NCBI GenBank assembly: GCA_028679075.1
Contig: JAJRCF010000002.1
Span: forward strand, 62,001-126,000
Origin: Methanoregula sp.
Lineage (GTDB): Archaea; Halobacteriota; Methanomicrobia; Methanomicrobiales; Methanospirillaceae
DNA: 64,000 nt
Direction: 5' to 3'
Shown here piece by piece: positions 1 through 64,000 of the stretch. The stretch's first letter is position 1; every line of letters starts with the position of its first letter. A program made the translations under genes and the position numbers. The notes below the pieces were generated by a model. The model worked only from the letters and a program-made list of their open reading frames with translations, did no database searches and was not told the DNA's origin.

Positions 1-64
1 AGGAAGACATACCCGTCGTGATCGATACCAGGTCCGTACCTGCCGGATTGCGACAGTCCCGCAT
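1..64 (-). other. Possible partial ORF running off the left edge
   Basis: On the minus strand an ATG at 64 opens a frame (MRDCRNPAGTDLVS...) that stays open to the window edge, 7 nt after the stop of the neighbouring glycosylase-like gene, so it could be the next gene of an operon. Only about 21 codons are visible and I recognise no family. A plus-strand frame is also open here, so this is a weak call. Confidence 0.25.
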
Positions 65-71
65 AACCAGG

Positions 72-680
72 TCAGTGAGACTTCAGGTACGTCAGGGCAG
101 TCCGTATATCCTCGGCAATCATCTGCCGCTTCACCTTTTCGATATTGAAACTGTCTCCGGTATGGGTATATGAGGGGAGAAACCGTATGCCGTTCTGGAT
201 ATATTCCTGTTTGCGAATTTTATAGGTAGACCCCGAGGGTATCGGGCTCTTGCCGCATTTCTCTTTATAGACATAATTGACTGCTTTTATGGCAAAATCT
301 CCCATGCACATGATCATCCCGATATCGGGGAACTGCTCCAGTTCAGGTTTCAGAAATCGTAACGCACATTCTTTTATGGTCTTTGCAGAAACGAGATAAC
401 CGGTCTTGCCGCATTTGATGGCAGTCGTGAGATAGATGCCCATGCGGGTCAGGTCTTCATAATTTTCAATGGCAGCTCCCGCGTCCCGGAATGCCATTCT
501 TGTTGTCTGGAAGAAGGCACCGGAACTGCTCTCGTAAAGGTAATCCGACCTGTCGGCAGGAGGACACTCTGAAATCATGACAATCCTGATATTCCGGGGA
601 TCGAGGTCCGGCTGAGGGAAGATCATGCTCTTATGGACATCAGTGCAGGGATAATCGCACGTGAAGGTATTGATTCCCAT
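72..680 (-). CDS. Uracil-DNA glycosylase superfamily protein, Fe-S type, divergent
   Basis: A 202-residue protein resembling family 4/5 uracil-DNA glycosylases, which remove uracil from DNA at the start of base excision repair. Cys8, Cys12, Cys90 and Cys105 fit the family's iron-sulfur ligand layout, with the second pair in AIKC and, 15 residues on, KECA. The usual motif A (GEAPG) is replaced by ISECPPAD and the C-terminal HP-type motif by PSYTHTG, so catalytic residues differ and the substrate is uncertain. The start at 680 lies about 26 nt from a TATA box, which suggests a leaderless transcript. Confidence 0.7.
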   Translation of the reverse strand: MGINTFTCDYPCTDVHKSMIFPQPDLDPRNIRIVMISECPPADRSDYLYESSSGAFFQTTRMAFRDAGAAIENYEDLTRMGIYLTTAIKCGKTGYLVSAKTIKECALRFLKPELEQFPDIGMIMCMGDFAIKAVNYVYKEKCGKSPIPSGSTYKIRKQEYIQNGIRFLPSYTHTGDSFNIEKVKRQMIAEDIRTALTYLKSH

Positions 681-699
681 AATTCGCTCTGGAATTTTT

Positions 700-713
700 C
701 GTTATATAAAATC
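700..713 (-). promoter_or_regulatory. TATA box of the glycosylase-like gene
   Basis: The minus strand reads TTTTATATAACG, a good archaeal TATA box. Its centre is about 26 nt from the ATG at 680, so transcription would begin at or next to the start codon. Inferred from spacing only. Confidence 0.5.
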
Positions 714-807
714 TGCCTGTGGGTTCCGGAAGTTATCCACGTATCCATACATTATGTGCATTGCCGGATAGACCCCTTTCATCCGTGATGGTTCTGGTGC
801 AGCGATT

Positions 808-818
808 GTTTAAATAAT
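808..818 (+). promoter_or_regulatory. TATA box upstream of leuA
   Basis: GTTTAAATAAT is a strong archaeal TATA box. A start site about 26 nt downstream would fall near 838-840, after the first in-frame ATG (834) but before the ATG at 855. This favours 855 as the true leuA start. Confidence 0.5.
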
Positions 819-854
819 TCGCATGCTCAATAAATGGTATGGTTACTCGCAAGG

Positions 855-2375
855 ATGTTGCGGGGGATCGTCTTCTTCACCGATAGCTACGCTCATGAAG
901 AAGTAACTGTTTTCGACACCACGTTACGTGACGGCGAACAGACCCCCGGTATTGCATTTACTTTTGAACAGAAACTTGAGATTGCCCGCCAGCTCTCTGC
1001 AATCGGCGTTCACGCGATAGAGGCAGGTTTCCCTGCATCTTCAAAAGCCGAGAAAGAGACGGTGACCGCCATCAAAAAGCTCGGCCTGGAGTCAGTGATC
1101 TGCGGGCTTGCCCGCTCCGTGAAAGCTGACGTGGACACTGCCCTTGACTGCAATGTTGACATGGTGCATGTCTTCATCCCGACCTCGGATATCCAGCGGG
1201 AGAACACGATCAACAAGAGCCGCAAGGAAGTGCTCGGGATCACGGCTGATATCATCGGCTACATCCGGAAGCGCTCGGACCTCTGCATGTTCTCTGCAAT
1301 GGACGCAACGCGGACAGACTGGGACTACCTGATCGAGGTATTCCAGACTGCTGCCGATGCCGGGGCCACGATCATCAACGTGCCGGACACCGTGGGAGTG
1401 ATCTCCCCGTCCGCGATGAAGACGCTCATCACCCGCATCAACAAAGAGGTCCGGTGCCCCATCGATGTCCACTGCCACAATGACTTCGGCCTCGCGGTTG
1501 CGAACACAATCGCGGCAGTCGAAGCCGGTGCCTCGCAGGTGCAGGTGACGGTGAACGGGCTCGGGGAGCGGGCGGGTAATGCTGACCTTGCCCAGACCGT
1601 GATGATCATGGAGTCGATGTACCGGATAAAGACCGGGATCAAAAAGGAGCGCCTCGTCGAGACCTCCCGCCTTGTCTCGCGTTTCTCCGGCATCGGCATC
1701 CCGCCCATCCAGCCGGTAGTCGGCGAAAATGTCTTCTCGCACGAGAGCGGCATTCACTCGGCCGGCGTGCTCCAGAACTCGGCCACCTTCGAACCGGGCA
1801 TCATGACCCCGGAGATGGTCGGTCACCGCCGGCGGCTCACGCTGGGGAAGCACGTGGGGCGGCACGCGGTGCAGCAGATGCTCCATGATGTCCGCATCGA
1901 CCCGGACGGCACCCAGCTGGACGCGATCGTCGAGAAGGTCAAGGCCGTGGCAAACAAGGGCAAGCGGGTTACCGATGCCGACATGTATGAGATCGCCGAG
2001 TCCATCATGGGCATCGAGCTCAACCACAAGACGCTCGACCTCCAGGACATCGCAATCATGACCGGCAACCACGTCATCCCGACCGCCAGCGTCAAGGCGA
2101 TAGTGAACGGCAAAGAGCACATCTTCTCATCGGTAGGCAACGGTCCCGTCGATGCAGCGCTGAACGCGATCCTCGGGATCACCCCCTCGAAACTCCAGCT
2201 CAAGGAGTTTTCCATCGAGGCGATCTCCGGTGGCTCGGACGCGATGTGCCACGTGACCATCGCCGTGGAGGACGAACACGGGAAGATCTTCGATGCCAGC
2301 GGGACCGGCGACGACATCGTGCTCTCATCGGTCGAGGCGCTCGTGAACGCGATCAACCTGGTCAACCGGGTATAA
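855..2375 (+). CDS. leuA: 2-isopropylmalate synthase (LeuA/CimA family)
   Basis: Condenses acetyl-CoA with a 2-oxoacid, the first committed step of leucine synthesis. FDTTLRDGEQTPG near the N-terminus and HCHNDFG near residue 205 are the metal and substrate motifs of the HMGL-like TIM barrel, and HESGIHS follows near residue 295. The last 140 or so residues form the LeuA regulatory (leucine-binding) domain, which argues against the shorter homocitrate synthase AksA. Citramalate synthase CimA shares this architecture and cannot be excluded. ATG 834 is also in frame, but promoter spacing favours 855 (506 residues). A T-run follows the stop. Confidence 0.85.
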   Translation: MLRGIVFFTDSYAHEEVTVFDTTLRDGEQTPGIAFTFEQKLEIARQLSAIGVHAIEAGFPASSKAEKETVTAIKKLGLESVICGLARSVKADVDTALDCNVDMVHVFIPTSDIQRENTINKSRKEVLGITADIIGYIRKRSDLCMFSAMDATRTDWDYLIEVFQTAADAGATIINVPDTVGVISPSAMKTLITRINKEVRCPIDVHCHNDFGLAVANTIAAVEAGASQVQVTVNGLGERAGNADLAQTVMIMESMYRIKTGIKKERLVETSRLVSRFSGIGIPPIQPVVGENVFSHESGIHSAGVLQNSATFEPGIMTPEMVGHRRRLTLGKHVGRHAVQQMLHDVRIDPDGTQLDAIVEKVKAVANKGKRVTDADMYEIAESIMGIELNHKTLDLQDIAIMTGNHVIPTASVKAIVNGKEHIFSSVGNGPVDAALNAILGITPSKLQLKEFSIEAISGGSDAMCHVTIAVEDEHGKIFDASGTGDDIVLSSVEALVNAINLVNRV

Positions 2376-2379
2376 ACAA

Positions 2380-2396
2380 ATCCACTTTTTTTAAAA
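2380..2396. terminator. T-rich stop between convergent leuA and pfdB
   Basis: ACTTTTTTTAAAATC lies directly after the leuA stop. Oligo-T tracts terminate archaeal transcription without a hairpin. The A-run on the other strand is less obviously useful for the pfdB operon, so the role is inferred for leuA only. Confidence 0.4.
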
Positions 2397-2451
2397 TCAT
2401 ATTCCGGATGTGCGCCGGGATCCTTTACGGGCAGGATGATGAAAAAAGGAT

Positions 2452-2814
2452 TTATGCAGCGTTCGGGGCGCCCTTGCCCTCGATTGCCGCCTTGATCTGG
2501 CCCTGGAGCTGCTCGAACTTGGTCTGCAGCATCTTCTCCTGTTTTTCTAAGGACTTGATGCGGAGCTCAAGGGTCTCGACCTTCTCGGTGAGCTTCGCGT
2601 TGACGACCTCTTTCTTCTTCTGCATCATGACCGTGCCTACGCTCATGTACATGACCGCATCTTCGGCAGCATCGCTGATCTCTTCCTGGGCACGCTTTGC
2701 TTCCCGGACAGCCATCTCGTACTGGGCCTTCTGCTGGAGAATATTCTGGAGCTGCTGCTGGATCTGCTGGAGCATACCCAGCTGGTTCTGGACCTTGGGT
2801 GAGATATTGTTCAT
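2452..2814 (-). CDS. pfdB: Prefoldin beta subunit
   Basis: A 120-residue prefoldin beta chain. Two long coiled-coil helices (residues about 5-45 and 75-108, rich in Gln, Lys and Glu) flank a short beta-hairpin around VMYMSVGTVMMQ. Two alpha and four beta subunits build the jellyfish-shaped ATP-independent holdase that hands unfolded proteins to the thermosome. Length and layout are normal for archaea. It is the promoter-distal gene of the rpl15e-to-pfdB superoperon. The alpha subunit is encoded at 44 kb. Confidence 0.93.
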   Translation of the reverse strand: MNNISPKVQNQLGMLQQIQQQLQNILQQKAQYEMAVREAKRAQEEISDAAEDAVMYMSVGTVMMQKKKEVVNAKLTEKVETLELRIKSLEKQEKMLQTKFEQLQGQIKAAIEGKGAPNAA

Positions 2815-2904
2815 GATAAATTCCTGTAGAGAATATCGGCGCCTGATGCTAAAAAGGGTTATTCCTTTACACGCTCATACCCGCCCGCGGGATTTACTAC
2901 AGGT

Positions 2905-3153
2905 TCAGGTTTTCCTGGCAAGACCATTGACTTCATCTGCCACGTTCACGAGCCGCAGGTACATGTTGAGCGCAGCACGGAGCGATGAGGTGTCCTGTGC
3001 CGATACGGCGAGGACAAGCGTATCGGTCCCTTCGAGCCGGCAGGTGACGGCCGACCGGGGGTTCACCTCGTCTTCCAGTTCCGGTAACAACGACTGGTAG
3101 ATCCGGCCCGCGTGTTCAGTCTTGAACCGGAAGACGGCTTCGTGCTGTGACAT
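2905..3153 (-). CDS. pcc1: KEOPS complex subunit Pcc1
   Basis: An 82-residue protein of the Pcc1 family, the dimerising subunit of the KEOPS complex, which makes the N6-threonylcarbamoyl-adenosine (t6A37) modification of ANN-decoding tRNAs. Visible family features are the N-terminal beta strand with FRFKTEHAG, the central SAVTCRLEG strand and the C-terminal helix ALNMYLRLVNVADE. The ORF track merges it with a long upstream extension, but MSQHEAV at 3153 gives the standard family length and sits 74 nt after the rpoP stop. Confidence 0.85.
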   Translation of the reverse strand: MSQHEAVFRFKTEHAGRIYQSLLPELEDEVNPRSAVTCRLEGTDTLVLAVSAQDTSSLRAALNMYLRLVNVADEVNGLARKT

Positions 3154-3227
3154 AGGGTACCCTTGCCGGAGTATTGATGAAAAAAGCAGATATAGGTATT
3201 TCCAGGCCGGGGCCCGGCAGGATGCGC

Positions 3228-3362
3228 TTAACGGGCTTTCAGTTCCTTGATCGCCGCACCGCGTTCCTTGAACAGGATCCGGTGACCACAGTAGGGACAC
3301 CGCACGTTGACGTCGATCTCGACTTTCTGCTTGCACCGTGCACACTTGTAGGTACTTGCCAT
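3228..3362 (-). CDS. rpoP: DNA-directed RNA polymerase subunit P (Rpo12)
   Basis: A 44-residue zinc-ribbon subunit of RNA polymerase, homologous to eukaryotic Rpb12, which helps assemble the Rpo3/Rpo10 platform. The zinc site is visible as CARC and CPYC, followed by the conserved basic run around RILFKERG. It is too short for the ORF track to show alone. The start MASTYKC at 3362 lies 14 nt after the rpl37ae stop, matching the usual archaeal order rpl37ae-rpoP. Confidence 0.93.
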
Positions 3363-3376
3363 AGCGAGAATACCGT

Positions 3377-3670
3377 TTATTTCCTGATCTCTTCGGTTGT
3401 CCGGTCGATCGCACGCTGTGCGATCTTCATGGTGGGGGTCACCGGCTGGTATGTGCCGCCGGCGAATTTGTACCCGCACTTGCGGCATTCCCAAATGCCC
3501 GTGCCCTTCCGTGCAACCGATTCCATGTCGCACTTCGGGCAGCGGTGGAGAGCGCCGGAGATCTTTTCGATATCACACACGCGCTTCCTGACGAACCTGC
3601 CATACCGGCAGCCGAACCGGCCTGCACTGCCGGTCACTTTTCCCTTTGCTTTCGTTGTCGATTTTGCCAT
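3377..3670 (-). CDS. rpl37ae: Large ribosomal subunit protein eL43 (L37ae)
   Basis: A 97-residue basic ribosomal protein with a zinc ribbon made of CPKC and CRKC, and the family signature KYGF-like [10 protein letters not shown] near the N-terminus. It binds 23S rRNA near the E site. It is co-directional with sbds upstream (43-nt gap) and rpoP downstream. In many archaea exosome genes rrp4-rrp41-rrp42 lie between sbds and this gene, but here the two are almost adjacent. Confidence 0.95.
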
Positions 3671-3713
3671 GATGGAAACCCACCGATCTGTCTTCTTTTA
3701 TTTGTCCTCTGGA

Positions 3714-4418
3714 CTAATATACTTGATTGAGGATCTTGACCTGCCCTTCGCCCTTGGAGAGCTTGTTGATCAGGTCGTAGAACTCGCCCTGGATGCCGGC
3801 CGGGATACGCACGACGCAGACCCACGAGCCGTCCTTGAGCCACTCGTCTTTTTCCATGGTGGACCCGGCGGCGATATCGCCGTACGCCTTTGCCGCAAAG
3901 TCCGGCGGGATCTTGATCGCGAGCCGGAGTTCCTCGAACCGGATCGGGAGGAGCGGGCGCAGGGCCTTGACCGTCTCCTTCACCTGCTCGTCGAGGTGCT
4001 TGAACGGGTCGATGTTCACCCGCGCCTCTTCCATCGCCATCTCGATCCGGTTCGGGGGATGGGGGTGGCCGGTCTGGGGGTTGATGGAATTCCGGGCAAT
4101 GAACGTGATCACCTGGCGGCGCTTGTCATCCACCATCCGCTTCCGCTGTTCGGCTGTGAGGTGGATCTCGCCTTTCTCGATGATCTTCCGTGCAACGGCA
4201 TTGAAGTCCGTTGTGTGGAAGACCTTCATCAGCGCCTCGTCCGAGGCCCGGGTCGCTTTCGAGGCATTGCCAAAGACATTGAGCGCGGCAACAACGTCCT
4301 CGATCTCCACCGGCTGGCCCTGGCGCACCAGCGCTGCCTTGTCCGGGTCGACGAGGATCTCGAACCGTTCCCCGAAACTTTCGAGACGGGCTAGCACTGC
4401 GTGGTCGAGCGGTATCAT
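3714..4418 (-). CDS. Ribosome maturation protein SBDS (SDO1 homologue)
   Basis: A 234-residue three-domain SBDS protein. Domain 1 carries RFEILVDPDKA and the conserved DALMKVFHTTDFN-type strand, the middle helical domain has RKRMVDDKRRQVITFIARNSINP, and the ferredoxin-like third domain ends in VKILNQVY. In eukaryotes SBDS with EFL1 releases eIF6 from the large subunit, and an eIF6 gene lies at 52 kb here. It follows psmA by 4 nt, so the two are surely co-transcribed. Confidence 0.93.
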   Translation of the reverse strand: MIPLDHAVLARLESFGERFEILVDPDKAALVRQGQPVEIEDVVAALNVFGNASKATRASDEALMKVFHTTDFNAVARKIIEKGEIHLTAEQRKRMVDDKRRQVITFIARNSINPQTGHPHPPNRIEMAMEEARVNIDPFKHLDEQVKETVKALRPLLPIRFEELRLAIKIPPDFAAKAYGDIAAGSTMEKDEWLKDGSWVCVVRIPAGIQGEFYDLINKLSKGEGQVKILNQVY

Positions 4419-4422
4419 ACGA

Positions 4423-5145
4423 TCACGGTTTGAACTGTTCCACGAACGATGCGACTTCTTCCCGGCTCATCTTCCGGAACGCCGGGTTCTCCTTGCCGAT
4501 GACACCGATCTCGACCGTATCGACATCGAATTTGCCCTCGGTTGCCGAGTGCAGTGCCTTGAGACCGAGCAGGATCACGTCCTTGATCTCGGATTCAGGG
4601 TTGTACTCCTCTTCAAAGACCTTCATCGCGGCGGGACGGCCGATACCGATACCGGTTGCCTTGTACTCGAGGAGCGTACCGGAGGGATCCGTCTCGAAGA
4701 GCCGGCACTCCCCGTCGCTCACGCCCGCAATCAGGAGGGCCGTGCCGTACGGGCGGATGCCGCCGTACTGGGTGAGGTTCTGCATATGGTCGCAGAGTTT
4801 CTTGCTGAGCGCCTCGACCTCGATCGGTTCATCGTAGGAGACGCGGTTGATCTGGCATTCCACGCGAGCCCGGTCAACGAGCGCACGGGCGTCCCCGACA
4901 AGGCCGCTGGACGCGACCCCGATGTGCTCGTCGATCTTGAAGATCTTCTCGATCGACGATGCTTCAAGGAGCTTGGAGCTGACGCGCTTGTCAACAATCA
5001 GCACGACGCCGTCCTTTGCCTTGATCCCTACTGCCGTGGTCCCGCGTTTGACAGCCTCCCGGGCATACTCTACCTGGTAGAGCCTTCCGTCGGGTGAAAA
5101 TACGGTAATGGCCCGGTCATATCCCATCTGGTATTGTGGTTGCAT
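4423..5145 (-). CDS. psmA: Proteasome subunit alpha
   Basis: A 240-residue 20S proteasome alpha subunit. The N-terminus has the [20 protein letters not shown] signature that shapes the axial gate, and the C-terminal region carries the long helical part typical of alpha chains. Seven copies form each outer ring, which docks PAN or Cdc48 unfoldases. The catalytic beta subunit is not in this window. The gene abuts pop5: the pop5 stop immediately precedes the psmA ATG. Confidence 0.96.
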
Positions 5146-5640
5146 TTATGGTTCCTCCAGATCTTCTCTTGTCAAGAACAATCGGTGTGTATTTTTAAAT
5201 CCCTTTTCAATCACATCAACCTTCTGACCGTCACAATGTGCGACAAGGCACTCCTTCCCGCTAAACCGGCACTCTTCCGTTAGTGCCGTTTCATCGCTAG
5301 CTTTTGCCGGGGTCTTCATCCGGTCCCGCAGGCTGTCGATGGTGCCGGAAGCCGCGATGATCCGCAGCGCCACCGGGATATCGCATAACCTCGTGATCGT
5401 GGAGAGCGCGATCGCCAGTTCACGTTCGCTCCCGCGACGGCACCGGACCACAACATAATCACCCTCGGCGCAGATCACCGCCTGTACAATGACCGCAGCC
5501 ACCGCGTCGCCCCAGAGCGAGGTGACAGCATCCGATACCGCGTAGTAGAGCTCCTTCTGGTCGATCGCTGTTCCCGGGGGATCGACCCGGACGAGGACAT
5601 AGCGCCGCTTGTCACGGAGTGTCGGGGGGCGGACGGTCAT
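5146..5640 (-). CDS. rnp2: Ribonuclease P protein component 2 (Pop5)
   Basis: A 164-residue Pop5-family protein, one of the archaeal RNase P subunits that pairs with Rpp30 and stimulates cleavage of tRNA 5' leaders. The RRM-like core runs from KRRYVLVRVDPPG to about residue 105 (ITRLCDIPVALRIIAASGTI). The C-terminal third is a tail with two cysteines (ECRFSGKECLVAHC) that is longer than in minimal homologues. It overlaps rpp30 by 4 nt (ATGA), so translation is probably coupled and would favour the 1:1 complex. Confidence 0.88.
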   Translation of the reverse strand: MTVRPPTLRDKRRYVLVRVDPPGTAIDQKELYYAVSDAVTSLWGDAVAAVIVQAVICAEGDYVVVRCRRGSERELAIALSTITRLCDIPVALRIIAASGTIDSLRDRMKTPAKASDETALTEECRFSGKECLVAHCDGQKVDVIEKGFKNTHRLFLTREDLEEP

Positions 5641-6281
5641 GAAATTACCCTCACGGAAGGTTTTGGCGGTGTGGTAACCCTCTCAACACCGGCAAACGCA
5701 CGTTCCACGTCCGGTATATCCATGCCAAGCAGGGAGCACAGGCCGCTGATCTCGCGGACGGCGCGCAGCTCCAGCACCGAGTGTGCATAGGTCGAGAGGG
5801 TGAGCGGGAACTCAAACCGCCGTTCGAGCACGAGCACGTCACGGTAACGCTGGATCGCCCGCTGACGTGCAATCCCCCTTCCCGCGATAATAATCGAGAG
5901 GTCGATATCGATCGCAACCCCGTTGTCGGCCGCCATCTTCGCGGTCACGTGGTCGAAGGCATTCCGGTCAGCCGCATGGACCCCGCGGAGGATATGCACG
6001 CCGCGAAGACCGACCACTCCCCGGTTGAACCCGGCATCCCCTGCCTTCACGGAGATGACCGCCCCGGAGTCCTTTGCACGTTTCACCTGTGCGATGACAT
6101 CCTTCATGCCGGCATTGCGTATGAACAGGCCGCTCCTGACCTCGACCGACCCGTACCTGCCGGAGGGCGTGTCGATGGCAACAAGACTGTCAAACCCCAG
6201 CACTTCCGCTTCCAGCGCAAGCCTGCGCACCGATGAATCCCCGTTCGGGTACGGACAGACCGCTGCATCGGTGATCTTCAT
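5637..6281 (-). CDS. rnp3: Ribonuclease P protein component 3 (Rpp30)
   Basis: A 214-residue TIM-barrel-like Rpp30 protein, partner of Pop5 in RNase P. Typical segments include the N-terminal ITDAAVCPYP, FIRNAGMKDVIAQVK in the middle and the DNGVAIDIDLS strand followed by RYRDVLVLERRF. It sits between rpl15e (30-nt gap) and pop5 (4-nt overlap), the usual archaeal order. With rnp4 at 55 kb, three of the RNase P proteins lie in this window. Confidence 0.9.
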   Translation of the reverse strand: MKITDAAVCPYPNGDSSVRRLALEAEVLGFDSLVAIDTPSGRYGSVEVRSGLFIRNAGMKDVIAQVKRAKDSGAVISVKAGDAGFNRGVVGLRGVHILRGVHAADRNAFDHVTAKMAADNGVAIDIDLSIIIAGRGIARQRAIQRYRDVLVLERRFEFPLTLSTYAHSVLELRAVREISGLCSLLGMDIPDVERAFAGVERVTTPPKPSVRVIS

Positions 6282-6311
6282 GAGAGTTACTTCAGTTAAA
6301 AAAAGATAAGG

Positions 6312-6902
6312 TTATTTGCCCTGGTTCGCATGGGAGCGGATGCTCGGGCGGGTCTTCTCGGTACCCGTGCCCCGGGTCAGCATGCCACGGCCCTTGCGAC
6401 CTGCAGAGGTCTTGCCACGCTCGGCACGTCCCCTGTGCGACGGGTTTGCAAGCCATGCGAGGTTCTTGTCCGCCCGGATTGAGGGGTGGTGACCGTCAAC
6501 GAGGATGACCTCGTAGTATTTCCGCTTCCCGTCCTGCCCTACCCAGTAGGAGTTCAGGACTTCCATGTTCGGGAACTTCTTGGATGCGCGTTCCTCGGCG
6601 ATCCGCTGGAGGCTCTTGCCGGAGGTGAGGTGTCTCTTACCCATCCGGGCGGAGCGGCGTGCGCGGACATACCGGGACGCCCTGCGGCCACCGCGGCGTA
6701 CCTGGACACGTGCAACGGCGATACCCTGCTTGGCCTTGTAGCCGAGCGAGCGTGCGCGGTCGATACGGGTCGGGTGCTCGATACGGACAACGCTGCCCTC
6801 GCGGCGCCATGTCTGCATCCTGTTCCAGAGGAGTTCTGCGACCTCTGACTTGTCAGGTCTCTTCCAAGCGTCCCTGACGAACGCGTACATTGATTTTACC
6901 AT
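6312..6902 (-). CDS. rpl15e: Large ribosomal subunit protein eL15 (L15e)
   Basis: A 196-residue, strongly basic L15e. Recognisable segments are the N-terminal [14 protein letters not shown], the [15 protein letters not shown] block and the C-terminal [12 protein letters not shown] region. The track's first codon (GTG at 6911) overlaps an AGGTGAT Shine-Dalgarno sequence, so the ATG at 6902, spaced normally from it, is the start. This is the first gene of the minus-strand superoperon running to pfdB. Confidence 0.95.
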
Positions 6903-7257
6903 GGTAATCACCTAAGGTTCGGCCCAAAGAGGGCTACATTCCTTGTCACCGGGACGCATCCCGCATGCCTGTATAGATAGGACGGAGGGGGTATTAAAGG
7001 ATGCAGGCAGGGTGTTATTGATACAGATTTTAGCTGATTACCATTCCCATCAATAATGAGCCTTCCCCCCCCCTTCGGGGGTCGCTCGGCCGCCTCGTCG
7101 GGGCCTCGCTGGGCAGATTACCTGTTCGCAATCTCATACAGGAAATTGAGGCCGCCGCGGGGCGCCCTTCGGGGCGGCGGCTGTCATCGCAAATGGGGGT
7201 ATGGAGGCATAAACTCCCATCATTGGCAGTTAAGAATCATTTAGAGTGAGAGGGGGA
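6903..7257. other. Intergenic region before rpl15e with a structured repeat
   Basis: 355 bases without a convincing gene. The first 80 or so bases should hold the rpl15e leader and promoter (AT-rich CTTTAATA on the minus strand near 6990-7000). The centre holds repeat copy E1. The 62-codon plus-strand ORF here is built from the GC-rich hairpins and has no protein-like features. Confidence 0.6.
7084..7193. repeat. Double-hairpin repeat element, copy E1
   Basis: The first hairpin has arms GCTCGGCC (7084-7091) and GGCCTCGC (7102-7109), with two internal mismatches, around the loop GCCTCGTCGG. The second has the perfect 8-bp arms GCCGCCGC (7151-7158) and GCGGCGGC (7174-7181) around a GGCGCCCTTCG loop, followed by ATCGCAA. 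The same layout and the same loops occur at 12970-13079. Confidence 0.75.
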
Positions 7258-7725
7258 TCACTTCCCCTTCTTCTTCTCCACCACCCGGATATCAGTAATC
7301 CGGGTCACCGGGTACTGCCCATCCTTGTCCTTCTCCGCAGACTTCACCATGTCCCAGACCGTGAGCAAAGCAACCGACACGCCCGTTAAAGCCTCCATCT
7401 CCACACCGGTCTTCCCGGTCATCTTCACGACCACGAGGGCCTCGATATACCCGTCCCCGTCCGAGAAATCCACCGAGATCGAACTGATGGGTATCGGGTG
7501 GCACATCGGGATGATGGTTGCAGTGTTCTTGACCGCAAGGGTGGCTGCAACACGGGCTGTTGCCAGCACGTTGCCCTTCACGACCGTCCCCTCCCGGATG
7601 GCCGCGAGCGTCTCCGGCCTCAAGAAAATCCTGCCCGATGCCGTTGCCTCACGCACGACTTCGCCCTTGCCGCTTATGTCCACCATCTGTGCCCTGTCGT
7701 TTGCAATATGGGTAAATTCCGGCAT
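7258..7725 (-). CDS. moaC: Cyclic pyranopterin monophosphate synthase accessory protein MoaC
   Basis: A 155-residue MoaC, which with MoaA converts GTP to cyclic pyranopterin monophosphate, the first step of molybdopterin synthesis. In methanogens that cofactor serves formate and formylmethanofuran dehydrogenases. MCHPIP and GKTGVEMEALTGVS are the active-site motifs, and AEKDKDGQYP marks the C-terminal lysine region. The start ATG follows the nnr stop with no gap, so the pair is co-transcribed from the promoter upstream of nnr. Confidence 0.95.
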   Translation of the reverse strand: MPEFTHIANDRAQMVDISGKGEVVREATASGRIFLRPETLAAIREGTVVKGNVLATARVAATLAVKNTATIIPMCHPIPISSISVDFSDGDGYIEALVVVKMTGKTGVEMEALTGVSVALLTVWDMVKSAEKDKDGQYPVTRITDIRVVEKKKGK

Positions 7726-9126
7726 TCACGCACCTTTCCTGAACAGTATTTCCGGTATTTTATCGACCATGTCCGAGGGGAGGATCCCCCCGCCTTTTTC
7801 GGCAACAACCGCCTCGCCCGCTTTCCCGCTGACATACGCCGCGATACAGGCCGCATCGAACGCGGGGAGCCGGCAGAGCAATGCCCCGGCAATCCCGGCA
7901 AGCACGTCTCCCGTTCCCCCGACAGTCATCGCCGGGTCACCGGTCCGGTTGAACCGGACCTGCCGGCCATCCGTGATGATATCGATGTGCCCTTTCAGGA
8001 TAAGAGTACCGTTGATACCGGCCCGTTGTGCAACACGTGCACGCCCGAGTGTATCTTCCGGAAGCGTCATGCCGGCGACACGGGCAAATTCGCCGGCATG
8101 CGGAGTATAGATTGTCTCGTCCCGGGCAACGGGCAGGGGGAGGCGTAACGCATCGGCGTCGAAGACCGCCTTCCTGCAGTGCGGGGCAATGGCAGTCACG
8201 ACATTATGACTCGCCGAACCGAGCCCGTTCCCGCAGACCACGACATCCGCTTTCTCCGCAAGTGCAATGAGCCGTTCGGTATGTTCTTTCCCGATCACCT
8301 TGCCTTCCAGCCGCTCGTAGATCAGGTCGGGGACCGGCTCAAAAACAGGGGATGCGATCCGTACAATGTCGGCCCCCGCCCGGAGCGCCCCGAGCCCTGC
8401 AAGCCACGGGGCACCCTGGTACGGGCCGCCCCCGATGATAAGCACCTCTCCGCCAACACCTTTGTGCGCCTTTTTCTTGCGTGCGGAAATGAGGGTGAGA
8501 TCGCCGGGGCCGGTGAAGCACTCGGCCTCGACCGGGATGCCGATGTCGATCACGGTCGATCCGTCCACCTTCGCACGGTGGAAGGCGCAGATCCGGTCCG
8601 CCCGCATGCCGGGCGTCGGGATGTCCGCTGCAATAATCGTTGCCGGCGATGCATTTGCCATCGCAGTACAGGTTTTCAGCGGCTCTTTTACCAGGCCGCT
8701 CACACCGGTGCCGAGCAGGCAGTCCACGATCACGTCCGCCTTCTCAAAGAGCGGACGCACGGGCTCAAGGTCGTCGCGGGACGCAAACGGGTGGAGGGAA
8801 ATCCGTGAACGGGTGAGGGCACGGAGCTGGTGCTCGCAGGCACTGCTCCGTTTTCCCTGGTCAAGATAGCAGACATCGGTCTCCGCATGGCGGCAGAGGT
8901 GCCGGGCCGCCACCATCCCGTCGCCCCCGTTATTCCCTTTCCCGCAGAGGATGAGGACCCGGTCAGGACGGGCAGCTAGGACCTGCTCTGCAAGACCGCG
9001 ACCCGCGCTCTCCATCAGCTGGAGCTCGGTGACACCGAGCGCTATTGCGTTGGCATCCACTGCACGCATCCGTTCCGGGGTGATAAGCCCCGGTTTGGGA
9101 AAAAACCCGGCCATGTCGGTCTGCAT
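7726..9126 (-). CDS. nnr: Bifunctional NAD(P)H-hydrate epimerase/ADP-dependent dehydratase
   Basis: A 466-residue repair enzyme. The N-terminal half is the YjeF_N epimerase (GKGNNGGDGMVAARHL, then AADIPTPGM), which interconverts R and S forms of hydrated NAD(P)H. The C-terminal half is a ribokinase-like dehydratase (YTPHAGEFAR, GDPAMTVGGTGDVLAG) that restores NAD(P)H at the expense of ADP. The fused form is common in bacteria and archaea. Either M1 or M5 could be the start. It diverges from the DHH nuclease gene across 43 nt holding a TATA-like CTAATATTTAGG. Confidence 0.93.
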   Translation of the reverse strand: MQTDMAGFFPKPGLITPERMRAVDANAIALGVTELQLMESAGRGLAEQVLAARPDRVLILCGKGNNGGDGMVAARHLCRHAETDVCYLDQGKRSSACEHQLRALTRSRISLHPFASRDDLEPVRPLFEKADVIVDCLLGTGVSGLVKEPLKTCTAMANASPATIIAADIPTPGMRADRICAFHRAKVDGSTVIDIGIPVEAECFTGPGDLTLISARKKKAHKGVGGEVLIIGGGPYQGAPWLAGLGALRAGADIVRIASPVFEPVPDLIYERLEGKVIGKEHTERLIALAEKADVVVCGNGLGSASHNVVTAIAPHCRKAVFDADALRLPLPVARDETIYTPHAGEFARVAGMTLPEDTLGRARVAQRAGINGTLILKGHIDIITDGRQVRFNRTGDPAMTVGGTGDVLAGIAGALLCRLPAFDAACIAAYVSGKAGEAVVAEKGGGILPSDMVDKIPEILFRKGA

Positions 9127-9169
9127 AGGGAGTACAATTCATCTGTTGGAACTCCCTAAATATTAGGCA

Positions 9170-10570
9170 ATGGGTTTTTGCGATGATGTAAAGGCAGCCG
9201 CGGAGCAGATCGCGGCGGCACCGGAAATCACCATCGTCTCCCACATCGATGCGGACGGCATCAGCTGCGAGGCGATCCTTTCGCAGGCGGTCTCACGGCT
9301 GGGGATCCCGGTCAAATCGGTTTTTGTGCGCCAGCTCGAACCCCTCACGATGCCGCAGGTCCCTGCCGATGCCTCGTTCAAGATCTTCTCCGACCTTGGC
9401 GCCGGCCAGCAGAACCTGATGCTCGAACGGGGTTTTACGGATAAGGAAGTCCTTATCATCGACCACCACGTCAGCCAGCCATGCGAGCGGGAGTATACGC
9501 AGGTCAACTGCCTGCCGTACGGCCATACGCGGATGAGCGCGGCCGGCGTCGCGTACCTGGTTGCCAAACAGCTGGACTGTGCAAATATCGACCTTGCCAA
9601 GCTTGCCGTTGTCGGGAACGTCGGGGATATGATGGCGCGGGAAAAGTGCGGGCTTGTCGGCCCCGCCCGGGAGATTATTGTCGAGGACGGGATGAAGCAC
9701 GGGTCGGTGGAGGTCCGAAAGAAGGACCTCAACTGCTACGGCACCGCGACCCGCCCGGTCCACCTCTCGCTGGCATACAACGACGACCCGTTTGTCAAGG
9801 GGATCAGCAACAACCCCGAAGGCGCCCGCCAGTTCTTAAAGAGACTCGGTATCCGGCAGCAGACGCCCGATGGCCGGTGGTATGTGTGGGAGGAACTCTC
9901 CGATGACGACCACCGGACGATCATCTCGGCGCTAGCCCAGCAGCTGATGGCGAACGGGGAGAAGACCGACCGCCTGCTCTCGGAGACGTACCGCTTCCCG
10001 TCAGAGATCCCGCGGACACCCCTCCGGAATGCGCAGGAGTACGCGACCCTCCTCAATGCCTGCGGCCGGTGGTCGAAACCGCAGATCGGGGGCGCGATCC
10101 TCCGGGGCGACCGCGGCCCGGCGTACCGGGACGCGGAGCACATGCTCAACAACCACCGGGCGATCCTCCGCGAGCTCCTCCAGTATATTGTGGACACGGG
10201 AGTGAAGGAACTGGAAAATCTCCAGTACCTCCATGTTGGGGGGAGGTATCCCGACACGATTGTCGGGATTGGTGCAGGCATGGCGCTCTCGAAACTGAAC
10301 AGTGCAAAGCCCATCCTGATCATGTGCGAGGTGCCGGAGGACCGGAACCTGACCAAGGTCTCGATGCGGACCAATGAACGGGTCGTGGAGAAAGGCATTG
10401 ACCTCCAGAAAGCGCTCTCGGACGCCTCCGCGGAATACGGGGGCGGGGGCGGAGGACATAAGATAGCAGCGGGAGCATATATCCCGAAAACAGCGGAACA
10501 GGAGTTTGTCATTCGTGTCAACAGGATACTCGGAGAACAGTTTACTGCGGCGGGTACAGGTAATCGCTGA
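9170..10570 (+). CDS. DHH-family single-strand exonuclease (archaeal RecJ/GAN type)
   Basis: A 466-residue DHH/DHHA1 phosphoesterase. Metal motifs are SHIDADG near residue 28, the IDHH signature near residue 105, GNVGD further on, and the C-terminal GGGGGGHKIAAGA glycine motif of the DHHA1 domain. Archaeal RecJ homologues include GAN, a 5'-3' nuclease tied to the GINS replication complex, and others that act on RNA, so the exact role cannot be read from sequence. The downstream PUA gene overlaps its 3' end, which suggests one transcript through nac and trmI. Confidence 0.85.
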   Translation: MGFCDDVKAAAEQIAAAPEITIVSHIDADGISCEAILSQAVSRLGIPVKSVFVRQLEPLTMPQVPADASFKIFSDLGAGQQNLMLERGFTDKEVLIIDHHVSQPCEREYTQVNCLPYGHTRMSAAGVAYLVAKQLDCANIDLAKLAVVGNVGDMMAREKCGLVGPAREIIVEDGMKHGSVEVRKKDLNCYGTATRPVHLSLAYNDDPFVKGISNNPEGARQFLKRLGIRQQTPDGRWYVWEELSDDDHRTIISALAQQLMANGEKTDRLLSETYRFPSEIPRTPLRNAQEYATLLNACGRWSKPQIGGAILRGDRGPAYRDAEHMLNNHRAILRELLQYIVDTGVKELENLQYLHVGGRYPDTIVGIGAGMALSKLNSAKPILIMCEVPEDRNLTKVSMRTNERVVEKGIDLQKALSDASAEYGGGGGGHKIAAGAYIPKTAEQEFVIRVNRILGEQFTAAGTGNR

Positions 10571-11069
10571 CTTCCAGTTCGGCGGCAACGTGGGCCCCTG
10601 CCTCCTCCCGGAGGGCTGCACGTTCATCTTCTCCACCACCGGCCGGGTCCGCCAGGTGCTGTACGGTGGCGTGCGCCTTGCAACCGTCCGGGCATCGGAT
10701 GGGCGGCTCACGATCAGTATCGAGGGGGCACGCCGGCTCCAGGCAGCACTTCCCGCCCCGGGATACCGGGTCACGGTCCGGGACGATGTGGCGGAGTTCG
10801 TGGCAAAGGGCAAGAACGCGTTTGCAAAACACGTGACCGCAGCCGACCCGCAGATACGCGCGGGCGATGACGTCATCGTCGTTGCCGGGAATGACCGGGT
10901 GATTGCCTGCGGCGCTGCCGTCGTTTCAGGCCCGGAGATGCTTGCATTTAATTACGGAGTAGCGGTAAAAGTACGGCAGGGATGTGAGAAGGATGCTTCC
11001 GGGAAACATCAATCCGCGCCAGATGAAGGCGATGATGAAGAAGCTCGGCATGAATGTCGAGCAGATTGA
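10515..11069 (+). CDS. PUA-domain protein of the archaeosine-enzyme C-terminal type
   Basis: About 184 residues resembling the C-terminal module of archaeal tRNA-guanine transglycosylase/archaeosine synthase: RRVQVIADFQFG, then TGRVRQVLYGGVRLATVRA, and a PUA domain ending MLAFNYGVAVKVRQG. It probably binds a tRNA or rRNA; no catalytic motif is visible. The start is uncertain (GTG 10515 or TTG 10506), since both lie inside the nuclease gene. The recognisable domain ends near 10980, but the frame runs a further 87 nt into nac, an unusually long overlap. Confidence 0.75.
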   Translation: MSTGYSENSLLRRVQVIADFQFGGNVGPCLLPEGCTFIFSTTGRVRQVLYGGVRLATVRASDGRLTISIEGARRLQAALPAPGYRVTVRDDVAEFVAKGKNAFAKHVTAADPQIRAGDDVIVVAGNDRVIACGAAVVSGPEMLAFNYGVAVKVRQGCEKDASGKHQSAPDEGDDEEARHECRAD

Positions 11070-11331
11070 GGACGTGCAGAGTATCGTGATCAAGACGCCG
11101 AAAGGCAACTGGGTCTTCGACTCGGCCGAGGTCTCCGCAATGACCATGCAGGGTGCAACCACCTACCAGATCTCCGGCACGCCACGGTTCGAAGCAGCGG
11201 CAGTCGAGATCCCAAAAGAGGATGTCACGATGGTTGCTGCGCAGGCAAACGTGCCTGAAGAGAAAGCGAAAGAGGCACTGGTCGCCACAAAGGGCGACAT
11301 TGCCGAAGCGATCATGCGGCTTGCCCAGTGA
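10993..11331 (+). CDS. nac: Nascent polypeptide-associated complex protein
   Basis: A 112-residue archaeal NAC, which binds nascent chains at the ribosome exit tunnel as a homodimer. MLPGNINPRQMKAMMKKLGM is a typical family start, the NAC beta-barrel follows (VIKTPKGNWVFDSAEVS), and the C-terminal 40 residues form a UBA domain (VAAQANVPEEKAKEALVATKGDIAEAI). A GTG at 10984 is in frame, but ATG 10993 matches homologues. Its stop overlaps the trmI start (TGATG). Confidence 0.93.
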   Translation: MLPGNINPRQMKAMMKKLGMNVEQIEDVQSIVIKTPKGNWVFDSAEVSAMTMQGATTYQISGTPRFEAAAVEIPKEDVTMVAAQANVPEEKAKEALVATKGDIAEAIMRLAQ

Positions 11332-12056
11332 TGATCGAAGAGGGCGATCGGGTCCTGCTCGTCGGGGCAGGACGGGAATTTTTTGTCAAGGCCGGTAAGG
11401 GGTCACTTGGCACAGACAAGGGCCAGCTGGACCTTGCCGCTATCGTGGGAAAGAATGCCGGTGAGATTATCACGTCGCATTCCGGCGCGGAATTTATCAT
11501 CCGGATCCCGCGGCCAACAGACTTCTTCACGTACGGAAAGCGTTCCGGTGCCCCGATGCTGCCCAAGGACATCGGCCTTGTCATCGCATACACCGGCATG
11601 AACCACAACGATGACGTGCTCGACGCCGGCACCGGCAGCGGGATTGCCGCGATCTATTTCGGCGGCGTTGCAAGGAGCGTGAAGACGTACGAGGTGCGTC
11701 CCGAGTTCTCCACGCTCGCGATGAAAAATATCACGGAAGCAAAACTTGCGAATGTCGAGGCCGTGGCAAAGGATTTCCTTGAATCCGAGGGGTCATTCGA
11801 TGTTGTGCACCTCGACCTGCAGGTCCAGTCGGAGCATGTGACGCACGCATATTCCCTGCTCCGGTCCGGGGGATACCTGGCCTGCTACACGCCGTTCCTT
11901 GAGCAGATGGCGATCGTGGTCGATGCAGCAACGGAACTGTTCTCGGAAGTGCACACCCACGAGCTGATCGAGCGGGAGATGACCCGGTCGAAGCGGGGGA
12001 CGCGGCCTTCTACGAGCGTGTGTCACTCGGGGTATGTGACGATCGCGAGGAAATGA
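11331..12056 (+). CDS. trmI: tRNA (adenine-N1)-methyltransferase TrmI
   Basis: A 241-residue Rossmann methyltransferase that forms m1A at position 58 (and 57 in archaea) of the T-loop. DAGTGSGIAA is the S-adenosylmethionine-binding motif I, preceded by the small N-terminal beta domain (GDRVLLVGAGREFFVKAG), and the family C-terminus (RSKRGTRPSTSVCHSGYVTIARK) is intact. The track begins at GTG 11328; ATG 11331 overlaps the nac stop and is preferred. The gene ends at the boundary of the AT-rich island. Confidence 0.92.
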   Translation: MIEEGDRVLLVGAGREFFVKAGKGSLGTDKGQLDLAAIVGKNAGEIITSHSGAEFIIRIPRPTDFFTYGKRSGAPMLPKDIGLVIAYTGMNHNDDVLDAGTGSGIAAIYFGGVARSVKTYEVRPEFSTLAMKNITEAKLANVEAVAKDFLESEGSFDVVHLDLQVQSEHVTHAYSLLRSGGYLACYTPFLEQMAIVVDAATELFSEVHTHELIEREMTRSKRGTRPSTSVCHSGYVTIARK

Positions 12057-12062
12057 GTGAAA

Positions 12063-12851
12063 TTATTGGTTTTTAGCATGTTTTGTGGCAACATGATCCG
12101 AATTTAGTTTTTTATTATTAGTTTCTTGGATATTTTCAATACCCTGTTTAGTAAGTTCGGATATGGAATTAGAAATTGCCTGTTTAATAACTGGATTCAT
12201 TTTTTCAAGGAATTTACTAGTAACTGTTTTGTCGGGCATTGCAGATTTAATTAAAAATTTTATAAACGGATCAGTAGGTGATTTTAGAAGATCTTTGAAC
12301 GTATCTGTAATAGAAGAAAGACAATAGAGAGTTTCAGCTGAACTATACAACTCATTGGCATCGTAATGCTCCTTTTTAAACTTAATTAAATTCGAAAAAT
12401 CAGATTCACGCAAATTTGAAAAATCAATTGTTAAAAAGGGGATTTTATCCATTACGTTTTCTTTTTGAGTGTCGGTAAAAAACCGATATACTTCACCATT
12501 AGTGAGAATTCCAAACTTTGCGTCATGAAACGCATTAAAATATTGAGCTAATTGAGGATCGTATTTACCTAAATCGACATTGAAAGGTTTAGATTCGATA
12601 AAAAGAATGGGTTTTTGATCCTTAAAGATTGCAAAATCCACTCTTTGATCCTTTTTCTCTCCCCATGGAGCTGAAAATTCTGGTTTTACTTCTAATGGAT
12701 TTGCAGTATCGTAACCAAGCAGTTGAATAAAGGGAATGATTAATGCAGTCTTTGCTGTTTCTTCATTGGCAATGTGAGCTTTTCTCTCTCGAATTTTCAC
12801 AGAGAATTCATCTAAATCAGTTTTAAATTTTGGATCTTCCTTTTTGCTCAT
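12063..12851 (-). CDS. Orphan type I restriction R-subunit N-terminal-like nuclease
   Basis: A 262-residue protein of the HSDR_N type, a PD-(D/E)XK nuclease fold. The catalytic strand pair is visible as QRVDFAIFKD and FIESKPF, with FNAFHDAKFGILTNGEVYRFF downstream as in the HsdR N-terminus. There is no helicase domain and no methylase or specificity gene beside it, so it is not a complete restriction system. Codon use is AT-rich (many TTA, AAA, ATT), quite unlike its neighbours, indicating recent transfer. Function is unproved; solitary type IV-like restriction is one possibility. Confidence 0.72.
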   Translation of the reverse strand: MSKKEDPKFKTDLDEFSVKIRERKAHIANEETAKTALIIPFIQLLGYDTANPLEVKPEFSAPWGEKKDQRVDFAIFKDQKPILFIESKPFNVDLGKYDPQLAQYFNAFHDAKFGILTNGEVYRFFTDTQKENVMDKIPFLTIDFSNLRESDFSNLIKFKKEHYDANELYSSAETLYCLSSITDTFKDLLKSPTDPFIKFLIKSAMPDKTVTSKFLEKMNPVIKQAISNSISELTKQGIENIQETNNKKLNSDHVATKHAKNQ

Positions 12852-12969
12852 ACGAACACTCCAATGTAACGATAAAGCACTATAGTATTTTGCTAATAAA
12901 AAAACCTATTTAAAAAGATTTCTTATAATTTTTGAAAACCCTTTTTCATAATCATTTACGATTCCCTAC

Positions 12970-13079
12970 GCGCAAAACGCCTCGTCGGGTTTTGCGCTAC
13001 CCATTACCTGCACAAGAGCCTGAAAAGTCCTTGATGCCGCCGCAGGGCGCCCTTCGACTGCGGCGGCAAGTATCGCAAT
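12970..13079. repeat. Double-hairpin repeat element, copy E2
   Basis: The first hairpin is perfect: GCGCAAAAC (12970-12978), loop GCCTCGTCGG, GTTTTGCGC (12989-12997). The second has GCCGCCGCAG (13036-13045), loop GGCGCCCTTCGA and CTGCGGCGGC (13058-13067), then ATCGCAA. The loops match copy E1 while the first stem is different but still pairs. Confidence 0.8.
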
Positions 13080-13100
13080 AGGTTCATGTCACCCCCTCAT

Positions 13101-13386
13101 TCATTTTGTACCCACGCTACCCCCTACACCCCATCACACATAAAAACTAACATAATAGTGAAGTAAAATTGACAAATATTTTCCTAAAATTCCCCAAGCC
13201 ATGTACGGGGTCACATGGGTACAAACTGATCCGGGCTCGCACCCACCCACGCAAATTTACCCTGCAAGAGCGTAGGAACGTCCGCATATTTTCGATGAAC
13301 ATTGTCAATATACAGGTAAAACCGTCAGCCAAATCAGCACCTGCCCCGCAGTACACTTTGTACCCACGCGACCCCCAACACGAACC
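13101..13386. repeat. TTTGTACCC direct and inverted sites
   Basis: TTTGTACCCACGC occurs at 13105-13117 and 13357-13369 with similar flanks (CATTTTGTACCC..., CACTTTGTACCC...), and the reverse complement GGGTACAAA lies between them at 13217-13225. The two direct copies share about 25 of 28 bases. They could be protein-binding sites or the ends of a decayed element. Confidence 0.5.
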
Positions 13387-13436
13387 ACCAACATTTTATT
13401 GCACCCGCTCGTTCCCGTACTCAGGAAGATAGTACC

Positions 13437-13940
13437 ATGACCCGTTTCCGCACACGCCCCGGCACCCGCAGTGCATCGCGGCGGCTGAACCGCCCGATCC
13501 CGGATATCCGTACGTTTGCCTCGATTATCCGGAAGCTTGCCATCGAAAACCCGTTCGGGTGCACTTCGTATCATACCGTGAGGAAAGTACATCCCCCGGT
13601 GAAGGCGATCCGGGAGCGCTACACAGCCAAGTTCGTGTACCTGGATGCAAAAGGGAAGCAAGTGGGTACCAGTTCAGAGGTCTATGATTCCGTGGATGGC
13701 TATGAGATCGGCAAAGCCTCCATGATCACGAATATGGCCAACATCGCTGCCCACCGGGGGAAGGTCGTGCATCTCCCGGATGCCGATCTCTATTCAACCA
13801 CCCTGAAATGCCATGACCCCTCGGATGAACTCTATCTCGTGAGCCTTGCCCGCGAGCGGATCACGGTCTCGTCCTATACCGACGACGCGATCCTGAAAAA
13901 GGTGGAGAAGTGGGCGGGAACAGTACCGGAACTGGCCTGA
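13437..13940 (+). CDS. Hypothetical protein
   Basis: A 167-residue protein I do not recognise. The first 25 residues are rich in Arg and Thr (FRTRPGTRSASRRLNRP), followed by a mixed alpha/beta sequence with no obvious catalytic motif, signal peptide or membrane segment. Codon use is GC-rich and normal for the genome, a TATA-like element and an AGGAAG Shine-Dalgarno lie upstream, and no competing frame is plausible, so it is probably real. It stands alone between the AT-rich island and the sugar operon on the other strand. Confidence 0.65.
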   Translation: MTRFRTRPGTRSASRRLNRPIPDIRTFASIIRKLAIENPFGCTSYHTVRKVHPPVKAIRERYTAKFVYLDAKGKQVGTSSEVYDSVDGYEIGKASMITNMANIAAHRGKVVHLPDADLYSTTLKCHDPSDELYLVSLARERITVSSYTDDAILKKVEKWAGTVPELA

Positions 13941-13967
13941 ACGTGCCGGGAGAAAAAAGAAGGGGGA

Positions 13968-15395
13968 TTACTCCACAATCTCATGCCGGTTCTTGTCCCC
14001 GCGCCCGATCCCCTTGTAGATGAACCCGAGCCGGATGTACGTATCCGGGTCAACCATATTGCGCCCGTCAACAATCACCGGGTGCTTCTTTCCGGTGAGG
14101 TTCTTGAGATACGGTGCGTCGAGACCCTTGTAGAGGTTGTGCCCGGCAAAGATCACGATCGCATCCGCACCTTCGACTGCCTCCTCGACAAACGGGACGA
14201 TCGGCACGCCGGGGTACTCGGCCACGTACGGGTCGTGGACGGACACCTTCGCACCGCCTTTCACCAGAAGATCGCGGTAGGGTTCCGAAGGAGTATTCCG
14301 GGTATCGTCTGAGTTCGAGAGGAACGCCCACCCGAGCAGCGCAACCTTTACCCCCTTCACCGGCCGGCCCGCCCGTTCCAGCGCCTCCTTCGTGAGCCGG
14401 AACATGTGGGCGGGCATGAAGTCGTTGATCCGCCGGGCGAGCACGTAGAGCGAGGGTTCTCCTGCCGGGTAATCGAGCAGATCCTTCCCCAGCACCTGCA
14501 CGCCGCGTTCGAGGTGGTAGGTATCCTTCGTGAGGCAGTGCCCCCCGACACCGGCACCGGGCCAGAGCATTGCCCGCGTGATCCCTTCACCCTTCAGGCT
14601 GTCAATGCCGGTCCGCACATCGTACACATTGATCCCCATTGCCTCGCAGTAGAGGGCGAGCTCGTTGATAGCCGCGAGCTGGAGGTCGCGGAACGTGTTC
14701 TCCGCGGTCTTTGTCACTTCCGCCGCCGTTGCGGTCATCGGGATCACCTTCCCGAGGGTCAGGACCGGGGTGTAGAGCTCTGTTGCCCTCTGCGTGCTCG
14801 CCTCATCGATGCCGCCGACAATACGGTCGTGCTCCCGGATATTGCGCAGGAGCCTGCCGACCATCACCCGTTCCGGCGCATGGGCAAGGGCAAAGTCCTT
14901 ACCGGCCACGAGCCCGGACTCCTGTTCGAGCATACCGCGGGCGACCCCGGTCGTTGTGCCCGGCGTTATAGTGGATTCGAGCACTACCAGCATGCCGGGC
15001 GTGAGGTTCCGGCCAACATTCCGGATCCCCTCGAATAATGCCGAGAAGTCCGGGAGCAGGTCTTCCTTGTTCAGGAACGGGGTCTGGATCGAGAGGGTGA
15101 CCGCATCCAGCTCGCGGATCTTCGAAAAGTCCGACGTGCAGGAGAATTTGCCTGCGGCAACGACCTTCCTTAACAGGTCTTCAAGCCCGGGCTCCTCGCC
15201 TTTGAGCGGGCACTCCCCCCGGTTGAGCATGGCGATCTTGTAACCGGATGAAGGGGAGTCACGCTGGAACCCATACACCTTGTCGAACTGCGGGGCATCC
15301 GCAAACAGTACCGCGGCCGGGATGCCGACATACCCCATGCCAAGCACGCCGATCTTCTTTACCGGTCCCCGTTTCCTGATGATATCCGAAAGCAT
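13968..15395 (-). CDS. UDP-N-acetyl-hexosamine 6-dehydrogenase (WbpA/WecC family)
   Basis: A 475-residue nucleotide-sugar dehydrogenase that oxidises C6 of a UDP-N-acetylhexosamine to the uronate in two NAD-dependent steps. The Rossmann motif GVLGMGYVGIPAA is at the N-terminus, the catalytic cysteine lies in GAGVGGHCLTKDTYHL, and the C-terminal UDP-binding domain is complete. The track's extra upstream residues look spurious; MLSDIIRKRG at 15395 fits. With the next two genes it forms a set like Pseudomonas WbpA-WbpB-WbpE, so UDP-GlcNAc is the likely substrate, though ManNAc is possible. Confidence 0.82.
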   Translation of the reverse strand: MLSDIIRKRGPVKKIGVLGMGYVGIPAAVLFADAPQFDKVYGFQRDSPSSGYKIAMLNRGECPLKGEEPGLEDLLRKVVAAGKFSCTSDFSKIRELDAVTLSIQTPFLNKEDLLPDFSALFEGIRNVGRNLTPGMLVVLESTITPGTTTGVARGMLEQESGLVAGKDFALAHAPERVMVGRLLRNIREHDRIVGGIDEASTQRATELYTPVLTLGKVIPMTATAAEVTKTAENTFRDLQLAAINELALYCEAMGINVYDVRTGIDSLKGEGITRAMLWPGAGVGGHCLTKDTYHLERGVQVLGKDLLDYPAGEPSLYVLARRINDFMPAHMFRLTKEALERAGRPVKGVKVALLGWAFLSNSDDTRNTPSEPYRDLLVKGGAKVSVHDPYVAEYPGVPIVPFVEEAVEGADAIVIFAGHNLYKGLDAPYLKNLTGKKHPVIVDGRNMVDPDTYIRLGFIYKGIGRGDKNRHEIVE

Positions 15396-15438
15396 TGCTT
15401 CACCCCCAGTCCTGTCCCCTGTGCGGAGGTCCCAGAAA

Positions 15439-16341
15439 TCAGAGACCCGCCTGGATCGTCTCGCATACCCGCAGGTTCTCGATCGCCTGCTCCGGCGTGA
15501 TCGGGAACGGGCTTTTGGTACGCACGCACTCGACAAAGGTCGAGAGTTCCCGCTTCAGCGGCTCGAGCTTGTTCACCATCACCTTCTCGATGATGTTCTC
15601 CTGGACATACCGTTCGGCCTCGAACTGGTACTGTCCCGGCTTCCGGTAGATCGTGACTTCCTGCGTCATGAAATCGCCCTCGATCGTACAGTCTTCCTGT
15701 TCGACATAGATCATGCGGATCTTCTTGGAGGACTTGCGGCTCGCGGAGAGGGCAACCGGGATCTTCCCGCACTTCATCAGGACACTGCACACGTCAGCTG
15801 AACCGGCGCTGTGGATCGCGGAGGGCTGGCCGAACAGGTTGAGGAGGATATCGATATCATGGATCATCAGGTCCTCGATAACCGTGCTGCCCGTCACCCG
15901 TGCCGACGCCGGGTTGTGCCGTTTCATCTCCACGTAGAGCGGCTTGTCCACGATCTTTTTGATCTCGCTCAAGACCGGGTTGAACCGCTCGATGTGGCCG
16001 ACCCCGATCGTGATCCCGGCAGGGGCGGACGTCATAAGGTCGATGGCTTCCTTTGCCGTGGCAGCGATCGGTTTCTCGATGAGCACCGCCTTTTTCGCTG
16101 CAAAGACCTGCCGCACCGTTGCCGCGTGGAACGGGGTTGGCACGCAGACGCTGACCGCGTCCGACCGTGCCAGCAGCTCGTCCATGGAACGGCAGACAAC
16201 GGCGCCATGCTGGTCACCGATGGTCTTTGCTGCTGCCGCGTTCACGTCAAACACGGCAACGGAGTCCACGCTCTTCAGTTCGGAGTAGACGCGGACGTGG
16301 TTCTTTCCCATGGCCCCGACACCGATGATGCCGATATCCAT
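15439..16341 (-). CDS. Gfo/Idh/MocA oxidoreductase, UDP-sugar 3-dehydrogenase-like
   Basis: A 300-residue NAD-dependent oxidoreductase. GIIGVGAMGKNHVRVY is the nucleotide-binding motif and LIEKPIAAT the conserved EKP motif, and GHIERFNP and the VIEDLMIHDIDILL helix match the WbpB/WlbA group that oxidises C3 of UDP-GlcNAc uronate before amination. It lies one nucleotide after the aminotransferase gene and 43 nt before the dehydrogenase, so the three form an operon. Substrate is inferred from context. Confidence 0.82.
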   Translation of the reverse strand: MDIGIIGVGAMGKNHVRVYSELKSVDSVAVFDVNAAAAKTIGDQHGAVVCRSMDELLARSDAVSVCVPTPFHAATVRQVFAAKKAVLIEKPIAATAKEAIDLMTSAPAGITIGVGHIERFNPVLSEIKKIVDKPLYVEMKRHNPASARVTGSTVIEDLMIHDIDILLNLFGQPSAIHSAGSADVCSVLMKCGKIPVALSASRKSSKKIRMIYVEQEDCTIEGDFMTQEVTIYRKPGQYQFEAERYVQENIIEKVMVNKLEPLKRELSTFVECVRTKSPFPITPEQAIENLRVCETIQAGL

Positions 16342-16342
16342 T

Positions 16343-17437
16343 TCAGCTCACCCGGTTGATGGTGTCGCAGATATATGCGAGCTGTTTCTGGTCGAGCATG
16401 GGGTGGACCGGGAGACTCAGCACCGATCCGGCGAGCCGGGTCGCGACCGGGCACGGGTCCGGGCTGTTCTCAAGACCGAAGACCGGTTGCCGGTGCAGGG
16501 GGATCGGGTAGTGGATCGCGCTGCCGATCCCCTTGGCCTTCAGATATTCGATAAACTCTGCCCGGCTCATCGGGAACTCATCGGTAAGGCGGATGACATA
16601 CTGGTGGTATACCGATTGCACACCCGGCGCAATGACCGGGGTGATGAGCCCCTTAACAGAGAGGTGAGTATTGAAGTACCCGGCATTCTTCCGGCGCCTC
16701 AGGTTGAACTGTTCCAGCCTTTTCAGCTGGACAAGCCCGATCGCGGCAGCGATATCGGTCATCCGGTAGTTGTAACCGAGCCGCGTATGGAGGTATTTCT
16801 CGCTCTGGCCGTGGTTGACGATAAGGCGGAGCTGATCGTTTGCGGCCTTATCAGGTGTCGTCACCATCCCGCCTTCGCCGGTGATCATGTTCTTTGTTGC
16901 ATAAAAGGAGAAACAGGCAAAGTGCCCGAACCCTCCCACGGGTTCCCCGTTGGACTGGGCGCCGTGGGCCTGGGCTGCGTCCTCGATCAGTTTCAGGTTA
17001 TGGCGCTCGCAGCATGCCTGCACTGCACGGACATCAAACGGCTGGCCAAAGAGGTGGACGCCGATCACCGCACGTGTCTCTGGCGTTATGCGCTCCTCGA
17101 TCAGCCGGGGGTTGATATTGAAGGTCTGTTCGTCCACATCCACGAACACCGGCGTTGCGCCGCACATCGCTACCGCTGATGCCGTGGCAAAGAACGTGAA
17201 TGCCGGCACGATCACCTCGTCACCGGGCCCGACACCCGCGGCAAGCAGTGCGGTGTGAAGGGCGGCAGTGCCATTGTTCACCGCAACGGCATACGGGGTG
17301 CCGCAGTAATCGGCAAACTTTCGCTCGAATTCAAGAACCCGTTCCCCCGAAGCCAGCATACCGGATTCGAGAACTGCCGTCACCGCGGATATTTCTTCCG
17401 GGCCGATCACCGGCCGTGCAATATGTATAGGATCCAA
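16343..17437 (-). CDS. DegT/DnrJ/EryC1 family sugar aminotransferase
   Basis: A 364-residue PLP-dependent aminotransferase of the sensory-transduction sugar group. The PLP lysine sits in FYATKNMITGEGGMV, with EDAAQAHGA carrying the cofactor-contacting aspartate, and NYRMTDIAAAIGLVQL follows. It should aminate the 3-keto sugar made by the neighbouring oxidoreductase, using glutamate. An acetyltransferase that would complete a 2,3-diacetamido uronate pathway is not visible nearby. It is the first gene of the operon. Confidence 0.88.
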   Translation of the reverse strand: MDPIHIARPVIGPEEISAVTAVLESGMLASGERVLEFERKFADYCGTPYAVAVNNGTAALHTALLAAGVGPGDEVIVPAFTFFATASAVAMCGATPVFVDVDEQTFNINPRLIEERITPETRAVIGVHLFGQPFDVRAVQACCERHNLKLIEDAAQAHGAQSNGEPVGGFGHFACFSFYATKNMITGEGGMVTTPDKAANDQLRLIVNHGQSEKYLHTRLGYNYRMTDIAAAIGLVQLKRLEQFNLRRRKNAGYFNTHLSVKGLITPVIAPGVQSVYHQYVIRLTDEFPMSRAEFIEYLKAKGIGSAIHYPIPLHRQPVFGLENSPDPCPVATRLAGSVLSLPVHPMLDQKQLAYICDTINRVS

Positions 17438-17611
17438 GGAGTTTCCTCACAAAACCTGAACAGATATTGATAAGAAAATGCGTAACCATCCAATAATATT
17501 ATTCCTGTCCGTAGCAGGGTGCTAAAAGGGAAGACGGCCTTTCCAGTGGGAAGAGAGGTAATTTAGGGCATGAGCAAAATATATTCACCAGATAAAGAGT
17601 CGGGAGGGTGA

Positions 17612-18511
17612 GTGGTGCACCATATCATATCGATCGGGGACTTTGACCGGAACGGGATCGACCGCCTGCTGGATCATGCAGGCCAGATCGACAGGAAAAA
17701 ATACGATTCGAATGCCCTTGGCGGAAAGATCCTCGCCGTCCTCTTCTTTGAGCCCAGCACGCGGACCCGGCTCTCCTTTGAATCGGCCATTGCCCGGCTT
17801 GGCGGCACCTCCCTCTCGGTCGGCAGCGTTGAGGCCTGCTCCATGGCAAAAGGCGAGACCCTTGCCGACACCGTCCGCGTTGTGAGCGGGTATGCGGACG
17901 CGATCGTCATCCGGCACCCGAAAGAGGGGGCCGCGCGGCTTGCCGCAGAGTTCTCCACCGTCCCGGTCATCAATGCCGGCGACGGTGCGGGACAGCACCC
18001 GTCCCAGACCCTCCTCGACCTGTACACGATCCGCCAGTCGATGCCCATCGATAACATCGACATCGCGCTGATCGGCGACCTGCGCTACGGGCGGACCGCC
18101 CATTCCCTTGCCTCGGCCCTCTCGCTCTACAATGCCCGGCTCCATACCATCAGCCCCAAGGGGCTCGAACTTCCCGCAACGCTCTCGGAGCAGCTGACGG
18201 AAAAAGGGATGGAGATCATCGAGCACGACAGCATCAGCGACATCATCCGCGAGGTGGACGTGCTCTACGTCACGAGGATCCAGCGCGAACGGTTCCCCGA
18301 TTCGGCATCGTACTTCAACGTTGCCTCAAGCTACCGGATCACCCCGGAACTGCTGGCGGATGCAAAGAAACACCTGATCGTGCTCCACCCGCTCCCGCGT
18401 GTCGACGAGATCGACCCCCGGGTTGACAGCCTGCCCCATGCCCGGTACTTCGAACAGTCGAGAAACGGCGTCCCGGTCCGGATGGCGATGCTGATGCAGG
18501 TGATGCAATGA
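17612..18511 (+). CDS. pyrB: Aspartate carbamoyltransferase catalytic subunit
   Basis: A 299-residue ATCase catalytic chain that joins carbamoyl phosphate and aspartate in pyrimidine synthesis. FFEPSTRTRLSFESA is the carbamoyl-phosphate loop, DGAGQHPSQTLLDLYTI follows, and HPLPRVDEI near the C-terminus completes the active site. The start is one of two adjacent GTG codons (17612 or 17615) after a GGGAGGGTGA Shine-Dalgarno. It overlaps pyrI by 4 nt, so subunit ratio is likely set by coupled translation. Confidence 0.95.
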   Translation: MVHHIISIGDFDRNGIDRLLDHAGQIDRKKYDSNALGGKILAVLFFEPSTRTRLSFESAIARLGGTSLSVGSVEACSMAKGETLADTVRVVSGYADAIVIRHPKEGAARLAAEFSTVPVINAGDGAGQHPSQTLLDLYTIRQSMPIDNIDIALIGDLRYGRTAHSLASALSLYNARLHTISPKGLELPATLSEQLTEKGMEIIEHDSISDIIREVDVLYVTRIQRERFPDSASYFNVASSYRITPELLADAKKHLIVLHPLPRVDEIDPRVDSLPHARYFEQSRNGVPVRMAMLMQVMQ

Positions 18512-18981
18512 AGAACAGCGAATCGGCTGAGAACGAGGGGCTGCTGGTCCGCCGGATCAAGAACGGCACGGTGATCGACCACATCGACAGCGGCGAGGCC
18601 CTCAATGTCGTCAAGATCCTCGGTATCACCGGGACAACGCAGGAAGCCCTCTCCATCGCGACCAATGTCCAGAGCCGGAACATGGGGAAGAAGGACATCG
18701 TCAAGCTGACAAACCGCGAGCTCTCAAAAGAGGAGGTGGACCGGATCGCCCTGATCTCACCGCGTGCAACCATCAATATCATCCGGAACTACAAGGTCTT
18801 CGAGAAGAAAGGGGTGGAGATCCCGACCCTGATCGAGGGCCTGGTCCGCTGCCCGAACCCCGGGTGCATATCCAATACCCATGAACCGATCCGGAGCAAA
18901 TTCAGGGTCCTGCCAAACGGGCTCCACTGCATCTATTGCGACTGGGTGATCACGAGGGATATCACCAGCCATATCATCTGA
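18508..18981 (+). CDS. pyrI: Aspartate carbamoyltransferase regulatory subunit
   Basis: A 157-residue regulatory chain. The N-terminal domain (VRRIKNGTVIDHIDSGEALNV) binds nucleotide effectors such as CTP and ATP, and the C-terminal domain has the zinc site C-x4-C...C-x2-C (CPNPGC and CIYC) that contacts the catalytic trimer. Length is normal. It is the last gene of the pyrBI operon; a short T-run (CCGTTTTTATC) follows the stop. Confidence 0.95.
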   Translation: MKNSESAENEGLLVRRIKNGTVIDHIDSGEALNVVKILGITGTTQEALSIATNVQSRNMGKKDIVKLTNRELSKEEVDRIALISPRATINIIRNYKVFEKKGVEIPTLIEGLVRCPNPGCISNTHEPIRSKFRVLPNGLHCIYCDWVITRDITSHII

Positions 18982-19087
18982 TCCTTTCCGGATCCCGTTT
19001 TTATCTCATCACTCCCGGAGTCCCGATCATTCGCAGGGGGCCATTCCGGACGTCAAGATCTTCAGGACCGGGGATAAATCCGGGTTT

Positions 19088-19099
19088 TTCTTATATATT
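19088..19099 (+). promoter_or_regulatory. TATA box upstream of the PKD surface protein
   Basis: TCTTATATATTC is a clear TATA box and would give a leader of about 75 nt. A second AT-rich box (ATTAAATATC near 19155) would give a short leader. Which one is used cannot be told from the sequence. Confidence 0.4.
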
Positions 19100-19194
19100 C
19101 CTACAGATATTTCTCCATTTTTTAGAAACCACGTGGGAAAAACAGGGTGATGGAATTAAATATCTGTTCATTGATAACTCTGGGTGTGATCATG

Positions 19195-21459
19195 ATGAGA
19201 TCCAGTAAGTTCTTTTTGTATGCAGGACTGATTGTCCTGCTCCTGGCCCTGGCAGTCCCCGGGGCCTCTGCATCGGGTACTACCCAGCCAGGCTACATCA
19301 CGGTGGGCCTGGCACCGGTTGCCCAGTTTGATGCCTCCTATGCTTTTACGACCATTCCGACAAAGGTATACTTTACGGACAATTCCCTGGGTTCAACCCC
19401 TATGACCTGGGAATGGAACTTTGGTGACGGCGCAACATCCACCGACCAGAACCCAAGCCACATGTACCTCCAGCGCGGCACTTACACGGTCACCCTTACC
19501 GTGAAGAATGCCTACGGGACCAGCACGGCCATCAAGAAGGACTACATCACCATCGGTGTGAGCCCCCGGGCCGCCTTCGTGGCAAACCCGACCTCCGGCG
19601 CAGCCCCGATGAACGTGGCATTCACTGACCAGTCCACCGGCCAGGTCGCGTCCTGGAAGTGGGACTTCGGCGACGGGCAGGGATCCGCTGAACAGAACCC
19701 GGTCCACACGTACTGGACCCAGGGCGTGTACAATGTCATCCTGACGGTATCCAATGAGTTTGGCTCCTCGGATGTTGCGAAGAACGAGTACATCACGGTA
19801 AGCGGCGATCTCGTCTCGAAATTCGTTGCAGACCCGTCCTCCGGCAAGGCGCCCCTTGCAGTCATGTTTACTGACAAATCACTGGGCAGCCCGACTGCAT
19901 GGGCCTGGGACTTTGGCGATGGCATGACGTCCGTCGAACAGTTCCCGACCCACACCTTCACCACCGCAGGGGCGTATGATGTGAAACTCACCATCACCCG
20001 CGGCACCGAGACCGCCTCGTCTACCCAGACGCTGAACGTCGGCGGCGTGCCCAATGCGGATTTCGCAGGAACACCTACCCAGCTGAACACCAATGAAGCA
20101 GTCGCGTTCACGGACAAGTCCACCAACTCGCCGACTTCCTGGTCCTGGGACTTCGGCGACACCGCAACCTCGACGGTCCAGAACCCAAGCCATGCATACC
20201 AGGTGAAGGGCATCTACACGGTCGCGCTCACGGCACGGAATGCAAACGGCAAGGACACCGAGACCAAGACCAGTTACATCAACGTCGGGATTGCCCCGAA
20301 AGCTGATTTCATCCCGGTCATCGTGCCCTACCAGCAGTTCAAGGTGCCCATGTCGGTGAAATTCATCGACCAGTCAACCGGGCTGCCGACCTCATGGAAG
20401 TGGGACTTCGGCGACGGGTCGAGCTCAACCGAACAGAACCCGACCCATCTCTTCATGAAAGAAGGTACCTACACGGTCACCCTCACGTCAACGAACAACT
20501 TCGGTTCGGACACCAAGGTACGGTCCGACCTCATTACCGTCGGTGGCGGCGCAGCGGTTGATTTCGTTGCTGACAAGACCACGGTCGGGGTCGGCAGGAT
20601 CGTCACCTTCACTGACCTTTCGACCAGCAACCCGACCCTGTGGGTATGGGACTTCGGCGACGGCTCAACCGGCACCGGTGCGAAGCCGGACCACGTGTAC
20701 CGGACAACCGGCGTCTACGATGTCACCCTTACCGCATCGAACCCGTACCTGACCAACTCGCGGACCAAGAACCAGTACATCACGGTCCTTTCGATCCCGA
20801 AGGCCGACTTTGTTGCTGACAAGACACGCGGCGGTGCTCCGATGGCTGTGGCGTTCACGGATAAGTCAATCAATTCACCGACTGCCTGGTCCTGGGACTT
20901 TGGCGACGGATCGACTTCAACCGAACAGAACCCGACCCACACCTACACCACCCTTGGCACCTACTCGGTCTCCCTGACTGCATCCAACAAGGACGGGAAG
21001 GACACCGTATCAAAGCCAAACTACATCGTGACCACCCTTGCACCTGTTGCTGATTTCAAGGCAAACCGCCAGATAGGCAAGGCACCGTTCGTTGTCGAGT
21101 TCACCGACCTCTCGACCAATGCCCCGACCTCCTGGAAGTGGGACTTCGGCGATGGGACGAGCTCATCCGAACAGAACCCGCGCCACATCTACCTGCGCGA
21201 AGGCTCATATGATGTCAGCCTCACGGCAACCAACCAGTACGGCAGCGACTCCATGTTCAAGACCGGGACTTCATCAGCGGCAGCACCCAGTGTAACCTCC
21301 AGTGAGCCCACGGTCGCACCCACACAGGCACCTGCAGCAGTAACAACAACCGCAGCAGCAACTGCCATCCCGACCACCCAGGCACCCCTGCCTGCAACGG
21401 TCTCTGTGATCGCCGCAGCCATTGCGATGTTCGCAATCGCGGTTGTCCACAGGAAATAA
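19195..21459 (+). CDS. Secreted, membrane-anchored PKD-repeat protein
   Basis: About 754 residues. A signal peptide (FFLYAGLIVLLLALAVPGASAS) is followed by eight PKD domains, each marked by a W-x-W-[DN]-FGDG-like core and a closing H-x-[YF]. A Thr/Ala/Pro-rich linker and a C-terminal membrane segment ending in a short basic tail (VVHRK) follow. Such proteins form or decorate the methanogen cell surface and mediate adhesion. The start is placed at the second of two ATGs (19192/19195), downstream of GGTGTGATC. Domains 5, 7 and 8 are closely similar, suggesting recent duplication. Confidence 0.88.
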   Translation: MRSSKFFLYAGLIVLLLALAVPGASASGTTQPGYITVGLAPVAQFDASYAFTTIPTKVYFTDNSLGSTPMTWEWNFGDGATSTDQNPSHMYLQRGTYTVTLTVKNAYGTSTAIKKDYITIGVSPRAAFVANPTSGAAPMNVAFTDQSTGQVASWKWDFGDGQGSAEQNPVHTYWTQGVYNVILTVSNEFGSSDVAKNEYITVSGDLVSKFVADPSSGKAPLAVMFTDKSLGSPTAWAWDFGDGMTSVEQFPTHTFTTAGAYDVKLTITRGTETASSTQTLNVGGVPNADFAGTPTQLNTNEAVAFTDKSTNSPTSWSWDFGDTATSTVQNPSHAYQVKGIYTVALTARNANGKDTETKTSYINVGIAPKADFIPVIVPYQQFKVPMSVKFIDQSTGLPTSWKWDFGDGSSSTEQNPTHLFMKEGTYTVTLTSTNNFGSDTKVRSDLITVGGGAAVDFVADKTTVGVGRIVTFTDLSTSNPTLWVWDFGDGSTGTGAKPDHVYRTTGVYDVTLTASNPYLTNSRTKNQYITVLSIPKADFVADKTRGGAPMAVAFTDKSINSPTAWSWDFGDGSTSTEQNPTHTYTTLGTYSVSLTASNKDGKDTVSKPNYIVTTLAPVADFKANRQIGKAPFVVEFTDLSTNAPTSWKWDFGDGTSSSEQNPRHIYLREGSYDVSLTATNQYGSDSMFKTGTSSAAAPSVTSSEPTVAPTQAPAAVTTTAAATAIPTTQAPLPATVSVIAAAIAMFAIAVVHRK

Positions 21460-21478
21460 TCTTTTTTTGTAAATTTTC
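21456..21478 (+). terminator. T-rich terminator after the PKD gene
   Basis: ATAATCTTTTTTTGTAAATTTTC follows the stop directly. Two T-tracts without a strong hairpin are typical of archaeal termination. Confidence 0.45.
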
Positions 21479-21547
21479 GGGTAATCCCGTAGTCCAGAAG
21501 AGCACGCCGGAACACTAAGATCCCGGAGATGTGCCGGCGATCAGCAG

Positions 21548-22009
21548 TTATCCGTGCAGGATATGGCCATGGATGTCGATCTCGCCCCGGTAAATGCGGG
21601 TGCTTGAGATCCAGCGGCCGTCATCTGCGAGGACACAACTGATCTGGTGGATGTCGACTTTCCGTTTCCCGTTCCCGCGCCGGACCTTGTTGATCTCGAC
21701 TGCTACGGGAAGGGTCTCCTCGGAGACCACGATTGCGTCGAAATCGGACTCAATCGCAGAGCCGAACCGGTCGTTCAGCGGCTCGATCAGCCAGATGGCG
21801 GGAAAATCCTTTTTTGTGATGTACGCCTCAAGGTCCGCCTTCCGTTCCGCAAACGGGCGGATGGGATGCACCTTGCGGCTCGCAAACGTATCGGTGGTCA
21901 GGCCGATCACGACATGCCCCGAAGGACCGGCCAGCTCGAATGACCGGTTCAGGAGGCTCTTGTGACCGTCATGCAGGGGATCGAAGGTTCCCCCTACCAT
22001 AACCTTCAT
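21548..22009 (-). CDS. coaD: Phosphopantetheine adenylyltransferase (archaeal CoaD type)
   Basis: A 153-residue nucleotidyltransferase that adenylates 4'-phosphopantetheine in coenzyme A synthesis. GGTFDPLHDGHKSLL is the HxGH-type nucleotide motif and ISSTRIYRG the C-terminal ISSTxxR motif. Length and the inserted KRKVDIHQI segment are typical of archaeal and eukaryotic-like PPATs. It diverges from the carbonic anhydrase gene with a 30-nt gap, so the two promoters must overlap. Confidence 0.92.
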   Translation of the reverse strand: MKVMVGGTFDPLHDGHKSLLNRSFELAGPSGHVVIGLTTDTFASRKVHPIRPFAERKADLEAYITKKDFPAIWLIEPLNDRFGSAIESDFDAIVVSEETLPVAVEINKVRRGNGKRKVDIHQISCVLADDGRWISSTRIYRGEIDIHGHILHG

Positions 22010-22039
22010 GTTCCTCCATTCTTAATTTCCTATGTTATT

Positions 22040-22537
22040 ATGCATATGGATGGGAAGGTCGCAGGCGGTGCATTGTTTGCAGCCGGCAATGCAACAGTCA
22101 CGGGAGACGTGACGATAGGCCGGGATGTGGGGATCTGGTTCGGGGCCGTAATCCGTGCGGACAAGGACCGGATCGTGATCGGCGACCGTTCCAATGTCCA
22201 GGACAACTGCGTGGTCCACACGAGCAGGGGTTTCCCGGTGCTCATAGGGAGTGACGTCTCGGTGGGGCACGGGGCGGTCCTCCATGGCTGCACGATCGGT
22301 GACCGGGTGCTGGTCGGCATGGGTGCGATTGTGCTCAACGGGGCAAAGGTCGGCAGCGGATCGGTCATCGGGGCAGGAGCCGTTGTCACCGAAGGCATGG
22401 ACGTCCCGGAACGTTCGGTCGTTGTCGGCGTCCCCGGGAAGATCATCAAGCAGGCAAGCGACGGGCAGCAGCAGCACATCCTCTCCAATGCTTCATCGTA
22501 TGTCGAACTCGCAGGAGAGTACGCCCGACATGAGTAA
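22040..22537 (+). CDS. Gamma-class carbonic anhydrase family protein
   Basis: A left-handed beta-helix protein of about 165 residues built of hexapeptide repeats (for example VTGDVTIGRDVGIW and VGSGSVIGAGAVV). Three zinc-ligand histidines are visible in NCVVHTS and VGHGAVLHG. The family hydrates CO2, though many short members lack proven activity. The start is ATG 22040 or 22046; the track's upstream extension lies inside coaD. It overlaps the next gene by 8 nt, so it is co-translated with the HdrA-like protein. Confidence 0.87.
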   Translation: MHMDGKVAGGALFAAGNATVTGDVTIGRDVGIWFGAVIRADKDRIVIGDRSNVQDNCVVHTSRGFPVLIGSDVSVGHGAVLHGCTIGDRVLVGMGAIVLNGAKVGSGSVIGAGAVVTEGMDVPERSVVVGVPGKIIKQASDGQQQHILSNASSYVELAGEYARHE

Positions 22538-23807
22538 TGTTGTTGTCATTGGCGCAGGAGTTGCCGGTATTCAGGCAGCCCTCGATATTGCCGGGCACGG
22601 GGTCCATGTGGACCTTGTTGAGCGGGAGCCCACGATCGGCGGGCACATGGCGCAGCTGGACAAGACGTTCCCGACGAACGACTGTTCGATGTGCATCCTC
22701 TCACCCAAGATGGTGGACGTGAGCCGTAACCCCAACATCACCATCCATACCTGTGCCGAAGTCGACCGTGTCGACGGGGAGACGGGTAACTTCCGCGTCA
22801 CGATAAAGAAACACCCCCGGTACGTTGATGAATCGACCTGTACCGGGTGCGGGGACTGCATCCAGATCTGCCCGGTGGAAGTCTACAACCGGTTCGATTC
22901 CGGTGTCGGCGTCCGGAAGGCGATCTACAAGCCGCATGCGCAGGCTGTCCCGGATATCGTAGTCAAGGACCCCGAACACTGCATCGAGTGCGGGCTCTGT
23001 TACGATGCCTGCGGCCCCGGTTCCATCCGGAAGAAGGACGAGGAGACTGCCCTGACCGTCGATGCGGCAAGCATTGTTATCACCACGGGATACTCGGTCT
23101 TCGATGCCCGGGTAAAGTCGCCGTTCAATTATCTCAGCCTCCCCGATGTGATCACGAGCCTCGAACTGGAGCGGATGATCAACGCGGGCGGCCCGACCGG
23201 GGGCAAGGTGAAGAGGATGAGCGATGGGAAGGAGCCAAAGTCCATTGTCTTCATCCAGTGCGTCGGTTCCCGCGATATGACGATCGACCGCCCATACTGC
23301 TCCTGTGTCTGCTGCATGCAGGCGCTGAAGAACGCGATGCTGATCAAGGAGAAGCACGCGGAGACAGATGTGCTCATCTGCTACATGGACATCCGCGCAT
23401 ATGGCAAGGGATACGAGGAGTATTTCGAGCGGGCAAAGGCGATCGGGGTCCGGTTCCTCCGGGGCATGCCGTCCGATGTGCTCCCGGACCGGAACGGCAT
23501 GATCCTGCAGGTCGAGGACTCCGAGACCTCAAAGCTCCACGTGCTCCACCCGGAACTCGTTGTCCTCTCGGTGGGTATCGAGCCCGCAGAGATGAGCGCG
23601 CCCCTTGCGGAAAAACTGGGCATTGCCCGGGAGGAGACGGGGTTCATCCGGTCAGTGCACGATGCGGTCGATACGGTCTCAACGCTCCGGCCGGGCATCT
23701 ACGTTGCCGGTACCGCCACCGCTCCCCGCGATATCCCGGACAGCGTTGCTTCCGGGGAATCGGCGGCAATGCGGGCTTGGATCGATGCAAAAAAGGCGGG
23801 GCCGTAA
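22530..23807 (+). CDS. Short HdrA-like FAD/iron-sulfur oxidoreductase
   Basis: A 425-residue relative of heterodisulfide reductase subunit A. It has the FAD motif VVVIGAGVAGIQAAL, the HdrA hallmark FPTNDCSMCILSPKM, two [4Fe-4S] ferredoxin motifs (CTGCGDCIQICP and CIECGLCYDAC), and the QCVGSRD...YCSCVCCMQALKNA block. Full HdrA is about 650 residues; here the N-terminal region and the C-terminal ferredoxin domain are absent. No hdrBC genes are nearby, so it is probably not the main methanogenic HdrA but may bifurcate or relay electrons elsewhere. It is followed directly by mtnA. Confidence 0.85.
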   Translation: MSNVVVIGAGVAGIQAALDIAGHGVHVDLVEREPTIGGHMAQLDKTFPTNDCSMCILSPKMVDVSRNPNITIHTCAEVDRVDGETGNFRVTIKKHPRYVDESTCTGCGDCIQICPVEVYNRFDSGVGVRKAIYKPHAQAVPDIVVKDPEHCIECGLCYDACGPGSIRKKDEETALTVDAASIVITTGYSVFDARVKSPFNYLSLPDVITSLELERMINAGGPTGGKVKRMSDGKEPKSIVFIQCVGSRDMTIDRPYCSCVCCMQALKNAMLIKEKHAETDVLICYMDIRAYGKGYEEYFERAKAIGVRFLRGMPSDVLPDRNGMILQVEDSETSKLHVLHPELVVLSVGIEPAEMSAPLAEKLGIAREETGFIRSVHDAVDTVSTLRPGIYVAGTATAPRDIPDSVASGESAAMRAWIDAKKAGP

Positions 23808-24851
23808 GTGGACGACTCTGCCACGCTCTGGTGGGACAGGGAGAAAGACAGTCTCTGTTACATCGAACAGACACTCCTGCCGGGTGAATACCGGACCATC
23901 GAGTGCCGGAGCGTTGACCGCCTGGCCACCGCCATCCGCCGGCTCGAGATCCGCGGCGCACCGGCGCTCGGGGTTGCCGGGGCATATGGCGTTGCCCTCG
24001 CGGCCCGCACATCAGCGTGCACAGACCCCGCGGCTTTCATGGCCGACGTGCGGAAGGCGGCCGGACTGCTCCGTTCCACCCGCCCGACCGCGATCAACCT
24101 TGGGTGGGGGATCGACCGGGTACTCGCAACCCTGGCCACCACCCGCAGCAGTGACGAAGCACGGGATATCTCGCTTCGTGAAGCGGAGGCCATTGCCCGC
24201 GAGGACACCGCATGCTGCCACGCGATCGGCGACAACGGGGCGGCCCTGCTCCCCGACCGCTGCACGGTCCTCACACACTGTAATGCCGGGGCGCTTGCCT
24301 GCTCATCGTGGGGAACAGCACTCGGCGTGATACGTTCCGCCGTGAAGGCGGGTAAGGACGTGAACGTGATCGCCTGCGAGACCCGCCCGCTCCTCCAGGG
24401 GGCCCGTCTCACGGCCTGGGAGCTGTCCCGGGACGGGATCGGTGTGACCGTGATCACGGATTCCATGGCCGCCCATTTCATGCGGGCCGGTGCAATCGAT
24501 GCCGTCATTGTCGGCGCCGACCGGATCACCCATGATGCGGTCTTCAACAAGATCGGCACCTACATGCATGCCGTCTGTGCCCGCCACCACGGGATACCGT
24601 TCTACGTGGCGGCGCCCCTGTCAACCTTCGATGCAGACAACGGTGAACGGGACGTTGTGATCGAAGAGCGGGGCCGTGAGGAGGTCACTGTCATGGGCGG
24701 CCGGACGTATGTCCCCGGGGGTGCCAGGGTGAAGAACCCGGCATTCGATGCAACACCGATGGGACTCGTCACCGCGATCGTAACGGAAACAGGCGTGCTC
24801 CGCCAGCCCATCGATACCCGATCACACTTATCTCTCCGGAAATCCCACTAA
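23808..24851 (+). CDS. mtnA: S-methyl-5-thioribose-1-phosphate isomerase family protein
   Basis: A 347-residue member of the aIF2B/MtnA superfamily. EIRGAPALGVAGAYG, ACETRPLLQGARLTAWEL with the catalytic cysteine, VGADRI with the aspartate, and VKNPAFDATP near the end are MtnA-type motifs. MtnA isomerises methylthioribose-1-phosphate in methionine salvage; archaeal members may also act on deoxyribose-1-phosphate from 5'-deoxyadenosine. The GTG start follows the upstream stop without a gap (TAAGTG), so it is co-transcribed with the HdrA-like gene. Other salvage genes are not in view. Confidence 0.88.
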   Translation: MDDSATLWWDREKDSLCYIEQTLLPGEYRTIECRSVDRLATAIRRLEIRGAPALGVAGAYGVALAARTSACTDPAAFMADVRKAAGLLRSTRPTAINLGWGIDRVLATLATTRSSDEARDISLREAEAIAREDTACCHAIGDNGAALLPDRCTVLTHCNAGALACSSWGTALGVIRSAVKAGKDVNVIACETRPLLQGARLTAWELSRDGIGVTVITDSMAAHFMRAGAIDAVIVGADRITHDAVFNKIGTYMHAVCARHHGIPFYVAAPLSTFDADNGERDVVIEERGREEVTVMGGRTYVPGGARVKNPAFDATPMGLVTAIVTETGVLRQPIDTRSHLSLRKSH

Positions 24852-24875
24852 AAATACAATTATTGTCCCCCGGCC

Positions 24876-25577
24876 ATGGCATTTGATTTTACGGCATGGA
24901 ACAGCCTCATGTATCTCATTGGCGAGATCACGGTCATCGTCATACTCGGGGCGATCGTCACATCCTTTATCCTGGTCATCATCTCGCTCTATTCCATTAA
25001 GAGACAGAAACTCTACTTCCCGAAACTGATCAAGTCCGGGCTGGTCTTTCTCGAAGGGATGATGAAGGCAATGTTCCGCCTCATCGGCCTCGAAGACCGC
25101 GAGATGCTCTCCTTTTTCATCAAGATCCACAACACCATGAACGCTGCCGAGTTCGGGCGCATCCCGGTAGCCGACCGGGCGATCTTCATGCCCCAGTGCC
25201 TGCGGTCCTCCCAGTGCCCCGCCCACCTGACACCGGAAGGCCTGAAATGCCGGAACTGCGGCCAGTGCAGTGTCGGCGAGGCGAACGTCCTGCTCGGACG
25301 CCTCGGGTACCGGATATTCATTGTACCGGGGTCCTCCTTCATCAAGCGCATGACAAAAAAATACCGGCCTAAAGCGATCGTTGGCGTTGGCTGCCTTTCC
25401 GAAGTGAAAGAAGGGATCGACATGGCCGACAAGATGGGCCTTGTCGTCATGGGTGTCGTGACGTTAAAAGAAGGGTGCGTTGAGACGATCGTCAACTGGC
25501 CGGATGTCTACGAAGTAGCCGTGCTGGGGATCGACCCGGCGTCAATTCCCGAGGACCTTCATACTTTTACCGATTAG
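24876..25577 (+). CDS. DUF116 family membrane-anchored cysteine-rich protein
   Basis: A 233-residue DUF116 protein. An N-terminal membrane segment (TVIVILGAIVTSFILVIISLYS) is followed by a cytoplasmic domain with clustered cysteines (CLRSSQCPA, CRNCGQC, VGVGCLSEV, KEGCVETI) that could hold an iron-sulfur cluster or zinc. The family is common in methanogens but its function is unknown. An AT-rich box (AAAAATACAATTATT) precedes it. The 3' end overlaps the convergent bactofilin-like gene by 36 nt. Confidence 0.85.
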   Translation: MAFDFTAWNSLMYLIGEITVIVILGAIVTSFILVIISLYSIKRQKLYFPKLIKSGLVFLEGMMKAMFRLIGLEDREMLSFFIKIHNTMNAAEFGRIPVADRAIFMPQCLRSSQCPAHLTPEGLKCRNCGQCSVGEANVLLGRLGYRIFIVPGSSFIKRMTKKYRPKAIVGVGCLSEVKEGIDMADKMGLVVMGVVTLKEGCVETIVNWPDVYEVAVLGIDPASIPEDLHTFTD

Positions 25578-25955
25578 GTTCCCGCTCTTGATCTTCCCGT
25601 GGACAATGATCGTGTCTTCGCTTGTCACGTCTCCAACGATGATACCTGTGCGGAGGATCACCTTCCCACCGGCTTTGACCGAGTGGACACTGGCATGGTC
25701 GAGGATCGTGACATCCCCGCGGGCAGTGATCGGGCCCTTGACCCGGCACTGGCTCCCGATCACGGCATTCCCGCAGTCGATCTCGAGCGCAACGCTGGAC
25801 CGGGGGCCCAGCTCGAGGTTGCCGCTGACCATGAGCCTGCCCCAGAAATGGGTATGGGGGGGCACGACAAAGTCGCCGTCAACCTTTACGTTCCCTTCGA
25901 AATACGAACCTTTCTGGGCAAAATAGGTATTTCCTTTCCGGATGAGCGTAGGCAT
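25542..25955 (-). CDS. Bactofilin-like polymer-forming protein
   Basis: A 137-residue right-handed beta-helix protein. Repeating strands such as GSYFEGNVKVDGDFVV, SGNLELGPRSSVALEI and GKVILRTGIIVGDVTSEDTIIVHG match the polymer-forming/bactofilin family, whose bacterial members build cytoskeletal filaments at the membrane. No transmembrane part is visible. The function in archaea is unknown. It converges on DUF116 with a 36-nt overlap of coding sequence. Confidence 0.75.
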   Translation of the reverse strand: MPTLIRKGNTYFAQKGSYFEGNVKVDGDFVVPPHTHFWGRLMVSGNLELGPRSSVALEIDCGNAVIGSQCRVKGPITARGDVTILDHASVHSVKAGGKVILRTGIIVGDVTSEDTIIVHGKIKSGNLIGKSMKVLGN

Positions 25956-26043
25956 TGGTCTCTAGGATAATGGTGGAGCGATCGCGGGGATAAACTTGTT
26001 GCTCGGAGTCCCGGGGAGTGCCCGCCAGCGCCGGGGAAACCGG

Positions 26044-26886
26044 TTACCCGAGGAAGAGGACAGAAAGGACGAAGACAATGAGGGAGGCGAACATGCTGTA
26101 TTTCAGTGCCATCGATGCGCCGGAGTTCCGGACACACCCAGGGCTGTCACAGTGCAGGGCCCGGTATGCCGCTGCGATAAGGATGAGGTCCACGATGCCG
26201 ATCATCACAAGATACGGGACACCCCACCACAAGACGGGTGCGAGGCTTGCAAGAACTGACAGCAGGACAAATACGAAGGCACAGTATGCGGTCTTCGTTA
26301 CCCCGATCCGGATCGGAAGCGTTGACGCACCTCCTGCTGCATCGCCTTCCACGTCCTCTGCGTCCTTCAGCAGTTCCCGGGCCATCATGGCAAGGAAGGT
26401 CATGACCGCGAGGGGGACGAGGTGGATGAGGCCATCGGTGCCGGCAAACGCCCCGCCAAAGAGGAACATGCTCCCGCTCAGGTAGGCGACCGCGACATTG
26501 CCTACGACGGGCATGCTTTTCAGTCGTGCTGCATATGCGACAAGGAGCAGGGTGTTGAAGACGGCAAAAGCGATACAGAAGACATTCGTGAACAGGCTGG
26601 CAGCGATCCCTGCGGCAAAGAGGAGGAACGCGTACCAGAGTGCTGCATTGCGGGAGACCTGTCCTGAAGGGATCGGGCGGTCGGGCCGGTTGACAGCATC
26701 AATCTCCGCATCATAATAGTCGTTGATCACGTTGCCGGCGGCCGTGATGAGCACGACGACAACAAACAGGAGGAGGGCTGCCGGGACGAGGGTGCCGGTG
26801 GCAATGAGATAGGCCACGACCGATGCCACGCCGGCCATCACCGCATTGGCCGGGCGGATGATATTCAGGAAACCGGCAGCACTCAT
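26044..26886 (-). CDS. Digeranylgeranylglyceryl phosphate synthase (UbiA family)
   Basis: A 280-residue integral membrane prenyltransferase with about eight or nine membrane segments. It adds the second geranylgeranyl chain to geranylgeranylglyceryl phosphate in archaeal ether-lipid synthesis. The two Asp-rich motifs are visible: NDYYDAEIDAVNRPDRPIPSG near residue 65 and ELLKDAEDVEGD near residue 165. It is monocistronic, with tRNA-Arg just upstream on the same strand. Confidence 0.92.
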   Translation of the reverse strand: MSAAGFLNIIRPANAVMAGVASVVAYLIATGTLVPAALLLFVVVVLITAAGNVINDYYDAEIDAVNRPDRPIPSGQVSRNAALWYAFLLFAAGIAASLFTNVFCIAFAVFNTLLLVAYAARLKSMPVVGNVAVAYLSGSMFLFGGAFAGTDGLIHLVPLAVMTFLAMMARELLKDAEDVEGDAAGGASTLPIRIGVTKTAYCAFVFVLLSVLASLAPVLWWGVPYLVMIGIVDLILIAAAYRALHCDSPGCVRNSGASMALKYSMFASLIVFVLSVLFLG

Positions 26887-26936
26887 TGGATCACATTCTG
26901 GTTGTCCGGCACATAAAATGCACGAAAAGTGATAAC

Positions 26937-27010
26937 GGGCGAGGGGGGATTTGAACCCCCGGCATTCAGCTTAGGAGGCTGACGCTATGTCCGGGCTAAG
27001 CCACTCGCCC
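26937..27010 (-). tRNA. tRNA-Arg (anticodon CCT)
   Basis: The minus strand folds into a full cloverleaf. Acceptor GGGCGAG pairs with CTCGCCC, the anticodon stem TCAGC/GCTGA holds the loop CTCCTAA (anticodon CCT, reading AGG), and the T arm is GGGGG-TTCAAAT-CCCCC. No 3' CCA is encoded and no intron is present. Length is 74 nt. Confidence 0.95.
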
Positions 27011-27030
27011 TGCTCATATCCATTGCAGGG

Positions 27031-27044
27031 GAATATGTATAAGT
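27031..27044. promoter_or_regulatory. Shared bidirectional TATA region, tRNA-Arg / trm1
   Basis: GAATATGTATAAG is centred near 27038, about 28 nt from the first base of tRNA-Arg on the minus strand and about 34 nt from the trm1 ATG on the plus strand. It is the only AT-rich stretch in the 61-nt gap, so both genes probably use it. Confidence 0.5.
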
Positions 27045-27071
27045 TTTGCGCGCTGCAACATCTCTGGCACC

Positions 27072-28208
27072 ATGGATCTGACAGAGGCAACGGAAGGCAG
27101 GACCACGTTCCTCGTGCCGGTCCAGGACGACACAACGCAGTTCCCCCCGGGATCCGCCCCCATCTTCTTCAACCGCCGGATGGAACTCAACCGCGACGTG
27201 ACCGTCCTCCTCCTCCCGCTCCTTGAACCCTCGGACTATCTCGATGCAATGGGGGCCACCGGCATCCGGGGCCTCCGGGTGGCAAACGAGTGCGGTATTC
27301 CCGTGACCATCAGCGATCGTGATCCGACGGCGATCGAGTTGATCACCCGGAACGCGGAGCGCTCCGGCCTGCCGGTCACCGTGGTCCACCGCGATGTCAA
27401 CGCTCTCCTTTCAGAACAGTCCTTCGATGCCGTCGACCTCGACCCCTTCGGGACACCGGCACCGTTCGTCGATGCCGGGGTGAAGGGGACCCGGCGTTTC
27501 TTCTTTGTGACGGCAACGGACACCGCCCCGCTCTGCGGTGCACACTTAAAGGCCGGGATCCGCCGGTACTCCGCGGTCCCGATGAACACGGAGTACCACA
27601 GCGAGGTGGGCCTCCGTATCCTGCTGGGATTTGTTGTCCGGCAGACTGCCCGGTACGACCGGGGAGTCGAGCCGATCTTCTGTTATGCCCGGGAGCATTT
27701 TGCCCGCCTCCACCTCCGGCTGCTCCGGGGCCCGCAGGCTGCTGACGCGACCTTAAAGCAGACCGGGTATATCCACCAGTGCAGGAAATGCCCCTACCGG
27801 GAGACGGAGGCTGCCATCCTGTCGTCGTCCCGGACCTGTCCCCACTGCGGCGAACCCCTCCAGCCCATCGGCCCCCTCTGGCTTGGTGACCTCCACAACC
27901 GGACGATCCTTGCTGAGATGCGGGCCCGGGTCGATTCGGTATCGGCCGGGTCCGGAAAAGAACTCACAAAACTGCTGGACTGCTGCATGGAAGAACTTCC
28001 CCTCCCGGGCTTTTACGATTACCACGTGATTGCCAAACGGCTGGTATGTTCCCCGCCGGAGATCACCACCGTGCTCAGCCGCATCGCCGCTGCAGGGTAC
28101 CCGGCAAGCCGTACGCACTTTTCAGGGTACGGGATCAAGACGGAAGCACCGCTCTCCGTGATCTATGATGCAATCGGAAGCCACCCGCAGGACGAAAAAA
28201 AGGGATAG
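27072..28208 (+). CDS. trm1: tRNA (guanine(26)-N2)-dimethyltransferase
   Basis: A 378-residue Trm1 enzyme that makes m2,2-G26 between the D and anticodon stems. FFNRRMELNRDVTVLLL and DAMGATGIRGLRVANE are the N-terminal catalytic motifs, DLDPFGTPAPFVDAG is the D-P-F-G active-site motif, and the zinc-binding C-terminal domain has CRKCPY and CPHCGEP. Length is normal. It diverges from the tRNA-Arg gene through a shared promoter region. Confidence 0.94.
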   Translation: MDLTEATEGRTTFLVPVQDDTTQFPPGSAPIFFNRRMELNRDVTVLLLPLLEPSDYLDAMGATGIRGLRVANECGIPVTISDRDPTAIELITRNAERSGLPVTVVHRDVNALLSEQSFDAVDLDPFGTPAPFVDAGVKGTRRFFFVTATDTAPLCGAHLKAGIRRYSAVPMNTEYHSEVGLRILLGFVVRQTARYDRGVEPIFCYAREHFARLHLRLLRGPQAADATLKQTGYIHQCRKCPYRETEAAILSSSRTCPHCGEPLQPIGPLWLGDLHNRTILAEMRARVDSVSAGSGKELTKLLDCCMEELPLPGFYDYHVIAKRLVCSPPEITTVLSRIAAAGYPASRTHFSGYGIKTEAPLSVIYDAIGSHPQDEKKG

Positions 28209-28210
28209 TA

Positions 28211-29323
28211 TTAGCGCTCGACAACAATCGAGAGTATGTCGCCGTCAACAAGTTTATGGGTCAGCCCGATCCGCTGGCCGGGGTGTTTGACGGACTTGCC
28301 CCAGATCCGGGCATAGCGGAACTTCTGCACGAACTCCCGGTGAAGCTTGTTGCAGACATCTTCGACCGTGCTCTGGTTCCGGATGATCAGCGGTTCTTCG
28401 AGATCGGCTTCTTCGCCAACGGGTTTCATGTACACCCGCATGAACCCGAGGCAGTCGTAAATCGCATCCTTGAGTTCCTCGGTGTGATAACCGGCTGCCG
28501 CAGAGATCATGATCGGGGGACTGCCGAACCGTTCGGCAATGTCATGCTCGATCTCGAGGTACCGTTCCTTATCAACGAGGTCTACCTTGTTGACCGCAAT
28601 AAATGCCGGGATGTATACCCGGTTGCCCTGCACGGCATCGATGAAATCGTCCTGCGTCGCATTCCCACGTATCAGGATGTCGGCGTTCATCATCTTCGAT
28701 TCGGCGAGGATCGAACGCACTTCCTCGATCTCCAGGTCCAGCGTGCCGACCGCGTTGAGACGGACCCCGCCATGCGAGGATTTCTTGATGGTGATATCCG
28801 GTTTCTGGACATTGATCCTGATACCGGCGTCGTAGAGCTCCTTGATGAGGACATCGAAATGCCGCTCGTTGAAGACATCCACGAGGATAATAACGATATC
28901 GGCACCGCGGACAACCGCGATGACTTCCTTGCCCCGGCCCTTGCCCATGGCTGCACCGGCAATAAGTCCCGGGATATCGAGGAGCTGGATCTTTGCTCCC
29001 TTGTGCTCAAGGGCACCGGGAACTACGGTAAGGGTGGTGAACGCGTACGCGGCAACGGCACTTGCGGTGCCGGTCAGCTTGTTGAGGAGCGTGCTTTTAC
29101 CGGTTGACGGGAACCCGACAAGGACGGCGGTTGCATCGCCGGATTTCTTGACCTGGTAACCTTCGCCGCCACCGCCGGCTTTCATAGCCCGGCTGACAGC
29201 CTCGTCACGGAGCCGGGCGATCTTTGCTTTTACCCGTCCGATATGCTTGGAGGTAGCCTTGTTATAAGGGGTTTTGACAAGCTCGTCTTCGAGCTCCTTG
29301 ATCTGTTCTTCAAGACTACTCAT
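28211..29323 (-). CDS. DRG-family GTP-binding protein with TGS domain
   Basis: A 370-residue GTPase of the DRG/Obg group that is thought to act in translation. G1 is GFPSTGKST near residue 69, G3 is DIPGL and G4 is NKVD. A coiled N-terminal region (EEQIKELEDELVKTPYNKATSKHIGRVKAKIARLRDE) precedes the G domain and a TGS domain ends the protein (KHPGQRIGLTHKLVDGDILSI). It is convergent with trm1 (2-nt gap) and apparently monocistronic. Confidence 0.93.
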   Translation of the reverse strand: MSSLEEQIKELEDELVKTPYNKATSKHIGRVKAKIARLRDEAVSRAMKAGGGGEGYQVKKSGDATAVLVGFPSTGKSTLLNKLTGTASAVAAYAFTTLTVVPGALEHKGAKIQLLDIPGLIAGAAMGKGRGKEVIAVVRGADIVIILVDVFNERHFDVLIKELYDAGIRINVQKPDITIKKSSHGGVRLNAVGTLDLEIEEVRSILAESKMMNADILIRGNATQDDFIDAVQGNRVYIPAFIAVNKVDLVDKERYLEIEHDIAERFGSPPIMISAAAGYHTEELKDAIYDCLGFMRVYMKPVGEEADLEEPLIIRNQSTVEDVCNKLHREFVQKFRYARIWGKSVKHPGQRIGLTHKLVDGDILSIVVER

Positions 29324-29432
29324 TCCTATATTATTCGCCGCATGTCGGAGATATAGTTGTTTGTGCCCAGGCTGACAAAAGTGCAGGTCTCCGGTTTTTC
29401 AGGCAGGGAACTTCCGTATTTACTCCCGTAAA

Positions 29433-29447
29433 AAACTATAAGTATCC
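29433..29447 (+). promoter_or_regulatory. TATA box of tRNA-Glu
   Basis: AAACTATAAGTATCC is centred about 36 nt before the mature tRNA 5' end, giving a short leader for RNase P to remove. Confidence 0.5.
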
Positions 29448-29475
29448 TCATCGCCCATTTTATTGAGCAACTCGC

Positions 29476-29550
29476 GCTGCTATAGTGTAGTCCGGCCAAT
29501 CATGCGAGCCTCTCACGCTCGCGACTGGGGTTCGAATCCCCATAGCAGCA
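29476..29550 (+). tRNA. tRNA-Glu (anticodon CTC)
   Basis: Acceptor GCTGCTA pairs with TAGCAGC (discriminator A), the D arm has the typical GTGTAGTCCGGCCAATCAT, the anticodon stem CGAGC/GCTCG holds loop CTCTCAC (anticodon CTC, reading GAG), and the T arm is TGGGG-TTCGAAT-CCCCA. No CCA is encoded. Length is 75 nt. Confidence 0.95.
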
Positions 29551-29724
29551 CTTCTTCTGGTTATTCCCTTTCCAACATTTTCAGGGAACGACAGTCATGT
29601 TTTCCGGTTCTGTCACGCAGCTAATTGATTTGAAAATCAGCGTGCCTCTTTTCTGAAAATTATTTTTCACAAAGTATATCATACCCCCTTGTAATGGTAA
29701 TGTATCACTCAGAGGTGTGTGATC

Positions 29725-29856
29725 GTGGCGAGGGACGAGACAGAGTTACGGCAGGCGTTATATCAGGTGATAAAAAAGATGGTTGAAGATGGCGAACTGG
29801 TCCCGGTATATGACGGCGACCAGCTCGTGGATATCAGGGTGGTTGTCCCGGCGTAA
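29725..29856 (+). CDS. Small hypothetical protein (43 residues)
   Basis: Too short for the ORF track. The product (VARDETELRQAL...) is predicted to be a helix followed by beta strands (ELVPVYDGDQLVDIRVVVP). Three signals support it: a TATA-like AAGTATATC at 29672-29680, a GAGGTG Shine-Dalgarno at 29712-29717, and a GTG start 7 nt later; a T-run (CTCTTTTTTTAG) follows the stop. I recognise no family. It stands alone between tRNA-Glu and a convergent exporter gene. Confidence 0.6.
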   Translation: MARDETELRQALYQVIKKMVEDGELVPVYDGDQLVDIRVVVPA

Positions 29857-29970
29857 CTCTTTTTTTAGACGAAGTCTGTTTACTTTTTTCCAGGCAGGAG
29901 CCGGTTGATCCGGATCAACAATCCGGGCAGGGGTTGAGGGGGGGTCCTGCAGGCCTCCGTCATTTACCGG

Positions 29971-31464
29971 TCAGATCATCCCCACCGGGGGTTCATCTTC
30001 CGCAGACCTGTTGAGGTTGTCCGGGTGGATCTCCACTTTAATGACAAGCGACAGCAGGATGATCGCGATGCCGACCGCGAGCGAGATCAGGAATGCGAAA
30101 TCGAAACCGGCAGCAAGCACCTGCATCTGGAGGTCCGCGGGAGAGGTCTTCGTGACATCATGGTTCGCGGCAATCGTGAGGACCCCCTGGATGAATACCT
30201 GGTTGAAGACCGCGATCCCGAGCGTGAGGGGTACGAAGCGTGCAAGCGTGGTCAGGCTGGAGACCATCCCCTGCTTTGTCCTTGCCACCGAATTCATGAC
30301 CATGTTCGAGGCCGGGGCAATCATCAGGCCAAGCCCGAATCCGATCATCGCAAGGGAAAGGACCACATATGCCGCGGGCGTGTCGGCATGCAGGCGGGTC
30401 ATCAACAGGTATCCGGCCGTGAGGATGATCCCGGCAGAGATGCAGAGCCTCTTCGGGCCAACGCAGTTGAACAACAGGCCTGCAAGGATTCCGGAGACCA
30501 TCATGGCGGCCGAGAGCGAGGTCATGACCAGCCCGGCGTTTGACGTGTCAAAGTGGCGGACGTACTGCAGGTAGAACGGGATCAGGTAATTGATCCCGGA
30601 GAAGCTGAAGAAGACCAGGCTGAGGAGCAGGACCGGGATGGTAAAACTCCGCTTCCTGAACAGGCGCAGGTCGAGCAGGGGATCGGCCAGCCGGAGTTCG
30701 TGGACAATAAACCAGGCAATCGACAACACCGCCACAAGCGAGAGTGCAAGGATCGCAGGAGACGTCCAGCCGAGCGTCTCGCCTTCCGACACCACGTAGA
30801 GGAGCGAGGCAAGGCCGGTAAAGACCAGGGCGGCACCGGTGGTATCGAACCCGGTCAGTTTTGTCTGGCACGTGTCTTTTGGGATCACTTTTGCGCCGAG
30901 CAGGACCGCAATAATCCCGACCGGGACATTGATGAAGAAGATCGCATGCCACGAGAAATACTGCGTCAGGAACCCGCCGATGGTCGGGCCGATCGCGGTC
31001 CCGAGGGCAGCCATGGTCATGACAATCCCCAGGGCTTTTCCTCTCTGGTCCAGCGGGATATAGCAGGTGATCATGGCCGGGGCGATCGCCGACATCATCG
31101 CGCCCCCGATGGCCTGGAAGATCCGGGAGCCGATGAGCCACGTGAGCGAGCCAAAGAGGTCCGGCAGGATGCCGCAGGCAAGAGACCCGAGCGTGAAGAG
31201 GGCAAACCCGAGAAGGAATACCTTCTTGAACCCGATCATGTCGGAGATCTTGCCGAAGATCAGGACGCAGCCCGCCATGACGAGCAGGTAGGCCGTCGCG
31301 ACCCAGCTCACGGCGCTGGTGGAGACATTGAATGACTCGGAGATGGTCGGGAGTGCGATATTGACGATGGTCCCGTCAAGACCTGCCATGAAAAGGGCAA
31401 GCGAGATGGAGAAGATGAGGAGGCCCGTGCCTGCTCCTATCTTCCCGCTGTTGGTATTTCCCAT
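29971..31464 (-). CDS. MFS exporter, DHA2 family (EmrB/QacA type)
   Basis: A 497-residue transporter with about 14 membrane segments. The N-terminal LDGTIVNIALPTI is the DHA2 motif D1, RxxxG-type LDQRGKALG is present, and motif C appears as GTAIGPTIGGFLTQYFSWHAIFFINVPVG. The family exports drugs and other amphipathic compounds using the proton gradient. No regulator is adjacent, so the substrate is unknown. It looks monocistronic. Confidence 0.88.
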   Translation of the reverse strand: MGNTNSGKIGAGTGLLIFSISLALFMAGLDGTIVNIALPTISESFNVSTSAVSWVATAYLLVMAGCVLIFGKISDMIGFKKVFLLGFALFTLGSLACGILPDLFGSLTWLIGSRIFQAIGGAMMSAIAPAMITCYIPLDQRGKALGIVMTMAALGTAIGPTIGGFLTQYFSWHAIFFINVPVGIIAVLLGAKVIPKDTCQTKLTGFDTTGAALVFTGLASLLYVVSEGETLGWTSPAILALSLVAVLSIAWFIVHELRLADPLLDLRLFRKRSFTIPVLLLSLVFFSFSGINYLIPFYLQYVRHFDTSNAGLVMTSLSAAMMVSGILAGLLFNCVGPKRLCISAGIILTAGYLLMTRLHADTPAAYVVLSLAMIGFGLGLMIAPASNMVMNSVARTKQGMVSSLTTLARFVPLTLGIAVFNQVFIQGVLTIAANHDVTKTSPADLQMQVLAAGFDFAFLISLAVGIAIILLSLVIKVEIHPDNLNRSAEDEPPVGMI

Positions 31465-31590
31465 ACGGAAATATTACCGGCCAAAGGACAAGAGAGTTGT
31501 GTTTTCTGACCGGGTGAGATCCCGGGACACGATACGCGAATCCTGGCGCAGGATCGTCAAAAGCAGTGAAAAAAGGATGAAAAATCCGGA

Positions 31591-31779
31591 TTACATTGCC
31601 CGGAACCGTTTGACAACGATATCCATTCCTTTCTTCTTGATCTCGACCTTGATCTTCGTGTCCTTGTAACTGACTTCATGGATACCGATCTTTCCCTGGG
31701 CAACAAGGCGTTCGAGAGCGATCTTGTCCGACCTGAGCATCCTCTTGAAGTCATCCCCTTCGTAGACTACCTTTACCAT
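31591..31779 (-). CDS. Small hypothetical protein (62 residues)
   Basis: A 62-residue basic protein (MVKVVYEGDDFKRMLRSD...KGMDIVVKRFRAM). An N-terminal helical half is followed by beta-rich KIGIHEVSYKDTKIKVEIKKKG. There is no Cys, signal or membrane segment. GC-rich codon use and an AAGGTGTGGTTTT Shine-Dalgarno-like stretch upstream support it. I do not recognise the family. A small nucleic-acid-binding role is conceivable from the charge, but that is a guess. Confidence 0.6.
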   Translation of the reverse strand: MVKVVYEGDDFKRMLRSDKIALERLVAQGKIGIHEVSYKDTKIKVEIKKKGMDIVVKRFRAM

Positions 31780-31949
31780 AAAACCACACCTTCCTTGTAT
31801 GGGAACAATTAGCCGGGACGCTTATCAATATTGTGCGATACCGGTCCTGGCTGTCCGGTACAACCCACAGGCAAATTCACACGTTCTTCCGCCGGATTTT
31901 AACCGAAGCATTAAATAGCGTATCCCAGCATAACCCTATACGAGAAGTT

Positions 31950-32366
31950 ATGAGCAGGGAGAAGATCAAGGTCCCCGGAAAGGTGTATGAGGAGATAGTC
32001 GCCCTCCAGCGCGAGATCCATTTCACCCAGGATCATCAGGACACGATCAAGAAGGCAGAAGACCGCGGGTATATGGGCGCTGCCAACTGGATCCGGCAGA
32101 ATGAGCGGGCATACAAGATCGGGTTCGCATGGGGATTCGAGCCTTCGGGCGAAGAGCCGGAAGGCATGCTCCGGGAGATCCCGGAACCCCAGGCACCACC
32201 AATAAAAAGGACCATCGCCCGGCCAATGCAGACGATGGAGCCCCGCAGCAAGAAATCATCCGGCTCAAAAAGTTCCGGCGGCTTTTTCGCAGGAATCAAA
32301 AACTGGCTGGGCAAATATTTCGGATCATCTCTTTTTTCACCAGCAAGAATAATCGGGCAGAACTGA
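31950..32366 (+). CDS. Hypothetical protein with Ser/Lys-rich C-terminus
   Basis: A 138-residue protein. The first 65 residues are a charged helical domain (VYEEIVALQREIHFTQDHQDTIKKAEDRG) ending in GFAWGFEPSG; then comes a Pro-rich linker, a Ser/Lys/Gly stretch (RSKKSSGSKSSGG) and a short hydrophobic C-terminal segment (FFAGIKNWLGKYFGSSLF) that could touch the membrane. ATG 31950 is preferred over the track's upstream start. It is followed by three small same-strand genes with tiny gaps, probably one operon. Confidence 0.6.
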   Translation: MSREKIKVPGKVYEEIVALQREIHFTQDHQDTIKKAEDRGYMGAANWIRQNERAYKIGFAWGFEPSGEEPEGMLREIPEPQAPPIKRTIARPMQTMEPRSKKSSGSKSSGGFFAGIKNWLGKYFGSSLFSPARIIGQN

Positions 32367-32379
32367 CATACGGGAGCAT

Positions 32380-32520
32380 ATGCCAACCTGTGCCGACTGC
32401 ATCAGCTATACACCCCGTTCACAGGACCGGGGCGAGTGCCGGATCAATGGTGAGACAACGCCCGACCGCGAGAGCGAACGGTGCCCTTCCCGCACGTTTA
32501 TTCCAAAGCCCGGAAAATAA
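32380..32520 (+). CDS. Small four-cysteine protein (46 residues)
   Basis: Too short for the ORF track: MPTCADCISYTPRSQD followed by 30 residues. The cysteine pattern C-x2-C-x(12)-C-x(14)-C with a closing CPSRTFIPK resembles the small iron-sulfur subunits associated with benzylsuccinate-synthase-type glycyl radical enzymes and related methanogen proteins. No radical enzyme is in view. It begins 13 nt after the previous stop and its TAA overlaps the next ATG, so it is embedded in an operon. The metal cluster is inferred from the cysteines only. Confidence 0.6.
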   Translation: MPTCADCISYTPRSQDRGECRINGETTPDRESERCPSRTFIPKPGK

Positions 32521-32885
32521 TGATCAGGATATCCACCATGCCACGCGAACTCGATGAGAAAGATATTGCAATCCTCAAGAAACTTGCCCCGGAATGCGGC
32601 GACCTGACCTGCTCGGGATCCGGCCATATGTTCCATTCGATCCTGCCCCCGGTCTCCAACCATTTCTCCGAAGATTCCGAGGACTTTATCCGGCGCATCA
32701 GCCAGCTCAGCACGGAGGAACTCACCTACCTGACCGACATGATCCAGAAGGGGGAGGAGAGCCTCGGGTGCCTGCCGGTGGAAGATGTGGAAGCGCTTGT
32801 CCATCATATCCATGACCACATCTCCCCGGAAGTGGCACAGAAAGTCATCTCGGCATACGAGTCCGGGAACGCGTGCGAACATTAA
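32520..32885 (+). CDS. Hypothetical helical protein
   Basis: A 121-residue acidic, mostly helical protein. The ATG at 32520 overlaps the preceding stop (TAATG); an alternative ATG at 32538 gives MPRELDEKDIAILKKL, which looks like a natural N-terminus. Two cysteines (APECGDLTC) and several histidines near the end (HHIHDHI, ACEH) could bind metal. The family is unknown to me. Its position between the four-cysteine protein and a HEAT-repeat protein suggests a joint role, but nothing shows what. Confidence 0.65.
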   Translation: MIRISTMPRELDEKDIAILKKLAPECGDLTCSGSGHMFHSILPPVSNHFSEDSEDFIRRISQLSTEELTYLTDMIQKGEESLGCLPVEDVEALVHHIHDHISPEVAQKVISAYESGNACEH

Positions 32886-32905
32886 CGGGAGTACTGCACC
32901 GGCAT

Positions 32906-33373
32906 ATGACAGATCTCACTCCTTTTTTCACGGATCTTCAGGCAGGAAGCATAGCGAAACGGCGTGCCGCAGCTGCCGCACTCGGGAAGTCCGGTTCCCC
33001 TGACGCGATCCCGGCGCTCTCAGCCGCAGTCACGGATCCCCACCCGGCCGTGCGGTGCGAGGTGGCCCGGGCGCTCGGCCGGCTTGAGGATTCCTCGGCG
33101 GTTCCTTCCCTGACTCTGGCTCTTGACGATACCGAGCCGGCAGTCCGTGCAGCGGCTCTTGCGGCACTCGGGAGGATCCGGGACCCGCAATCCGCGATGG
33201 CTGTCATCAGGCTTCTCACGGACCGGGAAATCGAGGTACGGATCGGTGCAGCTACAGTCCTCGGGAGATTGGGCGACCGGCGGGCCATCGGACCGCTGAA
33301 ACAGTTGATGAACGATCCCTTCTCTGACGTGCGTGAAGCGGCGGGCGCAGCGCTCCTGCGGCTGGGGAACTGA
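32906..33373 (+). CDS. HEAT-repeat protein
   Basis: A 155-residue all-helical repeat protein with about four PBS-lyase-type HEAT repeats (GSPDAIPALSAAVTDPHPAVRCEVARALGRL, then similar units ending DVREAAGAALLRLG). Such folds are protein-protein scaffolds and are numerous in methanogens. ATG 32906 replaces the track's upstream start inside the previous gene. It ends the four-gene run that begins at 31950. Confidence 0.8.
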   Translation: MTDLTPFFTDLQAGSIAKRRAAAAALGKSGSPDAIPALSAAVTDPHPAVRCEVARALGRLEDSSAVPSLTLALDDTEPAVRAAALAALGRIRDPQSAMAVIRLLTDREIEVRIGAATVLGRLGDRRAIGPLKQLMNDPFSDVREAAGAALLRLGN

Positions 33374-33467
33374 TCGCCCGGTTCAGGACTCCCCCCACCG
33401 GTCTGCCACCCGTTTCATTTTTATTCCTGTGACACCACACTACGTTTAACAAAAGACGAGGTCTGCT

Positions 33468-33890
33468 ATGGAGAACAACAAATCAATTATGGATTTCCTC
33501 ATCGCCTTCTTTTCCCTGGTACCCCTGATTCTCTACACACTCGTGGCAATCCTGCTCACGGTCATTGCGGTTTTCTCTGTCTGGGATGCAGTCCAGTTGA
33601 TCATCCAGATGATCATATCCCTGGACTTTACCACAAAAATCATCGATGTCATCAATGCCCTCCTCCTGACGATCACGATCATCGTGCTCTTCGAGACCGT
33701 GACCGTCTATTTCAAAACAAAGCATGTGGAGGTCCGGGCACTGCTCATCGCAGGGTTTACCGGGATGGTCCGGCACGTGCTGGTCTATAACGTCAGCACG
33801 GTCGATCCCATAGTGCTGTTCGGCACGGTCCTGCTCCTCGCGGTCCTCATTGCGGGTATCATCCTTGTCAAGCCGGAACCGCTCGGATAA
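33468..33890 (+). CDS. PsiE-like integral membrane protein
   Basis: A 140-residue protein with four membrane segments (VPLILYTLVAILLTVIAVFSVW, IIDVINALLLTITIIVLFETV, a shorter third, and VLFGTVLLLAVLIAGIILV). The LFETVTVYFKTKHVEVRALLIAGFTGMVRH block fits the phosphate-starvation-inducible PsiE family, whose function is not established. It looks monocistronic, with a TATA-like region in the gap after the HEAT gene. Confidence 0.7.
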   Translation: MENNKSIMDFLIAFFSLVPLILYTLVAILLTVIAVFSVWDAVQLIIQMIISLDFTTKIIDVINALLLTITIIVLFETVTVYFKTKHVEVRALLIAGFTGMVRHVLVYNVSTVDPIVLFGTVLLLAVLIAGIILVKPEPLG

Positions 33891-33972
33891 TCTTTTTTAC
33901 CTGCACCCTGCTGCTCCAAACGTGAGGATTTTCTAGTATATCCACAGAAGCTCTGATCGGAAAGGTGAGACC

Positions 33973-34887
33973 ATGCCCGACATCATCGATGCACAGGACC
34001 TGAAAAAGAACTATGGCAGCACCGTTGCAGTCGATGGCATCCAGTTCACGGTCAGGAAAGGGGAGATCTTCGGGTTTCTCGGGCCCAATGGGGCGGGTAA
34101 GACCACAACGATGAAGATGATCACCTGCGTCTCTCCCCGCACGTCCGGCACCTTAAGCGTCCTTGGCATGGACCCGGACAAGAACCCCGCAGAGATCAAG
34201 CAGCGGCTCGGTGTTGTCCCGCAGGAGACCAACCTCGACCCGGACTTCACCTGCTTTGGCAACCTCTACTATTACTCCCGCTATTTCGACATCCCCAAAG
34301 ATGAGGCGGAAAAGAAAGCCGATGAGCTGCTGGAATTTGTCCAGCTGAAAGAGAAGGGGGACGTGGCCGTGGAGAAGTTATCCGGGGGGATGAAACGGCG
34401 CCTGATCCTTGCCCGGGCGCTCGTCAACACTCCTGACCTGCTCATCCTTGACGAACCGACAATCGGTCTTGACCCGCAGGCCCGCCACCTGATCTGGGAG
34501 AAACTCCGGAACCTGCAGGCACAGGGCAACACGATCGTCATGAGCACTCATTACCTCGACGAGGCGGAACGCCTCTGCGACCGGCTCGTGATCATGGACA
34601 ACGGGAAGATCCTGGTTGAAGGTACGCCGGCGGAACTGGTCCGGCAGTATGCCGGGCACGAGATCGTGGAGGTGGAGACGAGCGATGACGTGATCGCCTG
34701 CCTCACGGAACTGAAGGCCCCCTTCGAACAGACCGGCGATATGATCCAGATCACCGCAACGACAGATGCAGCCCGCGAGATTGCCCGCAGTGTCCTTGAC
34801 CGGTGCAAACCAAAGAGGATGATCACACGTCCGGCAACGCTTGAGGACGTGTTCCTGAAACTGACCGGGAGGACCCTCCGGGAGTGA
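33973..34887 (+). CDS. ABC transporter ATP-binding protein (DrrA/ABC-2 type)
   Basis: A 304-residue ATPase. Walker A is GPNGAGKTTT, the signature is LSGGMKRRL, Walker B is LLILDEPTIGLDP and the switch histidine is in MSTHYLDEAE. The last 70 residues form the DUF4162-type C-terminal domain found in exporters of the DrrA/NodI group. A GGTGAGA Shine-Dalgarno precedes the ATG. It overlaps or abuts the permease gene, so the pair makes one exporter. The substrate (lipid, drug or polysaccharide) is unknown. Confidence 0.92.
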   Translation: MPDIIDAQDLKKNYGSTVAVDGIQFTVRKGEIFGFLGPNGAGKTTTMKMITCVSPRTSGTLSVLGMDPDKNPAEIKQRLGVVPQETNLDPDFTCFGNLYYYSRYFDIPKDEAEKKADELLEFVQLKEKGDVAVEKLSGGMKRRLILARALVNTPDLLILDEPTIGLDPQARHLIWEKLRNLQAQGNTIVMSTHYLDEAERLCDRLVIMDNGKILVEGTPAELVRQYAGHEIVEVETSDDVIACLTELKAPFEQTGDMIQITATTDAAREIARSVLDRCKPKRMITRPATLEDVFLKLTGRTLRE

Positions 34888-34889
34888 CC

Positions 34890-35675
34890 ATGCCACACAT
34901 ACTATCCTTCCCTAAAATCACCCGCCGGGCATGGAAGGTCTGGTACCGGAACATGGTGGTCTTTGTCCGGACCTGGCAGGTGAACTTCTTCCCGCCCCTC
35001 ATCGAGGCACTCCTCTACCTCTTTGCCATCGGGATTGGTATCGGGACGTACGTGAAGGAGATCGAGGGCATCCCGTACGTGAACTTTATCGCACCGGCAA
35101 TCCTCGCGATCGCGGTCATGAACTCTGCGTTCTTTGAGTGCACCTACGGGTCGTACGTCCGGATGTATTACCAGAAGAGTTTCGATGCGATGATTGCGAC
35201 ACCGCTCTCCATTGAAGACGTGATCGCGGGCGAGTTGCTCTGGGGGGCGACCCGGAGCGTCATCTACGTGGTCATCATGCTGCCGGTACTTGCCGTGTTC
35301 GGCGTTATCTCACTCCCCCTTGCCCTGCTGGCCATCCCGCTCGGGTTCATCGGCGGCCTGATGTTTGCCGGCATCGCGATGTGCTTTACGTCCATTAGCC
35401 CCGGCATCGACACGCTGAACTACCCTGCGTTCCTCTTTATCACGCCGATGGCACTCTTCTCGGGCACGTTCTTTCCCCTGACCCTGATGCCGGTCTTCCT
35501 CCAGTACATCGCCTTCGCGCTGCTCCCGCTCACGCACCTTGTCGCGATCATGCGGATGTTCACGCTGGACGCATTGTCGTGGACGGTCCTCTTCAGTTTT
35601 GCATGGATCGCCATTGTCACGGCATTTTTCTGTCTCCTCTCGATCAACCTGATGAGACGACGGCTGATCGTCTGA
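34890..35675 (+). CDS. ABC-2 type transporter permease
   Basis: A 261-residue permease with six membrane segments and the ABC-2 motif region PAFLFITPMALFSGTFFPLTLMP. It resembles NodJ/DrrB-type permeases. A GTG at 34884 overlapping the ATPase stop is also in frame; ATG 34890 is two codons downstream and equally likely. Translation is surely coupled to the ATPase gene. Confidence 0.9.
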   Translation: MPHILSFPKITRRAWKVWYRNMVVFVRTWQVNFFPPLIEALLYLFAIGIGIGTYVKEIEGIPYVNFIAPAILAIAVMNSAFFECTYGSYVRMYYQKSFDAMIATPLSIEDVIAGELLWGATRSVIYVVIMLPVLAVFGVISLPLALLAIPLGFIGGLMFAGIAMCFTSISPGIDTLNYPAFLFITPMALFSGTFFPLTLMPVFLQYIAFALLPLTHLVAIMRMFTLDALSWTVLFSFAWIAIVTAFFCLLSINLMRRRLIV

Positions 35676-35683
35676 TCGCGGGA

Positions 35684-36232
35684 TTACCGGTGAATCCGCA
35701 GGACATACAGGACCTCGTCCTCCACTGTTTCCTGCCGGACCACGTCCGATGAAAATCCCTGAGTTGCGAACAGATCATGTACGCTGTCAAGGCCTGTCAG
35801 CGATGAGATGAGCAGGAGAATCCTCCCCCCCGGCGCGATCACCTGCCCGACGCGTTCGGCAAACCGTTCGATTGTCTCTCTTCCACTTTTCCCCCCGTCA
35901 AGGGCATACTCGAGCCAGTCATCGATCCGCTCGTGAGGCGCGGTGGGGAGGTACGGGGGATTGAAGAGGATGAGATCGAACGGCCCCCGGACACCATTGA
36001 AGAGATTGCAGCGCACTATATCCACTCCTTCCCGGCGGGCACACATCGCTGCATGGGGGTTGATGTCCGTTGCCACAACACCGGTCACCTTCGCAAGCTC
36101 CCGTGCAATAAAACCGGAGCCGGTGCCCACTTCCAGCACCCGGTCACCGGGCTTCACTTCCGCCATGGCTGCATCAAGGAGGAGGAACGTATCGGCATCC
36201 GGCGGATATACCTGACTGGGATTGTAGTGCAT
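35684..36232 (-). CDS. HemK2/Mtq2-type protein glutamine methyltransferase
   Basis: A 182-residue Rossmann methyltransferase. Motif I is VLEVGTGSGFIARELA and the catalytic motif NPPYLP marks N5-glutamine methyltransferases. The archaeal/eukaryotic form methylates the GGQ glutamine of release factor aRF1 (and aids rRNA or Trm112-linked reactions). In many archaea it follows ksgA directly; here thiC lies between them on the other strand. Confidence 0.88.
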   Translation of the reverse strand: MHYNPSQVYPPDADTFLLLDAAMAEVKPGDRVLEVGTGSGFIARELAKVTGVVATDINPHAAMCARREGVDIVRCNLFNGVRGPFDLILFNPPYLPTAPHERIDDWLEYALDGGKSGRETIERFAERVGQVIAPGGRILLLISSLTGLDSVHDLFATQGFSSDVVRQETVEDEVLYVLRIHR

Positions 36233-36455
36233 AACGTTACTGGAATGGTTGGGCGGAAAGGGGCTAAAAGGGATTGGTGGGGAGTGCCGGCATCAGCGAT
36301 ACCCCGGGTAATCACCAGCCGATGCTGCCCCGGTTTTCCCTGTAGTGTGAATCCTGTGGGAAGTTGCAATTATAAACTCACCGGCAGTTTATTAGTGATC
36401 CTGATGCCCTTTTTTCCCTTCGCAGTCAGACCCTGATATCCCAACCGGACTCAAA

Positions 36456-36520
36456 ATGGAGGTATCCATATGCCGGGAACACCAAGGTTACCGGCACGGG
36501 GAGCGTTGCTGCATCCATGA
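36456..36520 (+). CDS. Candidate 16-codon leader ORF before thiC
   Basis: ATG 36470 opens MPGTPRLPARGALLHP and stops at 36518-36520, where the stop overlaps the thiC start (ATGA). A textbook GGAGGT (36458-36463) sits 6 nt before this ATG, whereas thiC itself has no clear Shine-Dalgarno. Ribosomes loaded here could reinitiate at thiC, making it a translational-coupling leader. The peptide has no recognised sequence. Coordinates include the ribosome-binding site. Confidence 0.45.
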
Positions 36521-37743
36521 AGACACAGGCCGATTATGCACAGGAAGGAGTCATCACACGCCAGATGAAGGCAGTTGCCAAAGAGGAGGGGATCGATCCC
36601 GCCATTCTCTGTAAGCAGGTAGCGGAAGGCAGTGCAGTGATCATGCAGCGGGGAACACGGGCGACCGGCATTGGCAGGGGGCTCCGTACCAAGATCAATG
36701 TCAATCTCGGCACATCAACCGGGAAAGCGGATGTCAGCGACGAGATACGGAAAGCCCGGATTGCCGAGGAGTTCGGGGCCGATACGATCAGCGACCTTTC
36801 GATGGGGGGTGATATCAATGCGATCCGTAAGGAAATTTTTGCACACACAACGCTCCCGATCACTACGGTCCCGGTATACCAGACTGTCGTAGAGAACGGG
36901 CTTGAGGAGATGACCCCGGGGGATATCCTCACCACCCTCCGGATGCAGGCACACGAGGGGATCAGTTCCGTTGTCATCCACTGCGTGAACCGTGCAATGC
37001 TCGACGGGTTCCGGAAAAAGAAACGGGTACTCGGCATGGTCTCCAAGGGTGGCTCGATCACCAGTGCGTTCATGCTCATACACGGGTGCGAAAACCCGTT
37101 TGTGGAACAGTTCGACGAGGTCATCTCAATCTGCCGGGAGCATGATATCGTCCTCTCGCTTGGCAACACGGCCCGGAGCGGGTGCATCCATGACCGGATG
37201 GATGCAATGCAGAAGGAAGAAATTCGGCAGAACGTGCAGCTTGCCCGCCAGGCGCTGGCAGCAGGGGTCCAGGTAATCATCGAGGGGGCGGGAGGCCATA
37301 TCAGGAACGACCGGATCGCGTCTTCGATCCGTTATTACAAGAAGCAGTCGCCGTTCCCGCTCTTCGTGGCCGGGCCGCTGCCTACCGATATTGCTGCCGG
37401 ATACGATCACATTGCCGGCGCAGTCGGGGGAAGCACGGCAAGTGCTGCCGGGGCAGATTATCTCTGCTATATAACGCCGGCAGAACACCTGGGTCTCCCG
37501 GGCCCGGATGCGGTAAAAGAGGGACTTATCGCATTCCGGATCGCGGCACATATCGGGGATACGGTCAAATACGGACAGGATAACCAGGACAGGAAAGTGG
37601 CGGTACTCCGGGCAGCACTCGACCGCGAAGGGCAGATCCGGTGTGCAATTGATCCTGACCGGGCACGGGAACTGACCGATGGGGAAACCGAATGCACGAT
37701 GTGCGGGAAGTACTGTGCGATAAAGATCATGCGGGAATATTAA
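36517..37743 (+). CDS. thiC: Phosphomethylpyrimidine synthase ThiC
   Basis: A 408-residue radical-SAM enzyme that turns aminoimidazole ribotide into HMP-phosphate for thiamine. It begins with the ThiC-typical QMKAVAKEEGIDPAIL, contains LGTSTGKADVSDEIRKA and LVIHGC-like FMLIHGCENP regions, and ends with the unusual C-terminal cluster motif C-x2-C-x4-C (CTMCGKYCAI). I looked for a TPP riboswitch in the 280 nt upstream and saw none; only the short leader ORF is evident. It is an opposite-strand insert between ksgA and hemK2. Confidence 0.92.
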   Translation: MKTQADYAQEGVITRQMKAVAKEEGIDPAILCKQVAEGSAVIMQRGTRATGIGRGLRTKINVNLGTSTGKADVSDEIRKARIAEEFGADTISDLSMGGDINAIRKEIFAHTTLPITTVPVYQTVVENGLEEMTPGDILTTLRMQAHEGISSVVIHCVNRAMLDGFRKKKRVLGMVSKGGSITSAFMLIHGCENPFVEQFDEVISICREHDIVLSLGNTARSGCIHDRMDAMQKEEIRQNVQLARQALAAGVQVIIEGAGGHIRNDRIASSIRYYKKQSPFPLFVAGPLPTDIAAGYDHIAGAVGGSTASAAGADYLCYITPAEHLGLPGPDAVKEGLIAFRIAAHIGDTVKYGQDNQDRKVAVLRAALDREGQIRCAIDPDRARELTDGETECTMCGKYCAIKIMREY

Positions 37744-37760
37744 GACGCGTTTGTGCCGGT

Positions 37761-38528
37761 TCACGCGATATTTGCAATCGTGGCGAAATCCTCGAGGTAT
37801 AATGCCTCGGGCCGGCTCTGCAGGATCTCTTCCGGGAGTGCCGCGATCACGCGTTTCACCCATTCCTCGCCAAGCATGCTGCCCACGGATCCCCGCAGGC
37901 AATTGCGCACGGTCTTGCGCCGGTGGGAGAAGAGCGCCCGTACCACATCGGCATACAGGCGACGGTCCCGGATATAAAAGATCGGGTCCCGGGGGAAGAT
38001 CTTCACCACAATGGAGTGGACCTGCGGCTTGGGCGAGAAGCACTGCGGGGGGAGTCGGAAACACTGCTGCACCGCGGCATATGTCTGCACCATGATCGAG
38101 AGCCGCCCGCAGTCCTTGGTGCCGGCCTTTGCCACCATCCTCTCGGCAAACTCGGCCTGGTACATCAGCACGGCGACCCTGAATCCCATGTCCATCAGCC
38201 GGAATGTGATCTTCGATGAAGCGGAGTAGGGGAGGTTTGAGACGGTGATCTCAAAGGGAGGGATCTCGCAGCGGGTCGCATCACCCTGCTGGAGCGTGAG
38301 CTGGCCGCTGGCAATCTCTTCAGAAAAAGTAACAACGAGCTGTTCGCAGAGTATCCCGTCGAGCTCGATTGCATGCACGATGGCGCCGCGGTCGAGCAGG
38401 GCACGGGTCAGCGCCCCGTTGCCCGGCCCGATCTCGAGCACCTTCTTCCCCCGCACGTCCTCAAGGTCTGCGATGCGGTTCACCGCATTCGTGTCAATGA
38501 GGAAGTGCTGGTCGTGGTGCGCTTTCAT
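37761..38528 (-). CDS. ksgA: 16S rRNA dimethyladenosine transferase (KsgA/Dim1)
   Basis: A 255-residue methyltransferase that dimethylates two adjacent adenosines in helix 45 of 16S rRNA, a late checkpoint in small-subunit assembly. EIGPGNGALTRALL is motif I and VSNLPYSASSK the catalytic NLPY motif. The helical C-terminal domain is complete. It overlaps DUF655 by 4 nt, the conserved archaeal arrangement. Confidence 0.93.
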   Translation of the reverse strand: MKAHHDQHFLIDTNAVNRIADLEDVRGKKVLEIGPGNGALTRALLDRGAIVHAIELDGILCEQLVVTFSEEIASGQLTLQQGDATRCEIPPFEITVSNLPYSASSKITFRLMDMGFRVAVLMYQAEFAERMVAKAGTKDCGRLSIMVQTYAAVQQCFRLPPQCFSPKPQVHSIVVKIFPRDPIFYIRDRRLYADVVRALFSHRRKTVRNCLRGSVGSMLGEEWVKRVIAALPEEILQSRPEALYLEDFATIANIA

Positions 38529-39088
38529 TTCGTGGTAAAGACGTGGTATTTGGTGTCTTTATCCTGAAGCTCCTCAATGATCCGCGCCTGGATCATCTTC
38601 TCCGGGTGCGGGATCGCCTTGATCCGTGCAGAGATATCCGCGAAACTTTCGAACGGCTTCCGGTTGCGGGACTCCAGGATCTCCCACATCAGCTTCTTAC
38701 CGATGCCCGGGAGGAGGTGGAGCATATGGAGTTTGGGCGTGATCGAGATGGACTTGTTGAAGAACTGGACGAAATCCGCCTCACGCTCCTTGACAACCTT
38801 CTCGATGATGAACGGGAGTTCCCCCCTCGCGGTCGGGGTCAGTTCCTCATAGCCGATACGGCGCTTGACCCGCTCCACTTTGTCACGTTCGGCATCGCCG
38901 ATATAGACCTTGTCGTAGAGGTTGATCACGGCCGTTGGTTTTGGCACAAGCTCGAGGAGCTTGAACTGTTCAAGGCCCATCGCCTGGACGATAGGCTCTC
39001 TCTTAAAAGTGGGGCGCGGGTCGTCAGAGTGCCCTTTCATAAGCACGTCCAGTACGATCGCGTTGACCTCTTTTTTCTCCGCCTTCAT
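38525..39088 (-). CDS. DUF655 RNA-binding-like protein
   Basis: A 187-residue DUF655 protein: an OB-like N-terminal part (VLDVLMKGHSDDPRPTFKREPIVQAMG...DKVYIGDAERDKV) and a C-terminal helix-hairpin-helix region (LHLLPGIGKKLMWEILESR). Its constant place between rpo4 and ksgA in archaea suggests a role with RNA, but function is unknown. The track starts at GTG 39097; a GAGGTG Shine-Dalgarno 6 nt ahead of ATG 39088 decides for the latter. Confidence 0.85.
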   Translation of the reverse strand: MKAEKKEVNAIVLDVLMKGHSDDPRPTFKREPIVQAMGLEQFKLLELVPKPTAVINLYDKVYIGDAERDKVERVKRRIGYEELTPTARGELPFIIEKVVKEREADFVQFFNKSISITPKLHMLHLLPGIGKKLMWEILESRNRKPFESFADISARIKAIPHPEKMIQARIIEELQDKDTKYHVFTTK

Positions 39089-39098
39089 ATGCAACACC

Positions 39099-39458
39099 TC
39101 AGAAGTGTGTTGTTACCAGCTCGATAATGGAATCAATCTCTTCAGGAGATAACGTAAATCGCTCTTTTGCAAAGATCGCCCGTACTTCGTCACGGGACTT
39201 TGGCATGATATTGGCAATCCGGTACGCAATCTCAGGCTTCATCTTTTCCATCTTGGTGAGCTCAGTCACAAGATCGCGGGACTTTTCGGGGTCAGTTTTT
39301 GCAAGCTGATTGGCATGCTCGATACTGCGCCTGAACTCGTAGGACATCTCCTTCTCGGCAGCAAGCCTCTCGGACTCTACCCGTAAGAGGACGCTGCGCA
39401 TCTCGGGAAGCGTGACCTTCTCTTCGCTAATTATACCCTTTACTTTGATGCCAATCAC
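39099..39458 (-). CDS. rpoF: RNA polymerase subunit Rpo4 (RpoF)
   Basis: A 119-residue Rpb4 homologue that pairs with Rpo7 to form the polymerase stalk, binding emerging RNA. The HRDC-like helical C-terminus is clear (KMKPEIAYRIANIMPKSRDEVRAIFAKERFTLSPEEID). The GTG at 39458 overlaps an AGGTGAT motif that could itself be the Shine-Dalgarno, so the exact start is uncertain by a few codons. It lies between rpl21e (12-nt gap) and DUF655. Confidence 0.9.
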   Translation of the reverse strand: MIGIKVKGIISEEKVTLPEMRSVLLRVESERLAAEKEMSYEFRRSIEHANQLAKTDPEKSRDLVTELTKMEKMKPEIAYRIANIMPKSRDEVRAIFAKERFTLSPEEIDSIIELVTTHF

Positions 39459-39470
39459 CTGACAGTGAAT

Positions 39471-39761
39471 TTACTTTTGTGCTTTTAGATGTTGTGGTCT
39501 TGCGATGACGACCTTGTCGGCGTTACCATCGCGGATTGTGAGCATCCATGCACGCCCGCGCTGGCCGAGAACTGTTCCGGTCAGGCCGTGGAAACGGCGG
39601 TGGGGCATCCCTTTCTGGACACTGGGATTACAGACGATGTGTACCCTGTCACCGATCTCAAATCTCTGGATAACGCAGGTGCACGGTGGCAGACCCCGCT
39701 CTCGTAAATCCTTCTTGAACTTATATCGTGTCTTCTTTCTTGGACCGTTGTGATGTGCCAT
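39471..39761 (-). CDS. rpl21e: Large ribosomal subunit protein eL21 (L21e)
   Basis: A 96-residue basic L21e. GPRKKTRYKFKKDLRERGLPP at the N-terminus and MPHRRFHGLTGTVLGQRGRAW in the SH3-like barrel are the family signatures. Length is normal. It follows pus10 by one nucleotide and begins the rpl21e-rpoF-DUF655-ksgA segment. Confidence 0.96.
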   Translation of the reverse strand: MAHHNGPRKKTRYKFKKDLRERGLPPCTCVIQRFEIGDRVHIVCNPSVQKGMPHRRFHGLTGTVLGQRGRAWMLTIRDGNADKVVIARPQHLKAQK

Positions 39762-39762
39762 T

Positions 39763-40995
39763 TTATTCTCCCTCCTTTGCTCCTTCCACCTGCGTGACGT
39801 CGAGGCTGGTGACGTGAGCCGTTCGTTTCAGGATCTCGGTAAGACTTGGACGGGTTCGCCCCGAGTCCCCGGATACGAGTTCCTTGATGTAGAGGCCGGC
39901 TTCGCCCAGGACTTCAACAATAAATTTGCCGTCCTGTTCCCCTACACACTCGATATCGAGGACTGTTCTCTCGCGGACCTTGTCGGCCCTGCGGTGAGCA
40001 ACCCTTTCGGGCGTGCGCTGATGTATTGTGACGCCCGAAAGGGTTTTTACGGCTTTTGCGAACTCGTCCGCAGATAATTCGCCGTCAACCTCGACCAGGA
40101 TCCTGTATTTTTTATGCGCTTTGTTTGATTTAAGGGTTTCCACCTCCGCACGGTCCGCCCAGCGTTTTATCGCAACGGAAACACGCCCTTCTGCGGTCCG
40201 GTTGATCTCCGCTTCGAGTGTCACAAGGTCGATGGAACGCTTCTTTGGCGAGACCACTTCAAGGATGAACGGTCGGCCGGTCCCCACCATGCGGGCATCG
40301 ATGTCCTCACGGCCCGCGCCGTGAAGGACCGCGTTCTCCGCAGAGAACGCCTCGATTACCGGCCTCCCGATCAGTTCCTCAACAGAGTCCAGGTACTGGG
40401 CGCCGGTGAAGTTGCACTTCTCGCAACCCGCCCCCCTGCAGGCCCGGCAGTCCCAGTGAGTCTGCGGGATGCCCCGCTCGAACTTCTGGTACCGGCCATA
40501 GAAGAAGACCGAGTTTACCTGCACCTCGACCGAGCCGGTCGCAGGGTCGAGGATTGCGACGACTTCCGGCGTCTTGAAGTTAACGACCTTGCCGATCCGT
40601 GCCGATACTGCCTTCCCGACCTCCCGGTTCACTTCCGACTTGAAGGGCTCGGGCTCGGCAAGCGAGAGGTCGCTCCAGACCATCTCCTCGTTCTCGGCAA
40701 TGAGCGGGGGCACCCGGCAGCCGACAAGGAACGTGGAGTACTCGAGGTCCTTCGTTGCCTCGATCACCCGCTCTGCCCAGAGCGGCACGTCATCGAAGAA
40801 GTTGCCGCAGACCCAGCAGGTGCCGGCGAACTTTTTGTAGGGTTGGTTCTCGGAAAGGGCGAGGGCCACCTTCAGCCCCTTACCCCGTTCGTCATTCGAG
40901 AGCCCGTGCGAGCGTTTGCCAAAGAACCGCCCGAGGCAGTGGTCGCATGTTTCCCCATAGGCAAGGATCGCCTTTACCTGTTCATTCATTTCCAT
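39763..40995 (-). CDS. pus10: tRNA pseudouridine synthase Pus10
   Basis: A 410-residue Pus10 that makes pseudouridine 54 and 55 in the tRNA T-loop. The N-terminal zinc/THUMP-like domain has CDHCLGRFFGKRSHGLS and CWVCGNFF, a second cysteine set is CRACRGAGCEKCNFTG, and the catalytic aspartate lies in GREDIDARMVGTGRPF. It overlaps trmY by 10 nt. TrmY methylates the pseudouridine 54 made by Pus10, so the two act in sequence. Confidence 0.93.
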   Translation of the reverse strand: MEMNEQVKAILAYGETCDHCLGRFFGKRSHGLSNDERGKGLKVALALSENQPYKKFAGTCWVCGNFFDDVPLWAERVIEATKDLEYSTFLVGCRVPPLIAENEEMVWSDLSLAEPEPFKSEVNREVGKAVSARIGKVVNFKTPEVVAILDPATGSVEVQVNSVFFYGRYQKFERGIPQTHWDCRACRGAGCEKCNFTGAQYLDSVEELIGRPVIEAFSAENAVLHGAGREDIDARMVGTGRPFILEVVSPKKRSIDLVTLEAEINRTAEGRVSVAIKRWADRAEVETLKSNKAHKKYRILVEVDGELSADEFAKAVKTLSGVTIHQRTPERVAHRRADKVRERTVLDIECVGEQDGKFIVEVLGEAGLYIKELVSGDSGRTRPSLTEILKRTAHVTSLDVTQVEGAKEGE

Positions 40996-41564
40996 CCACT
41001 TGTCCTCCTGTCCAGTTCATTATGCAATACGGTGATTGTATGATCGGCATGCAGGCACTTCGGCCCCACCGAATACTTCGGGCATTTACGGATCAACTCG
41101 TTCTCCGGTTCAGAAAAATTCTGGTGGTCGGAGAGGAGGAATGCACCCGGGAGTTCCTGTTCCTTCCTGATATCGCTGCCCGTCTCGTCAAGGACTGCAA
41201 ACGGCATATCCGCAACCAGCCGTTCGAGGCCGCCTTTCCGGATCGAGACCCCGTCCGCAGCCTCGCGGAACTCGCTGCCGCAGGGAACGTCGATCACCTT
41301 CTTGATCAGGGCGCCCGCACTCCGCTCATCCGGAGAGAGCGAGCGGACGGATGCCCCGGAAAACTTCACGGTCTTCGGCCCCGACGGTGCTCCCAGCAGG
41401 ACAAGATAACAGTCCACGTCCCGCCTAAGGTCGTGCGAGAGGAAGAGCGATGCATTCACGCACCGGCAGAGGATATCCATCCTTCCGCCGCTCCCCGGCA
41501 GGTCGTTGAGCGAGAAACTCCCGTCCGTCCGGGCAAGATGCCCGACAATAGTAAAAGAAGTCAT
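40986..41564 (-). CDS. trmY: tRNA (pseudouridine(54)-N1)-methyltransferase
   Basis: A 192-residue SPOUT methyltransferase that converts pseudouridine 54 to N1-methylpseudouridine, the archaeal counterpart of m5U54. Family features are the N-terminal GRMDILCRCVNASLFLSHD, the trefoil-knot region FLLSDHQNFSEPENELI and the C-terminal CLHADHTITVLHNELD. The 10-nt overlap with pus10 implies coupled expression. Confidence 0.93.
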   Translation of the reverse strand: MTSFTIVGHLARTDGSFSLNDLPGSGGRMDILCRCVNASLFLSHDLRRDVDCYLVLLGAPSGPKTVKFSGASVRSLSPDERSAGALIKKVIDVPCGSEFREAADGVSIRKGGLERLVADMPFAVLDETGSDIRKEQELPGAFLLSDHQNFSEPENELIRKCPKYSVGPKCLHADHTITVLHNELDRRTSGWK

Positions 41565-41576
41565 TGCACGAAAATC

Positions 41577-42905
41577 TCACTGCATCCCGGAGAAGCGTTT
41601 CATCAGGCGCTGCATGTTGAACTTTCCGCCGCCGCTGCCCTTGAGGCCCTTGAGGGTCCGCTGCATCATCTTGTAGTACTTGAGCAGTTCCCGGACCTCG
41701 TCCGGGGTTGCCCCGGCCCCGTGGGCGATCCGCTGCATGCGGGAACTGTTGATGAGCGAGGGTTCATCGAGCTCGGTCGGGGTCATCGAGTCCATGATGA
41801 TCCGGTACCGGACCATCTTTGTGCTGGTGACGTCATACACGCCTTCGGGCAGCTGCATGTTCCCGAGCGGGAGCATTCCCATGATCTGCTTTAAGGGGCC
41901 CATCTTGTTCAGGGCCTCGAGCTGCTTGTACATGTCGCGGAGGGTGAACTTCCCCTTCATCATCGCATTGACGTCCACGTCATCCGGGTTGAGGTTCTCG
42001 TTCGCCCGTTCGACAAGCGCCTTTAAGTCCCCCATGCCAAGCAGCCGGGAGATGAACCCGTCTGGGTCGAACCGTTCGAGGTCCTCGATCGTCTCTCCGC
42101 TCCCGATGAAGGCGATCCCGCTCTTGGTCTCGGCAACGGCCGACATGGCACCACCGCCTTTTGCAGTGCCGTCCATCTTCGTGATGATGACCCCGTCGAT
42201 CCCGATCGCCTCGTGGAACCGTTTTGCCTGCTCGCTTGCCTGCTGGCCAAGTGCCGCATCGATCACGAGCCAGCGGTGGGTCGCTTTTGTCAGCACATTG
42301 AGGTCGATGATCTCCCTGATGAGATCGGCCTCGAGCGCATGGCGGCCCTGGGTATCAACGATGATCAGTTCCTGCTCCTTTAAGGCCTCCAGGCCTTCGC
42401 GGGTGATCTTCAGGGCGTCTTTCTCCTGCGCATTGCCAAAGCAGGGGACATTGATCTTCGCACAGAGTGTGGAGATCTGGTCAAAGGCACCGGGCCGGAA
42501 CGTATCGGCACAGACAACGCCGACTTTCATGCCCTTCTTCTGGAAGTAACGGGCGAGCTTCGCGGTTGTTGTGGTCTTGCCGCTCCCCTGCAGGCCGGCC
42601 ATGAGGATCGTCTGGGGTTCGAGCCTGACCTCGGTCGAGGCCCAGACCAGCCGGACGAGCTCCTGGTACACGATGCGGAGCACGTGCTCGCGGACGTTCA
42701 TGCCCTTGGGGGGTTCCTCCTCGAGCGAGCGGGTGCGGATCGCCTTGCTGAGCTCCATGACGAGCTTGACGTTGACGTCCGATGAGATCAGCGCCCGCTG
42801 GAGGTCTTTCACCAGCTCGTCAACCGCGGCCCGGTCGACCACGGTCTTGCCGGCGAGTTTCTTGAGTGCATCCTTGAGGGATGTCGAGAGCCCGTCGAGC
42901 ATCAC
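41577..42905 (-). CDS. srp54: Signal recognition particle 54 kDa protein
   Basis: A 442-residue SRP54 GTPase. It has the N-terminal helical bundle, the G domain (G1 [10 protein letters not shown] near residue 105, [11 protein letters not shown] for G4/G5) and the methionine-rich M domain, ending [14 protein letters not shown], which binds signal peptides and 7S RNA. It overlaps ftsY by 4 nt, so SRP and its receptor are co-expressed. The SRP RNA and SRP19 are not seen here. Confidence 0.96.
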
Positions 42906-43969
42906 GCACCCCCATCCAGCAGTTCGTCCACGACTTTTGCAGGTTCGAAGGGCATGATATCCTCATATGCCTGCCCGACACCGAGGAACATCAGCGGTTT
43001 TCCGATGGTGTGGGCGATCGAGATCGCCGCGCCGCCCCGCGAGTCCATGTCGGCCTTCGTCAGCACAACCGCATCAGCCCCTATAGTCTTGTCAAACTCG
43101 AAAGCCCGGGTCACAGCATCATTGCCGGCCACGGCTTCGTCAACATAAACTACGAGGTCGGGCTTCATGACCCGTTTTATCTTCTCGAGCTGGCTCATCA
43201 GGTTCGCCTTGTTGTGGAAGCGTCCTGCGGTATCGGCAAGGACCACATCGATCTTGTGCGACTTTGCATACTCCACAGCATCGAACAGCACGGCCGAGGG
43301 GTCGGCTCCCTCCTGGTGCTGGATGACCCGGATCCCGATACGTTCGGCATGAACCGCGATCTGCTCGATCGCCCCGGCCCGGTACGTGTCGCCGGCACCG
43401 ATCACAACCGTGAACCCCTCCTTCTTGAGGTATGCACCGATCTTTGCAACCGTTGTGGTCTTCCCGGTACCGTTCACACCGGTGAAGAGTATCTTCACCG
43501 GCCGGTCGTGCTTCGCGATATATTCTTTGAGATCAAATCCACTGCCCAGCACATCCAGCAGGGCCGTCTTCAGGGCATGTACTACGAGGTCGTCGACGGA
43601 TTCCCCGATCTTCCGGTGTTTGCCGACAAGGTTCTTCTCCACGCTGCCGATGATCGCATCCGTGGCCGGGAGGGCGACATCGCTCTCGAGGAGCGTCATC
43701 TCCAGTTCGGAGAGAGCATCGTCAAGGTCTTTCTCCGAGACGATCAGTTCCCGCTCGATAATGAGTGTCCTGACCTTCTGGACAAATGACGGGGATGCAG
43801 GTGCAGTCGTTGCGGTCGCCGGGCCGGGTTCCGGGACGGGCCGGGTGGCAGGAACAGCACCTGCCGGAACTGCCTTCTCCGCAGGTTCCGCCTTGGCTGC
43901 CGCTGCCTCGATGCTGCCGCCGAGCCGGTCCCGTGCCGCTTTCAGTTTCTCCCGCAGTCCCCCGAACAT
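42902..43969 (-). CDS. ftsY: Signal recognition particle receptor FtsY
   Basis: A 355-residue SRP receptor GTPase. An Ala/Pro-rich, weakly conserved N-terminal tail of about 65 residues ([14 protein letters not shown]) precedes the NG domain with G1 [23 protein letters not shown] and [12 protein letters not shown]. Archaeal FtsY binds the membrane directly rather than through SR-beta. It lies 17 nt after pfdA. Confidence 0.95.
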
Positions 43970-43986
43970 GGATGCAATGACTCCGC

Positions 43987-44418
43987 TTAACCGGGATTCT
44001 GTCCGGATGCCATTGCCTGCTGGTATCCCGACTCGATCCTTTTATTGATCTCGTTCATCTGGGCCCGGAGACGGTCGAGCGCATCGGCCACCTTCTTCTG
44101 CGAGGCCTCCATCTCGATGATCCGTTCTTTTAAGAACTCGACTGCGTCCTTGTTGGAACGCTCCACAACAACTTCCGAACCGATCGCAAGGAGGACTTTC
44201 TCCGGTTCCAGGACCTTTGCCCGGACACTTGCCCCGCCACCGATCTGGAGGAGGACGGTGCCGCTTTCCGTTGTGAGCATCTCTTCGAGTGATTCGATAG
44301 CGGCGTGCGCCTCCAGTCTCCCGTTCTCCAGCATCTGCAACTGGTTGACAAAGATTTCAGCCTGCTGCCCGTACTCCTGCAGGTAGTTCTGGAGGGTCAT
44401 CAGTTCGCGCTGGTCCAT
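43987..44418 (-). CDS. pfdA: Prefoldin alpha subunit
   Basis: A 143-residue prefoldin alpha chain. Two coiled-coil arms (residues about 5-45 and 95-135) flank a double beta-hairpin (SGTVLLQIGGGASVRAKVLEPEKVLLAIGSEVVVER). It partners the beta chain at 2.5 kb. MDQRELMTLQ at 44418 is the family start; the track's upstream residues are spurious. In many archaea rpl18ae precedes pfdA, but here that gene lies 7 kb away beyond an inserted cassette, so this gene must have its own promoter (AAATATTTTTAC near 44450-44465). Confidence 0.92.
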   Translation of the reverse strand: MDQRELMTLQNYLQEYGQQAEIFVNQLQMLENGRLEAHAAIESLEEMLTTESGTVLLQIGGGASVRAKVLEPEKVLLAIGSEVVVERSNKDAVEFLKERIIEMEASQKKVADALDRLRAQMNEINKRIESGYQQAMASGQNPG

Positions 44419-44717
44419 TGGTGTATTTTTATCTGACAAAATCCGCCACCCCGTAAAAATATTTGATTCTATGAGAGTTGTGACTCCTGATATGTATGTT
44501 CTCCACCACAATAAATACATCATTGTACGGGCGACGGGGCTTGATCGGGCTCCTGCCAGCAGCACGGGCCATCCCGGACCGGATCATATTAAGACTATTT
44601 TTACAGGGGATTTTTTCCAGTAAACAGGGATGATGATCATCTTCATGAAGTTATTAAAGAACGGGGTCATACACATAGACAGGCTCATCGACACAAAAGA
44701 GAGCCGGGAGGGTTGAG

Positions 44718-46160
44718 ATGGAATTCAAAAACAACGTCCTGATCATCGGGTATGGCGCCGTGTGCCGGTGCATGTTCCCGATCCTGCTCCGACACGTGAA
44801 TATTCCCCTTGAGAACATCACGATCATCGATTTCAAGGATAAGTCGGCAGACCTCAAGGCATGGACTGCCGGGGGACTCCGGTTTGTCAAGAAGCGGATC
44901 ACGCAGAAGAACCTCTCTGAGACCCTCGCGGAATACCTCTCGCCCGGCAGCCTCCTGATCGATGAGGCATGGAATATCGACTGCTGCGAGATCGTGCAAT
45001 GGTGCCACGAGAACCAGGTACTCTACGCCAACACGTCGGTCGAGGCGTGGGACCCGGATGCGGAGAAGCACACTGCCAGCCCCTACGAGAAGACCTTGTA
45101 CTACCGGCAGATGAAACTCATGGAGCTGACAAAAGACTGGAAAGACGCCACGACCTGTGTTGTCGACCATGGGGCCAATCCCGGCCTCATCTCTCATTTT
45201 GCCAAGCATGGCCTCGTTGACATAGCCGAGCGGATGATTGCAGACAAGATTGCCAGGGACCCGGAACGGATAAAGAACCTGATCCGGGACCAGAATTTTG
45301 GCGAGCTTGCAATGGAGACTGGGGTCAAGGTGATCCATTGTTCGGAACACGATACCCAGATCTCCCGCATGCCGAAAAAGGTGGGCGAGTTCGTCGGTAC
45401 CTGGTGCATCGAGGGGCTCCAGGAAGAGGGGACTGCCCCGGCCGAGATCGGGTGGGGCACGCATGAAAAGACCCTTCCCCCCATGGCGATTATTCCTCCT
45501 GTTGGCCCGAAGAACGGGATCCTCCTCCCGAAAATGGGGATCAACACCTGGGTCAGGTCCTGGATCCCCAAGCAGGAGATCATCGGCATGGTGATCCGGC
45601 ACGGGGAGGCATTCGGCATCTCCGATCGCTGGACGGTCTGGAAAGACGGGAAGGCCATCTACCGCCCGACCGTACTCTACGCGTACATGCCCTGCGATGC
45701 CACGATTGCATCCATCCACGAACTCCGGGCGCGGAACTACGTGCTCCAGCCCAAGCTCCGGATCATGAGCGACCGTGAGATCGTCACGGGCGCGGACATC
45801 CTTGGTGCGCTCCTGATGGGACACCCCTACAAGTCGTGGTGGACCGGCAGCATCCTGTCCATTGACGAGGCAAAGAAACTTGCACCCGGCCAGAACGCGA
45901 CAACGATCCAGGTCGCGCTGGGGGTTGTAAGCGCGGTGATGTGGATGATCCAGAACCCGAAGAAGGGTTTCTGCCTTCCGGACGACCTGCCGCACGAGTT
46001 TGTGCTCAACATTGCAAAGCCTTACCTCGGAGAGTTCAAGTCAGGGCCCTCCGACTGGACGCCGCTGAAGAACCGCGTGGTCTACTTCAAGGAGAACCCG
46101 GAGAACAATTATGACCGCGAAGATATCTGGCAATTCAAAAACTTCTTATTCGTGCAATAA
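44718..46160 (+). CDS. hss: Homospermidine synthase
   Basis: A 480-residue saccharopine-dehydrogenase-fold enzyme of the bacterial homospermidine synthase family. It uses NAD to join the aminobutyl groups of two putrescines into sym-homospermidine. VLIIGYGAVCRCMFPIL is the nucleotide-binding motif, VVDHGANPGLISHF is family-specific, and the C-terminal half is well conserved (GHPYKSWWTGSILS). GGGAGGGTTGAG is the Shine-Dalgarno. The next gene, 12 nt away, encodes a decarboxylase that could supply putrescine. Confidence 0.9.
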   Translation: MEFKNNVLIIGYGAVCRCMFPILLRHVNIPLENITIIDFKDKSADLKAWTAGGLRFVKKRITQKNLSETLAEYLSPGSLLIDEAWNIDCCEIVQWCHENQVLYANTSVEAWDPDAEKHTASPYEKTLYYRQMKLMELTKDWKDATTCVVDHGANPGLISHFAKHGLVDIAERMIADKIARDPERIKNLIRDQNFGELAMETGVKVIHCSEHDTQISRMPKKVGEFVGTWCIEGLQEEGTAPAEIGWGTHEKTLPPMAIIPPVGPKNGILLPKMGINTWVRSWIPKQEIIGMVIRHGEAFGISDRWTVWKDGKAIYRPTVLYAYMPCDATIASIHELRARNYVLQPKLRIMSDREIVTGADILGALLMGHPYKSWWTGSILSIDEAKKLAPGQNATTIQVALGVVSAVMWMIQNPKKGFCLPDDLPHEFVLNIAKPYLGEFKSGPSDWTPLKNRVVYFKENPENNYDREDIWQFKNFLFVQ

Positions 46161-46172
46161 ATCAATCATATA

Positions 46173-47396
46173 ATGACAAAAGTCGCGGTTGACTCAAAGA
46201 AGAGGCGGAAGAAAAAAGGGACTGAAGAGACCCCCACCCCCGTCCACCATATCGGACACAGCGGGAAGAGACACCTGCTGGACCTTGCTGCAGAGCATGG
46301 TACTCCTGTTTTTGTTATCAATCATGAGAAGATCCGCCAGAATTACCGGGAATTCCGGAAGCACCTGCCGGATGTGCAGGTCTATTTTGCGGTCAAGGCC
46401 AACTCCAATCCCGAGATCGTCAAGACCCTGTATGATATCGGCTGCAGTTTCGATGTTGCATCCATGCCCGAGTTCATGATCGTGCACGAGAACTTCAAGC
46501 ACCTGCCAAAAAAGGAGCAGCAGGAATTCATCTGGGACAAGATCATCTACGCCAACACCATCAAGCCAATCGAGACCCTCAAGGCGCTGGACAAGTACAA
46601 ACCGCTCGTTACCTTCGACAACCACTACGAGATCCTGAAGATCCGCGACCATGCCCCCCATGCGGGGCTCGTCCTGCGCCTTCGCGTCCCGAACACCGGC
46701 TCCATGGTCGAGCTCTCCAGCAAGTTCGGCGCCCATCCCGGCGAGGCGGTGGACCTGATCATCGAGGCCTTCGATAACGGGCTTGTCGTGGAGGGCCTGA
46801 GTTTCCATGTCGGCAGCCAGTGCACCAACTTTGAGAACTACATGCAGGCGCTCCAGATCGCTTCGAGCATCATCAAGGAAGTCGAGGAGCGGACCGGCAG
46901 GAAGATCCGCATCCTCGATATCGGCGGCGGTTTCCCGGTGAAGTACCACCCGGGGATCCGGTCCATCCGGACACTGGCGCGGAAACTGAATGCCGAGATA
47001 AAACGGCTGTTCCCAAGCGACATGCAGATCCTTGCCGAGCCGGGCAGGTTCCTTGTGGCGAACACATGTACACTTGTTGCGAAAGTCGTAGGAAAAGCGG
47101 TCCGTGACGGCAAGCCCTGCTATTACATCAACGACGGAGTCTACCACACCTATTCAGGGCAGGTCTTCGACCACATCAATTACCCGGTGCTGCCGTTCAA
47201 GAGAGGCGAGACACAGATCTCCGCAGTCTTCGGGCCGACATGTGATGCGTTTGACACGATCACGCTCTCGGCAGAACTTCCTGATCTGGACATCGGCGAC
47301 CTTGTCTATTCCGAGAATATCGGGGCATATTCCCATGCCTCATCCACGTACTTCAACGGGTTCCCACCCGCAAAAGTCGTGCACATCAACAAGTAA
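46173..47396 (+). CDS. PLP fold-type III ornithine/lysine decarboxylase
   Basis: A 407-residue alanine-racemase-fold decarboxylase. The PLP lysine is in YFAVKANSNPEI near residue 75, the HVGSQC and GGGFPV motifs bind the phosphate, and EPGRFLVA and GPTCDAFDTI (catalytic Cys-Asp) point to ornithine or lysine decarboxylase rather than diaminopimelate decarboxylase. Pairing with homospermidine synthase favours ornithine to putrescine. The first 20 residues are a Lys-rich extension. A T-run (ACTTTTTTTAAATT) follows. Confidence 0.88.
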   Translation: MTKVAVDSKKRRKKKGTEETPTPVHHIGHSGKRHLLDLAAEHGTPVFVINHEKIRQNYREFRKHLPDVQVYFAVKANSNPEIVKTLYDIGCSFDVASMPEFMIVHENFKHLPKKEQQEFIWDKIIYANTIKPIETLKALDKYKPLVTFDNHYEILKIRDHAPHAGLVLRLRVPNTGSMVELSSKFGAHPGEAVDLIIEAFDNGLVVEGLSFHVGSQCTNFENYMQALQIASSIIKEVEERTGRKIRILDIGGGFPVKYHPGIRSIRTLARKLNAEIKRLFPSDMQILAEPGRFLVANTCTLVAKVVGKAVRDGKPCYYINDGVYHTYSGQVFDHINYPVLPFKRGETQISAVFGPTCDAFDTITLSAELPDLDIGDLVYSENIGAYSHASSTYFNGFPPAKVVHINK

Positions 47397-47411
47397 CTTT
47401 TTTTAAATTCT
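47394..47411 (+). terminator. T-rich terminator after the decarboxylase
   Basis: TAACTTTTTTTAAATTCT overlaps and follows the stop codon, consistent with archaeal oligo-T termination of the hss-decarboxylase operon. Confidence 0.5.
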
Positions 47412-47447
47412 GCGAGAGATGGTTGTTGGAGTGTCAAGATCCTTACC

Positions 47448-48089
47448 ATGCCAACTCTCTACCTCTATATCCTTGATACACTTGCAGACTGGGAACCCGC
47501 ACATGTCCTTGCCGAGCTCCGGTCCGGCCATTACCTGAAAGACCAGTCCTTACGGTATGATGTGGTTCTGTGCGGTCGTACCATGGATACCATAACGACG
47601 ATGGGCGGGCTGCACCTGAAACCGGAGGTGCTTATTGCGGACATCCATCCCAGGACGGGCGACCTGCTCCTCCTGCCGGGAGCGGAGACCTGGCTTGACC
47701 CGGTGCAGGCACCTGTCATCGCAAAGGCCCGCGAGGTGCTTGAGGGTGACGCGGTGGTAGCTGCGATCTGCGGGGCAACATTCGCTCTTGCGAACGCCGG
47801 TCTGCTGGACAACCGCTCACACACGAGTAACGACCTGGCTGCCCTGAAGACGTTCTGCCCGGGTTATCATGGCGAGCGCTTTTACGTGAACGAGCCGGCG
47901 GTCACTGACCGCAACCTCGTCACAGCATGCGGGGCGGCGCCGGTCGAGTTCGCGTACCAGGTCTTCAAAAGACTCGGTGTCATGCTTCCGGCAACGCTTG
48001 AGGCATGGTACGGGCTCTATACCACCAAAAAACCGGAATATTTCTACGCGCTCATGCAGTCTCTTCCCCAACCTCCCGCTTCCGGATAA
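47448..48089 (+). CDS. DJ-1/PfpI family protein
   Basis: A 213-residue class-I-glutamine-amidotransferase-like protein of the DJ-1/PfpI superfamily. The nucleophile-elbow cysteine is in AAICGATFALANAGLL, with the acidic partner in the N-terminal strand region, and SHTSND follows as in YajL/YdeA-like members. Activities in the family range from deglycase and chaperone to isocyanide hydratase. The substrate is unknown, and the link to the upstream polyamine genes is positional only. Confidence 0.82.
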   Translation: MPTLYLYILDTLADWEPAHVLAELRSGHYLKDQSLRYDVVLCGRTMDTITTMGGLHLKPEVLIADIHPRTGDLLLLPGAETWLDPVQAPVIAKAREVLEGDAVVAAICGATFALANAGLLDNRSHTSNDLAALKTFCPGYHGERFYVNEPAVTDRNLVTACGAAPVEFAYQVFKRLGVMLPATLEAWYGLYTTKKPEYFYALMQSLPQPPASG

Positions 48090-48157
48090 CCGGAACATCC
48101 GGGAATACTTTTATCACCCCAGCCGGATATCAGTCTCATGTTGGGAGGGAGAAGACG

Positions 48158-48406
48158 ATGCAGACCATGATTGGGAGGGTAACCCACTATTACCCGAAGA
48201 TTGGTGTTGCCGCGATCGTCCTTTCGGACCACATTACGAAAGGCGACCGGATCCGCATCCACGGGCCGCATGATGACCTCTACCAGACCGTGACCTCGAT
48301 GGAGTTCAACCATAACCCCATCCAGGAGGCCGACCCGGGACTGGACATCGGCATCAGGGTGAACGAACGGGTTCACGAAGGGGACCTGGTGTGCCGGGAG
48401 AGCTGA
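48158..48406 (+). CDS. Stand-alone translation-factor beta-barrel domain protein
   Basis: An 82-residue protein matching the second (beta-barrel) domain of EF-Tu-like factors: IGRVTHYYPKIGVAAIVLSDHITKGDRIRIHG, then QTVTSMEFNHNPI and DIGIRVNERVHEGD. There is no GTPase domain. Such free-standing domains occur in methanogens and bacteria and have no proven function. GGGAGGG 8 nt before ATG 48158 decides the start over the longer track ORF. T-rich sequence follows the stop. Confidence 0.78.
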   Translation: MQTMIGRVTHYYPKIGVAAIVLSDHITKGDRIRIHGPHDDLYQTVTSMEFNHNPIQEADPGLDIGIRVNERVHEGDLVCRES

Positions 48407-48423
48407 CGAGGCGGCCCGGGAAA

Positions 48424-48447
48424 TTTTCTTTTTTCTCTTTTTAATTA
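48424..48447 (+). terminator. T-rich terminator
   Basis: TTTTCTTTTTTCTCTTTTTAATTA follows the EF-like gene by 17 nt. Repeated T-tracts are typical of archaeal terminators. Confidence 0.45.
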
Positions 48448-48561
48448 ACATCCATCCGACAGGATCTGTTTTCACCGCGACCAATGGACAATATCAAATA
48501 AATATGAATAAATGTAAAAAAATTAAATGGTTTTTATCCCAGAATATGAGGAGCAGTTTAC

Positions 48562-49509
48562 GTGAATCCTTCCCGACAGATCCCACCTTGGATGATCATC
48601 TCCGGTATCGCTGTCCTTGCGATTATCATTGTGCTCCTGGCTCTCTCACTGCCAGGGGGATTTCTCCTGCCGGGATCGCTGCATCTTCCTGATGGCTCCG
48701 AAATCTGCCTTTATCCTTCAGCGGAGGGTAAGACTCTCGAAAATACCTGGGATACTATCCTCAGGAGGACCGGTATCAACGAGAGCGAAGCCGCGTTTGA
48801 GGATCTCATGCTTCACATTACACCGGATGAAACCCTCGATTCAATGACATTAGTGTTTTATACGGAACACGAAGGTAAGGTCACAGGTTATACCGCAGAT
48901 CTTACGTATTTCCCCGGCACATGCGGAAGGCTCCGGATTACCTCGACACGAACACCGGCGAACGACATTGTTCTCCGGGATCGCCAGTCACCCCGCGTGA
49001 TCCTTGCGAACATGGATCAATTCAGTGCTGCCAGTCTCGGTGTCCGGAACCGGTCGGTCCGCATAATCACCGGTGTGTCCCGTCATATCCGTGATGCGAA
49101 TTTCAGATATGAAGCAAATGCCTGTCTGGATCTCTTCCTGCTGAAAGACCGGAAGTTCATCCCGCTCGATAACATAAAACTGAATAACACCGCACATATC
49201 GCAGATCACTGGAGTGTAATCCCGGAGTACTGTTACCAGACAAAAGAGATCGGAAGGTTCTGTGATTCAGCGGGTTCCATCATTGTCTTCCCGGACAACC
49301 AGATCCGTTCAGCGGATATCATCTACCGACCGGAAGGGACACCGGCCGTCCCGCTTGCGAACCGGTGCCCGCACGGGAATGTCACCGGCCAGTCCTGCTC
49401 GCATACCTTCTGGGGGTCCAGCTGCACAAACTGGTCTCTGCCCGCGAACTGGACGACCATCTACCCGGAGGATCCCGGGGCAGGATTCATGTTCGGGGCT
49501 CCCAGGTGA
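48562..49509 (+). CDS. Membrane-anchored extracytoplasmic hypothetical protein
   Basis: A 315-residue protein with one N-terminal membrane segment (WMIISGIAVLAIIIVLLALSLPGGFLL) and a large outward domain. Six cysteines in the C-terminal half (for example PEYCYQTKEIGRFC and CPHGNVTGQSCSHTFWGSSC) probably form disulfides, and N-x-S/T sites suit glycosylation. I recognise no family. GAGGAG 8 nt before the GTG start supports 48562. Two small membrane proteins follow with a 3-nt gap and a 4-nt overlap, so the three are one operon. Confidence 0.7.
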   Translation: MNPSRQIPPWMIISGIAVLAIIIVLLALSLPGGFLLPGSLHLPDGSEICLYPSAEGKTLENTWDTILRRTGINESEAAFEDLMLHITPDETLDSMTLVFYTEHEGKVTGYTADLTYFPGTCGRLRITSTRTPANDIVLRDRQSPRVILANMDQFSAASLGVRNRSVRIITGVSRHIRDANFRYEANACLDLFLLKDRKFIPLDNIKLNNTAHIADHWSVIPEYCYQTKEIGRFCDSAGSIIVFPDNQIRSADIIYRPEGTPAVPLANRCPHGNVTGQSCSHTFWGSSCTNWSLPANWTTIYPEDPGAGFMFGAPR

Positions 49510-49512
49510 GTC

Positions 49513-49932
49513 ATGATGCATAAGCAGGTCATCCAATCCATCGATACGCTGTTGAAATGCTGCGTGCTGGGAATCCTTGCCCTTGCCACGCTCACATATC
49601 TGGTCGTCTTTATCCTCAACTGGGAGGACTGGTTCTTTACAATAAAACTTGACGGGCTGCCGGCCGGGCTGTTCCTGCTCGCCAAGGCGCTCGGAGCCGG
49701 GGCACTTGCCGGCCTTATCGTGCAGTACCCGAAACGCACAACGCTCTTTGCCGGCCTCGGCGTCATGTACTTCGGCTACCTGTTCCTGAACTCCGCATTC
49801 ACCATACAGAAAAATACCGGGGGCAGGTCGCTGTTCTCTCCGCTGCTTGCGGGATTCCTTATCATAGCGGTTGCATACGTTGTATTCAGGCTCGCTACCG
49901 CTAAGGGACGCGGTGCAGGGAATCCGGAATGA
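49513..49932 (+). CDS. Small integral membrane protein
   Basis: A 139-residue protein with four predicted membrane segments (LGILALATLTYLVVFIL, GLFLLAKALGAGALAGLIV, LFAGLGVMYFGYLFLNSAF, LLAGFLIIAVAYVVFRLA). No known motif. It starts 3 nt after the surface-protein gene and overlaps the next membrane gene by 4 nt, so the products may form one membrane complex. Confidence 0.65.
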   Translation: MMHKQVIQSIDTLLKCCVLGILALATLTYLVVFILNWEDWFFTIKLDGLPAGLFLLAKALGAGALAGLIVQYPKRTTLFAGLGVMYFGYLFLNSAFTIQKNTGGRSLFSPLLAGFLIIAVAYVVFRLATAKGRGAGNPE

Positions 49933-50276
49933 TCAGACCTATATCATTCATCACGGGATTCGCATCCGTTCTCGTTCTGGTTGGTTTTTTTCCCATCGCG
50001 GCGATCCTGATTGGGTGGTACACACGAAACCGGATTGCCGCAGTCGCAACCGGCGCATTGCTCTTCTCCCTGCTAATGGCCGTGGGCATGATCATAACCA
50101 GGCAGGGTGTGCAGAGCGAAGAGTGGCTCCGTTATGCAGTCTTCTGGCACGCGGGTCTTGTGGTCACCGGGGGCCTTTCCGGTCTTTTCGCTTCGTACGG
50201 GAATCGGCGCGACCTCCTGATCTCTGTGGTATTTGCGATATTCTGGGTTTGCGTGTTCCTATACGGGATCCGGTAA
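49929..50276 (+). CDS. Small integral membrane protein
   Basis: A 115-residue protein with about four membrane segments (ITGFASVLVLVGFFPIAAILIGWY, IAAVATGALLFSLLMAVGMII, AGLVVTGGLSGLFASY, VVFAIFWVCVFLYGI). Family unknown. It overlaps the previous gene by 4 nt (ATGA) and is the last of the three-gene membrane set. Confidence 0.62.
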   Translation: MIRPISFITGFASVLVLVGFFPIAAILIGWYTRNRIAAVATGALLFSLLMAVGMIITRQGVQSEEWLRYAVFWHAGLVVTGGLSGLFASYGNRRDLLISVVFAIFWVCVFLYGIR

Positions 50277-50686
50277 AAAATCCTCAAGGCCCTGATACGA
50301 TAAAGGTCACCGGCTCTTCTGCGCCGCCACCTCGATCTCGACCTTTGCCCCTTTTGGAAGAAGATCGCTTATGTGTGCTCTCCGGCTCCCCGGACACCGG
50401 TTCCACCATATCCGGCAGAACTGATAGAGGCGATAAGGGCAGTACTAAACCGGGCACGTATGAGGGCCGGATTGCCTGTTTTTGCCGGACCAGAGGTCAT
50501 ATTTCGTGAAAATGAGGGCATGTTTTCCCGGTTTTTATTATTTTTACGTCGGAGAGGGGAGGTCATATGTAGCCACATTTGGAGAGAGGAAAAATAAAGG
50601 GGTGCCCTTGATGGAGGCAGGGCCCGGGAAATGCGTTATTATGGGTTCCACAAGAAATGGCGGCCCTGATAATGCACTGATCCCAC
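50277..50686. other. Gene-poor stretch with a gene relic
   Basis: 410 bases between convergent genes. The left half contains a RidA-like C-terminal remnant on the minus strand. The rest is open in several frames (the track shows ORFs of 69-74 codons) but none has a ribosome-binding site, promoter or protein-like sequence that I would trust. Confidence 0.5.
50307..50440 (-). pseudogene. RidA-family C-terminal remnant
   Basis: On the minus strand the frame ending at 50307 reads ...GSRRAHISDLLPKGAKVEIEVAAQ..., which matches the end of RidA/Rid-family enamine deaminases (compare the usual LPKGAxVEIE). Upstream the frame runs only about 43 codons, without an obvious start, before a TAG, and the typical N-terminal half is missing. 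This looks like the decayed tail of a former ridA gene. Confidence 0.5.
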
Positions 50687-51436
50687 TTATCCTGTGACAA
50701 CCACGCTCGCCTTTTCATCGAACGGGTTCTGCCGCATCGCGAGGCTGAACAGGTACGGGTAATGGTTTCGCAGGTACTCCATGTACTTCAGCCACTCGGG
50801 CACCAGCCGGGAATAGACCCGTTCAATGTCGATCTCAAGGTGGGCGAGATCACTCGGAGGCAGGGTGGAGAGATCATCCCTCGCGATCAGCTCCTCCTCA
50901 AGGTGCGTGACCGCGAACATCAGGTCTGTGAACGACTCGTGCTCGAAGACGGTCGGGTTCTCCATGAGACGGAGAAGGAAATCCTCGTTGCTTTTCAGGA
51001 ACTCACGCAGCGCTTCACGGTCAACCTGTGCCGGATCCACTTTGCAGTGCCAGCCGGAGAGACCGGCCTGTGCGGCACGGAACCGGTCAGCGGTCCAGTC
51101 TGCGGGACGGATTGCCAGCTCCTTCTTAAGAGGCATAATGCAGGTATCGGCAGTTGCAAGCCGGGCCATGAGCGGGGTCCCGACCCGGGAGAAGAAGAGC
51201 CCTATCACCATGTTCAGCTTCTCCATCCTCTGCTTTTTCTCGCGGGACTCCAGCAACTGGTCGATGATCAGCGTCACGCAGAGTACCTCAACCGGAATGA
51301 ATGCAAGGTCCCCGAGGAAGTAAATGGCAATGTGATGCAGGTCCTGGAAGATCAGGTAATGGAGCACGGTGAGGAAGATCGCTATAGCAACGAGCGCGAT
51401 ACCCACGAGCACCATCCATCGTGTATCATCCTTCAT
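50687..51436 (-). CDS. Two-segment membrane hypothetical protein
   Basis: A 249-residue protein. Two N-terminal membrane segments (WMVLVGIALVAIAIFLTVLHYLIF and IYFLGDLAFIPVEVLCVTLIID) are followed by a charged cytoplasmic domain that is mostly helical (LLESREKKQRMEKLNMVIG, then FLKSNEDFLLRLMENP and LEIDIERVYSRLVPEWLKYMEYLRNHYPY). I have no family name for it and see no catalytic residues. It is the first minus-strand gene downstream of rpl18ae, but a 100-nt gap suggests a separate promoter. Confidence 0.68.
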   Translation of the reverse strand: MKDDTRWMVLVGIALVAIAIFLTVLHYLIFQDLHHIAIYFLGDLAFIPVEVLCVTLIIDQLLESREKKQRMEKLNMVIGLFFSRVGTPLMARLATADTCIMPLKKELAIRPADWTADRFRAAQAGLSGWHCKVDPAQVDREALREFLKSNEDFLLRLMENPTVFEHESFTDLMFAVTHLEEELIARDDLSTLPPSDLAHLEIDIERVYSRLVPEWLKYMEYLRNHYPYLFSLAMRQNPFDEKASVVVTG

Positions 51437-51539
51437 GATGTGATATCGGTCACATAACGAGATAAAAAAGCCGGTATGCGCAAGCTCACAACAACAATTG
51501 CGGACTTTCGCTTAAAAGAGAAATAAAAAAAATTCTTAC

Positions 51540-51728
51540 TCAGGCCTTTACAGCCTTGACGCCATCGATCTTGATGTAGCGGCGTTTCAGCTTGTGCTTG
51601 CTGCCGATGACGGCAAAGGTGCGTTCCTCGGCCTGCTTCTCGTTGGGTGCCTCGATCACTTTCGTGTAGGGCATCCAGTCCTCGCCCATAAGGAACGAGC
51701 CTTTCACTTCAAACTTCTGTTCTGCCAT
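51540..51728 (-). CDS. rpl18ae: Large ribosomal subunit protein eL20 (L18ae/LX)
   Basis: A 62-residue LX protein, the archaeal short form of L18ae that sits on the large subunit near the SRP/EF-binding region. FEVKGSFLMGEDWMPYTKVIEAPNEKQAEERTFAVIGSKHKLKR is diagnostic. It ends the rps19e-to-LX run. In many archaea pfdA and ftsY follow directly; here they are about 7 kb further on. Confidence 0.93.
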   Translation of the reverse strand: MAEQKFEVKGSFLMGEDWMPYTKVIEAPNEKQAEERTFAVIGSKHKLKRRYIKIDGVKAVKA

Positions 51729-51735
51729 AGTTCAT

Positions 51736-52398
51736 TCACTCCAGAAAACCAAATACGTCCTCAATCCTGCCCAGTTCAAACCCGCTTGTGGCATTGCCCG
51801 CGAGATACCCCTTCTCGTTCACGAGAAGTCCGGTACCCACGAGGCCGGTACCCATGTTGATCGAGCCCGTGCCGACCGGGACCTTCGCGACCGCTTCGAT
51901 CCGTGCGATCTGCTGGTCGGTCGCCCGCGGGTGCACGATCACGCCCTTGTTCGTTGCAACGCCTGCCATGCCGACGGTTTTGACACCGCCGAGCACGAGG
52001 GTAATGACCTCAACGCCAAGGAACTCGCCGATCGCATGCATCAGGTCGACCGGCATGTCGGGGTGGACTGCGGCAAAGGTATCGTTTGCCATGATCACGT
52101 TGCCCGCGGCATTCATTGACTCATTCAGGAGCAGCACTTCGCGGTGCTTCTCCAGTTTACTGACTTCCTCTTCGGTGGCGAGGCCGGATACCACAATCCC
52201 CCGACTGTTACCGGCAACGAGCGACCCGACGATGGCGCTCCCCTGGATCGTGGTCTCTACCAGCTCCACCTGGAGAGCTGCTTTCACTGCCGCTTTAAAC
52301 TCCTCCGTGGATTCCGGAGGGATGATGGCGATGTCCCCGATCACCCGGGCAAAAACCCCGATGTTCGGATCGCCGTCAAACGTGATCGTCCTTTCCAT
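51736..52398 (-). CDS. eif6: Translation initiation factor 6 (aIF6)
   Basis: A 220-residue aIF6, which binds the large subunit and blocks subunit joining until maturation or stress relief. The five-fold pseudosymmetric repeats are visible ([76 protein letters not shown]). [11 protein letters not shown] at 52398 is the family start; the track's six extra residues lie in rpl31e sequence. SBDS, its likely antagonist, is at 4 kb. Confidence 0.95.
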
Positions 52399-52399
52399 C

Positions 52400-52666
52400 T
52401 TACGATTCCGGTGCAAGTTCTGCCTGAACCTGCCCGTCCTCCAGCTTCATGGCACGGACCCGGATCTTTGATGGCGGCTTTGAGCTGCCACGGCTCCATA
52501 CCTTCTCGTTGATGCCCTGGTCGAGCTTGACATCTTCGCTCTTCATGTGCTTGGCCAGGTACTTCCTGATATCCTTGATTGCCCCATTGCTCCGCTTCCA
52601 GCGGGGCATGCGGCGTGCATCCCTGAGGGGGATGACATAGACGTGCTCTTCCATCTTCTCAGCCAT
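52400..52666 (-). CDS. rpl31e: Large ribosomal subunit protein eL31 (L31e)
   Basis: An 88-residue L31e with the conserved [34 protein letters not shown] and INEKVWSRG segments. It sits at the polypeptide exit tunnel near NAC and SRP. It is 1 nt from eif6 and 3 nt from rpl39e, a standard archaeal block. Confidence 0.96.
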
Positions 52667-52669
52667 TGT

Positions 52670-52822
52670 CTACACCTTCAGCGTGCTCTTGCGCCAGTTG
52701 CGCCTTTTCGGGTGCGCAACTACAGCTCGTTTGGTCCTGACCATCACCCACTGGGGCACGCGCCGGTTCTGGTCGCATGCCTTTGCAAGCCGGATTTTCC
52801 TGCCTTTGCTTAGTTTGCTCAT
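52670..52822 (-). CDS. rpl39e: Large ribosomal subunit protein eL39 (L39e)
   Basis: A 50-residue gene too short for the ORF track. The product reads [20 protein letters not shown] followed by [12 protein letters not shown] and the terminal [11 protein letters not shown], all diagnostic of L39e, which lines the exit tunnel. It lies between the PP-loop gene (14-nt gap) and rpl31e (3-nt gap), as expected for archaea. Confidence 0.95.
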
Positions 52823-52836
52823 CTTGAATTCTCCTG

Positions 52837-53427
52837 TTAATTATCTTTCCTGCCCACCACGAGCGACTGGTCGTGGTGTTCTGGGAACACGGAGGCGGGA
52901 TCGAGCCCGCGGGCCCGGAATGCCTCCCGGATCTCTGTCTCGTAATCGCCGTTTGGGATCGTACCGGTTTCCCCGTATTCCACGATAAGAAACCGGTCCA
53001 CCAGACGGTCGACTTCGGGCCTGACATAGCCAAGCAGGGGCCGCACGTACGAGCACCCTGTCCGGTTACCCAGGCTCTGGACCGCTGCACGGGAGAGCAT
53101 CGGGACCCGGTCATTAAACCGTGTGCCGTCCCCGACCACGTTATACTCTCCTGCGAGCGATTCCACGGCCGACTGGTGCACGCGGTTGATGGCATCGTTC
53201 GGATACCCCTTCTCTATGACCAGGTCGACCATTTCGTTCAGCAATCCTTTCTCGAATACTCGTTTTCTTATGGGATATCCCAGCACTTTTGCCGCAGCCT
53301 CAACCGAGGGGATTAGGCGGTCCGGGTCGAACACGAACGTGTTGAGTTCGACCTGGTAATACGTACCCAGCATGATTGCTGCAAGGGAACTGTCCTTACC
53401 GCCGCTGTACAGCACTCCGGCTTTCAT
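52837..53427 (-). CDS. PP-loop ATP pyrophosphatase family protein
   Basis: A 196-residue N-type ATP pyrophosphatase. The PP-loop SGGKDSSLA at residue 8 binds ATP for substrate adenylation, as in tRNA thiolation and asparagine or argininosuccinate synthetases. The conserved position between pdcd5 and rpl39e in archaea suggests an RNA-related role such as tRNA modification, but the substrate is not known. Its ATG overlaps the pdcd5 stop by 1 nt (TAATG). Confidence 0.82.
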
Positions 53428-53765
53428 TATTTCCTTGTTATGGAGTAATCCCGCTTGGCAGGCGCGAGCTGCCTGAGCAGCTCCTTGAACTGTGCATCGG
53501 TAATCTTCTTCTGCAGCCGTCCGCTCTGTGCGAGCTGGATGAGCTGCTGTTCGACCGCACCGGCGAATTCCGGCTTGGTGAGCTTGATGGTATTCAGGCG
53601 TTCCCGTGCATCCGGCTCGAGAATCTGCATGAGTATCATCTGGATCTGAGACTTCTGACGCTGCTGGCGTTCGAGCTCTTCCTGCATAGCTTCCTGATTG
53701 CCAGCCTGCTGCTGCAGCTGCGCCATCCTGCGTTTGCGGAGTTCGTTAAGCTCGTCGTCTCCCAT
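53427..53765 (-). CDS. PDCD5-family DNA-binding protein
   Basis: A 112-residue helical protein of the PDCD5/TFAR19 family. The N-terminal Gln/Arg-rich helix ([21 protein letters not shown]) and the core [35 protein letters not shown] are typical. Archaeal members bind nucleic acid in vitro and sit beside rps19e, hinting at a ribosome link. It lies 9 nt after rps19e. Confidence 0.9.
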
Positions 53766-53774
53766 AAGTACACC

Positions 53775-54365
53775 TCACTGGGGTGCTTCAGTCTTCTCGG
53801 CTTTCTTCTTTGCCGGCTTCTTCTCAGCCTTGGCCCCGTCAGCACCTTCGGCTGCCGGTTCCTTGGCACCGCCCTTCTTCTTGCCCTTGCCGTCGGCCTT
53901 CTTGGGCTCTTCGACAACCGGCTTGACACGTTTCGGGACGGGTGCTGGCGGGTTCTTCTTCACTTCCTGTGCGAATGCATCGAGGAAGGCCATACCTGCA
54001 GGAGATACTTTCCGGCCGGTCTTGTCGTGAATGATAAGACCTGCTGCTTCAAGCTGCTGGACAGACTTGCGCAGGACCGAGCCTGAACCCTTGCGGAACG
54101 CATTGGGCCTTGAGCCGCGGTTCTTGTTACCACCGTAAAAGCTTCGCATCCTCTCGACACCGATCGGGCCGTCGACATAGACGCGTCTCAACACTGCTGC
54201 TACCCGTATGAACCACCAGTCGGGATCTTCCGGCGGCATCTCTTTGTGCACACCGGTCTTTGCGAAGGCTGCCCAGGCGGGAGGAGTGATCTCCTTCTTC
54301 TTCTTGAGCTCCTCGGCGACCCTCCGGATGATGTGGTCAGCGGGGACATCGTATACTGTTGTCAT
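53775..54365 (-). CDS. rps19e: Small ribosomal subunit protein eS19 with Lys/Ala-rich tail
   Basis: A 196-residue protein. The first 140 residues are a complete S19e (TTVYDVPADHIIRRVAEELK, EDPDWWFIRVAAVLRRVYVDGPIGVERMRSFYGG, GSVLRKSVQQLEAAGLI), needed for small-subunit maturation. Usual length is about 150; here a tail of about 55 residues rich in Lys, Ala, Pro and Glu (KKADGKGKKKGGAKEPAAEG) is added. A GAGGT Shine-Dalgarno precedes the ATG, and a TATA-like CGTATAAGAA near 54423-54433 suggests its own promoter. Confidence 0.93.
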   Translation of the reverse strand: MTTVYDVPADHIIRRVAEELKKKKEITPPAWAAFAKTGVHKEMPPEDPDWWFIRVAAVLRRVYVDGPIGVERMRSFYGGNKNRGSRPNAFRKGSGSVLRKSVQQLEAAGLIIHDKTGRKVSPAGMAFLDAFAQEVKKNPPAPVPKRVKPVVEEPKKADGKGKKKGGAKEPAAEGADGAKAEKKPAKKKAEKTEAPQ

Positions 54366-54390
54366 CTACTACCTCACTGTTGAATAATGA

Positions 54391-54410
54391 AATAACAGTC
54401 TTATGTTATT
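54391..54410. promoter_or_regulatory. Small hairpin in the rps19e leader region
   Basis: AATAACA (54391-54397) pairs perfectly with TGTTATT (54404-54410) around a 6-nt loop, just upstream of the rps19e ribosome-binding site. It could be an autoregulatory site or a chance AT-rich palindrome at the predicted transcript start. Confidence 0.3.
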
Positions 54411-54552
54411 TGTGAGGAAGGTTCTTATACGTTTCCAAGGTCAGAGGCCCCGACGGATCAGGGAAAAAGGCTGAGGTCTCATGGTGATTGCCCCGGTTGA
54501 ACGTAAAAGTCATCGGAAATCAGTTGTACGCCTGCCCGTCACAACGAGCCGT

Positions 54553-54592
54553 TATCACGAAGGGTAGTCCGGGAGCGAAGCCCCGGGAGTAC
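54553..54592. terminator. GC-rich hairpin after yhbY
   Basis: On the minus strand, within 15 nt of the yhbY stop, ACTCCCGGGGCTTCGCTCCCGGACT folds into a strong hairpin with a bulge. No T-tract follows, so it may protect or process the 3' end rather than terminate. The rest of 54440-54592 has no gene that I can see. Confidence 0.35.
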
Positions 54593-55012
54593 TCACTTCT
54601 TTGCCCGACTCATTGTACCAATTCGCCGTGGCTTTGAAGGCTTCGATTCCTTTGCAGTGTCTTTTACAGGAGCCTTCCCCGGAGGTCCTGCCATGGATTT
54701 GACGGCGGCCCGGGCGGTTGCCTTTGCCGTGACTTTCGCAGGGGCTTTCACGGGTGTTGCCGGGCCCCCCTGGACCGGGCCCTTGCCCGCGAGCACCAGG
54801 GTCCGGCCACGGACTTCAACGAGCCGGGCCTTTGCCTGCGCCGCAATCGCCTCCGGGTCGACCTCGGTGTTCTGGAGCCACTTGACCTTGATCAGTTTGC
54901 GCTTCTTGAGCTGGGATACGATCTCATCGATCATCGTTCCCGTGCACCCCTGTTTCCCGATCCAGACGGTCGGTTTGAGGTCCTGCATTGAGTTATTGTT
55001 CGGTTCCGGCAT
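54593..55012 (-). CDS. YhbY/CRM-domain RNA-binding protein with Lys/Ala-rich tail
   Basis: A 139-residue protein. Residues about 10-85 are a YhbY (CRM) domain with the GKQG-type loop (VWIGKQGCTGTMIDEIVSQLKKRKLIKVKW), which in bacteria associates with large-subunit precursors. The remaining 55 residues are a Lys/Ala/Pro tail (VKAPAKVTAKATARAAVKS), echoing the tail of the adjacent S19e. GGTGAG before the ATG at 55012 decides for this start, which overlaps the rnp4 stop by 20 nt. Confidence 0.85.
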   Translation of the reverse strand: MPEPNNNSMQDLKPTVWIGKQGCTGTMIDEIVSQLKKRKLIKVKWLQNTEVDPEAIAAQAKARLVEVRGRTLVLAGKGPVQGGPATPVKAPAKVTAKATARAAVKSMAGPPGKAPVKDTAKESKPSKPRRIGTMSRAKK

Positions 55013-55322
55013 CCGGTCTCACCACACGGTATCGTGTCTTCTTGTTGCAGGAGCCACAGGTGACCACGACATTGCCCCGGTGCACCCGCACCCGCATATT
55101 GCTGCCCGGGACGAGGAACGCATAGCAGTGGTGGCAGTACTGGCGGCGGAGGTCGCGGTCAATCCGGACCCGCTGGCGCATCGCGATCTTCCGGGCGAGT
55201 CCAACATAATGGTTGCTCCGTTCCGGGTGTGCCGCGAATGCCTGCCGTGCCTGCTCGAACAGCACACTGATACGTTCCCGGGCAATCTTCTTTGTCGCCG
55301 GGTTTTTGGATTTCCCTTTCAT
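54993..55322 (-). CDS. rnp4: Ribonuclease P protein component 4 (Rpp21/Rpr2)
   Basis: A 109-residue zinc-ribbon protein that binds the RNase P specificity domain with Rpp29. The zinc site is CHHC and CGSC, flanked by basic RKIAMRQRVRIDRDLRRQY and RYRVVRP. MKGKSKNPATKKIARERI at 55322 is the natural start; the track's upstream residues are spurious. It leads the rnp4-yhbY pair upstream of rps19e, a conserved archaeal order. Confidence 0.9.
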   Translation of the reverse strand: MKGKSKNPATKKIARERISVLFEQARQAFAAHPERSNHYVGLARKIAMRQRVRIDRDLRRQYCHHCYAFLVPGSNMRVRVHRGNVVVTCGSCNKKTRYRVVRPDAGTEQ

Positions 55323-55441
55323 GGTCCCTGTACCGGCTCCCGGTTCTGGTATACTATCGGCGTCTTGGATAATAATCTTCAGGGTCGCCGGGAACCCGGC
55401 ATGATGCTGCAACGCGGTGCAATGAAAAAATGCCGGGGGAT

Positions 55442-56047
55442 TTATTTCCGGACCCGGACGTTCCTTCCCACGATCTCAAGCCGGTCTTCGCAGAAGAGAC
55501 GGATCGCTTCGGGAAACGCGATATGTTCCTGCTCAAGGATGCGGTCGGCAAGGTCGTCCTCGTCGTCGTCGTCCATGACCGGGACACACTTCTGGAGGAT
55601 GATAGGTCCCCCGTCAAGACTGTCGTCCACGAAGTGTACCGTGCACCCCGCAACTTTCACGCCATGGAGCACGGCCTGCCGCTGGGCATGGAGGCCGGTG
55701 AAACTCGGGAGGAGGGCGGGGTGGATATTCACCATCTTCCCGGGGAATGCCTGTACAACCCCGGACCCGAGGATGCGCATGTAGCCGGCAAGGACATAGA
55801 GGTCGGCACGGGCTTCCTCCATTGCTGCAAGCAGAGCCTGTTCATACGCCTCCCGCGTTGGGAACGATGCGAAATTTATGATTCTTACCGGGATACCTGC
55901 CTTCCCTGCCCGCTCGATCGCATATGCCTTCGGGTTGTCCGTTATGAGCGCCACACAGGTTGCGGGAATCTTTCCAGCAGCGATCGCATCGATCACCGCC
56001 TGGAAGTTTGAGCCCCGGCCGGATGCCAGCACCGCGATCCGTTTCAT
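55442..56047 (-). CDS. purN: Phosphoribosylglycinamide formyltransferase
   Basis: A 201-residue GAR transformylase that adds the first formyl group in purine synthesis from 10-formyltetrahydrofolate. GRGSNFQAVIDAI binds the ribotide phosphate and NIHPALLPSFTGLHAQ carries the catalytic Asn-His pair, with VDDSLDGGPI the catalytic aspartate. A folate-dependent PurN in a methanogen implies some tetrahydrofolate use or an altered donor. Its ATG overlaps the upstream transporter stop by 4 nt. Confidence 0.94.
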   Translation of the reverse strand: MKRIAVLASGRGSNFQAVIDAIAAGKIPATCVALITDNPKAYAIERAGKAGIPVRIINFASFPTREAYEQALLAAMEEARADLYVLAGYMRILGSGVVQAFPGKMVNIHPALLPSFTGLHAQRQAVLHGVKVAGCTVHFVDDSLDGGPIILQKCVPVMDDDDEDDLADRILEQEHIAFPEAIRLFCEDRLEIVGRNVRVRK

Positions 56048-57351
56048 AATGACTTCTCCTCGGTGGATCCATTATCCGCTGACTTTTTGCCGTTCCCGTG
56101 GACCGCGTGGACGAGCACCTTCACTTTCACGATCCGGCGGCCATGCATCTGCATGACCGAGAGCGTGATATTCTGCTCCGGCAGCTCGGCTTTCTCCCCG
56201 GGGTGGAGGGGAATGTGGCCGAGCCGGTCAATGAGCAGCCCCCCGAGGGTATCATAGGACTCGTCCTCAGGAAGACTGATCTCCATCCGCTCGTTCGCGT
56301 CCTCAATCCACATCTGCGCATCGACAACAAAGACGCCCGGCGCAATCTCCTGCACATCCGGCTCTTCCTTGTCGTACTCATCCATGATATCCCCGACCAG
56401 TTCCTCGAGGATGTCCTCGACGGTCACGATCCCGACGAAACTGCTGTACTCGTCAATGACCACTGCCATCTGGACACGGTGGACCTGCAGCTCCTTTAGC
56501 AGGTCGTCGATCTTCTTGGTCTCGGGGACAAAGATGGGATCATACATCACTTCGCTGATGTTTGCATTATTCCGCCGCGATACCATGGCGGCAAAGACAT
56601 CCTTGACATTCAGGATGCCGATGATGTTGTCGATCCGGTCGTGGTACACCGGTATGCGGGAGAATCCGGTCTCATTGAAGATCCGGATCGCGTTATCGAA
56701 CGTCACCGTATCTTCTATCAGGATCACGTCCACCCTTGGCGTCATGATCTCACGGGCAGTCGTGTCACCAAACTCGAGAACCGAGTAGAGCATGTCCTGC
56801 TCGTTCTGCTCGATGGTGCCTTCCTCCTTACCGACATCGATCCACTCCTTGATCTCCTCTTCGGTAACAGAAGGTTCCGCTGCGTCCTTCCCAAGTCCGA
56901 GTTTCGGGCTCACGCGCTCAACGAGCCAGATGGCAGGGGCGAATACTTTGGAGAGGAAGAGGATGATCGGGGCTACCGTAAGGGCAAACGAGTCAGGGGC
57001 GCGGGTCGCATAGATCTTCGGCCCGATCTCACCGAATACCAGGAGGATAATGACAACAACCCCGGTCGCTATGCCGACCCCGATGTCACCGAACCACTGG
57101 ATGGCGATCGCGGTTGCGAGCGATGCGGCGGAGATATTGACGATATTGTTCCCGATGAGGATCGTTGTAAGGAGATGTTCGGGGGATTCCTTGAGAGCCA
57201 CAAGGGCATGGGATCCGACCCGGTTCTCATTATCGAGCGTCCTTACCCTCGCGCGGGTCATTGAGATGAGAGCGACTTCCGAACTGGAAAAAAACGCAGA
57301 AAGGATGACGCAGATGATGAAAAGAAAGATTTCAAGTGCGTTTTCTATCAT
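56044..57351 (-). CDS. CNNM/CorC-type transporter (DUF21-CBS-CorC_HlyC)
   Basis: A 435-residue membrane protein. The DUF21 domain has three or four segments (LFIICVILSAFFSSSEVALISM, ILIGNNIVNISAASLATAI, VVVIILLVFGEIGPK), then a CBS pair (GDTTAREIMTPRVDVILIEDT through VDILEELVGDI-like) and a C-terminal CorC_HlyC domain. The family exports Mg2+ or Co2+ in exchange for Na+. The old name hemolysin is misleading. It overlaps purN by 4 nt though the functions are unrelated. Confidence 0.9.
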   Translation of the reverse strand: MIENALEIFLFIICVILSAFFSSSEVALISMTRARVRTLDNENRVGSHALVALKESPEHLLTTILIGNNIVNISAASLATAIAIQWFGDIGVGIATGVVVIILLVFGEIGPKIYATRAPDSFALTVAPIILFLSKVFAPAIWLVERVSPKLGLGKDAAEPSVTEEEIKEWIDVGKEEGTIEQNEQDMLYSVLEFGDTTAREIMTPRVDVILIEDTVTFDNAIRIFNETGFSRIPVYHDRIDNIIGILNVKDVFAAMVSRRNNANISEVMYDPIFVPETKKIDDLLKELQVHRVQMAVVIDEYSSFVGIVTVEDILEELVGDIMDEYDKEEPDVQEIAPGVFVVDAQMWIEDANERMEISLPEDESYDTLGGLLIDRLGHIPLHPGEKAELPEQNITLSVMQMHGRRIVKVKVLVHAVHGNGKKSADNGSTEEKSL

Positions 57352-57439
57352 TGTGTTTCACAACGTGCGGGTGCACGATATACGACTTCGCCTGAAAGTG
57401 TACCAGTATATTCGGGAGCGAATTTAATAAAACCAGCGA

Positions 57440-58261
57440 TTAGTCCATACAGCTGTGCATAAAGGCGCAGTCCTGTGCAAGCAGGGCGATCTTCTCCCCG
57501 GACGACCAGGGCCGGCCGAAGTTCAGGTCCTCGATCTCGAGCGTGAGACTGCCATTATACCCATTGTCCCGCAATGATCCCATGACCTTTGCCATGACGG
57601 GGCTTTTTGCGAGCGGCAGGTGCAGTGTCTTTCCCTCGGCCCTGCTGATGTGCACGTTTACAAGCCGGTCATGGCAGAGCTCGATATACCGGATCGGCTC
57701 CTCCTCCGATTTCGAGAGGGCGTGGGACACGTCGAGCGTGAAGAAGAGCCAGGGTTCGTTATCGAGAAGCTCCCGCATCCGTTCGGGCGATGAGAGCAGC
57801 GAGTTGACCTTCGGCTCCATGTTCTCCATACAGACCCGGATTGAGTCCCGCATCGCCGCCTCCCGGAGGACGCTGATGTAATGACTGAACCGGGAGAAAT
57901 CCGCCTCGCCCGGGGGGCGTTTTGCGGTCCTCCGTCCCGGGTGGACCGTGAATACCCCGGCACCCATCTGCCCGGCAATCTCAAGCGACCTGACCGCATA
58001 TTCGACCGAGACCTCGGCCACATCCGGGTTGATGGAACACGGGTTGAGGTCGAGGATGGGGGCATGCACGGTGAAGGTCACGAGTTCCGGGTGCTGCTTC
58101 CGGCAGGCAATCACCTCGTCCACCGGCATGTCCCGGAGCCAGAAATGGGGAGTCTCCAGCCAGAACTCGATCCCGTTGAGACCGGACCGGGAGACAAACG
58201 AGAAGATCTCGGGCAGGGTGTACTCGTGGAAGAACATGCTCGCTACGGAGAACGACACCAT
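57440..58261 (-). CDS. Sugar-phosphate isomerase/AP endonuclease-like TIM-barrel protein
   Basis: A 273-residue TIM barrel of the AP-endonuclease-2/xylose-isomerase-like superfamily. Metal-ligand motifs are visible in order: FTVHAPILDLNP, FTVHPG, CMENMEP, TLDVSHAL, NVHISRAEG and LEIED. Members include sugar isomerases, epimerases and endonuclease IV; this sequence is not clearly endonuclease IV. It diverges from xseA over a 42-nt gap, so a DNA-repair link is possible but unproved. Confidence 0.82.
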   Translation of the reverse strand: MVSFSVASMFFHEYTLPEIFSFVSRSGLNGIEFWLETPHFWLRDMPVDEVIACRKQHPELVTFTVHAPILDLNPCSINPDVAEVSVEYAVRSLEIAGQMGAGVFTVHPGRRTAKRPPGEADFSRFSHYISVLREAAMRDSIRVCMENMEPKVNSLLSSPERMRELLDNEPWLFFTLDVSHALSKSEEEPIRYIELCHDRLVNVHISRAEGKTLHLPLAKSPVMAKVMGSLRDNGYNGSLTLEIEDLNFGRPWSSGEKIALLAQDCAFMHSCMD

Positions 58262-58303
58262 GGTAGTACTATTTGATATGCGGTTTTAGCCTAATAGTTG
58301 TTG

Positions 58304-59554
58304 ATGGACTGGTTCAATACCCCGGATGAACCTCCCGCCGTAACGAATGCGCCTCTGCTGGTCTCGGAGCTCTCGGCAATCATTGCCGGGCTCCTCGACG
58401 ACCCGCGACTGCAGGACATCCGGGTCCGGGGCGAGGTAACGAACTACAAGCACCATGGCCGGGGACACCGGTACTTCTCGCTCTCTGAAAAAGGTGGCGG
58501 CTCAACCGCAGCAGTGATCAAGTGCGTGATGTGGCGGTCGGATGCGGACCGGCTCGCGTTCACCCCGGCCGAGGGGATGGAGGTGGTGGTCTCCGGGTCG
58601 GTGGTCGTGTATGCCCCTCACGGCGCCTACCAGATGCAGGTCCGGGCAATAGAGAAGGCCGGCCTTGGCGAAAAATACCTGCTCGTCGAGCAGTGGAAGA
58701 AGGAACTCTCTGCTCTTGGCCTGTTTGCCGCTGAACGGAAACGGCCGCTCCCCGCATTTCCCGCCCGGGTCGGGGTCGTCACGTCCGAGACCGGCGCCGT
58801 GATCCATGATATCCGGAACGTCATCGGGCGGAGATTTCCGGTGGAGATCATCATCTCGCCAACGGCCGTTCAGGGAGAGGGGGCACATACGGAGATTGCC
58901 GGAGCAATCCGCCGCCTCACCGGGCTGATGGATGTCGTGATCGTTGCCCGGGGCGGGGGAAGCTTTGAGGACCTCTTCCCGTTCAATCACCCGGACGTGG
59001 TGAAAGCGATCGCAGCCTGCCCGGTACCGGTCGTCAGTGCCATTGGCCACGAAGTGGATGTAACACTCGCCGATCTTGCAGCGGATGTCCGGGCACCGAC
59101 CCCCTCCGCGGCTGCCGAACTGGTCGTGCCGGACCGGAATACCCTCTCCCTGCAGCTGCAGGAACTGAAAGTACAGATGAGCTCATCCCTGTTCGGGAGG
59201 GTTGTATGGGCAAAGGAAGAAGTTACCGGCCTCCGTGACCGGCTCCGGCCCCAGCGGTTCCTCCGGAAACTGGATGAGCGGAAGACCGGTGTGGCCGATA
59301 TCGCAGACCGGCTCGAACGGGGACTTGTTACCCGGCTCGAACGCGAGCGCCTCCTCCTCGCGGAAATGCGGACGGCACTCGCCGGGAGGAGCCCCCGTGC
59401 ACTCCTTGCCCGGGGATACTGCGTTGCGGAGAAAGACGGGGCCGTGATCCGGGGCGTGGGGGCCATCGCGCCGGGCGATCGCATGAAAATCCGGTTTTAT
59501 GACGGGAGCAGTCTCGTGAACGTGGAGCGGGTGGACCATGACGGAAACATATGA
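58304..59554 (+). CDS. xseA: Exodeoxyribonuclease VII large subunit
   Basis: A 416-residue XseA. The N-terminal OB fold (LDDPRLQDIRVRGEVTNYKHHGRGHRYFSLSE) binds single-stranded DNA, and the catalytic domain has GVVTSETGAVIHDI, VARGGGSFEDL and IGHEVDVTLADLAADVRAPTPSAAAE. With XseB it digests single-stranded DNA from both ends. This bacterial-type enzyme occurs in only some archaea. The track begins at TTG 58298; ATG 58304 is preferred. It overlaps xseB by 17 nt. Confidence 0.94.
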   Translation: MDWFNTPDEPPAVTNAPLLVSELSAIIAGLLDDPRLQDIRVRGEVTNYKHHGRGHRYFSLSEKGGGSTAAVIKCVMWRSDADRLAFTPAEGMEVVVSGSVVVYAPHGAYQMQVRAIEKAGLGEKYLLVEQWKKELSALGLFAAERKRPLPAFPARVGVVTSETGAVIHDIRNVIGRRFPVEIIISPTAVQGEGAHTEIAGAIRRLTGLMDVVIVARGGGSFEDLFPFNHPDVVKAIAACPVPVVSAIGHEVDVTLADLAADVRAPTPSAAAELVVPDRNTLSLQLQELKVQMSSSLFGRVVWAKEEVTGLRDRLRPQRFLRKLDERKTGVADIADRLERGLVTRLERERLLLAEMRTALAGRSPRALLARGYCVAEKDGAVIRGVGAIAPGDRMKIRFYDGSSLVNVERVDHDGNI

Positions 59555-59723
59555 AGTAAAGATCGAACAGCTGAAGAAGATCATCGAGAAGATCGAAGAC
59601 GGAACTACGAGCCTTGACGAGAGCATGAAACTCTACGAGCAGGGTGCAGCGCTCGTGAAACAGTGCGAGAGTATGCTTGCCGAGGCAGAAGTGAAGATCA
59701 CGACACTCAGCCGGGACAAGTAG
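59538..59723 (+). CDS. xseB: Exodeoxyribonuclease VII small subunit
   Basis: A 61-residue XseB, a two-helix protein (YEVKIEQLKKIIEKIEDGTTSLDESMKLYEQGAALVKQCESML) that wraps the XseA C-terminal helices in several copies. Its start inside xseA fits the need for excess small subunit through coupled translation. The 3' end overlaps the convergent DUF371 gene by 17 nt. Confidence 0.93.
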   Translation: MTETYEVKIEQLKKIIEKIEDGTTSLDESMKLYEQGAALVKQCESMLAEAEVKITTLSRDK

Positions 59724-60135
59724 CGGTCAGGGTCACGAGCATCTCTTTTCCCGACATAAGATTTTTTATCAGGTCTTCCGGTAGCGTTGCTGCTACCTTG
59801 TCGGAAAGAATCCCGACCGTACGCCCGCAGACAAACGTGCTCCTGCGCCAGACCAGGTCCGTCGGGTGGTCAAGCGTCATCCGGGCAGAGCCCCGGGACG
59901 TGATCTCGGCAACCACACCCCCGCATTCCAGCCGTGTCAGCAGGACTGCATCGTCGCGGGACAGGACGTGTCTGAACGCTTCCGACAACCCGGCGCAGCC
60001 CTTCTCTGCGCCGATCCCGACAATACAGTTGCCGTTTTCGGTCAGGTGGTCCTCGCACGTCACCTCAAACGTTGTCGGGTGCGTGCCAAGGACAAGCGGG
60101 TGTCCCCGGCACCGGATCTGTTCCTGCGCCTCCAT
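59707..60135 (-). CDS. DUF371 family protein
   Basis: A 142-residue archaeal DUF371 protein of unknown function, predicted beta-rich (RCRGHPLVLGTHPTTFEVTCEDHLTENGNCIVGIGAEKGC). The GHPxVxxTHxTTxE-like opening is the family signature. No metal cluster or membrane part is evident beyond scattered cysteines. It diverges from the zinc-ribbon gene with a 33-nt gap. Confidence 0.85.
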   Translation of the reverse strand: MEAQEQIRCRGHPLVLGTHPTTFEVTCEDHLTENGNCIVGIGAEKGCAGLSEAFRHVLSRDDAVLLTRLECGGVVAEITSRGSARMTLDHPTDLVWRRSTFVCGRTVGILSDKVAATLPEDLIKNLMSGKEMLVTLTATCPG

Positions 60136-60168
60136 GCTTTATCATGTGAGGGTTGCCATTGATATTCA

Positions 60169-60744
60169 ATGTTTATCACCGCCAACTGCCCCGAGTGCAA
60201 CGATGAGACCGAGCACGAGGTACTTGCGGATTCCCGCGACATGCTCGTCCGGTGCACAACCTGCGGCCATCACCAGCGTCTCCCGAAAGAAAAGGAGCCG
60301 CAGGCGCTCATGATCAAGGCAATCGTTTCCCGCGAAGGGACCTCGAAGGTCTGCGGGATCGAGCTTGCGGAAGAGGACGAATGCAGCGTGGACGACCACC
60401 TTGTTGCCGAGTGCGGCGACGATGCCTTCGGTGTCGAAGTGACCTCGATCGAATGCGGAGACAAGAGAGTGAACCGGGCAAAGGCTCCCGATATCACGAC
60501 CCTGTGGACCCGGACAATCGAGAATGTCATTGTCAAGGTCTCCATCCATGATGGCAGGAGGACAATCCCGGTCTACATGGAGTGCGATGGCGAACAGCCG
60601 TTTGTGGTCAACGACATGTATGTGGCATCCGGGAAACGGTTCCGGATCTCGCACCTCAAGCTCAGGGACGGCCCGCTCATGAGAAAAGAGGGCTGGAAGA
60701 CCGTTGCTCACCGTATCAAGCGGATCTACGGCATCCGGGTATAA
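60169..60744 (+). CDS. HVO_0476-type zinc-ribbon protein
   Basis: A 191-residue archaeal protein. An N-terminal zinc ribbon (CPECNDETEHEVL...CTTCGHHQ) is followed by a beta-rich domain (ECGDDAFGVEVTSIECGDKRVNRAKAPDITTLW) and a basic C-terminus (REGWKTVAHRIKRIYGIRV-like). The family is restricted to Euryarchaeota and may act in transcription or RNA metabolism, but function is not established. It converges with the thioredoxin gene across 6 nt. Confidence 0.85.
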   Translation: MFITANCPECNDETEHEVLADSRDMLVRCTTCGHHQRLPKEKEPQALMIKAIVSREGTSKVCGIELAEEDECSVDDHLVAECGDDAFGVEVTSIECGDKRVNRAKAPDITTLWTRTIENVIVKVSIHDGRRTIPVYMECDGEQPFVVNDMYVASGKRFRISHLKLRDGPLMRKEGWKTVAHRIKRIYGIRV

Positions 60745-60750
60745 TCCTTT

Positions 60751-61011
60751 TCATAGGTATTTTTTCAGGGTGGACTCCATCTGTTCAACGTGGACCACGC
60801 CTTCAAACCGCTCCTTTTCAGCACCGTCCGCGATCACAATGATAGTAGGTGTTGCTTTCAGGTGAAATTCTGCAACATATCCCGGATTTTTGATCGCATC
60901 GATCTCCTCTATAGGAATACCGAGTTTCTTTGTTACTTCGGCATTGATCGGTGCCTGTTCCATGCAGCCCATACATCCCGGCTGGAAAAAGCAGAGTACA
61001 CGAATCGCCAT
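60751..61011 (-). CDS. Thioredoxin-like protein
   Basis: An 86-residue small redoxin. The active site is CMGCMEQ (C-x2-C), and the cis-proline loop is KATPTIIVI. Length is closer to glutaredoxin-like methanogen thioredoxins than to the 105-residue bacterial form. It probably reduces disulfides in metabolic enzymes. The nearest same-strand gene is the FKBP 44 nt upstream, so co-transcription with that folding factor is possible. Confidence 0.85.
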   Translation of the reverse strand: MAIRVLCFFQPGCMGCMEQAPINAEVTKKLGIPIEEIDAIKNPGYVAEFHLKATPTIIVIADGAEKERFEGVVHVEQMESTLKKYL

Positions 61012-61055
61012 GAACAGGAATCGGTCCCGGCAATAAAAAGGATATAGGTCGGTTA

Positions 61056-61748
61056 TTACTGCTTGGTGAAGGAACTCACCGTGATCTCGGCATAGGGATA
61101 GCCGAAATCAACAACGGCACCTGCGGGGGTGAGCCGGGTGACCTGCCCGAACCTGAGATAAGTGATCTCCGTCGAGTTGGATGCGGTCGCATTCGGGGTT
61201 TCTGATACGCCCATCACAAGCGAGTCGCCAATCGAAAGCTCGCTCATGTTCACATTAACTCTCTGCAGGTCATCTGCCGAGAAGATGGTGCTCATGGCAC
61301 TGCCCGAGGTAAAGTTCACCTTCTTCTTCTCACCGGTCCTCATATCCACAACACCTCTGCTTATCGCGTTATATTCCGGGTTGTACAGTGCAAATCCTTC
61401 CGTGCTCCCGCCGTTGCTTGCGATATAGACGGGGACCGGGTAGATGGCCTGGTTCAGGGACTGGTTTGCAATAAGAGTCAGCTGCTGGGTATACAGGATC
61501 CCGCTCCCGCTGCTGATCTGCTGTTTGTACAGCTGCTCGTTTGAGGTCATGAATGGATTACCCGCTGTATCATAGAGCGTATAATCGATCACGACCTGGT
61601 CTCCTGCCTTAATCGGGGCAATACCGGTGATCCAGTTCATTCCCATGGATGAAACCACCATGATGAACACAAACAGCACTGCGGCAATGACAAAAAGTAC
61701 CTTCTTCCACTTGGATTGTGCTGCTTCTTTTTGCTTTTGTTTACCCAT
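61056..61748 (-). CDS. Membrane-anchored FKBP-type peptidyl-prolyl isomerase
   Basis: A 230-residue protein. An N-terminal membrane anchor (VLFVIAAVLFVFIMVVSSMGM) precedes an outward FKBP domain of the large-insert (SlyD-like) archaeal type: IKAGDQVVIDYTLYDTAGNPFMTS, a flap region rich in Asn and Ser, and VVDMRTGEKKKVNF. It likely aids folding of exported proteins. A strong AAGGAGGATC Shine-Dalgarno is present, and the gene diverges from hsp20 across 150 nt. Confidence 0.85.
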   Translation of the reverse strand: MGKQKQKEAAQSKWKKVLFVIAAVLFVFIMVVSSMGMNWITGIAPIKAGDQVVIDYTLYDTAGNPFMTSNEQLYKQQISSGSGILYTQQLTLIANQSLNQAIYPVPVYIASNGGSTEGFALYNPEYNAISRGVVDMRTGEKKKVNFTSGSAMSTIFSADDLQRVNVNMSELSIGDSLVMGVSETPNATASNSTEITYLRFGQVTRLTPAGAVVDFGYPYAEITVSSFTKQ

Positions 61749-61784
61749 ACGTAACGATCCTCCTTACTACATCGTAACCACACG

Positions 61785-61842
61785 CTATAAACTATTCCGA
61801 TATGTAATGGTATAATAGCAATGTTTATTAAGTATATTTAGT
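61785..61842. promoter_or_regulatory. Divergent promoter region FKBP / hsp20
   Basis: On the plus strand TTATTAAGTATATTTAG (about 61825-61841) is a TATA candidate for hsp20. On the minus strand AATAGTTTATAGCG (about 61785-61800) is a candidate for the FKBP gene. A GTTAGGTTAAC palindrome-like motif follows near 61845-61856 and could bind a heat-shock regulator. Confidence 0.4.
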
Positions 61843-61898
61843 AACGTTAGGTTAACCCATTATTGACAGAATGGGTACCATGAAAAGGAGGAATGGTC

Positions 61899-62372
61899 AT
61901 GGCATGGAGAAGATATCCACCTGATTCCATCTGGCAGGAGATGGAAGATATGCGGGCGGAACTTGACAGCATGTTCCACCTGGCGTCAGCGGGCAACAGG
62001 CTCCTGCCGGCCGCAGGGAGAAGCGACCGCATGCTTTCGGCAATCCGCGGCGAGTTCCGCGTGGATGTCCGGGAACACGGTGATGAGATCATTGTCGTCG
62101 CAGACCTCCCGGGAGTCGACAAAGAGGCCGTTGCCCTGCAGCTGCTGAATCCCAGAACTCTTGAGATATCCTGCGAACGAACCGATAAGACAGAAGATAC
62201 CGCCGGGGGATTCTACATGCGGGAACGCGTGTCCGGCTCCATGAGCCGGGCCGTCATCCTTCCGGCTGATGTCACCGAAAACAATGCAAGAGCAAGTTTC
62301 AGGAACGGGGTCCTGGAAGTGACCCTGAAAAAGACCGCCCCGCAAAAAAAATCCAAGATCGAGATCGAGTAA
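61899..62372 (+). CDS. Hsp20/alpha-crystallin small heat shock protein
   Basis: A 157-residue small heat shock protein. The alpha-crystallin domain runs from FRVDVREHGDEIIVVADLPGVDKEAV to the A-x(n)-NGVLEVTLKK motif (ASFRNGVLEVTLKK), followed by a short C-terminal tail with KIEIE. It is an ATP-independent holdase. GGAGGA lies directly before ATG 61893 but 6 nt before ATG 61899, so the latter is chosen. A textbook hairpin terminator follows. Confidence 0.93.
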   Translation: MAWRRYPPDSIWQEMEDMRAELDSMFHLASAGNRLLPAAGRSDRMLSAIRGEFRVDVREHGDEIIVVADLPGVDKEAVALQLLNPRTLEISCERTDKTEDTAGGFYMRERVSGSMSRAVILPADVTENNARASFRNGVLEVTLKKTAPQKKSKIEIE

Positions 62373-62403
62373 CCACCGGCAACGGTGGTTTTTTTCTTTT
62401 TTT
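62371..62403 (+). terminator. Hairpin-plus-T terminator after hsp20
   Basis: AACCACCG-GCAA-CGGTGGTT forms a perfect 8-bp stem with a tetraloop, followed by TTTTTCTTTTTTT. The stem begins within the hsp20 stop codon. It is the clearest intrinsic-type terminator in the window. Confidence 0.8.
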
Positions 62404-62443
62404 ACCGATGTTTTAAAGTGCCTGAGGCCGTAAAGCTGTACTG

Positions 62444-63229
62444 ATGGACAAAAAAAAGGTCAAGGACTATATGACCTATGATGTTGTCAGCGTCGATTTC
62501 AACGGCACGGCAAAGGACGTCATCGACCGGATCCAGAAGACCCATCATGACGGGTTTCCGGTCGTAAAGGAGAACATGGTCGTCGGGTATATATCGGCCC
62601 GTGACCTGCTCTTCGTCCAGCCGGAAACACCGGTCGAAAAGGTCATGTCCTCAAACCTTATTGTCGCCGACCCTGAGATGGACATCAACGATGCAGCCCG
62701 TGTCATCTTCCGGAGCGGTATCCAGAAACTGCCGGTTGTTGACGAGAAGAATAACCTCCTGGGCATCATCTCCAATTCTGACGTGATCCGGTCGCAGATC
62801 GAGCACGTATCTCCTGAGAAAGTCTTCAATTTCATGACCACGCTCAAGAAACTCTATAACGTGGACCCCACGCTCGACCGGGGGACGATACCGGTCAAGG
62901 AACTCCTTCCCACCCAGTCGAAGATCTATGAGGACGAACTGGAGGGCCGGATCTATGAGATCAAGAAGGGGCTCGCCGAGCCGATCATTGTCGTAAAACG
63001 CCCGGGACGCATCATCCTCGTCGACGGCCACCACCGGGCCATAGCGGCAAAGAAACTTGGTATCACCGCGCTCGATGCATACATCATCGAGATCAAGGAA
63101 GATATCGAGCTGGGCATGGAACGCACGGCGCTCGCGATGAACTTAAAAACCCTTGACGATGTGCAGGTGCTCGATTACGCCCGTCACCCGCTTGTTGCGA
63201 TCACGCACCGCCTGGTTAAACGTGTCTGA
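62444..63229 (+). CDS. CBS-pair protein with ParB/SerK-like domain
   Basis: A 261-residue protein. Residues about 7-125 are two CBS motifs (VKDYMTYDVVSVDF... and SGIQKLPVVDEKNNLLGIISNSDV) that bind adenine nucleotides. Residues about 140-245 are a ParB/Srx/SerK-like domain with VDGHHRAIAAKKLG. In Thermococcus a ParB-fold SerK phosphorylates free serine using ADP, so this may be a nucleotide-regulated kinase; a DNA-linked ParB role is less likely without partition genes. It is monocistronic. Confidence 0.82.
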   Translation: MDKKKVKDYMTYDVVSVDFNGTAKDVIDRIQKTHHDGFPVVKENMVVGYISARDLLFVQPETPVEKVMSSNLIVADPEMDINDAARVIFRSGIQKLPVVDEKNNLLGIISNSDVIRSQIEHVSPEKVFNFMTTLKKLYNVDPTLDRGTIPVKELLPTQSKIYEDELEGRIYEIKKGLAEPIIVVKRPGRIILVDGHHRAIAAKKLGITALDAYIIEIKEDIELGMERTALAMNLKTLDDVQVLDYARHPLVAITHRLVKRV

Positions 63230-63242
63230 TGACATGTTAAAC

Positions 63243-63360
63243 CACTCACAGGACTGATGTCCTGTTCGCAGATCAAAAGAGTCTGAAGACTCTTTTTCCC
63301 ACTCACAGGTCTGATGACCTGTTCGTTTGCGAAGAGAGTCTGATAATTTACTCTTTTTCC
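63243..63360 (+). repeat. Two tandem double-hairpin units with T-tracts
   Basis: Each unit contains CACTCACAGG-N-CTGATG-N-CCTGTTCG and then an AGAGTCT...ACTCTTTTTCC hairpin. In unit 1 the first stem is ACAGGA/TCCTGT, in unit 2 ACAGGT/ACCTGT, a compensated change. Both second hairpins end in T-tracts, as in terminators for the upstream CBS gene. Confidence 0.65.
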
Positions 63361-63421
63361 TGCTCTGTTGAAATCATTTCAAGATGCTAACGCTCCCGGG
63401 CTTACATTGTACTCGTGGTGG

Positions 63422-63645
63422 GGGGGTCGGGCGGTGTACTTCCTGTGCGAACAAACCGGTGTGGTTCAGGAAGTTGCCGTCGGAAATTGTCCCCCGGATC
63501 TGGTGGTCACGGGCGACAAAATGTTAAAGTACACCGCCCGACCCCCGCAGGGCCCCTCCCATTTCCGAGCCGGATTCGTCCAGTTTTACGGGGTGGATGA
63601 AGGGACGGTCCTGGCTCCGTGGGTGACGGGGGTCGGGCGGTGTAC
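63422..63645. repeat. Three exact copies of GGGGGTCGGGCGGTGTAC
   Basis: The 18-mer lies at 63422-63439 and 63628-63645 on the plus strand and at 63529-63546 inverted. Each direct copy can pair with the central inverted copy, over spacers of 89 and 81 nt. No gene is associated. Confidence 0.75.
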
Positions 63646-63727
63646 AAATGGAGCGGGCGGGGGAGCTCATATCAAAAAAGGTTATTTACCGAGCTAATTT
63701 TTCAAAGGTTTTGAAAAAGGGATTTTT

Positions 63728-63960
63728 GGCTCTGTAGAAAACCTGTGTGGGATAGTGTTAGATAGGGATGGAGCCACGGGCGCTCGGGGTCTGCCGACCC
63801 TCGCCCCGTGGAACTTAGCCGTATGCGAGCCTTGAAAAAAATTAAAAACTAAGGGGGTCAAGGGGGCTTGCCCCCTTGGACTGCCTCCCCCCCTGGGGGA
63901 GAGAGGGGGTCACACTCGTAATTCCACTGAGTGTATTGTGAGAAGGATTTCTACAGAGCC
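63728..63960. mobile_element. MITE-like element (233 bp)
   Basis: Perfect 13-bp terminal inverted repeats GGCTCTGTAGAAA (63728-63740) and TTTCTACAGAGCC (63948-63960) bound 233 bp, and the 7-bp direct repeat GATTTTT flanks both ends (63721-63727, 63961-63967) as a target-site duplication. The interior has no ORF but has strong hairpins: CCACGGG...CCCGTGG at 63774-63811 and AAGGGGG-CTTG-CCCCCTT near 63860-63877. It would need a transposase in trans. The IS family cannot be assigned from this window. Confidence 0.7.
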
Positions 63961-64000
63961 GATTTTTTATTTTTTAAAAAAACCTACGAACCTTCGTACC

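Follow-up and report, generated by a model that had tools for sequence, protein, structure and literature searches.

A hairpin-bearing MITE of Methanoregula and its likely IS5-family partner

The DNA analyzed here (the window) is a 64,000-nucleotide stretch, C2:62001–126000, of a 2.5-Mb Methanoregula assembly in 40 contigs that is ~90% complete. The locus of interest lies between two convergent genes: upstream, and outside the element itself, a gene for a CBS-domain protein (62444–63229, forward strand), and downstream a 392-aa frame, judged by eye to be sugar-phosphate-nucleotidyltransferase-like, that aligns from window position ~63985 onward. The best matches to the CBS-domain gene are in Methanoregula MAGs (92% identity), where the same convergent gene pair is present. 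The spacer between the genes measures ~755 bp in the window vs. ~100 bp in the nearest relative, Methanoregula sp. OWC_0058 (L135), and the window's spacer holds two MITEs. After the CBS-domain gene, at 63218–63350, a 57-bp unit with small hairpins (AGTCTGA..GACT and CAGGTCTGATGACCTG) is repeated in tandem; L143 and L147 show comparable stacks of hairpins in this position.

The downstream MITE (63728–63960, forward strand), which is the focus of this work, is 233 bp long and opens with the left TIR GGCTCTGTAGAAA (63728–63740, forward strand), mirrored at the other end by the right TIR TTTCTACAGAGCC (63948–63960, reverse strand). The two TIRs pair at 13 of 13 positions and the extended arms at 16 of 17, and no ORF of at least 60 aa was found inside 63728–63960. 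An independent repeat search of the window recovers the same inverted TIR pair, so that the original prediction of an ORF-less 233-bp unit with exact 13-bp inverted ends holds on both direct sequence reading and repeat search. Outside the ends stands GATTTTT (63721–63727 on the left and 63961–63967 on the right, where the next T extends it to GATTTTTT). The proposed 7-bp target duplication is therefore perfect as far as it goes, but the duplication length of the family is 8 bp: perfect 8-bp duplications flank 6 of the 13 paired-end elements in the assembly (ATTTATTT, AAAAAAGG, GATTTCTC, GAATTCTT, AAAAAAAA, and GAATTCTC), with partial ones in several others. Because this 8-bp rule, drawn from sibling copies and ISs, applies to the family, we read the window's GATTTTT as GATTTTTT that has probably lost one T from the T-run of the left copy.

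Searches of the window's own genome covered patterns, DNA, protein, families, and profiles. The 13-bp ends recur there in multiple paired copies and more often than by chance: with at most one mismatch, the left-end 13-mer occurs 17 times vs. 3 for the reversed control, and KGCTCTGTWGAAA matches 34 times vs. 6. Ends resembling KGCTCTGTWGAAA pair as at least 13 inverted-end elements of 224–516 bp, which fall into about five sequence types; we label these A (that of the window), B, C, D, and E, the labels being our own. Three are type A copies, including two further long ones at C4:111072–111300 (94%) and C5:70645–70837 (93%), and 10 belong to the other types. An ~80-bp interior module of the window unit recurs in other elements of the genome. 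Considering frames only, not curated genes, no long open frame was found to span any of the 13 paired elements, and several of the elements sit between convergent frames.

The upstream MITE in the same intergenic region (63361–63695, forward strand) is a 335-bp type C element, 82% identical to C1:267964–268297, that ends 32 bp before the type A element. Its left TIR, TGCTCTGTTGAAA at 63361–63373, is intact and its right TIR has decayed, which indicates that it is older than the adjoining type A insertion. An 18–19-bp motif, GTACACCGCCCGACCCCCG, is present in it three times in alternating orientation. A match to the Rfam family mir-652 over this element (36 bits vs. a cut-off of 73) was taken as spurious.

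Most relatives have short syntenic spacers that contain neither of the window's MITEs. The empty sites that would be anticipated in relatives are thus seen at the level of the spacer, from which the insertion is absent in most cases, but a base-exact empty site was not obtained because the spacers of even the nearest species have diverged too far to be aligned base by base. The recent activity suggested in the original prediction is weakly favored by the perfect ends and by the insertion-free spacers of most relatives; the siblings in the window's own genome, however, are only 93–94% identical, and so there was no burst of identical copies. More widely, type A sequence matches were found in 33 of the 60 genomes searched, nearly all of the same genus, along with a few other genera of the order. 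Aligned full-length type A copies from several genomes keep the hairpins described below, and many have duplications matching at 7 of 8 or 8 of 8 positions. In a few relatives from several Methanoregula species (L140, L154, and L155), different MITE-like pieces occupy the spacer after the CBS-domain gene, which makes this spacer a repeated insertion target.

An autonomous element with the same ends was found in congeners. In one of them (G030), TGCTCTGTAGAAA ends recur as inverted pairs 1006 bp apart, and the unit that they bound is flanked on both sides by CAAAATTT, an 8-bp duplication. The transposase of this IS, a DDE enzyme of 317 aa (Pfam DDE_Tnp_1, E = 6.6e-17), scores 196.7 bits against the NCBIfam model transpos_IS5_2, for which the cut-off is 140. 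The transposase, with conserved blocks AIDSS, MD(R/K)GYDSE, and VE..FS.LK, has matches in 28 of the 39 genomes of the genus, and one congener contains about 11 near-identical copies of the IS. Further genomes yielded partner ISs of 941–1013 bp with the same ends and, in many, 8-bp duplications (8/8 in several). Individual ISs match MITE types A and B in their end variants, with GGCTCTGTAGAAA ends in L112, L114, and L115 and GGCTCTGTTGAAA in L120. Left and right IS ends diverge just inside 13 bp (GAAATC.. vs. GAAAACC..), and the MITEs show both versions. In the window copy, the left 17-bp arm, GGCTCTGTAGAAAACCT, resembles the IS end adjoining the 3′ end of the transposase gene, and the right 17-bp arm is identical (17/17) to one IS end of L114.

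As an observation on the ISs themselves, the transposase frame in L105, L106, L107, L109, L110, L112, L115, and L134 reads through the terminal repeat (..FYRA) and out of the element before it meets a stop codon, which the target DNA supplies; transposase length therefore varies between copies.

The MITE-like character originally proposed is upheld by the copies, TIRs, duplications, and autonomous partner in congeners. It has these features of prokaryotic MITEs: a length below ~500 bp, no transposase ORF, TIRs, a target duplication, dispersed copies, and an autonomous element with the same ends. The search for a same-ended element with a transposase thus succeeded in congeners but not in the window's own assembly, where no intact IS with these ends was found among the 40 contigs. 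The expectation that the same genome should hold a matching full-length IS failed accordingly, its only trace being a relic of ~165 bp from the IS 3′ end (C14:51681–51845, E = 1.7e-5). The autonomous copy has apparently disappeared from the window's genome, which probably leaves the MITE stranded unless the unassembled remainder holds an IS; at ~90% completeness, a copy could be missing. Since homology between MITE and IS spans just 16–20 bp, we base their pairing on the ends and the duplication length, and from these we infer that the IS5-type transposase most likely moves the window MITE in trans.

Another transposase family with similar ends might instead mobilize the MITE, notably one of the IS6/IS240 type. 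IS6-type ends (GGTTCTGTTGCAAA) and 8-bp duplications resemble those of the MITE, and the same genome has one IS6-like transposase gene at C5:75876 (L067, G000:C5:74000–78000), whose 385-aa product has a SWIM-like zinc finger and falls just below the NCBIfam IS6 cut-off. This gene is, however, without flanking ends of the MITE kind. PF13610 genes above the cut-off are present in just 3 of the 39 genomes of the genus, whereas the MITEs are widespread, and the exact ends together with the 8-bp duplication belong to the IS5-type element. With no cognate IS6 transposase sharing the MITE ends, we rejected an IS6/IS240 partner as extremely improbable.

Turning to the interior of the window element, folding gives a DNA energy of -49.5 vs. 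-33.2 ± 3.4 for dinucleotide shuffles (z = -4.75), a fold that includes the TIR pairing. Three hairpins are predicted, all on the forward strand: hairpin 1 (63774–63811, CCACGGG...CCCGTGG), which is kept in most of 30 aligned copies; hairpin 2 (63860–63877, AAGGGGGC/GCCCCCTT), which lies within the ~80-bp module common to type B elements; and hairpin 3 (63885–63901, CTCCCC/GGGGAG), seen in both folding and aligned copies. Such GC-rich hairpins had been noted as unusual for a simple deletion derivative, and the comparison with ISs agrees: between types A–E and 14 ISs of the family, similarity is confined to the outer 16–20 bp, apart from chance-level matches. Although internal deletion of a partner IS is a common origin of prokaryotic MITEs (PMC3852290), the dissimilarity of all 14 ISs inside those terminal bases led us to reject it for each IS compared, and as an account of this mobile element we consider it very unlikely. 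In the two copies compared, the ~80-bp module common to types A and B has opposite orientations, and G031 has a long mosaic copy with A ends and a B-like interior. Because IS similarity stops at 16–20 bp and modules are swapped between types, the MITE interior was most likely gained, and its modules exchanged, independently of the IS.

Conserved hairpins also suggest an alternative, in which the unit serves as a structured RNA or as a terminator-like (REP-like) intergenic repeat and its terminal repeats are incidental. The consensus fold energy of the 30 aligned copies, which come from several genomes, is -37.7 vs. -5.5 ± 3.0 for shuffled columns, and the location of several copies between convergent frames would suit such a role. 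In four copies, two adjacent pairs have changed from G-C to C-G, the clearest paired change; most pairs are invariant, however, so that support from covariation is thin, and all Rfam families score below their cut-offs. The precise ends, the 8-bp duplications, the scattered sites, the absence from most syntenic spacers, and the ends shared with an IS point instead to transposition, and we regard this alternative as highly unlikely. Mobility and function are not mutually exclusive for a hairpin unit. The hairpin modules might conceivably be functional cargo (e.g., mobile transcription terminators or 3′-end stabilizers) that was repeatedly captured between IS5-type ends and exchanged among MITE types, a reading that we consider improbable; if it were true, selection on the interior, beyond transposition alone, would sustain the family across Methanoregula.

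Taken from sequence comparison, it is very likely that 63728–63960 is a non-autonomous MITE, with ends recognized by the transposase of a ~1-kb IS5-family element and a hairpin interior that does not derive from deletion of any of the ISs compared. An IS5-family transposase, from an IS with ISH1-like length and duplication, would bind the 13–17-bp MITE ends and insert the MITE between genes at an AT-rich site, duplicating 8 bp of the target; the hairpin interior would have been acquired separately, conserved, and exchanged as modules between MITE types.

MITEs of the IS5 type are already documented in archaea as a kind, and that of the window is a new family. Those of methanogenic archaea have been paired with, e.g., ISMac15, ISMma12, ISMba19, and ISMbu10 (Kamoun et al., 2013, PMC3852290, Table 4). 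They share with the window MITE the lack of an ORF, a methanogen host, and an IS5-family partner, and are 140–252 bp long with TIRs of 15–17 bp. Compared by description rather than sequence, they differ in having other partners and duplications of 0 or 3 bp, in contrast to 8 bp in the window's family; by the same descriptions, the Methanoregula host and the GC-rich hairpin interior unrelated to the IS also set the window MITE apart. The ISH1 subgroup of the IS5 family comprises elements of 900–1150 bp with an 8-bp duplication and one ORF (ISTth7, PMC6352166, Table 2). The partner IS (941–1013 bp, 8-bp duplication, one IS5-family ORF) fits this subgroup by length and duplication, not by a tree, and the window element differs from ISs of the subgroup in having no transposase.

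In the papers searched, no relevant account of MITEs or ISs in Methanoregula was found, and no earlier description of a MITE for the genus, in which a genus-wide MITE/IS5 system is here defined. This system accounts for many of the GC-rich hairpin repeats in Methanoregula genomes, which might be taken wrongly for regulatory repeats or genes for RNAs.

The best available support, although indirect, for a transposase that would accept the MITE ends comes from a compound arrangement found in relatives and not in the window. A DJ-1/PfpI gene is directly followed by a 177-bp MITE related to type A in five genomes, which represent three families, and the gene and MITE together form a unit of ~0.9 kb that is 93–98% identical between the genomes. 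The compounds of IS, gene, and MITE lie at L246 4827–6221 in G058, L248 4330–6229 in G115, and L249 4358–6253 in G043; L247 and L250 belong to the same set. In G115 and G043 the DJ-1/PfpI gene comes after a complete partner-family IS of 996 bp (84% to the L109 transposase). The IS of G058 has an internal deletion, and the 1395-bp unit from the outer end of the IS to the outer end of the MITE is flanked by GACAAAAA, a perfect 8-bp duplication. Because the G058 compound is bounded by both ends within this duplication, an end of the IS and an end of the MITE seem to have been used jointly in transposition. Mobile insertion cassettes and MITE-bounded compound transposons are a known class carrying passenger DNA, and the IS, DJ-1/PfpI gene, and MITE resemble them in that an IS end on one side and a MITE end on the other enclose a passenger gene. 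The unit, present in three families, is a clear case of a compound transposon with a gene as cargo in which an archaeal MITE provides one of the two boundaries.
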